A DNA stretch of 64,000 bases from Devosia indica. Its GTDB lineage: Bacteria > Pseudomonadota > Alphaproteobacteria > Rhizobiales > Devosiaceae. The stretch is taken from assembly GCF_003056405.1 (NCBI RefSeq), contig NZ_PYVZ01000006.1, forward strand, positions 1-64,000, given 5' to 3'. Below the pieces are notes generated by a model. The model was given only the letters and a program-made list of their open reading frames with translations. It had not been told where the DNA came from and did not search any database. Below, piece after piece: positions 1-64,000 of this stretch. The position numbers and the translations under genes are program-made. How positions within the stretch are numbered: the stretch's first letter is position 1; each line of letters opens with the position of its first letter.

Positions 1-87
1 AAAATGCCGCCACGTGAATGGTCCATGGCCAAGGCGCAGTTCGCTGTAATCTTCGGCGAGCGCTTCATCCGAGCCATGGCGGCGTAA
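1..87 (+). CDS. IS256-type transposase, C-terminal fragment (truncated by window edge)
   Basis: Frame 1 is open from the first base and stops with TAA at 85-87, giving 28 residues. The stretch EWSMAKAQFAVIFGERF fits the C-terminal signature of Mutator-type transposases (a Trp, then A-x-x-QFAI-x-F-x-x-RF). A terminal-repeat-like sequence follows within 20-40 bases, as expected for this family. Only the last residues are visible, so the DDE catalytic residues cannot be checked and the gene may or may not be intact upstream. An unrelated short protein end is the alternative. Confidence 0.5.
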   Translation, partial: KMPPREWSMAKAQFAVIFGERFIRAMAA

Positions 88-127
88 TATGCAATCGCCC
101 GCCACACACGAAATTACTGACAGTCCC
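1..127 (+). mobile_element. 3' end of an IS256-family (Mutator-type) insertion sequence, partial
   Basis: The left edge of the window holds the tail of a transposase frame (stop TAA at 85-87) followed at about 102-127 by a segment containing CACACACGAAATTACTGACA and then GTCCC. Read outward, this resembles the terminal inverted repeats of IS256-type elements in rhizobia (GGGACTGTCAG... ending in TGTGTGG). I infer that the element ends near 127, only about 18 bases before the amn start codon. The other end and the target duplication lie outside the window, so the element cannot be shown to be intact. The boundary is approximate. Confidence 0.55.
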
Positions 128-145
128 CACCGAGGGAACACCTTA

Positions 146-1621
146 ATGACGACACTCAGCCCGCCACGCCTGGAAACCCAGGCATTTACCGATCCGGCAG
201 CGGCCTGGGCGCATATCGCCCATATCTACCACCGCAATTGTGATTTCATCCGCAACCATCTCAATGGCCTGACCACGGGGACCATTCCGGCCGGGCGGGT
301 GCGCGCCTGCTATCCTCAGGTGGAAGTGCGGTCCACCAGCTATTCCAAGCATGAGAGCACCCTGCCCTATGGGTATCTGCATAGCCCGGGCATCTATCGG
401 ACCACGGTGACTGCGCCGGACCTGTTCCAGGGCTATCTGCAGGAGCAGTTCGAGGTCATTCTCAAAAACCATGGCGGGGTGATCGAGGTTGGGGAGTCCG
501 ATACGCCGATCCCGCTGCACTTCGCTCTGGGGCCGCATGATCATCTCGATGGCAAGGCGATAAATGCCATGGAGGTGCCGCTGCGCGACCTGTTCGATGC
601 GCCGGACCTTGGCAATACGGATGATGAAATCGCCAACGGCACCTATGTGCCACCGCGTGGCGGGCCCTACCCGCTTTCGGCCTTTACCGCGCCGCGCGTC
701 GACTATTCGCTGTTCCGGCTGGCTCACTATACGGGCACCAACGCAGAGCATTTCCAGAACTTCGTGATCTTTACGAACTACCAGTTCTATATCGACGAAT
801 TCTGCCGCATGGCCAAAGGCTGGATGGCCGAAAAACATCCGCATTATCAGCGCTTTATTGAGCCGGGCAACGTTGCGACCAACAATATGCTGACCGGCGG
901 CGGTGTCACTGGTAATCCACCGCCGCGCACGCCGCAAATGCCGGCTTACCACCTGGTGGGGGATCGCGGCCGTGGCATCACCATGATCAATATCGGGGTT
1001 GGACCCTCCAACGCCAAGACGATCACCGACCATATTGCGGTGCTCAGGCCGCATGCCTGGATCATGCTGGGGCATTGTGCGGGCCTCAGGAACAGCCAGG
1101 AGCTCGGCGACTACGTGCTGGCGCATGCCTATGTGCGCGAGGACCATGTGCTCGATGCCGATCTGCCGCTTTCCGTGCCGATCCCGGCGCTGGCCGAGGT
1201 GCAGGTGGCGCTGGAGCAGGCGGTGGAGGAAGTAACGCAGACCGAGGGGCTGGAAACCAAGAAGATCATGCGTACCGGTACAGTGGCAACCTTCGACAAT
1301 CGCAATTGGGAGCTGCGCGACCAGACCGAGATCACACGGCGCCTCAGCCAGTCCCGCGCCGTGGCGCTGGACATGGAGAGCGCGACCATTGCCGCCAATG
1401 GTTTCCGCTTCCGCGTGCCCTATGGGACGTTGCTCTGCGTGTCGGATAAGCCACTGCATGGGGAACTGAAACTGCCGGGCATGGCCTCGGACTTTTATCG
1501 CACCCAGGTCAACCGGCACCTGCAGATCGGGCTCAGGGCGATGGAGATCTTGCGCGACCAGCCGGCGGAACGGCTGCATTCGCGGAAACTCAGGAGCTTT
1601 GCCGAGACGGCATTTCAGTAG
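146..1621 (+). CDS. amn: AMP nucleosidase
   Basis: Cytoplasmic enzyme that cleaves AMP to adenine and ribose 5-phosphate, part of purine salvage and adenylate control. The product is 491 residues, close to E. coli Amn (484). An N-terminal AMN-specific domain is followed by a nucleoside-phosphorylase fold: the phosphate/ribose region reads INIGVGPSNAKT and the late motif ALDMESATIAANGF carries the Glu that contacts ribose in this superfamily. I chose the ATG at 146 because GAGGGA at 132-137 is a well-spaced ribosome binding site; an in-frame ATG at 89 lies inside the insertion-sequence end. The gene is alone, converging on eno across a two-way terminator. Its natural promoter appears to have been displaced by the IS end, so it may be read from the element. 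Confidence 0.93.
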   Translation: MTTLSPPRLETQAFTDPAAAWAHIAHIYHRNCDFIRNHLNGLTTGTIPAGRVRACYPQVEVRSTSYSKHESTLPYGYLHSPGIYRTTVTAPDLFQGYLQEQFEVILKNHGGVIEVGESDTPIPLHFALGPHDHLDGKAINAMEVPLRDLFDAPDLGNTDDEIANGTYVPPRGGPYPLSAFTAPRVDYSLFRLAHYTGTNAEHFQNFVIFTNYQFYIDEFCRMAKGWMAEKHPHYQRFIEPGNVATNNMLTGGGVTGNPPPRTPQMPAYHLVGDRGRGITMINIGVGPSNAKTITDHIAVLRPHAWIMLGHCAGLRNSQELGDYVLAHAYVREDHVLDADLPLSVPIPALAEVQVALEQAVEEVTQTEGLETKKIMRTGTVATFDNRNWELRDQTEITRRLSQSRAVALDMESATIAANGFRFRVPYGTLLCVSDKPLHGELKLPGMASDFYRTQVNRHLQIGLRAMEILRDQPAERLHSRKLRSFAETAFQ

Positions 1622-1676
1622 GTCCGTTCGGGTTTGCGGCGGACCCTCTCACCCTTCTCAGCCTTTGGCCGATCCC

Positions 1677-1697
1677 CCTCTCCCCAAGGGGGAGAGG
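1677..1697. repeat. Short GC-rich intergenic palindrome (CCTCTCCCC/GGGGGAGAGG)
   Basis: Arms CCTCTCCCC and GGGGGAGAGG are separated by AA in the amn-eno spacer. Related C-rich/G-rich palindromes recur in other spacers of this window (46201-46223, 51068-51088, and a weaker one near 50562-50578), suggesting a dispersed mini-palindrome family. No function is visible. Confidence 0.5.
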
Positions 1698-1719
1698 AAA
1701 AAGGGGACCAATCGATAGA

Positions 1720-1749
1720 AAAAAGCCCGGGATCGCTCCCGGGCTTTTT
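1720..1749. terminator. Bidirectional rho-independent terminator between amn and eno
   Basis: A perfect 13-bp stem (AAAAAGCCCGGGA at 1720-1732, TCCCGGGCTTTTT at 1737-1749) closes a TCGC tetraloop. The A-run on one side and T-run on the other allow it to end transcripts of amn (plus) and eno (minus), which converge here. Confidence 0.9.
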
Positions 1750-1770
1750 GCGTAACGTTTGGGGGACCGA

Positions 1771-3150
<1,380 letters not shown>

Positions 3151-4107
3151 CTAGAGCGCAAGTTTTCCGTTGCCCAGCAGCCAGGACACCGACTCCTGCA
3201 CAGCTTCCAGCGAGGTGTAACGTGGGGCATAGCCCAGCAGGCGGCGGCCCTTTGCGATACTGGCATTTGGACTGCGGGCAATGTGTTCCCAGGTGGCGGC
3301 GGCGTTCTCGGGCTTCTGCATGGATTTCCAGTCCTCCCAGGTTTGGAAGCTCAGCGAGGGTTCCTTGCCAAACCAGCGATACATGGCCTCGGCATAGCCC
3401 CGGAGTGTGATGGCGCCAGGCGATACGGCATGGAAGGCTTCCCCGACCGAGACGCTCCAGTTGGCCATGGCCTGCGTGAGAAGGATGGCGATGTCATCGG
3501 CATGGATATGATGCACCGTTTCCATGCCGAAATTGGGCAGGGCCAGGGTTTCGCCGCGGGCGATGGTTTGGAAGGCAGCATTGTCGAAGTGACCGGCCGG
3601 ATTGAGCGGCGACCACCCCTGCCCCACGATGTGGCCGGGATGGAGAATGGTCACGGGGAAACCGTCACGTCGCGCCAGGTCGAGCAGGTAGTCCTCGATT
3701 GCTGCTTTCTGGACGCCATAATCGCCGAAGGGCCGCTTGGTCACGTCTTCGAGTGTCGGCACCACTTCAGAGAAGCCGTGGGTCCAGATCGTACCGATAT
3801 GGAGGAAGTGGCGAATCTTGCCGATGAGAGCCTCAGCAAGCTGCTGGGCGCTTTCAAGTGTGAAGCAGATATTGTCGATGACGATATCGCCCTTGAGATC
3901 GGCGATCGCCCGGCCGAAATCTCCATTCGCCTCTGCAGCGGCGCGGTCGATGGTGACCCGCTCTACGTGGTTCCAGGCCGTGTCCGGGAGGTAAGGCTGC
4001 GCGGCGCCGCGCGAAACCGCCACCACGTCATGGCCCGCGCGCACCAGGCGCGGCACCAGATATGTGCCGATATGGCCCGTGGCTCCGATAACAATTATGC
4101 GCGCCAT
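3151..4107 (-). CDS. NAD(P)-dependent epimerase/dehydratase (extended SDR family)
   Basis: A 318-residue Rossmann-fold protein. The nucleotide-binding motif GATGHIG is at residues 8-14, and a YxxxK catalytic pair (Y130, K134) lies where extended short-chain dehydrogenases have it, with LHIGTIWTHG just upstream. The LHPGHIVGQGW stretch is typical of sugar-nucleotide or atypical extended SDRs. The substrate cannot be told from sequence. The ATG at 4107 has a strong GGGAGGGG site. The gene is divergent from the VOC gene at 4196, and the spacer carries a perfect operator-like palindrome, so the two may be co-regulated. Confidence 0.8.
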   Translation of the reverse strand: MARIIVIGATGHIGTYLVPRLVRAGHDVVAVSRGAAQPYLPDTAWNHVERVTIDRAAAEANGDFGRAIADLKGDIVIDNICFTLESAQQLAEALIGKIRHFLHIGTIWTHGFSEVVPTLEDVTKRPFGDYGVQKAAIEDYLLDLARRDGFPVTILHPGHIVGQGWSPLNPAGHFDNAAFQTIARGETLALPNFGMETVHHIHADDIAILLTQAMANWSVSVGEAFHAVSPGAITLRGYAEAMYRWFGKEPSLSFQTWEDWKSMQKPENAAATWEHIARSPNASIAKGRRLLGYAPRYTSLEAVQESVSWLLGNGKLAL

Positions 4108-4155
4108 TTTGACCCCTCCCGCTGGTTTGGATGTACTTCCTGTCCTAACATGTCA

Positions 4156-4177
4156 GCGCGAACTGTCCAGTTCGCGC
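4156..4177. promoter_or_regulatory. Perfect 22-bp operator-like palindrome in a divergent promoter region
   Basis: GCGCGAACTG at 4156-4165, a TC spacer, and CAGTTCGCGC at 4168-4177 form a perfect 10-bp inverted repeat. It lies 18 bases before the TTG start of the VOC gene and 48 bases before the SDR start. There is no T-run, so a terminator is unlikely. The AACTG-N2-CAGTT core resembles sites of TetR-type repressors, but no regulator gene is next to it, so the factor is unknown. Confidence 0.6.
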
Positions 4178-4195
4178 GTTCCGGAGGAGAAAGCC

Positions 4196-4627
4196 TTGAC
4201 CAAACCCCTCGTCAAACAGGTGGCGCATACCTGTATTTTTGCCCGTGACCTCGACGCCGTCGAAACGTTCTACCGTGACGCGATGGGCGCGGCACCCAAG
4301 TTCGACTTCAAGCGCGGCGACGAGCGGATCGGCTTCTATCTAGATTTCGGTAATCGCACCTTTGTCGAGGTGTTCAAGAAGGGCGAGAGCCGGTTCGAGG
4401 AAAGCAACCAGATCAACCATATCTGCTTTGAGACCGACGATATCGATGGGTTCATGGCCAATGCCAGGGCCAAGGGCCTTGCGGTGACGGACAAAAAACT
4501 GGGTGTCGACCATACCTGGCAATGCTGGCTAGCCGATCCGAGCGGGGTGAAGATCGAGATCTTTCAGTACACACCGGACAGCAGGCAGTTCGGGCCGGAC
4601 GGGGCGGTCTGCCAGGTGGACTGGTAG
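4196..4627 (+). CDS. VOC-family (glyoxalase/bleomycin resistance/dioxygenase) protein
   Basis: A 143-residue vicinal-oxygen-chelate protein with two beta-alpha-beta-beta-beta repeats. The usual metal ligands are in place: H11 (QVAHTCIF), E58 (RTFVEVF), H75 (NQINHICFE) and E121 (GVKIEIFQ). This fits a lactoylglutathione-lyase-like or epimerase-like enzyme; the reaction cannot be assigned. The start is a TTG at 4196 preceded by a perfect GGAGGAG site at 4183-4189, six bases away; the longer ATG frame from 4064 would overlap the SDR gene and add unrelated residues. It is divergent from the SDR gene across a palindrome. Confidence 0.8.
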   Translation: MTKPLVKQVAHTCIFARDLDAVETFYRDAMGAAPKFDFKRGDERIGFYLDFGNRTFVEVFKKGESRFEESNQINHICFETDDIDGFMANARAKGLAVTDKKLGVDHTWQCWLADPSGVKIEIFQYTPDSRQFGPDGAVCQVDW

Positions 4628-4702
4628 TCGATCACGAAACTGTGGAGGCGCAAGGCACCGCCTCCACATGTTTTCGCCGCAAGTGGCCGCGAAGCATGGG
4701 AC

Positions 4703-5722
4703 ATGAAGACATCACCTGCCCTTCTCGCCGTCCTGTTCGTCCTTTCACCCTTGCCCGCCCTGGCGCAGACGCAAGATCTCGCTGCCGTTCTTAACGCCGC
4801 CGATGCCCTTGAACCGCTCGAAGTGGTGGTTGTCGCTCAAGAAGGCGACATCCTGGCCGAGCGCGGCTATGACCGCCATGCGCCGGGCGATCCGACCAAT
4901 ATCAAGTCGGCCTCCAAAAGCGTTATGTCGGCCCTGGTCGGTATTGCCATCGACAAGGGACTGATCGAAGGGGTTGACCAGCCGATTGCCGATTTCCTGA
5001 TCGATGATTTTCCTGCCGATGCGGATCCTCGACTGGATATGGTGACGGTTGGGCATTTGCTGTCGATGCAGGCCGGACTCGGTCGCACATCCGGGCCGAA
5101 CTATGGCCGCTGGGTGGCCAGTGACAACTGGGTGCGCTCGGCACTTGCACAGGCTTTCGAAACCGATCCGGGCGGCCCGATGCAGTATTCGACAGGTTCG
5201 AGCCACCTGCTGTCGGCCATCCTGACACGGGTTAGCGGGCGTGCCACCCTGGATCTTGCCGAGGACTGGTTCGGGGCCGTCCCGGAGTTTGATATTGCCG
5301 GATGGGAGCGCGATCCGCAGGGGATTTACCTGGGTGGGAACCAGATGGCGATGAGTCCACACTCGCTCCTGGGCTTCGGGGAGGTGTTTCGCACGGGCGG
5401 GCTCGCGCCGGATGGAACGCGGGTGGTATCCTCAGACTGGATTGCGCAGTCCTGGGTGGAACGGACCAATTCCCGATTCAGCGGCGACGGCTATGGCTAT
5501 GGCTGGTTCCTGCGGGAGATCGGCGGCGAAGCGGTGCGCTACGGCTGGGGTTATGGCGGGCAGATGATCTATGTCGTGCCGGCACTGGACCTGACCGTGG
5601 TGATGACGTCGGACGAGTTCTCGCCCTCCGCCGGGAACGGCCATCGCGACGCGCTGCATGATCTGCTGGCGGAGATTATCGGGGTGGTCGATGTGGAAGA
5701 AGCAAGCGCTGCCCAGGATTAG
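4703..5722 (+). CDS. Secreted serine hydrolase, beta-lactamase class C / DD-peptidase family
   Basis: A 339-residue protein with a signal peptide ending near ALAQT (residues 18-22), so it is probably periplasmic. The active-site tetrad S69-A-S-K72 (in IKSASKS) matches the SxxK motif, and Y162-S-T164 occupies the YxN position with Thr in place of Asn. A late GWGYGGQMIYVVP segment sits where these enzymes have their third motif. This group contains esterases, amidases and DD-peptidases as well as beta-lactamases, and the YxT variant argues against a classical AmpC. The gene lies alone, 75 bases after the VOC gene and on the same strand. Confidence 0.8.
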   Translation: MKTSPALLAVLFVLSPLPALAQTQDLAAVLNAADALEPLEVVVVAQEGDILAERGYDRHAPGDPTNIKSASKSVMSALVGIAIDKGLIEGVDQPIADFLIDDFPADADPRLDMVTVGHLLSMQAGLGRTSGPNYGRWVASDNWVRSALAQAFETDPGGPMQYSTGSSHLLSAILTRVSGRATLDLAEDWFGAVPEFDIAGWERDPQGIYLGGNQMAMSPHSLLGFGEVFRTGGLAPDGTRVVSSDWIAQSWVERTNSRFSGDGYGYGWFLREIGGEAVRYGWGYGGQMIYVVPALDLTVVMTSDEFSPSAGNGHRDALHDLLAEIIGVVDVEEASAAQD

Positions 5723-5755
5723 CGCCCTGGTATCCTGATTGGCGCGGGATCCGCG

Positions 5756-5932
5756 CTACTCCTCGCGCTTGTGCCCATCAACGTGCTTTTCTGCACGTGA
5801 CTTCTCTCTCGCGCCCTTGAGCTTCTCGGCCTTGGTGCGGCCGAATTTGGCGCGGTTCTGTTCGGCCGTCGCGACCTTTTCGGCGCGGGTCTTGTTCTTG
5901 CGGGCGGTGCGGAGGTTGATGATCTCGGCCAT
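5756..5932 (-). CDS. DUF4169 family small basic protein
   Basis: A 58-residue open frame beginning MAEIINLRTARKNK and very rich in Lys, Arg, Ala and Glu, predicted helical throughout. It matches the DUF4169 family, which is common in Hyphomicrobiales and Rhodobacterales and has no known function. The charge pattern fits nucleic-acid binding, but that is inference. Start ATG at 5932, stop TAG at 5756-5758. It converges on the serine hydrolase gene with a 33-base gap and is divergent from the YciI-like gene. Confidence 0.75.
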   Translation of the reverse strand: MAEIINLRTARKNKTRAEKVATAEQNRAKFGRTKAEKLKGAREKSRAEKHVDGHKREE

Positions 5933-6074
5933 GGCGTTTTTCCGATGTCGGGCACCTGGTGCGCCTGACGGCCTTTCCTAGCATATTCTTCCCGCGCGGT
6001 CACAGGCGCATTGGGCAGGCGGCGGAACCGTGTTTTGCTCTCGTCAATTGTCTTGAAGGAACAGGAGAACTGAC

Positions 6075-8039
<1,965 letters not shown>

Positions 8040-8100
8040 TCACCATAAGCACATCAGACATGATTCGCAGAGCAGCTTTTGCGCTCTACACAAAAAGAAG

Positions 8101-8124
8101 AAGGGGATGTTGCCATCCCCTTTT
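8101..8124 (-). terminator. Rho-independent terminator after secG
   Basis: Stem AAGGGGATG (8101-8109) and CATCCCCTT (8114-8122) with a four-base loop. On the minus strand the hairpin follows the secG stop by about 22 bases and is succeeded by a pyrimidine run (CTTCTTCTTTTTG). It separates secG from pyrG. Confidence 0.8.
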
Positions 8125-8146
8125 CTCGCGGACGCCTTGCGGCGGA

Positions 8147-8605
8147 TCAGTTGCCCGCAGGCACTGCGGGCGTTTCTTCGGTATCGGTCGATACTTCGGG
8201 TATGGGCAATTCGCTGTCCGATGCCGCTGGTTCTTCAGCCGGCGTCTGTGCCTCTGAAGGCAGCAGCAGATCGGAGGTCTCATCGCCCTGAAGAGCGTTG
8301 AGCGCGTCGAGCACCGTCGAAGGCTGGGTGCCATCTTCAAGCGAGGTCGCGTTGTCCAGAATGCTGGAAGTGCCACGATCAATCTCGTTGAGAATGGTCA
8401 GACCGATGGCAGAAGCGAAGAACAGGACAGCCAGAATGGCCGTTGTCCGGGTCAGCAGGTTTGCCGAGCCACGGGCGGTCATCAAACCGCCGCCGCCACC
8501 GCCACCACCGATTCCAAGGGCGCCGCCCTCAGAGCGCTGAAGCAGGATGACGACAATAAGCGCCAGCACAATCAGCAAATAGGCGACGAGCAGTACGTTG
8601 GCCAT
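8147..8605 (-). CDS. secG: Preprotein translocase subunit SecG
   Basis: Small inner-membrane partner of SecYE in the general export channel. The first 75 residues show the family pattern: TM helix 1 (VLLVAYLLIVLALIVVILLQRSEGGALG), a glycine run of eight residues, NLLTRTTAILAVLFFASAIGLTIL as helix 2. The protein is 152 residues, about 40 longer than E. coli SecG, because of an acidic, Ser/Thr/Pro-rich C-terminal tail of low complexity, which is common in alphaproteobacteria. It lies between tpiA and pyrG, the order usual for the group. Confidence 0.95.
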   Translation of the reverse strand: MANVLLVAYLLIVLALIVVILLQRSEGGALGIGGGGGGGGLMTARGSANLLTRTTAILAVLFFASAIGLTILNEIDRGTSSILDNATSLEDGTQPSTVLDALNALQGDETSDLLLPSEAQTPAEEPAASDSELPIPEVSTDTEETPAVPAGN

Positions 8606-8750
8606 GAATCTCTTGTCTTCGCGTCAGTCCGGACGCGCCGATACGGCCCGCCCGGTTTGGAAAGGATGCGGGGTCATACACCCCCCGAACGGCAATTGCC
8701 AGCCGCTTGCGGCGCTTTTTCGCCACAGGCGGCTGCCTGTCCGGATACTC

Positions 8751-9506
8751 TTATACGGCCGAGATAATCGTATAGAAGTCCTTTGCCAAGAGGCTTGCAC
8801 CTCCCACAAGGCCGCCATTGACGTTGCCTATACCCAAAATCTCGCGGGCGTTCTGGGGTTTTAGCGAGCCGCCATAGAGAATGCGGATGCTTTCACCCTT
8901 GGACAGACCGAACCGATCCACCAGCCGGGCGCGAATTGCATTGTGCATTTCGTCGATTTCATCGAGCGTGGGGGTGCGGCCGGTTCCGATGGCCCAAACG
9001 GGCTCATAGGCAACAACCACTTCGTGCTGCTCGGCAGCGTCAGGGATAGACGCGGCCAATTGCGCAGACACCACCGATTCTGCCTCTGCGGCATCGCGCT
9101 GTGCTTCAGTCTCGCCGACACAGATGATCGGTTTCAGGCCTGAGCCGATGGCGGCTTCGGCCTTGGCGCGTACTGTATCATCGGTTTCACCGTGATTTGT
9201 TCGGCGCTCGGAGTGGCCGACAATGACATATTGTGCACCGGCATCAGCGAGCATGCTGGCAGAGATGTCACCGGTATGGGCGCCGTGCGGTTCCTGATGA
9301 CAATCCTGCCCCCCGGCAATGATGCCGCTCGAGGCGCCCTGCGCCGCGACCGCGGCCAACAGGGTGGCCGGCGGGCAAACCACGACAAGGGCACGGGGCG
9401 ACTCGCCAGTGGTGAGCAGGCGGGCAAGTTCACTCAACTCATCAAGAGAGTGGGTGAGCCCGTTCATCTTCCAGTTTCCGGCGATCAGAGGTGATACGGT
9501 CGACAA
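8751..9506 (-). CDS. tpiA: Triose-phosphate isomerase
   Basis: Interconverts dihydroxyacetone phosphate and glyceraldehyde 3-phosphate. The 251-residue TIM barrel has the substrate Lys in GNWKMNG, the catalytic His in [10 protein letters not shown], the catalytic Glu in [12 protein letters not shown] and the phosphate-binding GGSLKP and [10 protein letters not shown] loops. The start is a TTG at 9506, preceded by GCAGGAG eight bases upstream; no ATG gives a full N-terminus. Divergent from the PpiD-like gene. The shorter glycolytic-intermediate supply from dgoA (glyceraldehyde 3-phosphate) elsewhere in the window would feed this enzyme. Confidence 0.97.
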
Positions 9507-9629
9507 TCTTGGTACTCCTGCCTCTTGCGCCGGACAAGGCTTTGCCCTAACCCCGGCTGTCGTATTTGTCTTACTAGTCTGACCTTCGCCTCACGGTAAA
9601 GGATTGGACCCGAAAGTGGAACGCTTCAG

Positions 9630-11504
9630 ATGCTTGATGGTTTGCGTGATTTTGCAAAATCCTGGCCGGGAAAAATCCTGGGCGCGTTTCTGCTTGTCGG
9701 TGTAGCTGGTTTCGGCATCAACAACGTGATCGTCGATCTGGGCAGCAATACCGTGGCGCGGGTTGGCGACGAGGAAATCACTTCGCGAGAGTTCCTGCGT
9801 GCCTATCAGAACCAGGCCAACCGGATCGCCCAGCAGATCGGTTCTGTGCCCACGGCCAGCCAGGCCGAAGCGATGGGCATTCCCACGGCTGTTATCTTGG
9901 GCTTGTCCGAGGGGGCCGCGCTCGACACTCTCTCGGCCCAGTTCAACATGGGCGTCTCGGAAAGCAAACTCGCGCAATTGCTGCGCGAGGACCCTTCATT
10001 CCATGGGACGCTGGGCACGTTCGAGCCGGCCCTGTTCACCCAGGTGCTGCAGAGCGCCGGTTGGACCGAGGCCGAATATTTCGAGGCGCGGAGCGACGAA
10101 GCTCGCCGCGACCAGCTCACCACGGCGCTGTTTGCCGATACAGATATGCCCGAAGTGGCGGCTGACCTGATCAATGATTATGCCACGGCAACGCGCACCA
10201 TCGACTACATCGTTCTGAGCGGGACGAGCATTGAGACCCCCGAGGCACCAACCGAAGACGAACTCTCCGCCTATCTGGAGGAGAACCAGGCCGATTTCCG
10301 CACGGTGGAAACGCGTACCGTCAAATTGCTCGACCTTTCGCTAGCTTCGTTGGCGGCCACTAAAGATATCTCGTCGGAGGCGGTGCAGGCAGAATATGAG
10401 GCCACAAAAGCCTCGCTGACCACGCCTGAGCGTCGGACCATCGAACAGGTATCGCTGGCGACACCCGAGTTGCAGGCCCAGTTCGAGGCTGGTCTCGCAG
10501 ACGGCACTGATTTCGCCACACTGGTTGCCGAGGCCGGGCTGACAGCATCCAGCCTTGGTACGCTCACGCAGGCGGAAATTACCGATACGCGTCTGGCCTC
10601 GGCGGCATTCGGCCTGCCCGAGGGCGGTTTCGCCATTATCGAAGGCATTGGCGGGCAGCGCGCGGTGCATGTTGCCGAGATCGAAGAGGCACGCGAGCCC
10701 ACGCTCGAAGAAGCCCGGGACGATATTGTGGCGCGGCTGGCGCAGGACGAGGCCCGCGACGAGATCAACGACGTGCTAGACCAGATTGAAGAGCTGCGTG
10801 CGGCCTTCCAGCCCATCGACCAGATTGCCGAGCGCTTCGGCCTGCCGGTCTATGAGGCAAACGTGACTGCGGGGGGTGCTGAACTGGCCGTGTTGCCGAA
10901 TCTGGCTGCAGAGGATTACGCCAGCGTCTCGCAGGCTATCTTTGCGGCCGAGCAAGATCGCCTGATCCCGTCCATTCCCTTGTCTGGCAGCGCGCATCTC
11001 TGGTTCGACCTCGAACAGGTCGAACCCGCCCGTGACCAAACCCTGGACGAGGTGCGGGCCGAGGTCGAAGCGGCAATTGCCGCGGAGCGGATAGATGCGG
11101 CGCTGGCGGCCAAGGCAGAAGACATTGTCGCGCGGCTCGAAGCGGGCGAAGCGCTGGCCGATATAGGCTTTGAGCTGAGCGCCTTTCCGCAGTTGAGCGC
11201 GCCCTTTACCCGCTTCGGATCCGAGGATGGGCTGGTGGACGGCACCGTGGCGTCGGCAGCGTTTGCTGGTGGACCGGGCCATGCTGGTGCGGTTCTAAAC
11301 GAGAGCGGCGAACAGGTGGTCTTCCAGGTTGTCGACACCGCTGAGCCGACCACACCGCTTGATGATGTCGCCCTGGAAAGCATCAATGCCGAGGCGCGGG
11401 CCGGCCTCACCTCTGAATTTGTGGCGGCGGTGCGTGAGGATGCGGGCCTTCGGATCAACCAGCAGGCTCTCAACCAGCTTCTCGTGCAGAATTACGGCCA
11501 GTAA
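9630..11504 (+). CDS. PpiD-like periplasmic peptidyl-prolyl isomerase / folding chaperone
   Basis: A 624-residue membrane-anchored periplasmic protein. Residues about 1-12 are cytoplasmic, a single TM helix spans about 13-32 (KILGAFLLVGVAGFGINNVIV), and a SurA-like N-terminal chaperone domain follows (VARVGDEEITSREFLRAYQNQ). The middle shows degenerate parvulin-type rotamase sequence; the classical parvulin signature is weak, so chaperone activity is more secure than isomerase activity. Such proteins assist folding of outer-membrane proteins at the Sec exit. The gene is 31 bases from trpE on the same strand, an order widely kept in Hyphomicrobiales. Confidence 0.85.
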   Translation: MLDGLRDFAKSWPGKILGAFLLVGVAGFGINNVIVDLGSNTVARVGDEEITSREFLRAYQNQANRIAQQIGSVPTASQAEAMGIPTAVILGLSEGAALDTLSAQFNMGVSESKLAQLLREDPSFHGTLGTFEPALFTQVLQSAGWTEAEYFEARSDEARRDQLTTALFADTDMPEVAADLINDYATATRTIDYIVLSGTSIETPEAPTEDELSAYLEENQADFRTVETRTVKLLDLSLASLAATKDISSEAVQAEYEATKASLTTPERRTIEQVSLATPELQAQFEAGLADGTDFATLVAEAGLTASSLGTLTQAEITDTRLASAAFGLPEGGFAIIEGIGGQRAVHVAEIEEAREPTLEEARDDIVARLAQDEARDEINDVLDQIEELRAAFQPIDQIAERFGLPVYEANVTAGGAELAVLPNLAAEDYASVSQAIFAAEQDRLIPSIPLSGSAHLWFDLEQVEPARDQTLDEVRAEVEAAIAAERIDAALAAKAEDIVARLEAGEALADIGFELSAFPQLSAPFTRFGSEDGLVDGTVASAAFAGGPGHAGAVLNESGEQVVFQVVDTAEPTTPLDDVALESINAEARAGLTSEFVAAVREDAGLRINQQALNQLLVQNYGQ

Positions 11505-11535
11505 CCGGCAGCTTTACCAACGGAACCAGACCAAA

Positions 11536-13044
11536 ATGGGCGACGACACTTCCAAGACCTTTGCCGCGCAATATGATGCCGGAAAGTCTGGACTGCTGTG
11601 GCGTCGAGTCGTGGCGGATCTGGAAACCCCGATTGGCACCTATCTCAAGCTGGCGGCGGGCCGCAGTCACTCCTTCCTGCTCGAAAGTGTGCAGGACGGC
11701 ACGACGCGCGGCCGCTATTCGATGATCGGCCTCTTGCCGGACCTGATTTTGAAGGTCGAGGACGGCAAGGCCTCGATCAATCGAACGGCGCAGACAGCAC
11801 CTGACGATTTCGAGTCGCTCGACGACCTGCCGCTTGATGCTTTGCGCAAGCTCGTTGCCGAAAGCCAGATCGAGATGCCTGCGGGCCTGCCTCCGCAGTC
11901 GGCAGGAATCTACGGCTATCTCGGCTACGAGATGGTCCGCTACATGGAAGTGCTGCCCAACGAAAACCCTGACGATCTGCAGACGCCAGAAGCACTGCTG
12001 ATGCGTCCCTCGTTGCTGGCGGTCTTCGATACGGTCAAGGACGAGCTCTACCTGACCGCGCCGATCTATGTGCGCGAGGGGGTGACGGCGGCACAGGCGC
12101 ATGCCGCAGCCGAAGACCGGATCAACGATGCCATTGTCCGGCTGACGCGGGCGACGCCGGCCGCCCCTGCCCTGCCCGATCTGGAAACCATCGCGGTGAC
12201 CAGCAACACCTCGCGGGACGAATATTTCGAGATGGTTGCGCGGGCCAAGGACTACATTACAGCCGGCGATATCTTCCAGGTGGTGCTGAGCCAACGGTTT
12301 TCCGCCGACTTTACACTGCCGCCAACGGCGCTCTATCGCGCGCTGCGCCGCACCAATCCCAGTCCCTATATGTACTTCTTCGATTTCGGCGGCTTTGCCG
12401 TTGCCGGATCGAGCCCGGAAATCCTGGTGCGGGTGCAGGACGGCCAGGTGACCATTCGGCCTATTGCCGGCACGCGCAAGCGCGGTGCTACGCCAACACG
12501 CGACAAGGAACTGGCCGCCGAGCTGCTGTCGGACCCCAAGGAGTTGAGCGAGCATCTGATGCTGCTCGACCTTGGCCGCAATGATGTCGGGCGCGTCACC
12601 AAGTCCGGGACCGTGAAGGTCACGGACAAGTTCTTCCTCGAATATTATTCCCACGTCATGCACATCGTCTCGAACGTGGTTGGCGAGCTGGATCCGCAGT
12701 ATGATTTCGTAGATGCGCTTTCGGCTGGGTTCCCGGCTGGCACGGTTTCGGGTGCACCGAAAGTGCGTGCCATGGAAATCATTGATGAGCTCGAGAAGTC
12801 GCGTCGCGGCATATATGGCGGCTGCGTCGGCTATTTTGGCGCTGACGGCACGATGGATACCTGCATTGTGTTGCGCACCGGCATCGTCAAAGACGGCAAG
12901 CTCTATGTGCAGTCCGGTGCCGGGATCGTCGCCGACAGCCAGCCTGAGCTCGAACAGCTCGAATGCGAAAACAAGGCCCGCGCTCTTTTCAGCGCCGCCG
13001 AGGAGGCGCTACGCTATGCCGGAGAGGCCGGATTGGGGCAATGA
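11536..13044 (+). CDS. trpE: Anthranilate synthase component I
   Basis: Converts chorismate plus ammonia (from TrpG) to anthranilate, the first step of tryptophan synthesis. 502 residues. The N-terminal regulatory half carries the LLES element of the tryptophan feedback site (SFLLESVQDG), and the catalytic half has the chorismate-binding signature with PIAGTRKRG, LLDLGRNDVGRV, SGAPKVRAMEII and the late YVQSGAGIVADS. The ATG at 11536 gives MGDDTSK...; a longer in-frame start would overlap the previous gene. Many rhizobia have a trpE-trpG fusion; here the two are separate, 84 bases apart. No leader peptide or attenuator was seen in the 31-base spacer. Confidence 0.97.
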   Translation: MGDDTSKTFAAQYDAGKSGLLWRRVVADLETPIGTYLKLAAGRSHSFLLESVQDGTTRGRYSMIGLLPDLILKVEDGKASINRTAQTAPDDFESLDDLPLDALRKLVAESQIEMPAGLPPQSAGIYGYLGYEMVRYMEVLPNENPDDLQTPEALLMRPSLLAVFDTVKDELYLTAPIYVREGVTAAQAHAAAEDRINDAIVRLTRATPAAPALPDLETIAVTSNTSRDEYFEMVARAKDYITAGDIFQVVLSQRFSADFTLPPTALYRALRRTNPSPYMYFFDFGGFAVAGSSPEILVRVQDGQVTIRPIAGTRKRGATPTRDKELAAELLSDPKELSEHLMLLDLGRNDVGRVTKSGTVKVTDKFFLEYYSHVMHIVSNVVGELDPQYDFVDALSAGFPAGTVSGAPKVRAMEIIDELEKSRRGIYGGCVGYFGADGTMDTCIVLRTGIVKDGKLYVQSGAGIVADSQPELEQLECENKARALFSAAEEALRYAGEAGLGQ

Positions 13045-13128
13045 TGATGCTGAGGGACAACGATTTTCGATGGCGGGGCTGGTTCTGAACACCAAGTCAC
13101 GGAACCAACGCCCAGAGGCAGTCTAGAA

Positions 13129-13728
13129 ATGACCAAAACCCTCGTTATCGATAATTACGACAGCTTTACCTACAACCTCGTCCATTATCTGGGCGAGCTG
13201 GGTGCCGACATCATTGTCAGGCGCAATGACAAGGTTACGCTTGAAGAGATCGCCACCATGGCGCCGGACGCCATCGTGCTCTCGCCTGGCCCCTGCACGC
13301 CCAATGAGGCGGGGATTTGCCTGGCCGTGATCGATCGCTTCAAGACCACCATTCCCATGCTGGGCGTATGCCTGGGGCACCAGGCCATGGGCCAAGCGCT
13401 TGGCGGCGACGTGGTCCGGGCGCCGAGCCTCTTCCACGGCAAGACCAGCAAGATCAATCACACCGGCAAGGGCCTGTTCTTCGGGCTCAATTCAGGGTTC
13501 GAGGCGACGCGCTATCATTCCCTGATCGTCAAGGCGGACACCCTGCCCGCTGACCTGGAGGTGACGGCAACGACCGATGATGGCCTCATCATGGGCATGC
13601 AGCACAAAAGCCTGCCGATCCATGGCGTGCAGTTCCATCCAGAGAGCATCGCCAGCGAGAATGGCCACGCCTTGCTGCAAAACTTTCTCAACATTGCACG
13701 CGACTTCAACGGACGGAAGGCAGCGTGA
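13129..13728 (+). CDS. trpG: Anthranilate synthase component II (glutamine amidotransferase)
   Basis: Supplies ammonia from glutamine to TrpE; in some bacteria the same chain also serves PabB. 199 residues of class I amidotransferase: oxyanion segment [12 protein letters not shown], nucleophile C81 in [10 protein letters not shown], and the His/Glu pair in [11 protein letters not shown]. Starts with ATG at 13129 and ends with a TGA that overlaps the start of trpD (TGATG), implying translational coupling. Confidence 0.97.
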
Positions 13729-14744
13729 TGGATATTAAGCAAGCTCTGAACAAGATTGCTGACGGCAAGGACCTGACTGGCGAGGAGATGCGCGGTGTCA
13801 TGCGCATCATCATGGCCGGTGAGGCCACGCCTGCGCAGATCGGCGCCTTCCTGATGGGGATGCGGATCAAAGGCGAAACGGTGGGCGAGATTGCCGCCGC
13901 GGTTTCGATCCTGCGTGAGCAGATGGTGCCTGTTAGTGCACCCGATGACGCCATCGATATCGTTGGCACCGGTGGCGACGGCGTTGGCAGCCTCAATATT
14001 TCAACGGCGACGGCGCTGGTGGTGGCGGCGGCCGGCGTGCCGGTGGCCAAGCATGGCAACAAGGCGCTTTCGTCCAGATCTGGTTCGTCGCAGGCGCTCG
14101 AAGCACTCGGCGTGAAGCTTGACCTGACGCCGGAGCAGATCGGCCAGACCATCGCCGGAGCCAATATCGGTTTCATGTTTGCGCCCAGTCACCACCCGGC
14201 GATGCGTCATGTGGGGCCGGCACGGGCCGAAATGGGTGTGCGGACGCTCTTCAACCTGCTCGGGCCGCAATCGAACCCCGCTGGTGTCCGGCGCTACTTG
14301 CTTGGCGTTTATGCACAGGAATGGGTGGAGCCGGTTGCCGCGGCCTTGCTCGCCAACCGCGCGACCAAGGCCTGGGTGGTGCATTCGAGCGAAGGGCTGG
14401 ACGAGCTTTCGACCTCTGGCCCCAATTTTGTGGCCCAGATTGCCAATGGCGATCTGCGTAGTTTCGAGCTGCACCCTGAGCAAGTTGGGCTCAAGCTGAC
14501 CGATCCCAAGGACCTGTTGGGCGGTGAACCGAGTGAAAATGCGGCGGCTATCGTGGCGCTGCTGGACGGGGCACCGGGTGCCTACCGCGACACGGTGTTG
14601 CTCAACGCCGGCGCCGCGCTGCTGGTGGCCGACAAGGTGGAGACCATCGAGGATGGCATTGCCCTTGCCCGCGACACCATCGATAGCGGCAAGGCCAAAC
14701 AAACTCTCGCGCGCCTGGTGGCGGTATCGAACGGACGAGCCTGA
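13728..14744 (+). CDS. trpD: Anthranilate phosphoribosyltransferase
   Basis: Joins anthranilate to phosphoribosyl pyrophosphate. The 338-residue chain has an N-terminal helical domain ([19 protein letters not shown]) and the PRPP-binding loop [17 protein letters not shown], then [21 protein letters not shown] and [26 protein letters not shown] use the ATG at 13728, which overlaps the trpG stop by one base; a GTG one codon earlier is possible. Its own stop overlaps the trpC start. Confidence 0.97.
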
Positions 14745-15556
14745 TGAGCGATATTCTCAAGCAGATCGAAGCTTACAAGCGCGAGGAAATCGCGGCGGCC
14801 AAGAGCATGCGCCCCTGGGCTGAAGTCGTGGCCGAGGCGCATGACCAGCCGGCGCCGCGCGGTTTCCTCAGGGCCATCAAAAACAAGCGCGCCAAGGGCG
14901 ACTATGCCCTGATCGCGGAAGTGAAGAAGGCCAGCCCTTCCAAGGGGCTGATCCGCTCCGACTTCAACCCGGCCGAGATCGCCCGGTCCTATGAGCTGGC
15001 AGGCGCTGCCTGCCTCTCGGTGCTCACCGATCGCCCAAGCTTTCAGGGCTCGCCGAGCTATCTGATCGAGGCGCGTGCTGCGACCAGGCTTCCGGTTTTG
15101 CGCAAGGACTTCCTGTTCGAGACCTATCAGGTGGCCGAGGCCCGCTCCTGGGGTGCCGATTGCATTCTGATCATTCTGGCGGCGGTGGGCGACGATGTTG
15201 CGCGCTACCTGCTCGATGCGGCAGAGGAATGGGGCATGGATGCCCTAGTGGAAGTGCATGACCAGCTCGAGCTGGACCGGGCGCTGGCGCTCGGCGCCAA
15301 GTTCATCGGCGTCAATAACCGCAATTTGCGCACCTTCGAGACCACGCTGGAAACCACGGTCAATCTGGCGGCCGGCGTGCCGGACGATGTGGTGCTGGTC
15401 AGCGAAAGCGGCATTGTTACCCATGAGCACGTCAAGATGCTCGACGAGCGTTGCCATGTCGGCACGTTCCTGGTGGGTGAAAGCCTGATGCGCCAGGACG
15501 ACGTGGTTGCGGCCACCCGCGCCCTGCTGATGGGTGCGGTGGAAACGGTGCGCTGA
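14744..15556 (+). CDS. trpC: Indole-3-glycerol-phosphate synthase
   Basis: Closes the indole ring from carboxyphenylamino-deoxyribulose phosphate. A 270-residue TIM barrel with [52 protein letters not shown] and [12 protein letters not shown], all in family order. It is not fused to trpF. Start and stop both overlap the neighbours by one base (TGATG type), so trpD-trpC-moaC are translationally coupled. Confidence 0.98.
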
Positions 15557-16035
15557 TGGCAAGCGGCCTCACCCATCTCAATGAAAAGGGCGAGGCCCAT
15601 ATCGTCGATATCGGTGACAAGCCGGTTACCCGACGCCGCGCCGTCGCGCAGGCGGTGCTGAGCGGTCAGGCGGAGACGATCGCCACCATATTGGGCGGCG
15701 GGCTCCAAAAGGGCGACGCTCTTGCCGTGGCGCGGATTGCCGGGATCCTGGCCGCCAAGAAGACGGCGGAGCTGATCCCGCTTTGTCACCCGATCCCGCT
15801 GACCAAGGTCAGTGTCGAAATCACCGGGACAAGCGACACCAGCATTCGCATTGTGGCGACCGCCGAAACCACCGGACAGACCGGCGTAGAAATGGAGGCC
15901 CTGATTGCGGCCTCGACTGCGGCGCTGACGCTTTACGACATGGCCAAGGCGATTGATCGCGCGATGGTGGTGTCCGAGATGTGCCTGGTGGAAAAGTCCG
16001 GCGGCAAGTCGGGTGATTTTGTGCGGACGCCATGA
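15556..16035 (+). CDS. moaC: Cyclic pyranopterin monophosphate synthase (molybdenum cofactor)
   Basis: Acts after MoaA in molybdenum cofactor synthesis, forming cyclic pyranopterin monophosphate. 159 residues, with the family's LIPLCHPIPLTKV, TAETTGQTGVEMEALIAASTAALTLYDMAKAID and MVVSEMCLVEKSGGKSG. The location inside the trp string is typical of alphaproteobacteria. It overlaps moeA by four bases (ATGA). Confidence 0.98.
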   Translation: MASGLTHLNEKGEAHIVDIGDKPVTRRRAVAQAVLSGQAETIATILGGGLQKGDALAVARIAGILAAKKTAELIPLCHPIPLTKVSVEITGTSDTSIRIVATAETTGQTGVEMEALIAASTAALTLYDMAKAIDRAMVVSEMCLVEKSGGKSGDFVRTP

Positions 16036-17234
16036 GCCTTCTTCCGGTCGACGAGGCCTTGCGGGCCATTCTGGATCGAGTCCCAGCCGTCACTCCTGAG
16101 CAGGTGCCGCTGGGCGAGGCCAGTGGTCGTGTCCTGGCTGCTCCGGTCATCGCGGGACACAACCAGCCCCCCTTCGATGCCAGTGCCATGGATGGCTATG
16201 CCATGCGGGCAGAGGACGTTGCAGAGGGGGCACGCCTGCGCGTGATCGGCACATCGCAGGCCGGTGCGGGCTATGGCGGTGGGGTGCACCGTGGGGAGGC
16301 GGTCCGCATTTTCACCGGCGCGCCGGTGCCGCCTGGCGCAGATACCGTCATTATGCAGGAAGAGGCCGTTCGCGACGGTGATTTCGTGCAATTCACGGCC
16401 CCTGCCCGACCCGGCCACAGTGTGCGCCCCAAGGGCAATGATTTTTCAACCGGTCAGAGCCTGATTGCGGCGGGAACGCGCGTGACGCCGATGCAGATTG
16501 CAGTAGCTGCAGCGGCAAACCAGGCCCGCCTCACTGTTGCGCGGCGCCCAAGCATTGCGCTTCTGGCCACAGGGGACGAGCTGGTTCTGCCCGGCACGCC
16601 ACTCGGGCCAGATCAAATTGTCGCCTCGAACAGTTTCGGACTCTCCGCCATGCTGACGCCCTATGCCCGGCAGGTCACCGACCACGGTATTGTCAGCGAC
16701 GACGCGGATCGGCTGCGGGAGCGGCTGGAGGGTATTCTCATTGTGGGGCCGGATGTCCTCATCACCACGGGCGGCGCCTCGGTGGGTGAGCACGACCTGG
16801 TGCAGGACATTCTCAAAGGGCTCGGCGTGTCGCTCGATTTCTGGCGCATAAACATGCGTCCGGGAAAACCGCTGATGTTCGGCACTCATGGGCGGACTCT
16901 GGTGTTTGGACTGCCAGGGAACCCCGTTTCGGCCATGGTGACCGCAATGGTCTTCATCAAGCCGGCCTTGCGCGCCTGGGTTGGTCACGGCGAGCCAGCC
17001 CCCTGGCGCCTGCCGCTTGCAGGCGCCACCCCACCCAACAGCGCGCGCCGGCATTTCATGCGAGCGCGACTTATCCCAGGGGCCGATGGCATGCAGGCGC
17101 TGCCCATTACACAAACAGATAGCGGCCACACCTCGTCCCTGGCGGCGGCGGACCTGCTTATCGTGCAGCCGGAAAACGATCCCGGCCAGTCTATTGGGAC
17201 CATGGTCGAAGCCCTGCCGATCGACGCCTTCTAG
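16032..17234 (+). CDS. moeA: Molybdopterin molybdenumtransferase
   Basis: Inserts molybdate into adenylylated molybdopterin. 400 residues with the MoeA domain order: an N-terminal domain with NQPPFDASAMDGYAMRAED, a beta-rich domain with IFTGAPVPPGADTVIMQEE, the MoCF-binding fold with ALLATGDELVLPG, ITTGGASVGEHD and GLPGNPVSAMV, and a small C-terminal domain. Last gene of the trp-moa string before lexA, which has its own promoter. Confidence 0.97.
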   Translation: MSLLPVDEALRAILDRVPAVTPEQVPLGEASGRVLAAPVIAGHNQPPFDASAMDGYAMRAEDVAEGARLRVIGTSQAGAGYGGGVHRGEAVRIFTGAPVPPGADTVIMQEEAVRDGDFVQFTAPARPGHSVRPKGNDFSTGQSLIAAGTRVTPMQIAVAAAANQARLTVARRPSIALLATGDELVLPGTPLGPDQIVASNSFGLSAMLTPYARQVTDHGIVSDDADRLRERLEGILIVGPDVLITTGGASVGEHDLVQDILKGLGVSLDFWRINMRPGKPLMFGTHGRTLVFGLPGNPVSAMVTAMVFIKPALRAWVGHGEPAPWRLPLAGATPPNSARRHFMRARLIPGADGMQALPITQTDSGHTSSLAAADLLIVQPENDPGQSIGTMVEALPIDAF

Positions 17235-17283
17235 TTTGCGCCTGGCCGCAGGAGGCTTCGGCAGCGCCGCGTGCTCAAGGCCG

Positions 17284-17312
17284 TTGCAGAACATAACTGG
17301 AACATGTATGGT
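17284..17312 (+). promoter_or_regulatory. Predicted lexA promoter (-35 TTGCAG, -10 TATGGT, 17-bp spacer)
   Basis: TTGCAG at 17284-17289 and TATGGT at 17307-17312 are 17 bp apart. The -35 touches the first LexA box and the -10 lies between the two boxes, the arrangement expected for repression by LexA. Predicted transcription would begin about 30 bases before the lexA ATG. Confidence 0.55.
17289..17303 (-). promoter_or_regulatory. LexA (SOS) box 1
   Basis: GAACATAACTGGAAC is an exact match on the minus strand to the alphaproteobacterial SOS consensus GTTC-N7-GTTC. It sits 48-62 bases before the lexA start. Confidence 0.88.
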
Positions 17313-17313
17313 C

Positions 17314-17328
17314 GTTCCGTCTATGTTC
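17314..17328 (+). promoter_or_regulatory. LexA (SOS) box 2
   Basis: GTTCCGTCTATGTTC is an exact GTTC-N7-GTTC direct repeat, 10 bp after box 1 and in the opposite orientation, 23 bases before the lexA ATG. Two boxes suggest tight autorepression. Confidence 0.9.
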
Positions 17329-17350
17329 CGATTCTGGGGTAGTGGGGCCA

Positions 17351-18070
17351 ATGCTGACACGCAAACAACACGAGCTGCTAATGTTCATCCATGAACGGAT
17401 GAAGGAGAGCGGCATTCCCCCAAGCTTCGATGAAATGAAGGATGCGCTGGACCTGGCGTCCAAATCCGGCATTCATCGACTGATTACGGCCCTGGAGGAG
17501 CGCGGCTTCATCCGGCGCCTGCCCAACCGAGCCCGGGCGCTGGAAGTGGTAAAGCTGCCCGACTCGATGAACCCGTCGCTAGGCGGGCGTAAGGCGCGGT
17601 TCGAGCCGTCGGTGATCGAGGGTAATCTGGGCAAAGTGGCCAATCCACCAGCCCGCGGCCATTCGGGCGGCGGGGACGACTATGCCCGTCCGGTTTCGAT
17701 CCCGGTCATGGGGCGCATTGCGGCCGGTACCCCGATCGAGGCTATCCAGTCTCATTCCCATACTATCTCCGTGCCGCCTGAAATGCTGGGCGCAGGCGAG
17801 CATTACGCCCTTGAAGTGCGCGGTGACTCGATGATCGAGGCGGGCATTTTCGATGGCGATACCGTGTTGATCAAGAAGCAGGAACACGCTTCGACCGGCG
17901 AAATCATCGTGGCACTGGTCGATGATGAGGAAGCGACCCTGAAACGTCTGCGCCGCAAGGGTGACACTGTGGCCCTGGAGGCCGCGAACCCGGCGTATGA
18001 AACCCGCATTTTTCCGCCCGACCGGGTCAAGGTGCAGGGTCGGCTTGTGGGTTTGATGCGGAAATATTGA
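17351..18070 (+). CDS. lexA: LexA repressor (SOS regulator, self-cleaving)
   Basis: Represses DNA-damage genes and cleaves itself when RecA filaments form. 239 residues. The N-terminal winged helix (residues 1-65) contains [26 protein letters not shown]; a long linker follows; the C-terminal peptidase S24 domain has the cleavage bond A125-G126 in GRIAAGTP, catalytic S160 in [10 protein letters not shown] and K198 in EATLKRL. I use the ATG at 17351, the start shared by homologues; a GTG three codons earlier is in frame. Two perfect LexA boxes lie immediately upstream and a strong terminator follows. Confidence 0.98.
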
Positions 18071-18093
18071 GATCAGTCTCGCTAAATTTGAGA

Positions 18094-18125
18094 GGCCCGC
18101 CGAAATGGCGGGCCTTTTGTTTTTT
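18094..18125 (+). terminator. Rho-independent terminator after lexA
   Basis: Stem GGCCCGCC (18094-18101) / GGCGGGCC (18107-18114), loop GAAAT, then TTTTGTTTTTT. Lies 23 bases after the lexA stop and just before the converging dehydratase gene, whose transcripts could also be stalled by it. Confidence 0.9.
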
Positions 18126-18139
18126 GATCAGCGCGAGCC

Positions 18140-19948
18140 TTAGTGATTGTCGCGCGGCACGCCTTCTGTTTGAGCGATGCGCTGGTACTTCTGGGCGGGC
18201 TTGAGGATGGCTCCTTCGCCCAATTGCCCCACGATCCCGCGCTGGATTTCCTGCCAGGGCGTCTGGTGCTTGGGGTATTTGTAGCCACCCTCGGCCTCAA
18301 GGGCTGCGCGGCGGTTTGCGATTTCCTCGTCGGAAATGAGGATGTCGGCTTCGCCCTTGTTGAGGTCGATGCGCACCCGATCGCCGGTCTTGAGAATGGC
18401 AAGATTGCCACCTGCTGCGGCCTCGGGGGAGGCATTGAGGATCGAGGGCGAGCCGGAGGTGCCGGACTGGCGACCATCGCCAATGCAGGCCAGCGAGGAA
18501 ATGCCCTTCTTGATGAGGTAGTCGGGCGGCCGCATGTTGACCACTTCCGCGGCACCCGGATAGCCGATCGGTCCGGCGCCGCGCATGAACAGCAGGGTGT
18601 GTTCGTCGATCTCAAGAGCCGGATCGTCGATCCGGTGGTGGTAGTCTTCGGGGCCATCGAAGACCACGGCCTTGCCCTCGAACATGCCTGGATGGGCCGG
18701 ATCGGAGAGGTAGCGGTCCTTGAACTCTGGGCTGATCACGCTGGTCTTCATAATAGCGTTGTCGAAAAGGTTGCCGCGTAGCACGAGGAAGCCAGCCTCG
18801 GCCTTGAGCGGATTGTCGAAGTGGCGGATGACTTTGTCATCCTCGATGACAGTGGTGCGGCAGTTCTCACCAATGGTCTTGCCGTTGACGGTAGGCGCGT
18901 TCTCGTGGATCAGCCCCTGCCCCATCAGCTCGTTGACCACTGCGGGTACGCCACCGGCGTGGTAATAGTCCTCGCCAAGATATTCGCCAGCCGGTTGCAG
19001 ATTGACCAGCAGAGGTACCTTGTGGCCGTGCTGCTGCCATTCATCGATTTCGAGTTCGACGCCGATATGCTTGGCAATGGCATTGATATGGATCGGCGCA
19101 TTGGTCGAACCGCCAATGGCAGAATTAACGACGATAGCGTTGAGGAAATTTTCCTTGGTCAGGATGTCTGAGGGCTTGAGATCCTCATGCACCATTTCCA
19201 CGGCGCGCTTGCCGGTGCGGTAGGCCATTTCCTGACGGTCGCGATAGGGTGCGGGGATGGCGGCGGAACCGGGGAGCTGCATGCCCAGTGCCTCGGCCAG
19301 CGAATTCATGGTCGAGGCCGTGCCCATGGTGTTGCAATAGCCGGTGGACGGCGCGGACGACGCGACAAGCTCGATGAACTTGGGATAGTCGATCTCGCCT
19401 GCGGCCAGCATCTGGCGGGCCTTCCAGACGATAGTACCCGAACCGGTACGCTCACCTTTGTGCCAGCCGTTGAGCATGGGGCCGACTGACAACGCGATCG
19501 CTGGAATATTGACCGTTGCCGCGCCCATCAGCATTGCCGGCGTGGTCTTGTCGCAGCCAATGGTGAGGACCACGCCATCGAGCGGATAGCCATAGAGCAC
19601 TTCCACCAGGCCCAGATAGGCCAGGTTGCGGTCGAGACCCGCAGTCGGGCGCTTGCCGGTTTCCTGGATCGGGTGCACCGGGAATTCGATGGCGATGCCG
19701 CCCGCCTCGCGAATGCCCTCGCGCACGCGCTCGGCGAGCACCATGTGATGGCGGTTGCAAGGGCTGAGATCCGAGCCGGTCTGGGCGATACCAATGATCG
19801 GTTTTCCAGACTGCAATTCCTCCCGCGACACGCCAAAATTCATGTAGCGCTCAAGATAGAGCGCGGTCATGTCGGGGTTTTCGGGATTGTCGAACCATGC
19901 GCGCGAGCGAAGCTTGCGGCCGCCGGCGCCGCCATTGTCTGCAGTCAT
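18140..19948 (-). CDS. IlvD/Edd-family sugar-acid dehydratase (D-xylonate / D-galactonate type)
   Basis: An iron-sulfur dehydratase of 602 residues that removes water from an aldonic acid to give a 2-keto-3-deoxy acid. Stretches such as [25 protein letters not shown] (described by its ends WFDNP and MTALYLER), [49 protein letters not shown] and [24 protein letters not shown] place it with sugar-acid dehydratases such as Caulobacter xylonate dehydratase, not with the branched-chain IlvD. Cysteines of the cluster are in SPCNRHH, GCDKTTP and the GYCNTMG region. The start at 19948 (MTADNGG) is preceded by a weak site; a longer frame to 20215 has no resemblance to the family. Next to dgoK and dgoA the likely substrate is D-galactonate, though xylonate or fuconate cannot be excluded. 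Confidence 0.88.
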
Positions 19949-20244
19949 CTTGCCTGTTCCTTGCTTGTCCGCCGGGCGCGGATCAGAGGGCCTTGGTGGA
20001 AGTGTTCTATCACGCGAAACCGCGCTGTGAATGGGTTTGGGATAAAAAATCATACAAATCAGCCAAAGCTGTGCCATGGATGTTAGAAATCTGGTCAAAG
20101 GGCCTGCTGAGCTTACCCTGGGAGAAGCTGGCAGCGCAGCTATCGCGTAGGAAAAGGTCCGGAGTTGGAATCGAACTGGCCAGCAGGCGCAGAGGCCATT
20201 AGGGTCGCGCCGCATCGTTCCGGGATCGAGGGAGAGGGTTCAGA
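19949..20244. other. Divergent control region between the dehydratase and dgoK
   Basis: A 296-base spacer that must hold promoters for both arms of the sugar cluster. It includes an AT-rich stretch at about 20036-20070 in otherwise GC-rich DNA, with TTGTATGAT on the minus strand, a sequence like half-sites used by GntR/FadR-type regulators in rhizobia. No clear perfect palindrome was found. A short tRNA-like string near 20155-20185 does not fold as a T-arm. No regulator gene is in or near the cluster. Confidence 0.4.
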
Positions 20245-21162
20245 TTGACCGAGTCAGTTGCATGGGTTGGGGTGGATTGGGGAACATCCAATCTGCGCGC
20301 CTGGGGCATTGGGGGGGCTGGCGCTGTGGTCGCAAGCGCCGATTCCGACCAGGGGATGGGCAAATTGGCACGCGAGCAGTTTCCGCAAGCGCTCGGCGCA
20401 GCGCTCGGGCAAATGCCATTGCCAGCCGGGCCGCTTGATGTGGTCATTTGCGGTATGGCCGGAGCGCGGCAGGGTTGGCTCGAAGCCCCCTATCTTGAGG
20501 CACCGACCGATCTTGGGTCGCTTGGCCTGGGCGCGGTAAGCCCGGCTATGCCAGATGAACGGTTTCGCGTGTCTATCCTGCCCGGCGTCTGTCAGCGGCA
20601 GGGCGGCGAGAATGTCATGCGTGGCGAGGAAACCCAATTGCTTGGTCTGGCCAGCCTCTACCCCGACTATGCTGGTCTGGTCTGCATGCCGGGCACGCAT
20701 TCAAAATGGGCCAGGCTCGAAGGTACTCGGATCGCGCACTTCTCGACGGCCATGACCGGGGAATTGTTCGCCCTGCTCAAGAGCCAATCGGTACTACGCC
20801 ACTCGCTGAACGGACCATTGGACGGCCCAGGCCAGGATGAGGGTTTTGTTGCCGGTGCGCGTGACGGGCTGGACAATCCTGCAGGACTATTGGGCCAGTT
20901 GTTCACCGTTCGCGCGGCCTCCCTGCTTTCGGGCAAGGCGCCGGACTGGTGCGCGGGCTATCTCTCGGGCCTGCTGATCGGCACCGAGATTGCTGCGAAC
21001 CGTAACGAGATCAGCACAGATCCGGTGCCGCTGATCGGCTCTGACAAGCTCTGCGCGCTGTATATGCGCGTGCTCCACATGGCCGGCGCCTCTGGTCGCC
21101 TGGTCGACTCAACTGAAGTCGTGCTTGCCGGTCTCAAGGCCGCGCGCGCGTCCATTGCCTGA
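20245..21162 (+). CDS. dgoK: 2-dehydro-3-deoxygalactonokinase
   Basis: Phosphorylates 2-keto-3-deoxygalactonate to its 6-phosphate with ATP. 305 residues with the N-terminal VDWGTSNLRAW typical of DgoK (an ASKHA-fold kinase), PGVCQRQGGENVMRGEETQ and LVCMPGTHSKWARLE, which are family landmarks. The start is TTG at 20245 with GGGAGAGGG at 20230-20238; no nearby ATG keeps the conserved N-terminus. First gene of the plus-strand arm; 10 bases before dgoA. Confidence 0.93.
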   Translation: MTESVAWVGVDWGTSNLRAWGIGGAGAVVASADSDQGMGKLAREQFPQALGAALGQMPLPAGPLDVVICGMAGARQGWLEAPYLEAPTDLGSLGLGAVSPAMPDERFRVSILPGVCQRQGGENVMRGEETQLLGLASLYPDYAGLVCMPGTHSKWARLEGTRIAHFSTAMTGELFALLKSQSVLRHSLNGPLDGPGQDEGFVAGARDGLDNPAGLLGQLFTVRAASLLSGKAPDWCAGYLSGLLIGTEIAANRNEISTDPVPLIGSDKLCALYMRVLHMAGASGRLVDSTEVVLAGLKAARASIA

Positions 21163-21172
21163 GGATTTGCCC

Positions 21173-21784
21173 GTGACCCATCGCCATATCATCGCCATTC
21201 TGCGCGGCATGACGCCCGATGAGGCCGTGCCCGTCTGCACGGCACTGGTGGAGGCCGGTATTACGCTGATCGAAGTGCCGCTCAACTCACCCAATGCGGT
21301 GGATAGTATCGGCCGCGCCGCCAAGGCTCTGTCTGAGCGGGCTGAGATTGGTGCGGGCACGGTGTTGACGCCAGAGGATGTGCGGGCCGTTGCCGGTGCC
21401 GGGGGTACTTTCATCGTTTCCCCGGACACCAATGTCGAGGTGATCGCGGAGACAGTGCGACTGGAGCTGAAGTCCTATCCCGGAGTGTTTTCTCCGACCG
21501 ATGCCTTTGCCGCCATTCGCGCCGGCGCGACCGGGCTCAAATTCTTCCCGGCCGAAGTGCTGGGCGCCAAGGGAATCAAGGCGATGAAAGCCGTGCTGCC
21601 GCCCGCCCTGCCGCTCTATGCGGTGGGCGGCGCCAATCCGGATAATTTCCACGAGTTCTTCGCCGTGGGCTGCGCCGGATTTGGCTTGGGCACCTATATC
21701 TTCAAGCCGGGCATGAGCGTGGCGGAGGTCAGCGAGCGCGCGAAACTGGCCGTTGCGGCCTATGACCAAGGAGCCGCGAAATGA
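21173..21784 (+). CDS. dgoA: 2-dehydro-3-deoxy-6-phosphogalactonate aldolase
   Basis: Class I aldolase that splits KDPGal into pyruvate and glyceraldehyde 3-phosphate. 203 residues, like E. coli DgoA. E34 (in IEVPLNSP) and the Schiff-base lysine K123 (in GLKFFPAEVLG) are in place; VPLNSP is the DgoA variant of the KDPG aldolase motif. The GTG at 21173 has GAGGA at 21161-21165 at ideal distance; the ATG frame from 21125 overlaps dgoK and adds unrelated residues. The stop overlaps the lactonase gene by four bases. Confidence 0.93.
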   Translation: MTHRHIIAILRGMTPDEAVPVCTALVEAGITLIEVPLNSPNAVDSIGRAAKALSERAEIGAGTVLTPEDVRAVAGAGGTFIVSPDTNVEVIAETVRLELKSYPGVFSPTDAFAAIRAGATGLKFFPAEVLGAKGIKAMKAVLPPALPLYAVGGANPDNFHEFFAVGCAGFGLGTYIFKPGMSVAEVSERAKLAVAAYDQGAAK

Positions 21785-22656
21785 CCGAGACCGCCAAGCT
21801 GCTGATCGACAGCCAATGTGCATTGGGTGAAGGGCCGTTCTGGCATGCGGGCCGCCAGCAATTGTTCTGGTTCGATATCAACAACAAGACCCTGTTTGCC
21901 GCCAATGCCGAGGGCGCCGTGCAGAACCAGTGGCAGTTCGACGAGATTGTCGCGGCGGGCGCGATTATCGATGATGCGACGCTGGCACTGGCCAGTGAAA
22001 CCGGGCTGAAGCGTTTTGACATGGTGACCGGTGAGACGGTTCACCTGGTCGATATCGAGCGGGACGTGCCTGCCAATCGTACCAATGACAGCCGGGTGCA
22101 TCCCTCCGGTGCATTCTGGATCGGCACCATGGTCAAGGATGAGGGTCCCAAGGACGGTGGGGTCTATCACTATCGCGCGGGCGTTCTGACCAAGATCATC
22201 TCCAACGCCGCCATCCCCAATGCCACCTGTTTCTCGCCCGACGGGCGCACGGCCTATTGGACCGACACGCCGGACCAGAAGATTCTCAAATGCGCCGTCG
22301 ATCCCGAAACGGGGATGCCGGTTGGCGAGTGGAACCTGTTTGCCGATGTTTCAGAGCATCGCGGCTATCCGGACGGGGCCGTGGTCGATAGCGCGGGCTA
22401 TCTGTGGAACGCCCGTTGGGGCGGCTCCTGCGTGATCCGCTATGCACCTGACGGGTCCATCGACCGAATCATCGAGGTGCCTGTGAGCCAGGTCACCTGC
22501 CCCGCATTTGGCGGCAAGGACCTGAAGCGCCTGTTCCTGACCAGCGCCAACAAGACCCTGTCGGCCGAGCAATTGGCGGAGGAGAAGGTCGCTGGCGGGG
22601 TCTTCTTTATCGACCTCGATGTGGCCGGACAGCCCGAACCCAAGATCAAGCTTTGA
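21781..22656 (+). CDS. SMP-30/gluconolactonase family sugar lactonase
   Basis: A six-bladed beta-propeller lactonase of 291 residues, predicted cytoplasmic. The metal ligands of the SMP-30 fold are present: E17 (LGEGPFW), N102 (NRTNDSRVHPSGAFWIGTM region), N147 (IPNATCFSPDG) and D198 (GYPDGAVVD). In this context it should open galactono-lactone to galactonate, between a galactose dehydrogenase and the dehydratase; arabinono- or xylono-lactone are other possible substrates. ATGA overlap with dgoA shows co-translation. Confidence 0.87.
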   Translation: MTETAKLLIDSQCALGEGPFWHAGRQQLFWFDINNKTLFAANAEGAVQNQWQFDEIVAAGAIIDDATLALASETGLKRFDMVTGETVHLVDIERDVPANRTNDSRVHPSGAFWIGTMVKDEGPKDGGVYHYRAGVLTKIISNAAIPNATCFSPDGRTAYWTDTPDQKILKCAVDPETGMPVGEWNLFADVSEHRGYPDGAVVDSAGYLWNARWGGSCVIRYAPDGSIDRIIEVPVSQVTCPAFGGKDLKRLFLTSANKTLSAEQLAEEKVAGGVFFIDLDVAGQPEPKIKL

Positions 22657-22664
22657 GACCTGCA

Positions 22665-24620
22665 ATGAAGCCCTGCCTTGGCGTCTGCTACTATCCCGAA
22701 CACTGGCCAGAGTCCTTTTGGGAATCCGATGCCATGCGGATGGCCGAGGTCGGCATTCGATTCGTCCGGATCGGTGAATTCGCCTGGTCGCGGCTTGAGC
22801 CAACTGACGGCAATCTCCAACTCGACTGGATGATTCGCGCCATGGACGTGCTGGGGCGCCACGGCCTCAAGGTGATCGTCGGCACGCCGACGGCGACGCC
22901 GCCGCGCTGGATGATCGACAGGCATCCGGATATGCTGGCAGTCGATCGTGAGGGGCGAAGCAAGGGCTTTGGCTCACGGCGGCACTATGATTTCTCGCAT
23001 CTGGGCTATCGCGAGGAAAGTGCGCGAATCACGCGGATTCTTGCCGAGGCGCTGGGCGATCATCCGGCACTCGGTGGCTGGCAGACCGACAATGAATATG
23101 GCTGCCACGACACGACCTATTCCTACTCATCGGCCGCGCAGGACGGTTTTCGAAAGTGGTTGGCCGAGAGATATGAAAATATCGGCGCGCTGAACCAGGC
23201 CTGGGGCACTGTGTTCTGGTCGATGGAGTACAACAACTTTGACCAGATCGAGCTGCCAAACCTACTGGTCTGTGATGCCGCTCCTGCCCATGAGCTGGAT
23301 TTCCGGCGCTATTCGTCCGACCAGGTCGCCGCGTTCAATGCGGTGCAATATGAGATATTGAAGGCCCGGCGGCCTGACCTGCCGGTGATCCACAATTTCA
23401 TGAGCCGGTACAGCGAGTTCGATCACTACAAGTTGGGTGAGACGCTCGATATTGCCAGTTGGGATTCCTATCCCATCGGGCACCTCGCTGGCAGCGATGA
23501 AACCGCGGAGCACAAGGCCCTCTATATGCGCCAGGGCGATCCGGACAATGCAGCATTCCACCACGATCTCTATCGCAGTGTCGGGCATGGCCGGATGTGG
23601 ATCATGGAGCAGCAGCCCGGCCCGGTGAACTGGGCAGCCGCCAACCCCGATCCTCTGCCCGGCATGGCGCGGCTTTGGGCCTGGGAGGCTTTTGCGCACG
23701 GTGCGGAAGTCGTGTCCTATTTCCGCTGGCGCCAGGCGCCTTTCGCGCAGGAACAGATGCATGCAGGGCTAGTGCGACCCGACAGCGAACCGGCGCCCGG
23801 CTATGGTGAAGCCAGCCAGGTGGCGCGGGAGCTTGCCGAAATCGGGCTGGAGGGCACGGTTTCACAAAGCAGGATTGCGCTGATCTACGACTATGAAAGC
23901 GAGTGGGCCTGGGAGGTCCAGCCGCAGGCGGCCGGTTTCAAACATGGCAATCATGTGCGGGAACTCTATTCGGCATTCCGCAAGCGCGGGCTGGATGTCG
24001 ATGTGCTGCCCCCATCGACAAGTAGCTTTGCAGGCTATGACATTGTCGCCATTCCCGCCCTGCTCGCCTGGACGGACGAGCTGCGTGACGCAGTGGCCAA
24101 TTTTGATGGTCACGTACTGATAGGGCCGCGCACTGGCTCGAAAACAGAACACTTTGCCATTCCCGACCGGCTGGGTCCCGACCTGCCGCAGAACCTGCTC
24201 GACGCCAAGGTGGCCAGGGTGGACAGCCTGCCCGCAGGCGTCGAGGTGGCCGTCAAGGGCGGCGGCGCGGCGCGACTTTGGCGCGAAAAAGTGGAGGGCA
24301 GTGCGAAAGTCGTGATGGAGGATGTCGAGGGCGTACCAGTGCTGCTCTCGCAGGGGAACCTTTTCTACCTCACCGCCAGTGGCGACCAGGCACTGGTGCA
24401 GCGTGTGGCCGACTATCTGATTGCCGAGGCCGATACGCCAACACTGGCCCTCCCCGCGGGCGTTCGCTGCCGGGTGCGCGGCCAGTATCGCATCTATGTC
24501 AATTACGGGACCGGCACGCAGACACTGACCCCGGCCCAAGACGAAATTGGCTATGTACTGGGTGGTGCCACCATTCCGGCAGCCGGTGTCAGCGTGGCGC
24601 AATGCGCCAGGGCCGATTGA
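22665..24620 (+). CDS. GH42 beta-galactosidase (cytoplasmic)
   Basis: Glycoside hydrolase family 42, 651 residues, no signal peptide, so it acts on imported beta-galactosides such as lactose. The TIM barrel opens with GVCYYPEHWPE; the acid/base is E144 in GWQTDNEYGCHD and the nucleophile E315 in MWIMEQQPGPVNW. A trimerisation domain and a small C-terminal beta domain follow, so the chain is complete. I use the ATG at 22665; a TTG four codons earlier overlaps the lactonase stop. It supplies galactose to the neighbouring pathway. Its last 32 bases overlap comEC on the other strand. Confidence 0.92.
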   Translation: MKPCLGVCYYPEHWPESFWESDAMRMAEVGIRFVRIGEFAWSRLEPTDGNLQLDWMIRAMDVLGRHGLKVIVGTPTATPPRWMIDRHPDMLAVDREGRSKGFGSRRHYDFSHLGYREESARITRILAEALGDHPALGGWQTDNEYGCHDTTYSYSSAAQDGFRKWLAERYENIGALNQAWGTVFWSMEYNNFDQIELPNLLVCDAAPAHELDFRRYSSDQVAAFNAVQYEILKARRPDLPVIHNFMSRYSEFDHYKLGETLDIASWDSYPIGHLAGSDETAEHKALYMRQGDPDNAAFHHDLYRSVGHGRMWIMEQQPGPVNWAAANPDPLPGMARLWAWEAFAHGAEVVSYFRWRQAPFAQEQMHAGLVRPDSEPAPGYGEASQVARELAEIGLEGTVSQSRIALIYDYESEWAWEVQPQAAGFKHGNHVRELYSAFRKRGLDVDVLPPSTSSFAGYDIVAIPALLAWTDELRDAVANFDGHVLIGPRTGSKTEHFAIPDRLGPDLPQNLLDAKVARVDSLPAGVEVAVKGGGAARLWREKVEGSAKVVMEDVEGVPVLLSQGNLFYLTASGDQALVQRVADYLIAEADTPTLALPAGVRCRVRGQYRIYVNYGTGTQTLTPAQDEIGYVLGGATIPAAGVSVAQCARAD

Positions 24621-26733
24621 GATTCTCAATGGCCGGGCGGATATCGAACCGCCCGGTCGCCTCATTCCAGACCAACCAGTGCACACCGCCTTCGAGCAGG
24701 TTTCGCGGTCCGATGACCTGCCCCGTAGCGTAGCAGAATTGTGGCGGGTAGATGCGCGCGATCAACAGGTCATGGCGACCACAATCTTCGGCGAAAGCTG
24801 CCGCATTGCGGATGACGGCTACGCTATAGGCCGGGTTGGTCAGAATGCAGCCCAGACCGTCGCAATTGGCCGCCGGGTGCGGGGCTGTAATTTCGGCCTG
24901 GTAGTGGTCGCTCCAGACATCGACGGCAAAGCTGCCGGTTCGGCCAGTCACCAGCGCCATTGCCTCACCATTGCGAATTGCGACGGCCTGGGTGGTATCG
25001 GCAATCAGGATGTCCGGGCGCGGTTCGAACCCAATTGCCAGGATTACGGGGAGTGCCAGGGCCGGCCCCAGCAAGCGCCAGCGGGTTTCAAGGAAGGCGA
25101 ACCAGGCAAGAGCGATCAGCCCCACGCCCAATGTCCAACCTGCGAGCAGCGGATTGCCTGTCCAACCCTGGCTCCAGGCGGCCACCAGTTCGGCGACATC
25201 GATCATGCGGTCAATGCCCCAGCCCATGATGGCCAGGAAAAGCCCGTCAATGCCCAGTGGCATGGCAAGAACCGAGACGACGCCGAAAGGCATGATGACC
25301 AGGCTGACAAAGGGCAAGGCCAGCACATTCCCGATAACCCCCAGCGGGGCAGTCTGCTGAAAGTGGTAGGCAGAAAACAGGAGGGTCGCCAGACCCGCGA
25401 CAAGGCTGGTCCATGCGGTAGCGGCAACAACACCGCCGATGCGGGCCAAGCGCCCTCTCGATGGCGTTCCATGAAGGCGCGGCAGTTCATAGATGCCGAT
25501 GAGACCGACGACTGCGGCGAAGGAGAGCTGGAAGCTGGGCCTGAAGATGCTCGCCGGATCGATGAGAATGATGATGATGGCCGCGATGGCGACATTGCGC
25601 ATGGTCAATGCCTGGCGTCCCGCGAGGACCGCGCCGAAGATCAGAGCGAGCATCAGGGTCGAGCGGAAGGCCGGCACATTGTCCATACCACCGGCTAACA
25701 ATAGATAGAGAAAGGCCGCGACAATGCCGACCGATGCAGAGATCTGCTTGATGGGCCAGGCCACAAGAGCCGGAATCGAAGCCAGCGCCAGGCGCAGGAG
25801 CCAGTAGATGCCGCCTGCCACAATGGACAGGTGCAGGCCCGAGATCGAATAGATGTGGGCCAAGCCCGAGGCGGCCATGACGTCGCGCGTTTCATCGGTG
25901 ATGTCGCTTTGATCCCCGACCACCATGGCCTTGCCGATCGCGGCTGTAGCGCCATCCAGAACCGTATCGATGCGGTCACCAATGACGGTGCGCAGGCCCT
26001 GAACCTGACGGGCCAGGCTCCAGATGTCGCCGGCGGCAAGGACCTCAAGCGTCCCGATGGTCGAACCATAAGCCCCCACGCCAACGAAATAGGAGTGAAA
26101 CTGCCCGTCATGAGCACCGGGCAAGACCGGCCCTGGAATGGGTGCCAACCGCAGGGCGGCCCGGAAGCTGTCGCCCGGCGCGAGCTTTAGATCGCCCGGC
26201 AGGACGATACGGGCGCGGCGGATCGGGACTGGTCTGGCGTCTTCGATCGGCACAAGTTGGGACGCAATGATCCGGATCCGGTTCTCATCGGCGGACAGGA
26301 CCTCGTCGACCTGGGCTTCATAGGTACCATAGGCCGGGTAGGCCAGCATCGGGGTGCCAAAGGCCAAGCCATGCAGGGGCAAGAGGCAGAAGCCGAGCCA
26401 GAACGCGGAGATCTGAACGACGCCCCGGAGCCCATTCAGTGCAAGCCGAACACGAGACACCACCATCAGGACAGCCAGAGCAATCGCCACGCCAGCGAGC
26501 AGATAGGCTGACGGCTCGGCTGGCATGGTTGCGTAGCAGATCAGCCCCGCGATCATGGAAAACGGCAGCAGGACAAAGAGCCGACGCATTTCAACGGCAC
26601 TTTGTATGGCGTTGCGCAGGCTATCCCCTGCTGCAGGTTCTCCAGGAGCAGGCCAGTCCGCCCGCTTGCCGCGCGCGCGCAACCATCTGGCCAGCCTCGA
26701 CGTGCCCTCGACAACCCTTTGCCCAGCCCCCAT
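24589..26733 (-). CDS. comEC: ComEC/Rec2 family DNA-uptake channel protein
   Basis: Polytopic inner-membrane protein for passage of single-stranded DNA in natural transformation. About 714 residues: N-terminal TM helices and an OB-like DUF4131 domain (residues about 40-230), then the Competence domain with [33 protein letters not shown] and [12 protein letters not shown], about ten TM helices, and a short C-terminal part. The usual metallo-beta-lactamase-like C-terminal domain lacks its HxHxDH motif, as in many alphaproteobacteria. I prefer the ATG at 26733; a TTG at 26754 is also in frame. Divergent from gltX and converging on the GH42 gene. Whether this organism is competent is not shown here. 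Confidence 0.85.
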
Positions 26734-26806
26734 GCGCCCTGCCCTTGCGCTCAAGCCCGCCTATGCTACACACAGCCCGCAATTTCTCAAATCCTTCCGG
26801 TTTGCC

Positions 26807-28222
26807 ATGTCTCAGGTCGTCACGCGTTTTGCTCCCTCTCCCACCGGCTATCTGCACATTGGCGGTGCGCGAACGGCGCTGTTTAGCTGGGCCTATGCGC
26901 AGAACAAGGGCGGCAAAATGCTCTTGCGTATCGAGGATACGGATCGGGAAAGGTCCACTGAGGCCGCCGTCACCGCACTGATCGATGGGTTGAAGTGGCT
27001 GGGCTTGGACTGGGAAGGCGAGCCGATCAGCCAGTTCTCCCGCGCTGCGCGGCATGCTGAAGTGGCTCACGAGCTGGTGAAAAAAGGGCACGCCTATTAT
27101 TGCTATTGTTCCCCCCAGGAGCTGGAACAGATGCGCGAGGAGGCCCGCGCCGCTGGCAAGCCGCCACGCTATAACGGCTATTGGCGGGACCGCGACGCTT
27201 CGGAGGCCCCTGCCGACATCAAGCCAGTGATCCGTATCAAGGCGCCGCTGGAAGGCGAGATCGTCGTGCGCGACCATGTGCAGGGTGAGGTGGTGTTCAA
27301 AACCGAGAACCTGGATGACTTCATCATCCTGCGATCGGATGGCACCCCGACCTACATGCATGCCGTGGTGGTCGATGACCATGACATGGGCGTCACCCAT
27401 ATCATCCGCGGCGACGACCACCTGACCAATGCGGCCCGGCAGATCATCATCTACAATGCCATGGGCTGGACCGTGCCGGAAATGGCGCATATCCCGCTGA
27501 TCCATGGGCCGGATGGCGCCAAGCTGTCCAAGCGGCACGGCGCGCTCGGCGTCGAGGCCTATCGGCAGATGGGCTACCTGCCCGCAGCCTTGCGCAACTA
27601 TCTGGCGCGCCTGGGCTGGAGCCATGGCGACGACGAATTCTTCACCACCGAGCAGATGGTGGAATGGTTCAGCCTTGAGGCCCTCAACAAGGGGGCTGCG
27701 CGCTTCGACTTCGTCAAGCTCGAGAACATCAACGGTCACTATATCCGCGAGGCCGACCCCGCCTATCTGTATGACGTTATGGTTGAAACGGCCAGGGAAG
27801 TCGGGCGCGACGAGGATGCCAAGGGCCTGATGGCCAACCACAATACGGTTCTGGCCGCCCTGCCCGAATTGCAGCCGCGCGCCAAGACCGTGCTTGAACT
27901 GATCGATCTTGCACAGTTCATCTATGCCCTGCGCCCAATCCAGCCGGACGAGAAAGCTGCGGCGTTGCTGACCGATGAGGCACGCATTGTGCTCCAGAGC
28001 GTTGCCGATACGTTAGGGGGCCTTGCCGATTGGTCAGTGCCAAGCATTGATGCGGCCATGCGTGCCCTGGCTGAGGAAAAGGGGCTCAAGCTGGGCAAAC
28101 TGGCACAGCCTTTGCGTGCGGCGCTCACCGGACGCACTGTTTCTCCGGGGATTTTCGAGGTCATGGTGCTGATCGGACGAGAAGAGAGCCTTGCCCGACT
28201 CGGTGATCAGACGGCTGCTTGA
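26807..28222 (+). CDS. gltX: Glutamyl-tRNA synthetase
   Basis: Class I synthetase charging tRNA-Glu (and in alphaproteobacteria often tRNA-Gln for later amidation). 471 residues. The HIGH motif appears as YLHIGGAR (residues 15-22) and KMSKS as AKLSKRHGA. The start ATG at 26807 gives [14 protein letters not shown], the family N-terminus; the longer frame overlaps comEC. Alphaproteobacteria often carry two GltX copies with different tRNA preference; which one this is cannot be told. Confidence 0.97.
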
Positions 28223-28255
28223 GACACGATAGGCAAGCCTGTCGCCAGCCTGTCG

Positions 28256-28280
28256 GATAGATAAGTCATACTCACCTATC
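28256..28280. promoter_or_regulatory. Imperfect 25-bp palindrome upstream of gltA
   Basis: GATAGATAAGT (28256-28266) and ACTCACCTATC (28270-28280) match as inverted repeats at 9 of 11 positions with a 3-base centre. It lies about 130 bases before the gltA start in the gltX-gltA spacer, where the gltA promoter must be. No T-run follows, so an operator is more likely than a terminator. The binding factor is unknown. Confidence 0.4.
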
Positions 28281-28406
28281 GGTTGCTTGCGATGGGCAAG
28301 ACCTGATACCTCTGCACCGGAAAATCGGCGCTTTAAGGGCGCCGCCCCCGGGGCCGCATTTCCTGTCCTTTCCTGCGGACGAACGGGGTGAAGCGAGGAG
28401 AGCTCA

Positions 28407-29696
28407 ATGACCGAAAAAGTCGCCAAACTCGTCATCGGAGACCAGACCCACGAATTCCCCATATTGAGTGGTTCGGTGGGTCCGGATGTGATGGATATCC
28501 GTTCGCTCTATGCCAAGACGGGCCTGTTTACCTACGACCCCGGGTTCACCTCGACGGCAGCGTGCGATAGCGCGATTACCTATATCGATGGCGACAAGGG
28601 CGAGTTGCTCTACCGCGGTTACCCCATCGAGCAACTGGCCGAAAAGTCCAGCTATCTCGAAGTGTGCTACCTGCTGCTCTATGGCGAGCTGCCGACCCCG
28701 ACCCAGTTCAAGGAATTCGAGGCCCTGGTGACGCGCCACACCATGGTGCATGAGCAGATGCACTATTTCTATCGTGGCTTCCGCCGCGACGCGCACCCAA
28801 TGGCCATCATGACCGGCGTTGTCGGCGCCATGGCGGCCTTTTACCATGACAGTACCGACATCAACGATCCGCAGCAGCGCGAGATCGCTTCGATCCGCAT
28901 GATCGCCAAAATGCCGACGATTGCGGCCATGGCCTACAAGTATTCAGTGGGCCAGCCCTTCGTCTACCCGCGCAACGATCTCGATTACGCAGCGAACTTC
29001 CTGCATATGTGCTTCTCGGTGCCCGCCGAGGAATACAAGGTCGATCCCAAGATCGCCCGCGCGATGGACCTGATCTTCACACTGCATGCCGATCACGAGC
29101 AGAACGCATCGACCTCGACGGTGCGTTTGTCGGGATCGTCGGACGCCAACCCGTTCGCCTGTATCGCGGCTGGCGTGGCGTGCCTCTGGGGCCCCGCTCA
29201 TGGCGGCGCCAATGAAGCCTGCCTCAACATGCTGCGTGAAATCGGCACGGTGGATCGTATCCCCGAATTCATTGCCCGCGCCAAGGACAAGAACGACCCG
29301 TTCCGCCTGATGGGCTTTGGTCATCGCGTCTACAAGAACTTCGATCCGCGCGCCAAGGTGATGCAGGCCACGGCCAAGGAAGTGCTGGAGATTCTCGGGG
29401 TGGGCAATAATCCCACGCTGCAGGTGGCCCAGGAGCTGGAGCGCATTGCGCTCGAGGACCAATACTTCATCGACCGCAAGCTTTACCCGAATGTCGACTT
29501 CTATTCGGGCGTGATCCTGGATGCGATCGGCTTCCCGACCTCAATGTTTACCGTGCTGTTCGCCGTCGCCCGCACCGTTGGCTGGATCAGCCAGTGGAAG
29601 GAAATGATTGGCGACCCGCAGAAGAAGATTGGCCGCCCGCGCCAGCTCTACAATGGCGCCACTGCACGGGACTACGATCCGATCAACAGCCGCTAA
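28407..29696 (+). CDS. gltA: Citrate synthase (type II)
   Basis: First step of the citric acid cycle: oxaloacetate plus acetyl-CoA to citrate. 429 residues, the length of the NADH-sensitive hexameric type in Gram-negative bacteria. Catalytic residues are in [24 protein letters not shown] and PNVDFYSG. The ATG at 28407 has AGCGAGGAGAG just upstream. The stop overlaps that of lpxB on the other strand by four bases. Confidence 0.98.
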
Positions 29697-30820
29697 GTGC
29701 GCCAGATTTCGAGGATCCGGTCTGCCGGGTCCTCGCGGAGGTGCGGGGGCAGCCCCGCCTCCATAATCCGAAAAAGCTCGTCAAAGGCCAGTATCTGGTC
29801 CTGGCGGGCTTTTTTGTTGTCCAGCAGATTGCGCATTGCTGACTTTGCAGGGCTCGCCAAAAGTGGTGCTGCGACAAATTCGGGCACAATCTGTTCGCCG
29901 AGAATGATATTGGGCAGGGATACCCAAGGCCGACCGAGTTTTGCGTAGACATGGGATTGGTGGCTGTCGAGCGCGTAAATGACCACCATAGGAACACGCG
30001 CGAGAGCTAGTTCGAGCGTCACGGTGCCCGAGACGCAGATGGCGCCAATGGCCTGCTGATAAACTTCGCGACGCGCAGCGCGCGATTCAACGACACGGAC
30101 TGGCGCCGGCCAACTGGCGGTTTCCCGGATCAGCCTGTCGCGCAGCCGGGGCAAGGTCGGGATGACCAGTTCAGTCACCACCTCATGGCGCGCGAGGTCG
30201 GCTGCCATTTCGGCCAATACGGGCATGTGGCGGCGCAGCTCGCCATCGCGGCTGCCAGGCAGCAGAACAAGCGGCCCTCGATCAGGTGGCGATAGCGAAG
30301 GGATGGCCTCGGCAAGGGCCGGATGGCCGACGTAGCTGGTGGGGGGACCGCCAAGCCGCTCCATGGCCTCAGGCTCGAACGGGAGCACGGCCAGAACGGC
30401 ATCGAAGAGCGGCGCAAGGCGTTTGGCGCGCTCCGGGTGGCGGGCCCAAACCGATGGCGCCACATAGAGGACCAAGTGACCAGCATACCCGCGCTTGCGC
30501 AGGCGTGCCGCCAGAAGGCGCGAGAAGTCCTGGGCATCGACAAGCACCACCATGTCAGGGTTTGCGGCCAGGATGGCCTGCGCTGTCTGCTTGAGCCGCC
30601 AGAGCAGGCGTGGCAGGTTGAGCAGCACATCGGTGATGCCCATGACCGCCAGATCGGACATCGCATAGAGCGTGGTCAGCCCCTGCCCCGCCAATTCGTC
30701 GCCGCCAACGCCAGACAGCTCCAGATTCACCTGGCCGCGCAGCCGCGCCACCAAATCTGCAGCAATCCGATCTCCGGACGGCTCACCGGCCAGAATAAAG
30801 AGGCGCAGCTTCTCGCTCAT
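29693..30820 (-). CDS. lpxB: Lipid-A-disaccharide synthase
   Basis: Condenses UDP-2,3-diacylglucosamine with lipid X to make the lipid A disaccharide. A 375-residue GT19 glycosyltransferase starting [21 protein letters not shown], with [35 protein letters not shown] and [20 protein letters not shown] at 30820 has GGAGGCAA. It follows lpxA by only 21 bases; the lpxI gene that normally lies between lpxA and lpxB in alphaproteobacteria is not here, so the UDP-sugar hydrolase that makes its substrate must be elsewhere. Confidence 0.97.
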
Positions 30821-30841
30821 GGTTGCCTCCGGATCGGATGG

Positions 30842-31651
30842 CTATTCTGTCTCGTGGCCGTTGCGCGGCAGCAGGATGGGGCGATCCTGGGCGTCTGCAA
30901 TGAAACGCACCACGTCCTGAACCAGAGCATCCTGGCTGAAGATCTCGGCTGCGTCTTCCACGCGTTCCCGCAGCGTCCCCTCACTCGCAAAAATCTGCCG
31001 ATAAGCGGCGCGCAGGCGGTGGATGGCTTCGCGCTCAAAGCCCCGGCGCTTGAGGCCAATGAGGTTGAGGCCAGTCAGGGTCGCCCGGTTGCCGACCGCC
31101 ATGCCGTAGGGAATGACGTCGCCATCCACCATGGATTGGGCGCCGATAAAGGCGTGCGCGCCGATGCGGGTGAATTGATGGATGACGCAGGTGCCGCCAA
31201 AAATCACATTGTCACCGACCTGAACATGGCCGGCTACGCCGACATAGTTGGCCATGATGACATTGTTCCCCAAAATCGCGTCATGGGCGACGTGAGCGTT
31301 GGCCATAATCAGGCAATTATTGCCAATGCGCGTGACCATGCCACCATTTTCGGTGCCCGGATTGATGGTCACGGATTCCCTTATGGTGCAGTTCGCGCCA
31401 ATTTCGAGGCGTGAGTTCTCACCATGAAACTTGAGATCCTGCGGCTCATGGCCGATCGAGGCGAAGGGAAAGATACGCGTACCGGGGCCGATCGTCGTGT
31501 TGCCTTCGACAACAGCGTGCGACACCAACTCGACCCTGTCGCCAAGCGTGACATTGCTGCCAACGATGCTATATGGCCCGATGCGTACATCCGCGCCGAG
31601 CCTGGCCCCATCGGCGACAATCGCCGTGGGGTGAATCATAGGGGCTGTCAC
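30842..31651 (-). CDS. lpxA: Acyl-ACP--UDP-N-acetylglucosamine O-acyltransferase
   Basis: First step of lipid A synthesis: transfer of 3-hydroxyacyl from ACP to UDP-GlcNAc. 269 residues of left-handed beta-helix hexapeptide repeats, with catalytic H123 in ANAHVAHDAILGN and the C-terminal helical domain GLNLIGLKRRGFEREAIHRLR. The start is a GTG at 31651 overlapping the fabZ stop by four bases (GTGA). Confidence 0.98.
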   Translation of the reverse strand: MTAPMIHPTAIVADGARLGADVRIGPYSIVGSNVTLGDRVELVSHAVVEGNTTIGPGTRIFPFASIGHEPQDLKFHGENSRLEIGANCTIRESVTINPGTENGGMVTRIGNNCLIMANAHVAHDAILGNNVIMANYVGVAGHVQVGDNVIFGGTCVIHQFTRIGAHAFIGAQSMVDGDVIPYGMAVGNRATLTGLNLIGLKRRGFEREAIHRLRAAYRQIFASEGTLRERVEDAAEIFSQDALVQDVVRFIADAQDRPILLPRNGHETE

Positions 31652-32121
31652 GCCTCGGCCCCGACGATCATCGCGGTGATCTCGGCTTCGGCAATCACTG
31701 TGCCGTTGACCTTGGCCTTGGCCTCGTAGCGTCCCACATTGCGGCGGCGGTGCATCTTGGTGATGTGGAATTCGATTGTATCGCCAGGTCCGGCAGGCTT
31801 GCGGAAGCGGGCATTGTCGACCCCGAGCATCAGAACGATGTTTTTCCGGCCACCGGTCGAGTCGTGCTTGATGACAATGGCGCCGGCTGTCTGGGCCATG
31901 CCTTCTATGATCAGGACGCCAGGAAAGATCGGGTTGTTCGGGAAGTGTCCGAGAAAGATCGGTTCGTTGAACGTGACGTTCTTCACCCCAATGGCCGATT
32001 CGTCGCCGTTAATCTCAACGATCTTGTCGATCATCAGGAAGGGATAGCGATGTGGCAGCGCCTCAAGAATTTCGGCGATGTTCATGGCATTGAGTTCGGT
32101 GACGGCGGTGGTTTCGTTCAT
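31648..32121 (-). CDS. fabZ: 3-hydroxyacyl-ACP dehydratase FabZ
   Basis: Dehydrates (3R)-hydroxyacyl-ACP in fatty acid synthesis, competing with LpxA for hydroxyacyl chains, which explains the joint operon. 157 residues of hot-dog fold; ALPHRYPFLMIDKI, catalytic H59 in FLGHFPNNPIFPGV and E73 in IIEGMAQTAG. Overlaps lpxD and lpxA by four bases at each end. Confidence 0.98.
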   Translation of the reverse strand: MNETTAVTELNAMNIAEILEALPHRYPFLMIDKIVEINGDESAIGVKNVTFNEPIFLGHFPNNPIFPGVLIIEGMAQTAGAIVIKHDSTGGRKNIVLMLGVDNARFRKPAGPGDTIEFHITKMHRRRNVGRYEAKAKVNGTVIAEAEITAMIVGAEA

Positions 32122-33146
32122 CCCCGCTTCTCCCCCTTCGACAGTTTCCGCACAACGGCGAGTTCTCGCCAGAAATCTCTTATATCCTGCGCTGGAGCGC
32201 CAGCAAGCTTGGACCCGGCGGGCCAGTCCTTGGTCACGGCCGCCCGGCCATGAATGACCGAGCCGGCGCCAATGCTGAGATGACCCGAGGTGCCAACCCC
32301 GCCGCCCATCAATACGCCATCCCCCACGATAGTGGAGCCGGACAGGCCGCTCATAGCTGCAATCAGACAGTTGCGGCCAATACGGCAGTTGTGACCGATC
32401 TGGACCAGATTATCGATCTTTGACCCTTCGCCCAAAACCGTGTCACCCAGTGCGCCCCGGTCGATGGTACTGTTCGCGCCAATCTCGACGCGGTCCTGAA
32501 TGACCACCCGACCCAGTTGCGGGATCTTGCGATTGGACTGGCCGAAATCGAGCCAGCCGAAGCCTTCCGTGCCGATGCGCACGCCGGAATGCAATACGAC
32601 TTCATTGCCCAGATGAGCGCAGTCGATGGTGCAATTGGGGGCAATGATGCAGTTTCTGCCAATGGTTACACCGGCGCCGATCACCGTGTTGGCGCCAATC
32701 ACAGTGCCTCGGCCGATTTCAACGCCGGCGCCCACCACAACATTGGTGCCAAGGGTGACATCGCGCTCGAACACGGGCGCACCAAGATCCTCTCGCCCGG
32801 CCGCGATGATTGATCGGGTGCTTGACGGATAGAGCGCGTCGAGAATATCGGCAAAGACGTTGTGGGGCTTGTCGATCACGACGGCGATGCAGCCCACGGG
32901 AACGGCGTCCTTGAGAGCGGGCGACACCAGAACGGCACCAGCAGTGGTGGCGCGCAGTTCCTCAATGTAGCTGGGCTGGGCCGCAAGGGCCAGTTCACCC
33001 GGCCCGGCCAATTCGAGTTCGGCGACCCCGGTAATTGTGAGCTCGGGATTCCCAAGGCCCGCCGCCAAGTCTGATTGACCAACCAGAGCAAGCAATGCGC
33101 CCAAGGTCTGCGGACCGGCGAAGCGATGGAAACGGGTATCGACCAT
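32118..33146 (-). CDS. lpxD: UDP-3-O-(3-hydroxyacyl)glucosamine N-acyltransferase
   Basis: Third step of lipid A synthesis. 342 residues: an N-terminal uridine-binding domain (about 1-100) then hexapeptide repeats. Landmarks are TIDRGALGDTVLGEGSKIDNLVQIGHNCRIG (with the catalytic His in QIGHNC) and the C-terminal helix with DFWRELAVVRKLSK. Starts 73 bases after bamA ends, beyond a terminator, so it likely has its own promoter or relies on read-through. Confidence 0.98.
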   Translation of the reverse strand: MVDTRFHRFAGPQTLGALLALVGQSDLAAGLGNPELTITGVAELELAGPGELALAAQPSYIEELRATTAGAVLVSPALKDAVPVGCIAVVIDKPHNVFADILDALYPSSTRSIIAAGREDLGAPVFERDVTLGTNVVVGAGVEIGRGTVIGANTVIGAGVTIGRNCIIAPNCTIDCAHLGNEVVLHSGVRIGTEGFGWLDFGQSNRKIPQLGRVVIQDRVEIGANSTIDRGALGDTVLGEGSKIDNLVQIGHNCRIGRNCLIAAMSGLSGSTIVGDGVLMGGGVGTSGHLSIGAGSVIHGRAAVTKDWPAGSKLAGAPAQDIRDFWRELAVVRKLSKGEKRG

Positions 33147-33156
33147 GATATCACTT

Positions 33157-33193
33157 AAACAGAAAGAGCCGCGGCGCTACCGCCCCGCGGCTC
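33157..33193 (-). terminator. Rho-independent terminator after bamA
   Basis: Stem GAGCCGCGG (33166-33174) / CCGCGGCTC (33185-33193). On the minus strand it is followed by TTTCTGTTT. Located 26 bases after the bamA stop, between bamA and lpxD, so part of the transcript should end here. Confidence 0.8.
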
Positions 33194-33218
33194 CAAAAAA
33201 CTATTCACGCCGGCCAGA

Positions 33219-35333
33219 CTAGAGCAAGGTCGAGATGGTGAACTGGAACATCTGCGTGCGGTCGTCGGTCGACTTGTTCAGGACATGAGCAAAGTCGCCG
33301 CGCAGCGGGCCGAACGGCGAATCCCAGATAAGGGATGCACCAACCGAAGTGCGCCATGGCTGGTCGTTGCTTGTGGCAACCGCACCACCGCCACCGATGA
33401 TGTCGCTGCTGTCACCAACCCAGGCAGCGTCTGCCCAGACCGCACCGCTCAGACCGTAGCTCTCCGGAAGGCCGGGGATCGGGAACTCGATTTCACCGGA
33501 GATACCGGCAAACATAGTGGCCCCGACATATTCGCCAGTCCCCAAGCGCGGGCCAAACCCACGGGGTTCAAAACCGCGAATGAGCTGCGAGCCAGGCGTA
33601 AAGGCCTCGACCGAATGAACGGCGCCGCCATTCATGCTATTGATGATGCCAGCCTGGCCGCGGATGCTGCCCACCACGCCGCTGTCCGGGATCAGCGGCA
33701 CAAAATAGCGTGCGCGCGCCTCGGAGCGCAACAGATTGTGGTCCCAGCCAATGTAGCGCTGGGTGAAGGTGGCATAGAGCCCTTCTGTCGGGTTCTGGAC
33801 ATCGTCCACACCGTTCCAGGTCAGCGTGTAGCCAATAAACGCCTTGTTGAACTCCTGACCATTCGCGACCAGCGTCGAATTTGGCGCATCTGTATCGTCA
33901 ACGACCATCCGCTCATAGCCACCGAAGAACTGCGCGTTCAAGGCGCTGGTCAGCGGCACACCCACCCGAAGCTGCCCACCGGTTGTCTGCGTCCCGTAGA
34001 AGCTGGTCGAGGTCTCGTCGTTGATGCGATGATAGGCATCCACGCCAGCAGAGATCTTGAGACCCATGAAGCGGGGCTCGGTGAACGAAAAGTCGAAGGT
34101 GCGGCCCGACTGCGAAGCACCAATGGCCGCCCGCAGATACTGGCCGCGGCCAAGGAAATTGCGCTCGGTCAGCGACAGCTCGCCCAGAATACCGTCGGTG
34201 GTGGAGTAACCGGCTGTGGCCCCGTACTCACCGGTGGACTGTTCTTCGACATTGATGTTGAGGACAATCTTGTCCGGCGAAGAGCCAGGCGCAGTCGAGA
34301 TATCGATCCTGGAAAAATAGCCAAGAGCGTCGATATTATTGCGACCGCGGATCACCATGGAGCGGTTGAACGGGTCGCCTTCAGCAAAATCGAGCTCACG
34401 ACGAATGACGAAGTCACGTGTCTTGATGTTACCCGTAATGTTGATGCGCTCGACATAGATGCGCGCACCTTCATCAACCAGATAGGTGACGTTGAAGGAA
34501 TTGGTGGCCGCGTCGCGATCCAGGCGCGCCCGGACGTCGGCAAAGGAGTAACCCTGGACTGTGGCCTCGTAGGCCATATCCTCGATGGACTTTTGCAGAT
34601 CAAGCGCCGAATAGGTCGCACCCTGCCCCGTGCGCACAGTGCTGCGCAGCACGTCTGTGTTCAGGCCGTCAATGCTGGTTTCGATACCAACATTGCCGAA
34701 CTCATACTTCTGACCTTCGTTGACGGTCACATTGATGAAGTAGGCATTGCGAGCGGCATCATATTCGGCAACCGAATTGACCTGCGCATCGGGGAAACCC
34801 CGATTGGCGTAGTATGCCCGGATCCGCTCACGGTCGACGGCCATTTTCTGCTCGTCATAGGTGTCGTCCCGGAGCAGCCAGCTCAGGATGCCCGACTCCT
34901 TGGTGAGCATGGCGCCCTTGAGATTGCCTGCGCCGATGGAGTTGTTGCCGGTAAAGTTGATCGCGGCGATCCCGGCGCGCTCACCTTCATTGATCTCGAA
35001 GATCACCCGCACCCGACCATCTGTGGTCTGCTCGGTCCGGGCCGTTACCGAAACGGAGTTGAACCCGTCACGATCATAGGCAAGGCGAATGCTCTCGATG
35101 TCAGCGTTGAGACGCTGCTGGCTGTAAATTCCCGAGGTCGAGATATCGACCATGGTCAGGAGCTGACTGTCAGGGAAGCGGCGATTGCCTTCGAACAGAA
35201 CGGAAGCAACCAGTTGCTCCTGTGCCTGTGCCGTCACGACGCCAAGGACAGGCACGCCAGCAACCATGGGGGCTGCCCCCAAAATGGCTATCGCCGAAAC
35301 CGCGCCACGCATCAACTTGGTGGGGTGAATCAT
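33219..35333 (-). CDS. bamA: Outer-membrane protein assembly factor BamA
   Basis: Omp85-type beta-barrel that inserts other barrels into the outer membrane. 704 residues. A signal peptide (about 1-38, ending VTAQAQE) is followed by POTRA domains that begin VLFEGNRRFPDSQLL and include VERINITGNIKTRDFVIRRELDFAEGDPFN, then the C-terminal 16-strand barrel with GFEPRGFGPR and the final Phe-containing strand FQFTISTLL. I chose the ATG at 35333 (MIHPTKLMRG) because it opens the signal peptide and has AGAAGG upstream; the longer frame to 35450 adds a non-signal segment. Rather shorter than E. coli BamA (810). Confidence 0.96.
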   Translation of the reverse strand: MIHPTKLMRGAVSAIAILGAAPMVAGVPVLGVVTAQAQEQLVASVLFEGNRRFPDSQLLTMVDISTSGIYSQQRLNADIESIRLAYDRDGFNSVSVTARTEQTTDGRVRVIFEINEGERAGIAAINFTGNNSIGAGNLKGAMLTKESGILSWLLRDDTYDEQKMAVDRERIRAYYANRGFPDAQVNSVAEYDAARNAYFINVTVNEGQKYEFGNVGIETSIDGLNTDVLRSTVRTGQGATYSALDLQKSIEDMAYEATVQGYSFADVRARLDRDAATNSFNVTYLVDEGARIYVERINITGNIKTRDFVIRRELDFAEGDPFNRSMVIRGRNNIDALGYFSRIDISTAPGSSPDKIVLNINVEEQSTGEYGATAGYSTTDGILGELSLTERNFLGRGQYLRAAIGASQSGRTFDFSFTEPRFMGLKISAGVDAYHRINDETSTSFYGTQTTGGQLRVGVPLTSALNAQFFGGYERMVVDDTDAPNSTLVANGQEFNKAFIGYTLTWNGVDDVQNPTEGLYATFTQRYIGWDHNLLRSEARARYFVPLIPDSGVVGSIRGQAGIINSMNGGAVHSVEAFTPGSQLIRGFEPRGFGPRLGTGEYVGATMFAGISGEIEFPIPGLPESYGLSGAVWADAAWVGDSSDIIGGGGAVATSNDQPWRTSVGASLIWDSPFGPLRGDFAHVLNKSTDDRTQMFQFTISTLL

Positions 35334-35516
35334 ATTGTTATTGCCTTCTGCGACCCGCTCGAAGAATCGCCATGCACAGCGCTCCCCCAAGCTAACTCCA
35401 TTGAAGTGTTTTACTGTTTTTTTAACCAGGAACAAGGCGTGACTGCTCACGCGGTTAGCAATTCATTGGCGACCTTGTATTCGTGCAACACCTTGCGAAC
35501 CAAGGTTAACAATGCG

Positions 35517-36653
35517 TTAGCGCAAAATACCGAAGTGGTCGAACACCGTGTCGTTGAACAGGGTAAACACCATGAGCGCAAGCACAAGGGCAAATCCGAA
35601 GCGGAAGCCGATTTCCTGTATGCGCATGCTGAGCGGGCGCCCGCGAGCTGCTTCGATAAAATAATACAGCAGGTGCCCGCCATCGAGCATAGGCACCGGC
35701 AGCAGGTTGAAGATCCCGATATTGAGCGAGAGCAGCGCCATCAGGTTGATCAGGGCCACAAAGCCCAACGTAGCAACTTCCCCTGAAACCTTGGCCACCT
35801 TGACCGGTCCGCCAAGCTGCTCGACATCCCCTCTGCCTACGAAGAAGTCGCCAAGGAAAGCCGCCGTGCGCTGCACGATGAACCGGATCTCCTCGAAGGT
35901 CATGCCCACGGCCTCGACAGGACCGGGGCGATAAAGTGTCACATCGGTCTCCTCGACATCTCGGGAGACCCCGATCCGGCCAATCCGCTGGTCATTGCCG
36001 AATCGGTCCTCGATTTCAACAGCTTCGGGGACCAGGGTAAGCGTTCGTTGCGCACCGCTGCGCACAAGGTCCACCACCACCGCGCGCTCTGGACTGGTGG
36101 CGACATAGCGCTGGAAATCCTCAAAGCCGCGAACGGCATAACCATCGACTGCCAAGATTTCATCGCCTGGCAGGAAGCCCGCTGCCTCGGCGACCGAGCC
36201 GGAGACGACTTCGCTGATGACAGGCGGGATCGTGTAGCGGCCATAGCCGAGCAAGAGAGCATAGAGAATCAAGAAGGTCAGCAGGACATTGGCAAGCGGG
36301 CCGGCGGCGACGATCGCAATGCGTTGCCAGACACTCTTGTTGACGAAGAGGCGCGGCGCCAGGGCCGGATCCACATTTGCGGCGGCCTCAAGGTCGGGCA
36401 CGCTGGCCGGATTCATGTCGCCGACAAAGCGGACATAGCCCCCCAATGGGATAGCTGAAATACGCCAGCGCGTGCCGTGCCGGTCGTTCCAGCCCACCAG
36501 CTCGCGCCCAAAGCCAACCGAGAAGGTGTGGATGGCCACCCCGTTCCAGCGCGCCACCAGATAATGGCCCATCTCATGGACGAAGACGATAACCGTCAGA
36601 ACGACGAGGAATGGAACGAGATAGGACAGCAGCCAGTAGGCGAAATCAAACAT
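35517..36653 (-). CDS. rseP: Site-2 membrane protease RseP
   Basis: Inner-membrane zinc protease that cuts anti-sigma factors inside the membrane. 378 residues: H26-E27-x-x-H30 in FVHEMGHYL in the first TM helix, one clear PDZ domain (about residues 125-210, VISEVVSGSVAEAAGFLPGDEILAVDG), and LLPVPMLDGGHLLYY with the third zinc ligand near the C-terminus. Situated between cdsA and bamA as in most proteobacteria; the dxr gene often found here is missing. Confidence 0.96.
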   Translation of the reverse strand: MFDFAYWLLSYLVPFLVVLTVIVFVHEMGHYLVARWNGVAIHTFSVGFGRELVGWNDRHGTRWRISAIPLGGYVRFVGDMNPASVPDLEAAANVDPALAPRLFVNKSVWQRIAIVAAGPLANVLLTFLILYALLLGYGRYTIPPVISEVVSGSVAEAAGFLPGDEILAVDGYAVRGFEDFQRYVATSPERAVVVDLVRSGAQRTLTLVPEAVEIEDRFGNDQRIGRIGVSRDVEETDVTLYRPGPVEAVGMTFEEIRFIVQRTAAFLGDFFVGRGDVEQLGGPVKVAKVSGEVATLGFVALINLMALLSLNIGIFNLLPVPMLDGGHLLYYFIEAARGRPLSMRIQEIGFRFGFALVLALMVFTLFNDTVFDHFGILR

Positions 36654-36694
36654 TGGGTTCCAATACTCTCACAGTTCGGCACGGGCTGGCGCTA

Positions 36695-37555
36695 CTACCA
36701 GTGGAGCAATCCCGTCGCTATCGCCCCGAACCCGGCATGGGTTGCGCCCACTATTACGACCAGAAACACGCCGAATGTGAGACTGTCCAGGCGATCCATC
36801 AGCCCGCCATGTCCGGGAATGATGTCGCCGCTGTCCTTGATGCGGAAGAACCGCTTGATCGCACTCTCGGCCAGATCACCGGCCTGAGCGAGTACGCTGA
36901 TCGTCGCAGAGAGCAGGATGCCAATCCAGATCGGTGAGTCGGTCAGCCACAGCCAGACCAGCAGCCCCGCACCAGTACCAAGAGCGAGCCCACCCAAGGC
37001 GCCCGACCAGGTCTTGGATGGCGAAATGTCGGGAGCGAGCTTTTCACCGCCAATCTGGCGGCCTGCAAAAAAGGCTGCAGAATCGGTCATCCAGACCACG
37101 GTACCAAGATAAAGTCCGGCCCAAATTCCTGCCGTCCCGGTGCCGCGCATGGCCATGAGAGAGGTTATCAGCGCACCGAACAGCATCAGCCCGACAATCC
37201 GCCAGACCATGTGCTCGCGCTCCATGGTGAATGTCAGGCCACACGCCAGGGCAATCGCCCCTGTTGGCCCCCAGAGTCCGACAAGTGGGTATAGGAGGCC
37301 GGACAGCGCCACGAGCCCGATCAGCACCATGCCCTGTTGGGTCAGCGGCGCACGGGTCACCATGGTCTCCCATTCGCGGTAGGCAAGGGCATAGACCCCA
37401 CCTACAACCGCAGCAAAGAGATAGCTGCCAACGACAAGCGCCGTCGCGGTCAGCGCAATCAAAACAGCGGCAGAAGCGAGTCGCGGCCCTACATCGGCCC
37501 AGGACCGCCGGGCTGGGACCGGCTGATCAGTATTCGGATCCCCCTGCCCGCTCAA
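36695..37555 (-). CDS. cdsA: Phosphatidate cytidylyltransferase
   Basis: Makes CDP-diacylglycerol from phosphatidic acid and CTP, in the inner membrane. 286 residues with about eight TM helices and the signature region KDSGDIIPGHGGLMDRLDS near the C-terminus; SPSKTWSGALGG is also typical. The start is a TTG at 37555 that overlaps the uppS stop (TTGA); no ATG upstream of the first TM helix exists. Translationally coupled to uppS. Confidence 0.96.
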   Translation of the reverse strand: MSGQGDPNTDQPVPARRSWADVGPRLASAAVLIALTATALVVGSYLFAAVVGGVYALAYREWETMVTRAPLTQQGMVLIGLVALSGLLYPLVGLWGPTGAIALACGLTFTMEREHMVWRIVGLMLFGALITSLMAMRGTGTAGIWAGLYLGTVVWMTDSAAFFAGRQIGGEKLAPDISPSKTWSGALGGLALGTGAGLLVWLWLTDSPIWIGILLSATISVLAQAGDLAESAIKRFFRIKDSGDIIPGHGGLMDRLDSLTFGVFLVVIVGATHAGFGAIATGLLHW

Positions 37556-38313
37556 CGCGCGTCCGTCCCAATACCGCCAAAGCGCCGGTCACGCTGAGTG
37601 AACATTTCAAGCACCCGAACAAAGCTGGCTTCGTCAAAATCGGGCCAGTGTTCATCAACAAACACGAACTCCGCATAGGCCGCCTGCCAGAGCAGGAAAT
37701 TGGAGAGGCGCTGTTCGCCACTGGTCCGGATGATAACGTCCGGATCTGGCAGACCAGCGGTGTAGAGCGCGTCGCCAAGCCGTTGCTCGTTGATGTCGTC
37801 AGGGCTTAAACGCCCCGCAGCCACTTCACCTGCCAGGTGACGGGCCGCAGCGACAATCTCGGCCTTGCTGCCATAGTTGAACGCGACCACCAGGGTCAGT
37901 CCCGTATTGGCCTGCGTCTTGGCCTCGACATCGTCGATCAGCTTGACGAGGCTCGGTTCCAGCCCAGCACGCGAACCGATGATACGAACGCGCACATTGT
38001 TGCGTATCAGCCGCTGCAAATCTGATGCAACAAAGCGCCGCAACAGGTTGAAAATGAAGGACACTTCATCAGAAGGTCTGGACCAGTTCTCCGACGAGAA
38101 ACTAAATACCGTCAGGCAGGGCACGCCATAGGCGATGCAGTGTTCGACTAAACCGCGAAGGGATTTGACACCTTCTACATGACCTTCGGTCCGCCGCTTG
38201 CCGCGTTGCCTGGCCCAGCGGCCATTGCCATCCATTATGACGCCGATGTGGCGCGGGATTTTCAACCCCGCACCTGGCTCAACTTTCATGCTGGCGGCCG
38301 GTTCCCCTGCCAT
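37552..38313 (-). CDS. uppS: Isoprenyl (undecaprenyl diphosphate) synthase
   Basis: cis-Prenyltransferase making the C55 lipid carrier for cell-wall and LPS sugars. 253 residues with HIGVIMDGNGRWARQRG, FSFSSENWSRP and the C-terminal DPDVIIRTSGEQRLSNFLLWQ. ATG at 38313 has GGGAGGGC at good distance; a TTG one codon earlier is possible. Confidence 0.97.
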   Translation of the reverse strand: MAGEPAASMKVEPGAGLKIPRHIGVIMDGNGRWARQRGKRRTEGHVEGVKSLRGLVEHCIAYGVPCLTVFSFSSENWSRPSDEVSFIFNLLRRFVASDLQRLIRNNVRVRIIGSRAGLEPSLVKLIDDVEAKTQANTGLTLVVAFNYGSKAEIVAAARHLAGEVAAGRLSPDDINEQRLGDALYTAGLPDPDVIIRTSGEQRLSNFLLWQAAYAEFVFVDEHWPDFDEASFVRVLEMFTQRDRRFGGIGTDAR

Positions 38314-38346
38314 CAACGCCCTCCCGGCGCGAGATCATGTGATCCT

Positions 38347-38907
38347 CTAGACCTGCATGATCTCCTGTTCCTTGGTCGCCACGATGGCATCGATCTCAGC
38401 GACGGAGTCATCGGTGGCCTTTTGAACCAGATCGGACTGCTTCTTGGCGTCGTCCTGGCTCATGTCGCCGTCTTTCTCCGCCTTTTTCAAGGCATCCATG
38501 CCGTCGCGTCGAATATGGCGCACGGCGACGCGCGCCTGCTCGGCATAGGTGTGGGCAACCTTGGCAAGCTCCTTGCGGCGCTGTTCATTCAGCTCGGGCA
38601 ATGGCACGCGGATGATCTGCCCTTCACCCATCGGGTTCAAACCCAAGCCGCTGTCACGAATGGCCTTCTCGACAGCATTGGCGTTGGACCGGTCCCAGAC
38701 CTGCACAGAGAGCATCCGGGGTTCGGGTACGGTCACTGTCGCTACCTGATTGAGCGGCATGCGCGAGCCATAGACTTCCACCGTTACGGGATCGAGGAGA
38801 CTGGCGCTGGCGCGCCCGGTCCTCAGGCCACCCAACTCATCCTTGAGAGACGCGACGGACTTCTGCATACGCGTCTTGAGGTCGTTGAGATCGTAGCTCG
38901 AGGCCAT
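38347..38907 (-). CDS. frr: Ribosome recycling factor
   Basis: Splits post-termination ribosomes together with EF-G. 186 residues, the usual length, with [21 protein letters not shown] and the helical [21 protein letters not shown] region. ATG at 38907 is chosen for its GGAAGGA site; the longer frame to 38985 adds 26 unrelated residues. Confidence 0.98.
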
Positions 38908-39018
38908 TGCTGTTTCCTTCCAGTCCATTGCCGGCCCGGGTCTTGTGCCCGTTCTCTGGCGTTCATCGGGTTCATCAACACCCATAGTGCGGGGCCGACG
39001 GCACCTGCAAGCAGGTGT

Positions 39019-39738
39019 CTAGAGCGGATTGCCCACGCGCGTAGACAGGCCCTTGCCCTCCAATACACCAGCAAGGCCTGCCTTGTCGTCCAATGCATAT
39101 ACGATTATCGGCATGGCGTTGTCGCGGGCAAGTGCGAATGCAGCGGTATCCATCACCTTCAGGTTTTGATGGATCACGTCGTCATAGCTAATCTGTGTGT
39201 AGCGGGTTGCGGTCGGGTCTTTCATCGGGTCGGCCGAATAGACCCCGTCGACCTTGGTCCCCTTGAGCACCATGTCGCATTCAAGCTCGATGGCACGCAG
39301 GGTCGCTGCGGTATCGGTTGTGAAGAACGGATTCCCCGTTCCGCCGCCCAGGACAACGACAAAGCCTTCTTCGAGCGCCAGCTTGGCGTCGCGCGCGGTA
39401 AAAGTATCTGCAACAGAAGGCATGGTTGCTGCACTGAACGGCTTGGATTTGACGCCGTGGCGGGTGATGGCATTGCTCAGGGCCAAGGCGTTGATCATGG
39501 TGCCCAGCATGCCCATCAGGTCGGCGGTCACGCGGTCGGTGCCATCAGCCGCACCGGCCATGCCTCGGAAAATATTGCCCCCGCCCACCACAATGGCAAC
39601 CTCAACGCCGGTGCGTGCCACGTCAGCAATCTGGCCGGCAATGCGCTGCAGGTATGGCGGTTCAATGCCAAAGGAATTGTCTCCCGCCAGCGCTTCACCC
39701 GATACCTTGAGCAAGATGCGCTTATGTGCGGATGGCAT
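39019..39738 (-). CDS. pyrH: Uridylate (UMP) kinase
   Basis: Phosphorylates UMP to UDP; hexameric amino-acid-kinase fold. 239 residues, with RILLKVSGEALAG, VVGGGNIFRG, GMLGTMINALAL and GGGTGNPFFTTDTAATLRA. Start ATG at 39738 gives MPSAHKR; the longer in-frame start lacks support. Feeds UTP to pyrG in the same window. Confidence 0.98.
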   Translation of the reverse strand: MPSAHKRILLKVSGEALAGDNSFGIEPPYLQRIAGQIADVARTGVEVAIVVGGGNIFRGMAGAADGTDRVTADLMGMLGTMINALALSNAITRHGVKSKPFSAATMPSVADTFTARDAKLALEEGFVVVLGGGTGNPFFTTDTAATLRAIELECDMVLKGTKVDGVYSADPMKDPTATRYTQISYDDVIHQNLKVMDTAAFALARDNAMPIIVYALDDKAGLAGVLEGKGLSTRVGNPL

Positions 39739-39896
39739 TGGTGGGGACCCCTTGATCTTTGATGAGCGGGCCACCGATTCCGGCGGACCCGGCAAACCCT
39801 ATGGCAAATTGCCCGGCAAATGAAGCCAAGGCTGCATGCTGAAGTAATTTGAAGTGGAATAGCTCAATCCAGAAAAGCGGCCTATCCGGAGAGCGT

Positions 39897-39922
39897 GGGA
39901 ACGGGCGAAATCGCCCATTCCC
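39897..39922 (-). other. Hairpin between tsf and pyrH
   Basis: GGGAACGGGCGA / TCGCCCATTCCC pair at 11 of 12 positions with a 2-base loop. It lies about 16 bases after the tsf stop. There is no T-run on the minus strand, so it may be an RNA-processing or stability structure, or a partial terminator that lowers pyrH expression relative to rpsB-tsf. Confidence 0.55.
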
Positions 39923-39937
39923 CCAAATTGGTCTGGC

Positions 39938-40864
39938 TTATTTGGTGCCAGCAGTAGCCGCGACTTCTGCGGCAAAGTCGCTTTCGACCTTCTCGATACC
40001 TTCGCCCAAAGCATAGCGCACGAACTTGGTGAGCTTGATCGGGGCGCCAGCGTCCTTCTCGGCGTTCTTGATCGCGTCGCCAACCTTGGTTTCACCGTCG
40101 ATGACAAAAACTTGGCTGAGCAAGGTCACTTCTTCGAAGTACTTGCGCATGCGGCCTTCAACCATCTTTTCGGCGATGTCAGCAGGCTTGCCACTTTCCT
40201 TGACCTGCTCAAGGATGATGGCGCGCTCACGGGCGACAACTTCCTGATCCAGCTCGTCGGGCGAGATGGCCTGAGGCTGGGCAGCCGCGATGTGCATGGC
40301 AAGCTGCTTGCCAAGAGCCGACAGAGACGCCTTATCGCCGGTCGATTCGAGGGCAACCAGAATACCGATCTTGCCCATTCCGGGCTTAACAGCATTGTGG
40401 ACGTAGCTTTCGACCACACCGTCGGTGACCGAAACGGTCTCGGTGCGGCGCAGGTTCATGTTCTCGCCGATCTTGGCGATGGCTTCGGTCAGTTCAGCGG
40501 AAACCGAGTGGCCGGTGCCGGGGAACGGCATTTCACCGAGCTTGACGACATCGCCATCAGCATCGAGCGCCAGCTTGGAGACAGCTTCGACGATGTTCTG
40601 GAACTGCTCGTTGCGGGCAACGAAGTCGGTTTCAGAGTTGACTTCAACGGCAGCGGCCTTGGTGCCGGCAGTGATGACGCCGACCAGACCTTCAGCAGCG
40701 ACGCGGTCGGCCTTCTTGGCGGCCTTTGCCAGGCCACGGGTGCGCAGCCAGTCAATTGCTGCGTCCATATCGCCATTGGTTTCAGCCAGGGCCTTCTTGC
40801 AGTCCATCATCCCGACACCTGTCGAGTCGCGGAGCTGCTTGACCATTGCAGCAGTGATTTCCAT
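39938..40864 (-). CDS. tsf: Elongation factor Ts
   Basis: Nucleotide-exchange factor for EF-Tu. 308 residues; N-terminal UBA-like module ([20 protein letters not shown]), the core with [10 protein letters not shown], and a coiled-coil region. The ATG at 40864 has AGAGGTGA. Second gene of the rpsB-tsf pair. Confidence 0.98.
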
Positions 40865-40933
40865 GGGTTCACCTCTTGGCGGCCCCTCGCGGGGCGGCTT
40901 ATTCGAGTGGGTACTTGCCCGGAATCGGGCGGA

Positions 40934-40958
40934 GCGTGCCTCCCACAGGAAGGCACGC
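40934..40958 (-). other. Intercistronic hairpin between rpsB and tsf
   Basis: GCGTGCCT (40934-40941) and AGGCACGC (40951-40958) form a perfect 8-bp stem 12 bases after the rpsB stop. No T-run follows. rpsB-tsf spacers commonly hold such attenuating or stabilising stems; function here is inferred. Confidence 0.55.
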
Positions 40959-40969
40959 CTGCACGAAGA

Positions 40970-41743
40970 TTAGTTGACGGTTGCGTCGCCTTCGGCCGGC
41001 AGGTCCTCGGCGGGCGCCTCGGCAGCCGAGCCCAGATCGGCGCCGAGCGCGCTCGAAGAGCGGCCGATGCCGTCGATGGCAGCACGCGAGATCAGCGAGA
41101 CATAGAGCTCAAGAGCGCGGCTGGCGTCGTCATTGCCGGGGATGGCGTAGTCAACGATATCGGGATCGCAATTGGTGTCGACGATGGCGACGACCGGGAT
41201 GCCCAGGCGACGGGCTTCCTTGATTGCGTTCTCTTCCTTGTTGGTGTCGATCACGAACAAGAGGTTTGGCAGGTTGCCCATGTCCTTGATGCCGCCCAGG
41301 TCGCGCTCAAGACGCTCCTGCTCGCGGGACATCATCAGGCGTTCCTTCTTGGTGCGCAGGGCCAGGTCGGCCTCGCTCATCGACTCGAGCTCGCGCAGGC
41401 GGGCGATCGAGTTGGAGATGGTCTGCCAGTTGGTCAGCGTACCGCCGAGCCAACGGGAGTTGACGTAGTACTGGGCCGACTGCTTGGCCGCGTCAGCCAC
41501 CAGCGGGGCGGCCTGGCGCTTTGTGCCGACGAAGAGAACGCGGCCGCCATCAGCCACGGTGTCGGATACGAGCTGCAGGGCGCGGCTGAGGGCCGGCACG
41601 GTCTGGCTCAGATCGAGAATGTGAATGTCGTTGCGAACGCCGAAAATGTAGCGTTCCATCTTCGGGTTCCAGCGATGCTTCTGGTGGCCGAAGTGCACGC
41701 CAGCTTCGAGAAGCTGACGCATGGAGAATTCTGGCAGTGCCAT
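40970..41743 (-). CDS. rpsB: 30S ribosomal protein S2
   Basis: Component of the small ribosomal subunit. 257 residues, starting [21 protein letters not shown] with [24 protein letters not shown] and [14 protein letters not shown] in family order, and an acidic Ala-rich tail. The ATG at 41743 has AAAGGAG; the longer frame back to 41959 runs through the promoter and leader. Confidence 0.98.
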
Positions 41744-42080
41744 GATGGGCTGCTCCTTTACCGGTTGATGCCTCCACGAAGCCTTGCAGCGGAACCCGCC
41801 ACCGGTTGGATTTTCCGCAAGGGAAAAGCCTGCTTCGTGTGTGAAATCACGTTCGACCCGTGCCGAACGCGTGGCTGCTATATGCCAAGGCGGTGCGAGA
41901 AGCAACCCAGAACAGCAGGCAAAGCGGGCGCCTGCGGCATTCACGACAATTTCAAGCAACCGGCGGCGCCGATGTGGTATTGATTAACCATAGACCCGCG
42001 CCCAGACGCGGGGACAAGGGTGAGAACCCCTGAGCGAGGGAGGAAGGGCCCCCAAAGGCTCGCCTCCCCCGCGTTTTCGT
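41744..42080 (-). other. rpsB leader and dnaE-rpsB spacer
   Basis: A 337-base stretch with no gene. Its rpsB-proximal part is the predicted leader of about 125 bases following the promoter at 41877-41905. The dnaE-proximal part is GC-rich with small stems (CCCGCG/CGCGGG near 41997-42014) that may end dnaE transcripts, but none has a clear T-run. Confidence 0.5.
41877..41905 (-). promoter_or_regulatory. Predicted rpsB promoter (-35 TTGCTT, -10 TATAGC, 17-bp spacer)
   Basis: On the minus strand TTGCTT (41905-41900) and TATAGC (41882-41877) are exactly 17 bp apart, about 135 bases before the rpsB ATG. Best promoter match in this spacer; it would drive the rpsB-tsf string. Confidence 0.6.
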
Positions 42081-45000
42081 TTACGCGAAGCGAACATCGG
42101 TCACACCTTCAAGCGCCTTGATGCCGCCGGCGACTTCGGCCGTGACGTTGTACTTGCCGGGCAGTTCGATCTCGTATTCGCGCGCCCCCCCATCCCGGAT
42201 CACCACGAAATTGACCGTGCCATTGCCGCCGCGCTTGAGTTGCGCGCTGGTCGGGCCCAGGGCCTGAGGATCGGCAAGGAATACGGTCAATTGCCGGTCG
42301 ATCCGCTCGGCCATGCCTTCAATGGGTTCAGCGGACATAAGGCGCACGCTGATGCCTTCGGCACGCTCATCGGCCCCGACCTGCAGAATGACCGAATTGC
42401 CTGGCTGCAGGATAGCGCCGAACTCGTTGATCTGCTCGGAAAAGGCAATGCACTCATAGGTGCCGCTCTGATCCGACAGGGTCAGGATCATCATCGGCGT
42501 GCCCTTACGTGTTCGCCTGTCGTTTCGCGAGGAAATCGTGCCAGCGAGGCGCCCTGCCCCGGCCCCGTCCTTCACGGCGCGTTCAAAGTCGCTCCAGCGT
42601 TGGACGCGAAGCTTTTCGAACAAGTCGGCATAGGCGTCGAGCGGATGGGCTGAAAGATGGAAGCCGATGGCCGCCAGTTCGCGATCGGCCCGTTCGGTTG
42701 AATTCCAGACCGCAACCCCGGTCGGCAGGCGGAATGGCTCTTCCTCCACGCCACCAAACAGCGAGACCTGGCCGGAGCTGCGATCGGCCGTGAGGGCCTG
42801 AGCCGTGCCGATGACGGATTCGACTGCGGCAAAGGCAATTTCCCGGCGCGGAACGAGACAATCGAATGCACCCGCATTGACCAGGGTTTCGAGCGTGCGC
42901 TTATTGAGCACGCGCGGATCTACGCGGCGGGCAAAGTCCCCCAGATCCTTGAAAGGCTGGTCGCCGCGCACTTCCACAATGTGCTCGGCCATGGCCCTGC
43001 CGACGCCCTTGACCGCCGAGAGGCCGTAATGGACCCGGTCATCCTTGACCGAAAACACCACCTCGGACTGGTTGACGCAGGGCGGGACCACCTCAATGCC
43101 CTTCTTGCCGGCCTCGCGCCGGAAGTCGGAGAGCTTGTCGGTCTGGGCCATATCGAGGGTCATTGAGGCCGCATAAAATTCGTGCGGGAAATGCTCCTTG
43201 AGATAAGCAGTCTGGTAGCTGACCCAGGCGTAGGCAGCAGCGTGGCTCTTGTTGAAGCCGTAATTGGCGAACTTGGCCAACAGGTCGAAGATTTCGTCGG
43301 CGAGCGCCGCACTCACCCCGTTGGGCCCCGCGCCCTCGCGGAAGCGGATGCGCTGGTTATCCATCTCCGCCTTGATCTTCTTGCCCATGGCGCGGCGCAG
43401 CATGTCGGCCTCGCCGAGCGAGTAGCCCGAGAGAAGCTGGGCGATCTGCATCACCTGCTCCTGATAGACGATGATGCCATAGGTCTCGTCCAGCACTTCG
43501 GACAGCGCTGGATGGGGGTAAACAACCTCCTCGGTGCCGTGCTTGCGGTTGATGAAGCTGGGAATATTGTCCATCGGGCCTGGCCGATAGAGCGCGTTCA
43601 TGGCGATCAGGTCTTCGATGCGGTCGGGCTTGAGATCCATCAGTGCCCGGCGCATGCCCGCACTTTCAAACTGGAAGATGCCGTAGGTGTCGCCCCGCGC
43701 ATACAGCTTGTAGGTGGCTGCGTCCTCGATATCGATGGCGTCGATATCGAGCTCGACGCCCCGCTGCTTCACCATGTCCACGGCATAGCGGATGGTAGTC
43801 AGGGTCTTGAGGCCCAGAAAATCGAACTTGACGAGGCCAGCCGGCTCGACCCATTTCAGGTTGTATTGGGTAACCGGCATGTCGGAGCGCGGATCGCGGT
43901 ACAGCGGCAGCAGTTCCTGGAGGGGCCGGTCGCCGATGACAATACCGGCGGCATGGGTCGAGGCGTGGCGGAACAGGCCTTCGAGAGCCTTGGCGATCTC
44001 GACCAATTGCCCGACCGTCTCGTCCTCATCGGCCATCTGCTTGAACTGGGGCACCTCTTTCATGGTGCGCTCGATGGACCAGGGATCGGCCGGGTTGGCA
44101 GGCACGAGCTTGCAGATGCGGTCGACCTGGCCATAGGGCATCTGCAGCACGCGGCCGACGTCGCGCAGCACGGCGCGGGCCTGCAACGTTCCGAAGGTGA
44201 TGATCTGGGCGACCTGGCTGGATCCGTATTTGTCCTGCACGTAGTCGATGACTTCCTCACGCCGATCCTGGCAGAAGTCGATATCGAAGTCGGGCATCGA
44301 GACGCGTTCGGGATTGAGGAAGCGCTCGAACAGCAGATTGTAGCGCAGGGGATCGAGGTCGGTGATGGTGGTGGCATAGGCCACCAGGGAGCCGGCGCCC
44401 GAGCCGCGCCCCGGCCCGACCGGGATATTGTGGGCCTTGGCCCATTGAATGAAGTCGGCCACGATCAGGAAGTAGCCGGGGAATTTCATCTTCTCGATGA
44501 TACCCAGCTCGAAATCGAGCCGCTCGCGATATTCCTTCTCTTCCTTGCCCGGTGCCAGGCCGACGATTTCGAGGCGCTTGTCTAGACCCTCGACCGCGAT
44601 CTTGCGCAGGGCGGCGGCCTCGGCGGCAACCACTTCGTCTTCGGTAGCGTGCGAGCCGGCGGCGAATTTGGGCAGGATCGGCCCGCGGGTGCGCGGACGG
44701 AACGCCACGCGCCTGGCGATCTCGATGGTCGAATCGAGGGCCTCGGGCAGGTCGGAGAACAGCTCGACCATCTCAGCGCGGGTCTTGAAATAATACTGGT
44801 CGTTGAGCTTGCGCCGCTCGGTCTGGGCGAGCACGGAACTGCCAGCGATGGCCAGCAGCGCGTCGTGGGCCTCATATTCCTTCTCGGTCTTGAAGAAGGG
44901 TTCGTTGGTGGCGACCAGCGGGATGCCCTTGCGATAGGCGTAGTCGACCAGACGCGGCTCGACCGTCGTCTCCATGGGCCGGCCGTGACGCTGCAATTCG

Positions 45001-45536
45001 ATATAGAAGCGATCGCCGAACAGATCGGCCAGACGGTCCAGCCGGCGGGTTGCGTTGGCGTCCTGTCCGTTGGCAAAGGCCATGTCGATGCCGCCTTCGG
45101 GCCCGCCGGAGAGGCAGATGAGGCCCGAAAGGCTTTCGCGTGTCATCCAGTCCAGACTCGCCCGGGCCAGGCCGTCCTCGCCCTCAAGATAGGCGCGCGA
45201 GACCAGGCGCGAGAGATTGGAAAAGCCTGTTTCGGATTGCGCCATCAGGACGATGCTGGACTTGCCGGTCCAGGCGATATGCCCACGTTCGCTGACCCGT
45301 TCTTCGGCGGCGGCAAAATCGACGGCAAGTTCGACGCCAATCAGGGGCTGAATGCCCTTCTTGGCCGCTTTCTCGGAGAACTCCAAAGCGCCGAAGAGAT
45401 TGTTGGTGTCGGCGATGCCGAGAGCCGGCTGTTCGTCTTCAGCGGCCAGCTTGAGAATGGTCTCAAGCTGCAATGCCCCTTCGAGCAGCGAAAAGGCGGA
45501 ATGAACGTGAAGGTGAATGAAGCCAGGGCCGCGCAT
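42081..45536 (-). CDS. dnaE: DNA polymerase III alpha subunit
   Basis: Replicative polymerase catalytic chain, 1151 residues. The N-terminal PHP domain opens FIHLHVHSAFSLLEGAL; the palm carries the catalytic aspartates in PDFDIDFCQDRREEVIDY; finger, helix-hairpin-helix and C-terminal OB domains follow to the end. I prefer the ATG at 45536, which has AGGAG six bases away; an ATG two codons earlier is too close to that site. The full-size PHP domain and place between rpsB and lolD fit the housekeeping DnaE1, not the inducible DnaE2. Confidence 0.97.
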   Translation of the reverse strand: MRGPGFIHLHVHSAFSLLEGALQLETILKLAAEDEQPALGIADTNNLFGALEFSEKAAKKGIQPLIGVELAVDFAAAEERVSERGHIAWTGKSSIVLMAQSETGFSNLSRLVSRAYLEGEDGLARASLDWMTRESLSGLICLSGGPEGGIDMAFANGQDANATRRLDRLADLFGDRFYIELQRHGRPMETTVEPRLVDYAYRKGIPLVATNEPFFKTEKEYEAHDALLAIAGSSVLAQTERRKLNDQYYFKTRAEMVELFSDLPEALDSTIEIARRVAFRPRTRGPILPKFAAGSHATEDEVVAAEAAALRKIAVEGLDKRLEIVGLAPGKEEKEYRERLDFELGIIEKMKFPGYFLIVADFIQWAKAHNIPVGPGRGSGAGSLVAYATTITDLDPLRYNLLFERFLNPERVSMPDFDIDFCQDRREEVIDYVQDKYGSSQVAQIITFGTLQARAVLRDVGRVLQMPYGQVDRICKLVPANPADPWSIERTMKEVPQFKQMADEDETVGQLVEIAKALEGLFRHASTHAAGIVIGDRPLQELLPLYRDPRSDMPVTQYNLKWVEPAGLVKFDFLGLKTLTTIRYAVDMVKQRGVELDIDAIDIEDAATYKLYARGDTYGIFQFESAGMRRALMDLKPDRIEDLIAMNALYRPGPMDNIPSFINRKHGTEEVVYPHPALSEVLDETYGIIVYQEQVMQIAQLLSGYSLGEADMLRRAMGKKIKAEMDNQRIRFREGAGPNGVSAALADEIFDLLAKFANYGFNKSHAAAYAWVSYQTAYLKEHFPHEFYAASMTLDMAQTDKLSDFRREAGKKGIEVVPPCVNQSEVVFSVKDDRVHYGLSAVKGVGRAMAEHIVEVRGDQPFKDLGDFARRVDPRVLNKRTLETLVNAGAFDCLVPRREIAFAAVESVIGTAQALTADRSSGQVSLFGGVEEEPFRLPTGVAVWNSTERADRELAAIGFHLSAHPLDAYADLFEKLRVQRWSDFERAVKDGAGAGRLAGTISSRNDRRTRKGTPMMILTLSDQSGTYECIAFSEQINEFGAILQPGNSVILQVGADERAEGISVRLMSAEPIEGMAERIDRQLTVFLADPQALGPTSAQLKRGGNGTVNFVVIRDGGAREYEIELPGKYNVTAEVAGGIKALEGVTDVRFA

Positions 45537-45609
45537 ATGCATCTCCTGATCTGACCCTGCGGCACGGCTTGGCCGGGGTCAAACCGCCGTTGCGTCAATC
45601 CACAGCCGA

Positions 45610-45708
45610 TCACACGATGTGGGTGATGATATCCATCCAGGTCAGCGAGCCGATGGTGAAGGCGCCCAGGGTAACGAAAGCGGCGAGGTCTTTGACAAAA
45701 TCGAGCAT
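45610..45708 (-). CDS. Predicted 32-residue single-pass membrane peptide
   Basis: A complete small frame (ATG at 45708, TGA at 45610-45612) beginning MLDFVKDLAAFVTLGAF and ending THIV. GGGAGAC lies at a perfect distance before the ATG, which argues that it is translated. The middle is hydrophobic enough for one TM helix with a short charged N-terminus. I do not recognise a named family, though comparable tiny hydrophobic proteins occur in other Hyphomicrobiales. It precedes dnaE on the same strand with a 73-base gap. Upstream DNA is AT-rich with near-matches to LexA half-sites, so damage induction is possible but unproven. Confidence 0.55.
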   Translation of the reverse strand: MLDFVKDLAAFVTLGAFTIGSLTWMDIITHIV

Positions 45709-45900
45709 TCTGGTCTCCCGTGTTTCTGTAATGTTCTTGTATATTCTCTTTTTGTTCTCGTCCAGACAGGAACAGCGGTGAAACCGGGGACAGCGGTTAA
45801 TTGGTTAGGATTTCGTTAGGAGGTGTTTGGCGGGTGTTAAGATTCGGGACGTGCCGAAGATCCGGGTGACGCTGACGACCCCGGTTGCAGATGTGGACGT

Positions 45901-45960
45901 GTTCCGAGGCGCGTGCGTCTCAGTAAACTTAGATAAATAGAGACGTCGCCGCCTCGGAAC
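45901..45960. repeat. 60-bp near-perfect hairpin element
   Basis: Arms GTTCCGAGGCG...CGTCTC (45901-45921) and GAGACG...CGCCTCGGAAC (45940-45960) pair over 11 plus 6 bp with a symmetric 4-base internal mismatch, closing an 18-base AT-rich loop. No T-run flanks it on either strand. The precise ends and AT-rich loop suggest a REP-like or MITE-like element, or a structured RNA segment. Confidence 0.7.
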
Positions 45961-46200
45961 ACCGGGTTTCTCCTGCTGTCGTGGCCCCTATTGATCGCTC
46001 GTCGCAAGGTGGCCCAACCAGCAGGCAGGCTCTGGAGCGACCCAGCACCCAACCGGCTCCCCCCGCAAAAGTTCGCTGCAGTCCGTCCGACGCGGGAGTG
46101 ATGGGGAGGAGTATGGGGGAGGTTTTGCAGGCGGGGATATCTTTTCAAACAGAAGGCACACCCCTTCCCAGCTTCGCTATGCCTGCCGGCTAAGCTACGC

Positions 46201-46223
46201 GACCTCCCCATCAAGGGGAGGTC
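46201..46223. repeat. Short intergenic palindrome (GACCTCCCC/GGGGAGGTC)
   Basis: Perfect 9-bp inverted repeat around ATCAA. Similar in composition and design to the palindromes at 1677-1697 and 51068-51088. Confidence 0.55.
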
Positions 46224-46355
46224 GGCGCGGTATTTGGATTGGTATCGTGCCAAACGAAGATAACCCTTGCGGTCGTCTCAATTGTCCCGGCCCCATTGGA
46301 GCCAAGCGTTCGCTGCGCGAACCGCCTGCGAGGTCACCAGTTCGTTTCTTTATGC

Positions 46356-46373
46356 GCTTGCCCTGCGGCAAGC
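46356..46373 (-). terminator. Stem-loop directly after lolD
   Basis: GCTTGCC (46356-46362) / GGCAAGC (46367-46373) with loop CTGC, starting two bases after the lolD stop. No T-run follows on the minus strand, so it is a weak or factor-dependent terminator at best. Confidence 0.4.
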
Positions 46374-46374
46374 T

Positions 46375-47061
46375 TCAAAGACTGTGCGGCACCACCAGGC
46401 CGCCCTTGAGCGTGACAATGCGGTCGGCGCGGCGGGCGAGGTCGTGATTGTGGGTGGCGATGAGGGCGGCAGCGCCTTCGTTCTTGATCAGATCCTTGAG
46501 GGCCTCGAACACCAGGTCGCTGGTTTCGGGATCAAGATTGCCGGTCGGCTCGTCGGCCAGGATAACGCGGGGATGATTGGCGGCGGCACGGGCGATGGCA
46601 ATGCGCTGCTGTTCACCTCCGGACAATTCGGCGGGGCGATGGGCCGCGCGGGGTGCTACGCCGAGCAGGTCGAGCAGTTCCATGGCCCTGGCCTCGGCCT
46701 TGTTCTGGTCATGACCGGCAATGAGCTGCGGCATAACCACATTTTCGAGCGCGGTGAACTCGGGCAGCAGGTGGTGGAACTGGTAGACATAGCCGACGGT
46801 CGAGCGCCGGAGCTGGGTGCGGGCCCGGTCACCAAGCTGGCTGGTGGGCTGGCCGATGATCTCGATCTCGCCGCCCTGGGGGGATTCGAGCAAGCCGCAG
46901 AGATGCAGCAGCGTGGACTTGCCGGCGCCCGACGGCGCGACGAGCGCGACCAGTTCGCCGCTTTCGACGGTCAGATCGGCGGCTTCCAGCACGCGAACGA
47001 GGCGCTCGCCTTCGCCATAGTGGCGATGGACGCCGGAGAGCTTGAGATGGGGTTTACTCAT
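46375..47061 (-). CDS. lolD: Lipoprotein-releasing ABC transporter ATPase LolD
   Basis: Drives release of outer-membrane lipoproteins from the inner membrane to LolA. 228 residues: Walker [11 protein letters not shown]-loop near [11 protein letters not shown], signature [15 protein letters not shown], Walker [13 protein letters not shown], and H-loop ATHNHD. The ATG at 47061 overlaps the lolC/E end by eight bases; an earlier in-frame start would lie deeper in that gene. Confidence 0.95.
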
Positions 47062-48427
47062 AACGCAGGGCCTCGACCGGGTCATATTGCGCGGCCCGCC
47101 AGGCGGGATAGAGCGTGGCCAGGAAGCTCAGGCCCAGGGCCATGCAGACCACCACGGTGACCTCCATGGGGTCAGTGCGGCTGGGGAGCGAGGAGAGGAA
47201 GAAGACTTCGGGCGGGAACAGGGTCACCCCGAGCAGATTGGAGATTGACGCACGCAAGGCCTCGGCATTGGCGGCGACAATCAGGCCGACAACAGTTCCC
47301 ACCAGCGTACCAATGACGCCGATGGCGGTGCCGGTGATGGAGAAAATGCGCATGATGGCGCCACGGGTCGCGCCCATGGTGCGCAGCACGGCGATGTCGG
47401 CACCCTTGTCCTTCACCAGCATGATGAGGCTGGAGATGATGTTGAAGGCGGCCACGAGGATGATCATGGATAGAATGGTGAACATCACCACGCGCTCGAC
47501 CTGAAGGGCCGAGAAGAAGGTTTCGTTGCGCTGCTGCCAGTCGGTCAGGACCAGCGGGCGGACGTCCGGCGCCGATTGCAGACGCTGGCGCATCAGGGAC
47601 ACTTCATCGGGATCGTCTATGAACACTTCGACGGCCGTGGCGCGGGGAACGCGTTCATAGGCGGCGTCGATTTCGGCGTCGCTGGCGAGCGGATCGAGCC
47701 GTTCCATGCCGGGCTTGAGGACCTCGTCGACCATGCGGAAATAGTCCTGCGCGGCCTCGAGCGGCATGTACATGAAGAAGCTGTCGAACTCGACCATGCC
47801 CAGATTGTAGATGGCGTTGACCGGGTAAGAGCGGATCTGCGGGGTCGAGCCGAAGGGCGTCATGGCGCCATCTGGATTGATGATCTGCACCTGATCACCG
47901 ATGCCGAGGCCCAGCGTCTGGGCCAAGCGATAGCCGATGGCGACGCCCCGGCTGCCGTCCCACTGGTCGAAGCCGCCCTGCTCTGCCGAGTTGTAGAGCA
48001 GATCGAGCTTTTTGAGATTTTCCTCATCCATGCCGCGCACGGAAACGCCGGTGGACGAGCCGCGGCCGGAAGCCAGCACCTGGCCTTCGACGAAATATAC
48101 GGCGAAGGAAACGCCATCGACCTGCTCAAGGGCGGCCACGGTTTCCTTGTAGTCGGTGAACTGGCTCTCGATGGGATGGGCGGTGAAATGACCGTTCAGG
48201 CCCAAGATCTTATCGAGCAGTTCGCCGCGGAAACCATTCATCACCGACATGACGACGATGAGGGTCGCCACGCCAATGGCCACGCCGACCATGGTGAGGC
48301 TGGCAATGACCGAGATGAAGGCTTCCTTGCGGCGGGCGCGCAGATAGCGCCCGGCGATCAACCATTCGAAGCGGGCGAATGGCCGGGTTGCCCGGCCTCC
48401 CCTCGGCATTGGCGCGCTGTCGGTCAA
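47054..48427 (-). CDS. Lipoprotein-releasing ABC transporter permease (LolC/LolE family)
   Basis: Permease partner of LolD, 457 residues. N-terminal [22 protein letters not shown] leads into TM helix 1, a large periplasmic domain spans about residues 70-310, and three TM helices follow, with [15 protein letters not shown] in the conserved cytoplasmic loop. Only one permease gene is adjacent to lolD; many alphaproteobacteria use a single LolC/E-like (LolF) chain as a homodimer. ATGA overlap with proS. Confidence 0.93.
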
Positions 48428-49773
48428 ATGTCGGTCATCCGTTGGGGTTCGATCAGGCCCTTGAGACGCGCGACCGCCTCGGTGAGCGGCAGCGATTCGC
48501 GCTCGCCGGTCTTGCGATGCTTGATTTCAACTTCGCCCGATTTAAGGCCACGCGGCCCCAGGATGAGCTGATAGGGAATGCCGACCAGGTCAGCGGTGGC
48601 GAATTTGGAGCCGGCCGGCTGGTCGCGATCGTCATAGAGCATGTCGAGACCGGCGGCGGTCAGCTCGGCATAGAGCTTGTCGCAGGCCGCGTCGGTGTCG
48701 GCATCGCCGGCCTTGAGATTGATCAGGACGGCCTCGAAGGGCGCGACCGAAACCGGCCAGATGATGCCGTTTTCGTCGTGGCTGGCCTCGATGATGGCCG
48801 GCACGACGCGGGTCAGGCCGATGCCGTAGGAGCCCATATGCACGATGGTTTCCTTGCCATCCTGGCCGGTGACGCTGGCCTTCATGGGCTCGGAATATTT
48901 GGTGCCGAAATAGAAGATGTGTCCAACCTCGATGCCGCGGGCGGAAACGCGCTTGTCCTCGGGCACGGCGGCTTCGTATTCGCCCTGGTCGACCATTTCC
49001 TCGGTGGCGGCGTAGAGCGAGGTCCAGTCGTTGAAGATGGGCTTGAGGTCGCCCATGAAATCGGTGTCCTGGCCGGGAATGGGCTTGTCGAGCAGGTCGC
49101 GGTGGCAGAAGACCTGGCTTTCGCCGGTTTCGGCCAGGATGATCCATTCATGGCTGAGATCGCCGCCGATGGGGCCGGTATCGGCGCGCATGGGGATGGC
49201 GGTCAGGCCCATGCGGGCATAGGTGCGCAGATAGGCCACAAACATACGCTCATAGGCCTTGACCGCGTCTTCCTTGGTCAGGTCGAAACTGTAGGCATCC
49301 TTCATGAGGAATTCGCGGGAGCGCATGGTGCCAAAGCGCGGGCGCACCTCGTCGCGGAACTTCCACTGGATGTGGTAGAGATTAAGCGGCAGGTCCTTGT
49401 AGGACTTCACATAGGTGCGGAAGATGTCGGTGATCATCTCCTCATTGGTGGGACCATAGAGGAATTCGCGCTCGTGCCGGTCCTCAATGCGCAGCATCTC
49501 CTTGCCATAGGCGTCGTAGCGCCCCGATTCGCGCCAGAGATCGGCGGACTGGATGGTGGGCATGAGCAGCTCAATCGCGCCGGAGCGATTCTGCTCCTCC
49601 TCGATGATCTTCTGCACCTTCATCAGCACCTTGTAGCCGAGCGGCAGCCAGGAATAGAGGCCGGAGGCCTGCTGGCGGATCATGCCGGCGCGCAGCATCA
49701 GGCGGTGCGAAACGATCTCGGCTTCCTTGGGCACATCACGAAGCACCGGCAGAAAATAGCGGGAAAGGCGCAT
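48424..49773 (-). CDS. proS: Prolyl-tRNA synthetase (short, alphaproteobacterial type)
   Basis: Class II synthetase of 449 residues, starting [20 protein letters not shown]. Motif 2 and 3 regions are visible ([41 protein letters not shown]), and an anticodon-binding domain closes the chain. It lacks the inserted editing domain of the E. coli type, as is usual in this class, so Ala-tRNA-Pro clearance would need a separate factor. The ATG at 49773 has GGAG; a longer frame to 49911 runs through a repeat. Confidence 0.97.
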
Positions 49774-49799
49774 GGGAACTCCGACAAAAGGGCTTATTG

Positions 49800-49848
49800 G
49801 AGCATGTTCTTGTCGGAAAACCGGCAACCACTTTTCCGGAACATGCTC
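49800..49848. repeat. Hyphomicrobiales-type palindromic intergenic repeat, copy 1
   Basis: GAGCATGTTC at 49800-49809 and GAACATGCTC at 49839-49848 are perfect inverted arms around the core CGGAAAACCGGCAACCACTTTTCCG. The core is shared with the copy at 53772-53820 and resembles a repeat very common between genes in this order. It lies just upstream of proS. Confidence 0.75.
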
Positions 49849-49931
49849 ACGTCGACTCGCAGGATTTGTTGATGCACACTCAAATCGCAACCGTCCATTC
49901 GATGCAAGCATGCAAGCTATGCAGAATCTAC

Positions 49932-49960
49932 TTGGCAGAGCGATTTTCTGTTGTTAGGGT
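49932..49960 (+). promoter_or_regulatory. Predicted promoter of the candidate small RNA
   Basis: TTGGCA at 49932-49937 and TAGGGT at 49955-49960 are 17 bp apart on the plus strand. Transcription would begin near 49967, where no protein gene follows but a folded, terminated segment does. Confidence 0.45.
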
Positions 49961-49966
49961 CCGCCC

Positions 49967-50105
49967 CAATAAAACAAAGGTGGCCCAAACCGCCGGACGT
50001 CGACAACGTCAAGGGAGGAGCGTTGGCAGCCGCTTCGTAGCGCGCCTAAGACCAACGTATTGTCGAACAAACTCATTCCAGCAGGGCCTTGTGCCCTGCT
50101 TTTTT
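49967..50105 (+). ncRNA. Candidate structured small RNA (or leader of the YjbR gene)
   Basis: The segment is bounded by a promoter-like pair and a textbook terminator. Inside, three nested stems can be read directly: TCGACAA (50000-50006) with TTGTCGA (50060-50066), CGTTGG (50021-50026) with CCAACG (50052-50057), and CGCT TCGT AGCG at 50031-50042. A purine-rich single strand AAGGGAGGAG (50011-50020) lies in the asymmetric inner loop. It does not match tmRNA, RNase P, SRP or 6S RNA in any part I can recognise. The terminator is only 20 bases before the YjbR start, so it could instead be an attenuating leader. Confidence 0.5.
50081..50105 (+). terminator. Rho-independent terminator upstream of the YjbR gene
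   Basis: GCAGGGC (50081-50087) / GCCCTGC (50093-50099), loop CTTGT, then six T. On the plus strand no annotated gene ends nearby, which is the main argument for a small RNA here. Confidence 0.85.
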
Positions 50106-50124
50106 GTTTGAGGAACAATTTACT

Positions 50125-50439
50125 ATGGTCGATGCCGCAACATTCACGCGAATTGCGTTGAGTCTGCCGGGGACGACCTCCGCGCCGCATTTCGACAGGG
50201 TCGCGTTCAAGGTGAAACGCACCTTTGCGACTCTGGCGGCCGACGGCCGGAGCGCCAATATCAAATTCACGCCAGAAGAGCAGGAATTGAAGTGCATGGT
50301 CGCGCCGGAGATATTCCGGGCCATCGACAATGGCTGGGGACGCCAAGGCTGGACGACCATGACCCTCGCATCGGCCAATGAGGCGGACATCGTAGCCGCG
50401 CTTGGGCTGGCCCATATGCACGCGGTGGCAAAGAAGTAG
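50125..50439 (+). CDS. MmcQ/YjbR family protein
   Basis: A 104-residue protein with the YjbR fold pattern: ALSLPGTTSAPHFDRVAFKV, ATLAADGRSANIKFTPEEQ and NGWGRQGWTTMTLASAN. Family members resemble DNA-binding folds but have no agreed function. The ATG at 50125 has GAGGAAC. It sits alone between proS and the DUF1467 gene, just after a terminator. Confidence 0.8.
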   Translation: MVDAATFTRIALSLPGTTSAPHFDRVAFKVKRTFATLAADGRSANIKFTPEEQELKCMVAPEIFRAIDNGWGRQGWTTMTLASANEADIVAALGLAHMHAVAKK

Positions 50440-50641
50440 TGTCGGCACCATTGCGTTGAGTGGGCCCATTTTCCGCGACCGCGGAGACAGACAGGGACGC
50501 GCCCAGCAACAGCTATAATTGTGGAAGCGGCCCCTTACCGACCTACGCTTCGCTCCAGCCATCTCCCCCGAAAGGAGAGAGGAATACACGGCGCAGCGCC
50601 AGGAGAAGCGATGCTTCTCCACCCACGAAGTGCACGAGACC

Positions 50642-50893
50642 TCAGCGGTTCCAGTAGGCCTGCAGGGTTTCGTTGCTGAGGCCCCACAGCAGCAGGGCGG
50701 TAAACAGGGCCGCCAGCGCAGTGGTGATCAGCATCTTCGAGATCAGGCGCGGGGCAACCGGCGCGCCGGGATCGGAACCCGCGACGATTTCAGCCCCCTT
50801 TTCATGGTGGCTGTGACTGCCAATGGGCAGGACGGCCACAAAAGTGAGCCACCAGACCACGAAATAGACGGCGATGAGGGATCCGATTTGCAT
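50642..50893 (-). CDS. DUF1467 family small membrane protein
   Basis: An 83-residue protein with two predicted TM helices (SLIAVYFVVWWLTFVAVLPIG and a C-terminal ALAALFTALLLWGL) around a soluble loop with HSHHEKG. Matches DUF1467, widely found in Hyphomicrobiales next to proS and RNase J. Function unknown. ATG at 50893 opens the first helix; the longer frame adds unrelated residues. Confidence 0.8.
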   Translation of the reverse strand: MQIGSLIAVYFVVWWLTFVAVLPIGSHSHHEKGAEIVAGSDPGAPVAPRLISKMLITTALAALFTALLLWGLSNETLQAYWNR

Positions 50894-51139
50894 GGGGCTA
50901 CCTAACGCGGAATTGGGGTCAGTGGGAAGTGGCGCGGTGTCGCGGCGGGAATCTCGCATAAGATCCGCTGTCACCCCCACCCCTACGCTAAGGACGCCAG
51001 GCGTCCAGCTTCGCTAGCCTCTCCAGAAGGGGGGAGACGATGAACACCGGCATCGCAACCTGCGCCTCCCTCCCCTCGATGGGGAGGGAATGAGGGTGGG
51101 GTGACGAACAAGCTGGATGATTTGCCTCTGCGCGTGACA
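50894..51139. other. DUF1467-rnj spacer with short palindromes
   Basis: A 246-base spacer on the site where many relatives carry mce (methylmalonyl-CoA epimerase). It holds C-rich/G-rich palindromes (notably 51068-51088) and no open frame with family resemblance. Confidence 0.5.
51068..51088. repeat. Short intergenic palindrome (CCCTCCCC/GGGGAGGG)
   Basis: Perfect 8-bp inverted repeat around TCGAT, followed by a G-rich run. Same style as the palindromes at 1677-1697 and 46201-46223. Confidence 0.5.
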
Positions 51140-52813
51140 TCAGACCCGATGCACGAAGACCGAGACGTTGGGCTTGCGGCCCCAGAAGGCGTTGACCTCG
51201 TTGCGGATGGCCTTGAACAGGGCGGAGTTGAGCACTTCGGTGTCGCTGCGGCGCTTGGCGGGCATCGACTTGATGACGCCGGTGATGGTGTCTTCGATGA
51301 GGTCGGTGACCGATTCTTCGTCGGTTTCGGGCAGGCCTTCGACGACCAGATCGGGGCCGGAGACGACCTGGCCACCGCCATTGACGCAGAGGCTGACAAT
51401 GACCATGCCGCCAAAGGACAGGCGGCGGCGGCCCTTTACGCCGCTTTCCTCGGGGGTGCAGAGCACCAGGCCATCGAGATAGAGTTCGCCGGTGCGCACT
51501 TCGGCCGGATAGGCCATGGGCTCGGGGAAGAGCCGGACCATATCGCCATTGCGGGCCTCGCAGACATTGGGAATGCCTTCTTCGCGGCCGAGCTTGGCGT
51601 GCGCCTGCAGATGTACCGATTCGCCGTGAACAGGCACCAGAACCTCGGGCTTGACCCAGGAATAGAGCTTTTGCAGTTCGCCGCGCCGGGGGTGGCCGGT
51701 GACATGAACAAGTGCGTCATTGGCGGTGATGAGTTCGACGCCCTTGTCGATCAGCAGGTTCTGAATGTCGATGACTTCGCGCTCATTGCCCGGAATGGCC
51801 CAGGACGAGAAGATCATGCGGTCGCCGGCATTGAGGTCGATCACCGGATGATCGCCGCGGGCGATACGGGCAATGGCGGCACGGGCCTCGCCCTGGCTAC
51901 CGGTACAGATCAGCACACACTTGTCGCGCGGAATGGACTTATAGGCATCCTGGTCGTGCAGCGTCGGCAGGCCTTCGAGCATGCCCAGTTCGCGGGCAAT
52001 GCCCATGATGCGGTGCAGCGAGCGACCCGAGAGGACCACTTCGCGGCCGGCCTTGTGGGCAGCGCGAACGATGGAGACCACGCGTCCGACATTTGAAGCG
52101 AAGGTGGTGACGGCGACGCGGTGCGGTGCATCGGCGATGAGCTTGGCGAGATTGTCGCCGACTTCCTGCTCGCTCGGGCTTTCGCCTTCCTTGGTGGCGT
52201 TGGTTGAATCGCAGATCAGGGCCAACGGTGTAGAGGTGTCCTCGCCAATCTTCTTGAGGCGATCAAAATTGGTTGGTGCGCTGATCACCGGGGTCGGATC
52301 GAGCTTCCAGTCGCCGGTATGCAGAGCGCGGCCAATTGGCGTGGTGATCAGGATGGCGTTCGATTCCGGGATCGAGTGCGCAACATTGATCGGCTCGATG
52401 GTGAACGGGCCGACGTCGAACGGTTTGCCCGGCTGCATGATGGTCACATCGACATTTTCAACGATCCCATCCCCTGCCCGCTTGGCGGCGAGCATGGCGG
52501 CCGTAAAGGGGGTCGCATAGACCGGCTTGTCAAAGACCGGCCAGAGGTCGAGCACGGCGCCGTAATGGTCTTCGTGGCTGTGGGTGAGGATCAGCGCCAG
52601 CACATCGTCGGCGTTCTCCTCGAGAAATTCGGGATTGGCCATGATCAGTTCGATGCCGGGCAGATCGGGACCGCCGAAGCTGACCCCGCAATCGACCACG
52701 ATCCACTTGCGGCGATGGGCTGGGCCGAAGCCATAGGCGGCCATGTTCATGCCGATTTCGCCAACGCCGCCAAGCGGCACAAAGACGAGTTCATCCCTTT
52801 GGTTCTTAGCCAT
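51140..52813 (-). CDS. rnj: Ribonuclease J
   Basis: Metallo-beta-lactamase/beta-CASP ribonuclease with 5' exonuclease and endonuclease activity, used in rRNA and mRNA maturation. 557 residues: FVPLGGVGEIGMNM, zinc motif ILTHSHEDHYGA, ALHTGDWKLDP, DSTNATKEGESPSE, the beta-CASP motifs around GSQGEARAAIARI, and VTGHPRRGELQKLYSWVKP / VPVHGESVHLQAH. The ATG at 52813 (MAKNQRDELV) is chosen; a longer frame reaches into birA spacer DNA. Confidence 0.96.
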   Translation of the reverse strand: MAKNQRDELVFVPLGGVGEIGMNMAAYGFGPAHRRKWIVVDCGVSFGGPDLPGIELIMANPEFLEENADDVLALILTHSHEDHYGAVLDLWPVFDKPVYATPFTAAMLAAKRAGDGIVENVDVTIMQPGKPFDVGPFTIEPINVAHSIPESNAILITTPIGRALHTGDWKLDPTPVISAPTNFDRLKKIGEDTSTPLALICDSTNATKEGESPSEQEVGDNLAKLIADAPHRVAVTTFASNVGRVVSIVRAAHKAGREVVLSGRSLHRIMGIARELGMLEGLPTLHDQDAYKSIPRDKCVLICTGSQGEARAAIARIARGDHPVIDLNAGDRMIFSSWAIPGNEREVIDIQNLLIDKGVELITANDALVHVTGHPRRGELQKLYSWVKPEVLVPVHGESVHLQAHAKLGREEGIPNVCEARNGDMVRLFPEPMAYPAEVRTGELYLDGLVLCTPEESGVKGRRRLSFGGMVIVSLCVNGGGQVVSGPDLVVEGLPETDEESVTDLIEDTITGVIKSMPAKRRSDTEVLNSALFKAIRNEVNAFWGRKPNVSVFVHRV

Positions 52814-52887
52814 GGGTATTTTTCCTTTATCTGGCAGAACGCCGGACGATCTCAAGGTCGCCGGCCGCCCTGCCGTTTATGTTGTGG

Positions 52888-53718
52888 TCAGCTTCGGGCG
52901 CTGGCCGTTGCCCCAAAATGCACATCGCCTGCCGTGATCGGATGCCGCGCGCCGTCATCGTCGCGAATGATCAACCGACCCGAGGAGTCGATGGTTTCAA
53001 AAATGCCCCGGCGCACCACGCCGTCCTGGCTGATGGCCACCGGTGCGCCTATGCCTGCCGCTGCACCCCGCCAGCGGGTGAGAACCGCGCCGACGCCCTG
53101 ACCATCGTTCCAGAGGCTGAAAGCGTCCACCCAGGCGTCGGACAGGGCCTCGAACACGTCTTCTGCCGAGCGCGCGACGCCCAGGGCCTGCAGCGAGGTT
53201 GCTGGATAAGGCACCCCTTCGGGCGCCGCAACCACATTGACGCCAATGCCGATGATGACGGCCTGGCGTCCATCGGCTGTCTTGGTGGTTTCGAGCAGGA
53301 TGCCGGCCAATTTGGCACCGTCCGCCAGAACGTCGTTGGGCCATTTGAGCGCAATGCGCGACCGGCCATCGGCGCCGTCGGCCCCATCAATGCCGATGCG
53401 GACCATGCCGCCCGGCAGAATAGCGGAGAGACCGGCGTTGAGCGCCACGCCAGCCACAAAACCCAGCGTGGCGATGGTGTCAGGCGAAGCATCAGGCACA
53501 ACCAGGAGGCTGGCGGCCAGATTGCCGTGGGGGCTGTGCCATTCCCTACCCCGGCGGCCACGGCCGGCCGTCTGTTGCAGAGCGGCAAACCAGATGCCGC
53601 CGGGATCGCCTGCGGCGGCCGAGGCCAACGCCTCGCTATTGGTTGAGCCGATGGAGTCAAAGCCCGCAAGCCGGTATCCGGCGTCACGGGCTTTTGCACC
53701 CAAGGCGAACCTTGCCAC
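52888..53718 (-). CDS. birA: Biotin--[acetyl-CoA-carboxylase] ligase
   Basis: Attaches biotin to the carboxyl carrier protein. 276 residues with STNSEAL, the biotin-AMP loop QTAGRGRRGREW, ALKWPNDVLADGAKLAGILLE and a C-terminal SH3-like domain. There is no N-terminal winged helix, so this protein cannot act as a biotin repressor. The start is a GTG at 53718 without a strong ribosome binding site, so the exact start is uncertain. Placed after nuoN, as usual in this order. Confidence 0.93.
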   Translation of the reverse strand: MARFALGAKARDAGYRLAGFDSIGSTNSEALASAAAGDPGGIWFAALQQTAGRGRRGREWHSPHGNLAASLLVVPDASPDTIATLGFVAGVALNAGLSAILPGGMVRIGIDGADGADGRSRIALKWPNDVLADGAKLAGILLETTKTADGRQAVIIGIGVNVVAAPEGVPYPATSLQALGVARSAEDVFEALSDAWVDAFSLWNDGQGVGAVLTRWRGAAAGIGAPVAISQDGVVRRGIFETIDSSGRLIIRDDDGARHPITAGDVHFGATASARS

Positions 53719-53771
53719 CTAGATCACCACATGCCCCGACGGGCATGTCCGGTGTGATCCAGGTGAAATAT

Positions 53772-53820
53772 GATGCATCGGCTGACCGAAAACCGGCAAC
53801 CACTTTTCGGACCGATGCAC
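53772..53820. repeat. Hyphomicrobiales-type palindromic intergenic repeat, copy 2
   Basis: TGCATCGG (53774-53781) and CCGATGCA (53812-53819) flank the core CCGAAAACCGGCAACCACTTTTCGG, nearly identical to copy 1 at 49800-49848, though the outer arms differ in sequence and keep their own pairing. It abuts the nuoN stop, between nuoN and birA. Confidence 0.75.
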
Positions 53821-55265
53821 TAGAACAGGCTTCCGGCAGCTGTCTGCGCCCAGGAGGCGAGCGGATTGCCGACCGTGAAGTAGTAGGTGACAACCAGGAA
53901 GCCGGAGGCCGCCATGATGATGTTCAGCTCTCCGGGGACAGCGGCAAACTGCTTGATCGGTGCGTCGAAGAACATCACCTTGACCACGCGCAGATAGTAG
54001 AAGGCGCTGACGGCCGAGGCGAGCACGCCGATCACCGAAAGCACGTAGAGGTTGGCTTCGATAGCGGCCAGGAATACGTGCCACTTGGCAAAGAACCCGG
54101 CAAGCGGCGGCAGGCCGATCAGCGAGAACATGAGAATGGCCATGATGGCGGCCACGAAGGGCCGGGTCTGGGCTGCGCCAGCCAGATCATCGATGGTTTC
54201 GACATAGCCGGTGTCGGTGCGGAACGAAAGAAGGCAGGCAAACAGTCCCACGGTCATGGCCACATAGATCGCCATATAGATGGCGACGCCTTCCACCCCG
54301 ACCTGGGTACCCGAAGACAGGCCCACAAGGGCAAAGCCGACATGGCCGATGGACGAATAGGCAATCAGGCGCTTGAGCGACTGCTGGCCGATGGCGGCAA
54401 AGGCGGCCAGAACCATGGAGGCAATCGAGAGGAAGATGACGATCTGCTGCCAGTCAGAGGTGATGGGCGCGAAGGTATCCATCACCAGACGGATCATCAG
54501 CGTCATCGCCGCCACCTTGGGCGCCATGGCAAAGAAGGCGGTAACCGGTGTGGGTGCGCCTTCATAAACGTCGGGCGTCCACATGTGGAACGGCACCGCC
54601 GAGATCTTGAAGGCAACACCAGCAAGCAGGAACACCACGCCGAAGATCAGGCCGACCGAGCGACCTTCATTTGCGATGGCAATGACGATCTCGCCCAGAT
54701 TGGTATGGCCGGTGAAGCCATAGATCAGCGAGGCGCCGTAGAGCAGCAGGCCCGAAGACAGCGCGCCGAGCACGAAATACTTCAAGCCCGCCTCGGAAGC
54801 CCGTGGGTCATCGCGCTTGATCGCCGCCATGACATAGAGCGAGAGCGACTGCAGCTCGAGGCCGACATAAAGGCTCATCAGGTCGTTGGCGGACACCATG
54901 ACCATCATGCCGAGCGTGGCGAGCAGCGCCAGCACGGAATACTCGTACTTGTGGACGCCGTTTTCCTCAGCATTGGACATGGCAAGGATAAGGGCCAGGC
55001 CGGCGCCGCCAATGACCAGTACCTTCATGAACCGGCCGAAGCTGTCGGCGATGAAGAGGCCATTGAAGATGACGCCGTCGGTCGGCTGAAGCATGACCAG
55101 CAGGCCGGTGGCGGCCAGCAGGCCCACGGCGAGCCAGGACACGAGCGCCGAGCGCTCCTTGTTGATCACCACGCCGACCAGCAAGAGCACGAGAATGCCC
55201 AATGCCATAAGCACTTCGGGATAGGCAGGAGCCAGGCTCGCGAAATCGGTAACGTCAGAGTTCAC
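53820..55265 (-). CDS. nuoN: NADH-quinone oxidoreductase subunit N
   Basis: Antiporter-like proton-pumping subunit of complex I, inner membrane. 481 residues with about 14 TM helices. The lysine-bearing helices are visible (e.g. KRLIAYSSIGHVGFALVGL). Start GTG at 55265 (MNSDVTDFAS), nine bases after nuoM. Last gene of the operon; birA follows beyond a palindromic repeat. Confidence 0.97.
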   Translation of the reverse strand: MNSDVTDFASLAPAYPEVLMALGILVLLLVGVVINKERSALVSWLAVGLLAATGLLVMLQPTDGVIFNGLFIADSFGRFMKVLVIGGAGLALILAMSNAEENGVHKYEYSVLALLATLGMMVMVSANDLMSLYVGLELQSLSLYVMAAIKRDDPRASEAGLKYFVLGALSSGLLLYGASLIYGFTGHTNLGEIVIAIANEGRSVGLIFGVVFLLAGVAFKISAVPFHMWTPDVYEGAPTPVTAFFAMAPKVAAMTLMIRLVMDTFAPITSDWQQIVIFLSIASMVLAAFAAIGQQSLKRLIAYSSIGHVGFALVGLSSGTQVGVEGVAIYMAIYVAMTVGLFACLLSFRTDTGYVETIDDLAGAAQTRPFVAAIMAILMFSLIGLPPLAGFFAKWHVFLAAIEANLYVLSVIGVLASAVSAFYYLRVVKVMFFDAPIKQFAAVPGELNIIMAASGFLVVTYYFTVGNPLASWAQTAAGSLF

Positions 55266-55274
55266 GTCAGTCTC

Positions 55275-56858
55275 CTAATGCGCAGCGGGCTCGGCCGCGT
55301 GGTCGTCGGCCGGCTGGGCCGCGCCTTCGGCAGGCGCGACATATTCAAGGGGGGCGCGGGCATCGGCCTGGGCCACGGCCGGATCAAGGCCATTGGCAGC
55401 CGAATATTGCGCGACCAGATTGTCGACCGCGGCGGCGGTCGTATCGAGGATCGGGGCCGGATAGAAGCCGAACACCACGGTGAGCACGATGAGCGGATAG
55501 AGCACCACCTTTTCGCGCAGGTTGAGATCGAGAATGCCCTTGAGGCTGTCCTTGGTGAGGGCGCCAAAGACCACCCGGCGGTAAAGCCAGAGGGCATAGC
55601 CGGCCGAGAAGATCACGCCGAAGGCCGCACCAAAGGCCACCCAGGTATTGACCTGGAAAACGCCGATCATGGTGAGGAATTCACCCACGAATCCCGATGT
55701 GCCCGGCAGGCCGACATTGGCCATGGTGAAGACCATGAAGGCAAAGGCATATTGCGGCATGCGCTCGACAAGGCCGCCATAGGCGGAGATCTCGCGGGTG
55801 TGCATGCGGTCATAAATGACGCCGACGCAGAGGAAGAGCGCGCCGGACACGATGCCGTGGCTGATCATCTGGAACATGGCGCCCTGGATGCCCAGAGCAT
55901 TGCCGGCAAAGATGCCCATGGTGACAAAACCCATATGGGCCACCGACGAATAGGCAATCAGCTTCTTGATGTCGGTCTGCACCAGAGCGACCAGCGAGGT
56001 CAGAATGATGGCCGCGACCGAAAGCAGGAAGACGAAGTTGGCGAACTGGGCCGAAGCATCGGGGAACATGGGTAGCGAAAAGCGCAGGAAGCCGTAGCCG
56101 CCGAGCTTGAGCAGGATCGCGGCCAGGATGACCGAGCCGGCTGTCGGTGCTTGTACGTGGGCCTCAGGCAGCCAGCGATGGAAGGGCCACATGGGCATCT
56201 TGACCGCCAGCGAGGCAAAGAATGCCAGCCAGAGCCAGGTCTGCATGCCGACCGGGAAATCGTGGCCAAGCAGGCGGACGATATCGGTGGTGCCAGCGTC
56301 CCAATACATGCCCATCATGGCGAGCAACATCAGCACCGAGCCGATGAAGGTGTAGAAGAAGAACTTGTAGGCCGCCTGGATGCGGGCCGCGCCGCCCCAG
56401 ATGCCGATGATGAGGAACATCGGCAGCAGGGTGCCTTCGAAGAAGACATAGAACATGGCCAGGTCGAGCGTGGTGAAAACGCCGATCATCAGCGTTTCGA
56501 GCACCAGGAACACGATCATGTATTCCTTGACGCGGGTCTCGACGTCCCAGCTCGCCAGGACAGCGGCGGGCATGAGCAGCGCGGTCAGCACGACAAAGAG
56601 CACCGAGATGCCGTCGACGCCGACGCGGTAGCCGATCGAGTCACCGATCCAGGGCATGTTGACCACGAACTGGAAGCCGGCGCTGGAGGCGTCGAAGGCC
56701 TGCCAGAGGGCCAGGGACAGTACGAAGACAACCAGGGTGGTGGCCAGTGCGATCCAGCGGATGGCGTTCAGCGCGGTCTTGGGCGTGAACAGCAGGATTG
56801 CCGCGCCGAAAACCGGCAGCCAGGTCAGGAGGGTGAGGATAGAGTTCTCAAAGGTCAT
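55275..56858 (-). CDS. nuoM: NADH-quinone oxidoreductase subunit M
   Basis: Antiporter-like subunit of complex I, 527 residues, about 14 TM helices. Family landmarks: [18 protein letters not shown] (with the Glu of TM5), [38 protein letters not shown] and the late [10 protein letters not shown]. An Ala/Pro/Glu-rich tail of about 40 residues follows the last helix. The start overlaps the nuoL stop by one base. Confidence 0.98.
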
Positions 56859-58909
56859 CAGATCAGTCCCCCGGCCGCGATGGCCCAGGTCAACAGTGCC
56901 GCGATGCCGATGAGCATGGCGAAGGCATAGTGGTAGAGATAGCCGGACTGGAGCTTGACGACCCAGCTCGTGACGTTCTGGACACGACGGCCCAAGCCTT
57001 CGGCAATCTTGCCGTCGACCAGCCAGTCATCAAAGCCCTTCCAGACCGCATTGCCGATCCAGAGCGCAGGCTTGACGAAGATCGTGTTGTAGAGCTCGTC
57101 GAAGTACCACTTGTTGAGCAGGAACTGGTAGAGCCCCGGATTGGTCGCCGCGAGCCTGCCGGGCACGTCCGGGCGGCGGATATACATGTACCAGGCCGCA
57201 ACGAAGCCGATGATCATAGCGATGGTCGCGCTCCACTTGACCCAGGTCGGGACATGATGGGCGTCTTCGATGATCTGGTGATCGACATAGATCGATCCGG
57301 CGAAGAAGTGCTCGATATGCTCCACGTCGTGGAAGAACATGCCGTAGAACACCACGCCGGCCAGCACCGCGCCGACGGCCAGCACATAGAGCGGCACCAG
57401 CATGACATTGGGCGACTCGTGCGCATTGTCATGGGCCGAACCATGATGCCCATGATCGGCGTGGTCATCATGGGCATGGTCATCATGTCCATGTGCCGCC
57501 TCGCGCGGGGTACCGTGGAAGGTCAGGTGCACCAGGCGCCAGGAATAGAAGCTGGTGAACAGCGCGGCCACGACCAGCAGCCAGAAGGCGAGCGAGCCGA
57601 CATTGCCGCCGAACGCATAGGCGCTTTCGATGATAGCGTCCTTGGAGAAGAAGCCGGCGAAACCGAAATTGGTGCCCGGAATGCCGACACCGGTGAGTGC
57701 CAGTGTGCCGATCATCATCATGGCGTAGGTGATGGGGATCTTCTTGCGCAGGCCGCCCATGTTCCGCATGTCCTGCTCATGGTGCATCGCATGGATGACC
57801 GAGCCGGCGCCCAGGAACAGCAGGGCCTTGAAGAAGGCGTGGGTGAACAGGTGGAAGATACCGGCCGAATAGGCCCCGACGCCGAGTGCCACGAACATGT
57901 AGCCGAGCTGGGAACAGGTCGAATAGGCGATGACGCGCTTGATATCGTTCTGGACGAGGCCAACCGTTGCCGCAAAGAAGGCGGTGATGGCACCGATGAC
58001 GATGACGACGGTCAAGGCGATCGGCGAGGTTTCGAACAGCGGCGACAGGCGCGCAACCATGAAAACTCCGGCCGTCACCATGGTGGCGGCGTGGATCAGC
58101 GCCGACACCGGGGTCGGGCCTTCCATGGCGTCCGGCAGCCAGGTGTGCAGCAGGAATTGCGCCGACTTGCCCATGGCACCCATGAACAGCAGCAGGCAGA
58201 TAACCGTCATGGCATCGAGCTGCCAGGAGAGGAACTGGATTACGGGCAGGCCGGTGGCGGCGAACTCGTCGGCGGCGTGGAAGGCCCCGTCGAAATCGAT
58301 GTGGCCCAGCACCAGGAAGGCGCCGAAAATGCCCAGGGCAAAGCCGAAGTCACCGACACGGTTGACGATGAAGGCCTTCATCGCCGCCGCCGTGGCGGAG
58401 GGCTTGGTGTACCAGAAGCCGATCAACAGATAGGAGGCCAGCCCCACGCCTTCCCAGCCGAAGAACATCTGCAGGAAGTTGTCGGCGGTCACCAGCATCA
58501 GCATGGCGAAGGTGAAGAGCGAGAGATAGGCGAAGAAGCGCGAGCGATGCGGATCTTCTTCCATGTAGCCAATGGAATAGAGGTGCACGAGCGCGGACAC
58601 GGTGTTGACCACGACCAGCATGATGGCGGTCAGCGTGTCGACACGCAGGATCCAGCGCAGATCCATGTCACCAACCTGGATCCAACGCATCACCTCGACC
58701 TTGACCACGGCCGCGTGGCCATCGCCTACGGCGCCGACCAGGCCGTCACCAAAGGCAACGGGGATGAACACGATCCAGCTCAGCACGGCCGCGATGAGCA
58801 ACAGACCGGTGGTGATGAACTCGGATGGCCGGTGGCCGATGGTGCGGCCGAGCAACCCGGCCACAAGCGCCCCGATGAGGGGCAGGAAGACAATCGCCTG
58901 AATGATCAT
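56858..58909 (-). CDS. nuoL: NADH-quinone oxidoreductase subunit L
   Basis: Largest antiporter-like subunit of complex I, with the long lateral helix at its C-terminus. 683 residues; [33 protein letters not shown] and [20 protein letters not shown] mark the proton channel. A loop near residues 473-500 (bases about 57412-57500) holds ten histidines within 28 residues, mixed with aspartates, a possible metal-binding segment. Comparable His-rich loops occur in other alphaproteobacterial NuoL proteins. Confidence 0.98.
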
Positions 58910-58919
58910 AGCGGTGCTC

Positions 58920-59234
58920 TTAGCCCTTCATCATATTGACGTCTTCAACCGCGATCGTCCCGCGGTTGCGGTAGAAGATAACCAGGATCGCCAGACCAAT
59001 GGCGGCCTCGGCGGCAGCCACGGTCAGGATCATCAGCGCAAAGACCTGACCCTGAAGGTCATTGAGATGCGCGCTGAAAGCCACCAGGTTGAGGTTCACC
59101 GCCAGCAGGATGAGTTCCACCGACATCAGGATGACGATGATGTTCTTGCGGTTGATGAAAATGCCGAACACGCCGAGCGTGAACAGGATTGCTGCTACGG
59201 TCAGGTAATGACCGAGCCCGATTTCCAGACCCAT
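58920..59234 (-). CDS. nuoK: NADH-quinone oxidoreductase subunit K
   Basis: Small membrane subunit (104 residues, three TM helices) of complex I. The two buried glutamates of the family are in [17 protein letters not shown] and [16 protein letters not shown]. Ten bases before nuoL. Confidence 0.98.
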
Positions 59235-59243
59235 AGTAACCCC

Positions 59244-59852
59244 CTATAGCCCCTGACCGCTTTTGACTTTGACGTTGCGAACCGTCTCGCTGGGCTTGCG
59301 ACCCAGTTGCGAGGCGGTGCTCTGCCGTTTGATGCCCGTCCGGTGCCGCAGCGTCAGCACGATGGCGCCGATCATGGCGACAAGCAGAACTGCAGCAGCC
59401 CCCTGGAACAGGAAGACGTAGCGCGTGTAGAGCACCAGCCCGAGCGCCCTTGTGTTGTCCATGGTAGCGTCGATCGGCAGCCCCCCGGCACCCACCACAT
59501 CGGGCGCAATCACAAAGCTGCCGGCCACCAGCAGAAGTTCAAGAAAGAGGATAGCGCCGACCACCATGCCGATCGGTGCATAAGACAGCAAACCAGATTT
59601 CAGCTCGGCAAAATCCACGTCGATCATCATCACGACGAAGAGGAACAGCACGGCCACGGCGCCGACATAGACCACGATCAACAGCAGAGCGAGGAATTCG
59701 GCTCCGGCCAGCATGAACAGACCTGCTGCGTTGACGAAGGCCAGGATCAGGAACAGCACCGCATGCACGGGATTGCGCGCGGATATGACCATGAAGGCCG
59801 ACGCCACGGTAATGGCGGAGAAGACGTAGAAGAAGAACAGCGGAAGGGTCAT
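59244..59852 (-). CDS. nuoJ: NADH-quinone oxidoreductase subunit J
   Basis: Membrane subunit of complex I, 202 residues and five TM helices, with ISARNPVHAVLFLILAFVNAAGLFML and IVVYVGAVAVLFLFVVMMIDVD, the helix with the conserved pi-bulge region. Located between nuoI and nuoK. Confidence 0.98.
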   Translation of the reverse strand: MTLPLFFFYVFSAITVASAFMVISARNPVHAVLFLILAFVNAAGLFMLAGAEFLALLLIVVYVGAVAVLFLFVVMMIDVDFAELKSGLLSYAPIGMVVGAILFLELLLVAGSFVIAPDVVGAGGLPIDATMDNTRALGLVLYTRYVFLFQGAAAVLLVAMIGAIVLTLRHRTGIKRQSTASQLGRKPSETVRNVKVKSGQGL

Positions 59853-59863
59853 GCTCTTCCCTC

Positions 59864-60352
59864 TCAGCGATAAGGCGCGTCGGCGGCCAGATTGGCAGCG
59901 ATTTCACGCTCCCACCGGTCGCCATTGGCAAGGAGCTTCTCCTTGGAGAAGTAGAGTTCCTCGCGCGTTTCTGTTGCGAACTCGAAATTCGGACCTTCGA
60001 CGATGGCATCGACCGGGCAGGCTTCCTGGCAGAAGCCGCAATAGATGCACTTCACCATGTCGATGTCGTAGCGCACGGTCCGGCGGGTACCGTCATTCTG
60101 ACGCGGGCCGGCCTCGATGGTGATGGCCTGGGCCGGGCAGATGGCTTCGCACAGCTTGCAGGCAATGCAGCGCTCTTCCCCATTGGGGTAGCGGCGCAGC
60201 GCATGTTCACCCCGGAAGCGCGGCGACACGGCGCCCTTTTCGAAGGGATAGTTGATGGTTGGCTTCGCCCCGAAGAAATAACGCATGGCCAGGAAGAAGG
60301 CCGTGACGAATTCGGTCAGCAGCAGCTTGTTGATCAGTTGTCCGGCGCGCAT
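59864..60352 (-). CDS. nuoI: NADH-quinone oxidoreductase subunit I
   Basis: Carries the two 4Fe-4S clusters N6a and N6b of complex I. 162 residues with [12 protein letters not shown] and [16 protein letters not shown], four cysteines each. The ATG at 60352 ([11 protein letters not shown]) overlaps the nuoH stop by one base; the longer frame runs into nuoH. Confidence 0.98.
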
Positions 60353-61449
60353 CAGGCGATACCCCCGTGCCAGCCCCAGCCGGTGAGCTGGAGAACAAAA
60401 GCGACGATCACGACCATGAGCAGGGAGAGCGGCAGGAACAGCTTCCAACCGATCCGCATGAGCTGGTCGTAGCGATAGCGGGGCACGATGGCCTTTGCCA
60501 TGGCAAACATGAAGAAGACGAGACTTACCTTGATAAAGAACCAGATGACGCCCGGAATCCAGGTAAAGGGCGGCAGGTCAATCGGCGCTGCCCAACCACC
60601 CAGGAATAGGATGGTGGTCATGGCGCACATGAGCAGAATGGCGATGTACTCGCCCAGCATGAACAGCAGGTAGGGCGTCGAGGAGTATTCGGTCATGAAC
60701 CCGGCAACCAGCTCGGATTCGCCTTCGACCATGTCGAAGGGTGGGCGGTTGGTTTCAGCCAGAGCCGAAATGTAGAACACTACGAACATCGGGAAAAGCG
60801 GCAACCAGAACCAGTTCAGGAACGAGAGCCACGGCACCCCCAGAGCATGGGCCAGGCCCATTTCAGACTGGGCGATGACGATGTCATTGAGGTTCAGCGA
60901 ACCGACGCAGAGCAGCACGGTGATGATAACGAGACCGATGGAGACTTCGTAGGACACCATCTGGGCAGCGGCGCGCAGCGCACCGAAAAACGGGTATTTC
61001 GAGTTAGAGGCCCAGCCACCGATGATGACGCCATAGACGCCAAGCGAGGAAATACCGAGCAGGTAGAGAATACCGATATTGATATTGGCCATGGCCCAGC
61101 CATTGTCCACCGGCACAACGGCCCAGCCGGCCAAGGCCAGGGTCGCGGTAATCAGGGGCGCCAACAGGAAGAGCACCTTGTCAGCGCCGGCGGGAATGAC
61201 CGCTTCCTTGACACCGAACTTGATCAGGTCGGCGAAGGATTGCAGCAGACCAAAGGGGCCGACAACGTTGGGACCACGGCGCATCTGCACGGCGGCCCAG
61301 ACCTTGCGGTCGCCCAGAAGGATGAAGGCGGTGAAGATCAACAGGCCAACAAGCAGCGCGAGCGCTTTATAGACAAAGCCGATCTGCTCACCCCATCCAA
61401 GGAACGGGATGCCCAGCAGATAATCGAGGGCGGAGAGAATAAAGTCCAT
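60352..61449 (-). CDS. nuoH: NADH-quinone oxidoreductase subunit H
   Basis: Membrane subunit at the quinone entry of complex I, 365 residues and eight or nine TM helices. [26 protein letters not shown] and [26 protein letters not shown] (the acidic quinone-site loop) are family hallmarks. Confidence 0.98.
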
Positions 61450-61458
61450 TGTGCTCCC

Positions 61459-63561
61459 CTACTCCGCCGCCTGCCGCAAACCAGCGGCCATCTGGGCGCA
61501 TTCAGCCATTGTGGCCGAGGCGCGGGCAATCGGATTGCTGAGATAGAAGTCTGCGACCGGCGACACGAAGGGCGCAGACTTGGTCTTGATGGCGGCTTTG
61601 CCGAGCTTGGCGATTTCCGCTGCCGAGCCGGGTGCGATTTCATCGATGCGCGCCAGATGCGGGAACTCCGCATAGAGCGCGGCACGGAGCTGGGCCAGCG
61701 AATTGTAAGCCAGCGGCTTGCCGATGGCGCCCGAAAGGGCACGAATGATGGCCCAGTCTTCCCTGGCATCGCCCGGCGGGAACACGGCACGGGTGGTGAC
61801 CTGCACGCGCCCCTCGGTGTTCACATAGGTGCCGGACTTTTCCGTATAGGTCGCGGCCGGCAGGATGACGTCGGCGCGGTGTGCGCCCTTGTCGCCATGC
61901 GAGCCGATATAGACCACAAAGGCCTTGCCCATCGCGGTCATGTCGTATTCGTCGGCACCGAGCAGGAAGAGAACATCGAGTTCACCCTTGCCAGCCAGAG
62001 CGATCTGGTCGGCCGAGCAGACGCCGCCGTCATGCGGCACGAAACCGATATCGAGCCCACCCACACGGCTGGCCGCATTGTGCAGCAGGGCAAAGCCGTT
62101 CCAGTCGCCTTCGACATTGGTGCCAGTGGCGAGCTTGGCGGCGAGTGCGATGGTGTCGCGGCCGGCCTGCTTGCCGAGATCGGCATGCGAAACAGCGCCT
62201 TCGCCCACAATGATCAGGGGGCGCTTGGCGTTCTTGAGGGTTTCGGCAAAGGCACCCTTGCCAGCGGCAAGATCGGCCAGGGTTTCGAAGCCTGAACCGA
62301 GATAATCGTAAGCGTATGTGAGATCAGCCTGCTCGCCGATGACGGCGATGGGCAGGTTGGTGGCGCGCCAGGTCTTGCGGATGCGCGCATTGATCAGCGA
62401 CGCTTCCTTGCGCGGGTTGGCGCCGATGATGAGGATGGCGTCGGCCTGCTCGATCCCGGCAATGGTCGGGTTGAACAGATAGGCCGAGCGCGGCATGGAC
62501 GGATCGATGCCCGACATGGCGGGGCGCACATCAGTCATGCCCGAACCGATCGAGGCGAGCAGGCCCTTGAGGGCATACATTTCCTCGACAGCGGCGAGAT
62601 CACCGGCAATGGCGCCGACCTTGCTGCCGGCCTTCTTAACCTTGGTGGCAACCGCGGCGAGTGCCTCTTCCCAGGTGGCGGCCTGCAACTTGCCCGACTT
62701 GCGCACATAGGGGCGGTCCAGGCGCTGGCTCTTCAAACCATCCCAGATGAAGCGGGTCTTGTCCGAGATCCACTCTTCGTTGATGGCCTCGTTGATCCGC
62801 GGCAGAACGCGCATGACTTCGCGGCCACGGCTATCGACGCGGATGGCCGAACCGACAGCGTCCATCACGTCGATGGATTCGGTCTTGGTGAGCTCCCAGG
62901 GGCGGGCGTTGAAGGCGTAGGGCTTGGACGTCAGCGCACCGACCGGGCAAAGGTCGATGACATTGCCCTGCAATTCGCTGGTCAGCGCACGCTCGAGATA
63001 AGGCGTGATTTCGGCGTCTTCGCCGCGACCCAAGAGGCCCAGTTCGGAAATGCCGGCGACTTCGGTGGTGAAGCGAACGCAGCGCGTGCAGTGAATGCAG
63101 CGGTTCATCACCGTTTTGATCAGCGGGCCCATATATTTGTCTTCGACGGCGCGCTTGTTTTCAGCGAAACGCGAGCCGGAAACGCCATAGGCCATGGCCT
63201 GATCCTGCAGATCGCACTCGCCGCCCTGATCGCAGATCGGGCAATCGAGCGGGTGGTTGATCAGCAGGAATTCCATCACGCCTTCGCGGGCCTTTTTGAC
63301 CATGGGCGTGTTGGTGAACATTTCGGGCGGTTCGCCGTTCGGGCCGGGACGCAGATCCTTGACCGACATGGCGCACGACGCCTGCGGCTTTGGCGGGCCA
63401 CCCTTCACCTCAACCAGACACATGCGGCAATTGCCGGCGACCGACAGGCGCTCATGGTAGCAAAAGCGCGGAATTTCAGCGCCGGCAGCCTCGGCAGCCT
63501 GCATCAGGGTGTAGTGATCGGGGACTTCGATGAGCTGCCCGTCGACTTTGAGATTTGCCAT
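61459..63561 (-). CDS. nuoG: NADH-quinone oxidoreductase subunit G
   Basis: Peripheral-arm iron-sulfur protein of complex I, 700 residues. The N-terminal 2Fe-2S ferredoxin domain has RFCYHERLSVAGNCRMCLVEVKGG with later C in QASC; then the His/Cys cluster HPLDCPICDQGGECDLQDQ and the 4Fe-4S CIHCTRCVRF; a molybdopterin-oxidoreductase-like domain without molybdenum fills the rest. Ten bases upstream of nuoH. Confidence 0.98.
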   Translation of the reverse strand: MANLKVDGQLIEVPDHYTLMQAAEAAGAEIPRFCYHERLSVAGNCRMCLVEVKGGPPKPQASCAMSVKDLRPGPNGEPPEMFTNTPMVKKAREGVMEFLLINHPLDCPICDQGGECDLQDQAMAYGVSGSRFAENKRAVEDKYMGPLIKTVMNRCIHCTRCVRFTTEVAGISELGLLGRGEDAEITPYLERALTSELQGNVIDLCPVGALTSKPYAFNARPWELTKTESIDVMDAVGSAIRVDSRGREVMRVLPRINEAINEEWISDKTRFIWDGLKSQRLDRPYVRKSGKLQAATWEEALAAVATKVKKAGSKVGAIAGDLAAVEEMYALKGLLASIGSGMTDVRPAMSGIDPSMPRSAYLFNPTIAGIEQADAILIIGANPRKEASLINARIRKTWRATNLPIAVIGEQADLTYAYDYLGSGFETLADLAAGKGAFAETLKNAKRPLIIVGEGAVSHADLGKQAGRDTIALAAKLATGTNVEGDWNGFALLHNAASRVGGLDIGFVPHDGGVCSADQIALAGKGELDVLFLLGADEYDMTAMGKAFVVYIGSHGDKGAHRADVILPAATYTEKSGTYVNTEGRVQVTTRAVFPPGDAREDWAIIRALSGAIGKPLAYNSLAQLRAALYAEFPHLARIDEIAPGSAAEIAKLGKAAIKTKSAPFVSPVADFYLSNPIARASATMAECAQMAAGLRQAAE

Positions 63562-63567
63562 GGTCTC

Positions 63568-64000
63568 TTACTCCGCCGCGATCGACGGAACGGCGCCGTC
63601 GCTGGTGGATGAATAGGTGTATTGCTCGATCCGCGCCTCAATGGTGGGGCGGAAGTTGCGGATCAGGCCCTGGATCGGCCAAGCTGCCGCGTCGCCAAGG
63701 GCACAGATGGTGTGGCCTTCGATCTGCTTGGTCACTTCGAACAGCATGTCGATTTCGCGCTTCTGGGCGCGGCCCTGAACCATGCGTTCCATGACGCGCA
63801 TCATCCAGCCGGTGCCTTCGCGGCACGGCGTGCACTGGCCGCAGCTCTCGTGCTTGAAAAAGGCCGAGATGCGCCAAATGGCTTTGATGATGTCGGTGGA
63901 CTTATCCATGATGATCATGCCGCCGGTGCCAAAAGACGACTTCTTTTCGCGCATGCCGTCGAAGTCCATGATGGCGTCCATCATGTCCTCGCCCTTGACG
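63568..64000 (-). CDS. nuoF: NADH-quinone oxidoreductase subunit F, C-terminal part (cut by window edge)
   Basis: The frame is open to the last base of the window, so the N-terminal NADH and FMN sites are outside. The visible 143 residues include [17 protein letters not shown] and the N3 4Fe-4S cluster motif [14 protein letters not shown], with the fourth cysteine in [16 protein letters not shown]. Six bases before nuoG. An ATG at 63984 is internal, not the start. Confidence 0.97.

Follow-up and report, generated by a model that had tools for sequence, protein, structure and literature searches.

The DNA analyzed here is a 64,000 nt stretch of Devosia indica, which we call the window. Judging from its sequence, the segment 49969–50107 of the plus strand is an independent small RNA gene, with its own promoter, conserved stems, an exposed AAGGGAGGAG motif and a terminator, and it is presumably expressed in Devosia. 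Sequence comparison identifies this RNA as the Devosia ortholog of ar9 (RF02343; SmrC9/sra32/SmelC289), not as a new class. Made from its own gene divergent to proS, it is probably a sponge of another small RNA, mmgR. The ar9 family was already known; what appears to be new is its Devosia form and the pairing of ar9 with mmgR. The features of the locus are as follows.

48424–49773, minus strand: proS (prolyl-tRNA synthetase), start at 49773, Pfam PF00587 and PF03129; divergent neighbour which marks the ar9 locus
49932–49937, plus strand: -35 element TTGGCA, read from the sequence; GTGACA in many Devosia copies
49955–49960, plus strand: -10 element TAGGGT, read from the sequence, 17 bp from the -35 element
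49969–50107, plus strand: sRNA gene, ar9 ortholog, about 139 nt, probable start at 49968/49969
49979–49983 with 49990–49994, plus strand: 5' hairpin P1, 100% of alignment cells paired, double changes at two pairs
50000–50006 with 50060–50066, plus strand: outer closing stem P2, 98.5% of cells paired in 58 Devosia sequences, no double changes
50007–50020, plus strand: exposed stretch CGUCAAGGGAGGAG, read from the sequence
50008–50022, plus strand: exposed GUCAAGGGAGGAGCG, predicted mmgR pairing site (core CGUUCCUCCCUUGAC), from duplex prediction; its last two bases fall within P3
50021–50026 with 50052–50057, plus strand: middle stem P3, 100% of cells paired
50029–50034 with 50039–50045, plus strand: inner stem P4, with one bulge, 97.1% of cells paired, double changes at two pairs
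50080–50105, plus strand: intrinsic terminator, hairpin (50080–50100) and U-run, from a terminator scan
50125–50439, plus strand: yjbR-family gene, outside the ar9 unit, Pfam PF04237 (35.6 bits)

An independent structured RNA was the original prediction for this locus, and sequence comparison confirms it, since promoter, stems and terminator are all conserved. The proposed -35/-10 pair with a 17 bp spacing is present, as are the exposed purine loop and the terminator. A promoter pattern, [TG]TGRCA-N16/17-TAnnnT, precedes the RNA in 59 of 60 Devosia copies, where the -10 element has a mean identity of 92% to the window. A similar pattern (N17/18) appears in 50 of the 71 proS-linked ar9 copies of other genera. 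The pattern was composed after the sequences had been inspected, and its control is shuffles of the same upstream DNA, which contain 0.3 patterns on average for those 71 copies, with a maximum of 3. The interval first proposed, 49932–50124, does contain an sRNA gene, but its promoter-side bases are probably untranscribed, because the transcript probably starts at 49968/49969.

Two other sequences lie between proS and ar9. Immediately 5' of the ar9 promoter, ATGCAAGCTATGCAGAATC (49910–49931) has a mean identity of 0.87 across Devosia and a single exact copy in the window; it may be a site for a regulator of ar9 or proS. The 5' region of proS contains an inverted repeat at 49800–49848, GAGCATGTTC...GAACATGCTC with TTCCGGAAAAGTGG, whose inner motif has one copy in the window. 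It gives a weak match to the Brucella sRNA BASRCI27 (18.3 bits, cut-off 59.8), and it has the look of a dispersed palindromic repeat of Rhizobiales.

Taken alone, the window sequence is only mildly unusual in this region, and its statistics are modest. The fold z-score of the ar9 RNA is -2.15, with 6 of 200 shuffles equally good. It is -1.98 for the whole interval first proposed and -1.87 for the opposite strand, about equal to the plus strand. Between 49000 and 51000, a generic scanner found no sigma-70 promoters and two terminators versus 1.9 in shuffles, which is no excess. The single-sequence signal is mild, and it is the comparison across genomes which lifts it above chance.

Of 61 genomes in the genus, 60 contain the ar9 region as judged by a DNA search. 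In genome G050, our Devosia RNA model (R1) gives only a 23.6-bit match, comparable to off-target ones. We aligned 58 of the 60 copies, leaving out a truncated one (L090) and a degraded one (L088). The latter comes from a 2.0 Mb genome (G053), where the ar9 terminator and promoter region are degraded and proS is 604 bases off; this copy is probably decaying, in a genome that has been reduced. Mean identity is 0.89 across the RNA, versus 0.37 downstream of the terminator, where conservation ends. The motif GGGAGGAGC is invariant in all 60 copies, and position 50011 is the sole variable one within 50008–50021.

In the alignment, the 32 pairs of the drawn structure are standard in 98.5% of their cells. 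Slid registers of the drawn structure pair at 32–45%, a control which favours this structure because it was drawn from the same sequences. Seven pairs have double changes, versus 1.6 in shuffles. They are found in P1, P3, P4 and the terminator, where one pair changes from G-C to A-U in 20 of the 58 sequences. Further pair types are not significantly enriched, as 60 of 500 shuffles have as many. When unaided, RNAalifold proposes a partly different inner pairing, with 28 pairs, three of them with double changes. P3 as drawn is supported by the exchanges at one of its pairs, G-C to A-U once and G-C to C-G once. All three nested stems of the original prediction are present in the sequence and pair across Devosia. 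The suggested covariation check finds compensating changes in most stems of the 58 sequences, but none in P2, the outermost one.

A leader or attenuator of the yjbR gene was the main alternative. In fact, the terminator ends about 20 bases 5' of the yjbR start, and yjbR is found downstream in 42 of the 60 Devosia loci. On the other hand, a tblastn search (E 1e-4), which a much-diverged yjbR could escape, gives no match in 17 of the 59 Devosia loci whose downstream DNA is long enough, and none in the 80 ar9 loci fetched from other genera; promoter, RNA and terminator persist there. The Devosia loci with no match are 18 if we include L090, which has no downstream DNA. By synteny, a leader of yjbR is highly improbable. 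Still less credible is a messenger for a very short peptide, with a UUG start after GGGAGGAG. All 60 Devosia copies have such a UUG after the purine run, but its frame varies from 4 to 30 codons across 59 sequences, at times exceeding the RNA, and a start codon is absent at that distance in 61 of 68 other motif-bearing copies. A leader peptide was rejected, as no reading frame is kept.

No known class had been recognised in this RNA. This has to be revised: it belongs with ar9/SmrC9, though it scores 23.6 bits against a cut-off of 45. Rfam, suggested as a check, gives no matches in the window at the cut-offs of its models, but a permissive scan aligns RF02343 in full length (1–149) with 49969–50107, at 23.6 bits and E 0.08. 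Since this is below the 45-bit gathering cut-off, we call the window RNA an ortholog and a divergent variant, not a member of the Rfam family. Many other copies are in the same situation. In a sample of the order, 110 of 297 genomes have RF02343 matches at E 0.1; 48 are over the cut-off and 62 score below it, so the cut-off excludes much of the family, the window copy included. This order search, with stricter filters, gave no match at E 0.1 in the window's own genome or in the Devosia listed.

From the 114 matches of the order search we fetched 80 loci (34 were not fetched), and 71 of these are divergent to proS, including all 38 among those over the cut-off. The distance to the proS start is 171–529 bases in these 71 loci. 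In Devosia, ar9 is divergent to proS in 60 of 60 copies, 78–604 bases away. One of the nine fetched matches where proS is not found, L104, is truncated by a contig end towards proS; three more, L116, L117 and L118, come from genomes which have another, stronger match.

The R1 model bridges the gap between Devosia and the other genera. It gives 170.6 bits at the window copy, whose sequence was used to build it, and 24.2 bits (E 0.005) at the next-best place in the genome, G000:C13:18384-18519. It matches other genera of the family at 62–122 bits, and two of these give 28–31 bits with RF02343. In remote loci, R1 finds the ar9 place in 31 of 77 cases at 20–29 bits, some of them through the terminator half only, and its off-place matches there reach up to 19 bits. 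A full-length match, proS synteny and bridging sister genera indicate that the window RNA is ar9 by descent, even if it fails the formal Rfam score. A new RNA class was ruled out by the match to the ar9 model and by proS synteny. In its sequence, the window copy has the promoter of its own and the Rho-independent terminator which are characteristic of ar9, in the slot divergent to proS.

Among the matches listed in a scan for the remote-type motif are Mesorhizobium, Stappia, Roseibium, Methylopila, Rhodobium, Hyphomicrobiaceae and others, proS adjacency not having been checked for each record. A class sample of 289 genomes (as listed, the window's own genome, three of the same order, then other orders) gives two RF02343 matches, both below the cut-off and outside the order: L376 (G402), with 28.9 bits, and L377 (G470), with 28.3 bits.

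According to the accessible parts of the published reports, ar9 was detected in Sinorhizobium in 2007, and the only targets given there are untested, computed mRNAs (PMC2245857). In S. meliloti, smrC9/sra32 is located between SMc01933 and proS, is transcribed away from proS and has 149 nt (PMC2780559, PMC2573895, PMC2245857). It is expressed as a transcript of about 149 nt, which is bound by Hfq (PMC2780559, PMC2848018). It peaks in log phase, with a negative northern blot in nodules (PMC2780559, PMC2848018); a later review lists SmrC9 in a table for nodule zone II. Northern signals for sra32 were also obtained in Agrobacterium and Rhizobium etli (PMC2245857). A 2011 survey, in the part available, covers relatives in Rhizobiaceae, Brucellaceae and Phyllobacteriaceae, all but one adjoining proS (PMC3927594). 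In the accessible text of the open-access literature from 2011 on, only one review mentions two or more of the names SmelC289, SmelC689, sra32, MmgR and smrC9 together. We found neither the Devosia form of ar9 nor its pairing with mmgR in open-access print, a scope outside which fall del Val 2012 and Lagares 2016, reportedly the main papers on the alpha-r9 and alpha-r8 families.

One guess for the purine run had been pairing with some pyrimidine-rich target, and the best target found is the CU-rich core of mmgR, an alpha-r8 sRNA, complementary to 50008–50022. The published text available describes alpha-r8 sRNAs as having an exposed UUUCCUCCCU core (PMC12559287), and mmgR as limiting PHB storage in S. 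meliloti (PMC12559287, PMC8844928). In the window's own genome, a stretch with RNA-like features, including CGUUCCUCCCUUGAC and a terminator, lies after the FGase gene, on the opposite strand, between this gene and one for inositol-monophosphatase. The mmgR model RF00519 gives 27.8 bits (E 3.5e-4) at this mmgR-like copy (contig G000:C68), below its cut-off of 41; the copies of three other genomes are over it, with 75.5, 66 and 61.5 bits. Like known mmgR, the own-genome copy has the FGase neighbour, the core and the terminator; it is the predicted partner of ar9 on another contig, not the window element itself. A copy of mmgR adjoins FGase in 57 of the 63 other-family genomes; within Devosiaceae, 25 of 61 Devosia and all 6 of the remaining genomes have one.

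Some mmgR copies have features of their own. Two or three tandem mmgR-like copies are found beside FGase in L316 (G180) and L332 (G145). In family f44 (L411-L414, L417, L418, L422, L423, L426) the mmgR core reads UUUCCUCCUUAGAC instead, so that one pair with ar9 becomes G-U. We also looked for partners in the window's own genome by other means. The published core TTTCCTCCCT was tried as a probe and rejected: by eye, none of its eight places is followed by a terminator, and several are antisense to likely start sites. A scan from CCTCCC to a U-run gave seven rows at five places, of which one looks sRNA-like. This is L274, at about position 1500 on the minus strand (G000:C45:135892-135934), where CCUCCCUGUUAACUUC is followed by a terminator. 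It is a candidate CU-rich sRNA which resembles the CUCCCUGU motif reported for SmelC671, and a possible second ligand of ar9.

The pairing was analyzed in 88 genomes, forming 18 groups, which have both RNAs. Group means are 11–21 bp with one mismatch. In Devosia there are 13.9 contiguous pairs on average, while 9 of the 16 groups from other families have 12 pairs, one mismatch and 7–9 more pairs. Group f10 has about 20 pairs with a bulge, and groups f23, f27, f40 and f44 have a weaker flank, with 11–14 pairs if one mismatch is allowed. Pairing at positions 0 to 5 is imposed by the anchor chosen; position 0 is G-C in 79 genomes and G-U in 9. Outside the anchor, flank pairing is 0.82 in register versus 0.08–0.57 when shifted. 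Position -2 is A-U in 31 genomes, all of them Devosiaceae, and U-A in 54 of the 57 others; in G247, G324 and G196 this pair is missing or wobble only. In these sequences, the difference is a compensated change in Devosiaceae.

When partners are swapped between groups, none of 20,000 permutations is as good, either for standard pairs or for energy, and the fraction is 0.0004 for Watson-Crick pairs alone, as it is for energy when the exposed core is used. The test compares groups which are not independent, and the Devosiaceae difference contributes much to it. With its own mmgR core, Devosiaceae ar9 reaches -28.7 kcal/mol versus -20.3 with the core of other families; the preference of other-family ar9 is small, -22.5 versus -21.9. 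Whole-RNA hybridization of ar9 with mmgR gives a global duplex, which is uninformative.

Comparison with other sites of the same genomes bears on whether ar9 might be an ordinary trans-acting sRNA directed at mRNAs, its match to mmgR being secondary. For the exposed mmgR core, only 8 of 135,586 control sites, taken from the stretches fetched for each genome, are as good as ar9, and none is in 85 of the 88 genomes; the exceptions are G324, G196 and G256. Within the window, the ar9 site ranks first of 63,972, at -29.9, with the next at -25.4. A longer mmgR piece, including terminator bases, is less specific: 31 of 240,836 windows are as good, in 15 of 56 genomes, and two places in our window slightly exceed ar9 (-32.5 and -32.3 versus -32.2). 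In the published text available, SmrC9 is classed as a putative trans-acting riboregulator (PMC2780559), and TargetRNA pairs sra32 nt 60–95 with the fliM and smc01800 leaders by computation (PMC2245857). The purine-rich loop, though, is itself Shine-Dalgarno-like and should not be complementary to such a site, and the mmgR site beats every control site in those 85 genomes, so direct action on mRNAs appears improbable.

Not all ar9-bearing genomes have a recognizable mmgR. An exact-core search of whole genomes finds none in 35 of the 60 Devosia with ar9, a few of which are incomplete assemblies. The exact 13-mer is absent from these genomes, or, in G035, found elsewhere without a terminator. 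With one mismatch allowed, nothing recurrent is found in 34 of the 35 except the complement of ar9 itself, and inspection of the FGase flank in 32 of the 35 revealed no mmgR. Nor was mmgR seen beside FGase in 6 of the 63 other-family genomes with ar9, including all three of family f43. Since GGGAGGAGC is unchanged in all 35 Devosia, ar9 should have another or an added role. Its retention in these and in the six other-family genomes makes a second ligand likely. Position 50011, inside the mmgR match, is changed in 6 of the 35 genomes with no recognizable mmgR versus 0 of the 25 with it (Fisher p 0.036). Parsimony on the proS tree reduces this to four changes, two of them forced by well-supported branches, so a relaxation of the motif when mmgR is absent is suggestive only.

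The invariance of GGGAGGAGC in 60 of 60 Devosia, these 35 included, would also fit a general decoy, in which the Shine-Dalgarno-like loop binds several anti-SD sRNAs (alpha-r14, AbcR, CUCCCUGU-type), a protein or the ribosome, and mmgR is one ligand. GGGAGG suits any anti-SD sRNA, the own genome has the CU-rich, terminator-bearing candidate L274, and a second GGGAGG is seen by eye in eight fetched f10 copies. Against this, the core is flanked by bases (GUCAA in the window, in most other cases GGUCUGAGUCU) which fit mmgR in register and change together with it from group to group, which leaves the decoy rather unlikely. The second GGGAGG of the f10 copies (L046, L048, L051, L052, L058, L059, L095 and L128) is further downstream in ar9, as though there were two binding sites.

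The complementarity itself points to the sponge: an exposed loop which is largely complementary to mmgR probably works by catching it. The sequences show the gene, its structure, its orthology, the complementarity and the co-variation with mmgR. In the mechanism that we propose, ar9 would be transcribed independently, away from proS, and its unpaired purine motif (GUCAAGGGAGGAGCG in the window, as a rule GGUCUGAGUCUUGGGAGGAA in the other families) would pair with the pyrimidine core of mmgR, perhaps with the help of Hfq. This would cover the anti-Shine-Dalgarno core of mmgR and keep mmgR off its mRNA targets. Decay of mmgR would probably be hastened, and the mRNAs which it otherwise silences would be freed. 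Control would presumably run from ar9 to mmgR and not in the reverse direction. We give an even chance to a broader proposal: ar9 and mmgR may be a co-evolving sRNA/anti-sRNA pair as old as the Hyphomicrobiales; in roughly half of Devosia, mmgR would have been lost and the surviving sponge would act on a second ligand.

If the sponge model is true, it gives a function to ar9, an RNA known since 2007. The match with mmgR, a regulator of PHB carbon storage in S. meliloti, is antisense, extends over the order and includes a compensated change.

Compared with known systems, the window RNA resembles ar9/SmrC9 of S. meliloti in its slot divergent to proS, its sigma-70 type promoter and its length of about 140–150 nt, as well as in the 5' hairpin, the closing stem, the GUC..GGGAGGA motif and the terminator. 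By eye against the model, it differs in having AAGGGAGGAG instead of UUGGGAGGA and a closing stem UCGACAA/UUGUCGA, and one multiloop hairpin of RF02343 is apparently absent. Another relevant system is CrfA of Caulobacter crescentus, which, according to the accessible text, sponges the alpha-R8 sRNAs SisA-D through a purine-rich loop and the same core (PMC12559287). RF02343 has no matches in 14 control genomes, presumably including Caulobacter vibrioides. The sponge role of ar9 is predicted from sequence complementarity, and in most groups its match reaches beyond the core, two differences from CrfA. Both RNAs have a purine-rich part complementary to the UUUCCUCCCU core of alpha-r8 sRNAs, ar9 having in its sequence the exposed site, complementary to the seed of its partner, which is expected of an sRNA sponge. 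Sponges of alpha-r8 sRNAs have been reported for Caulobacter, and the match of ar9 with mmgR suggests their origin or persistence in another order.
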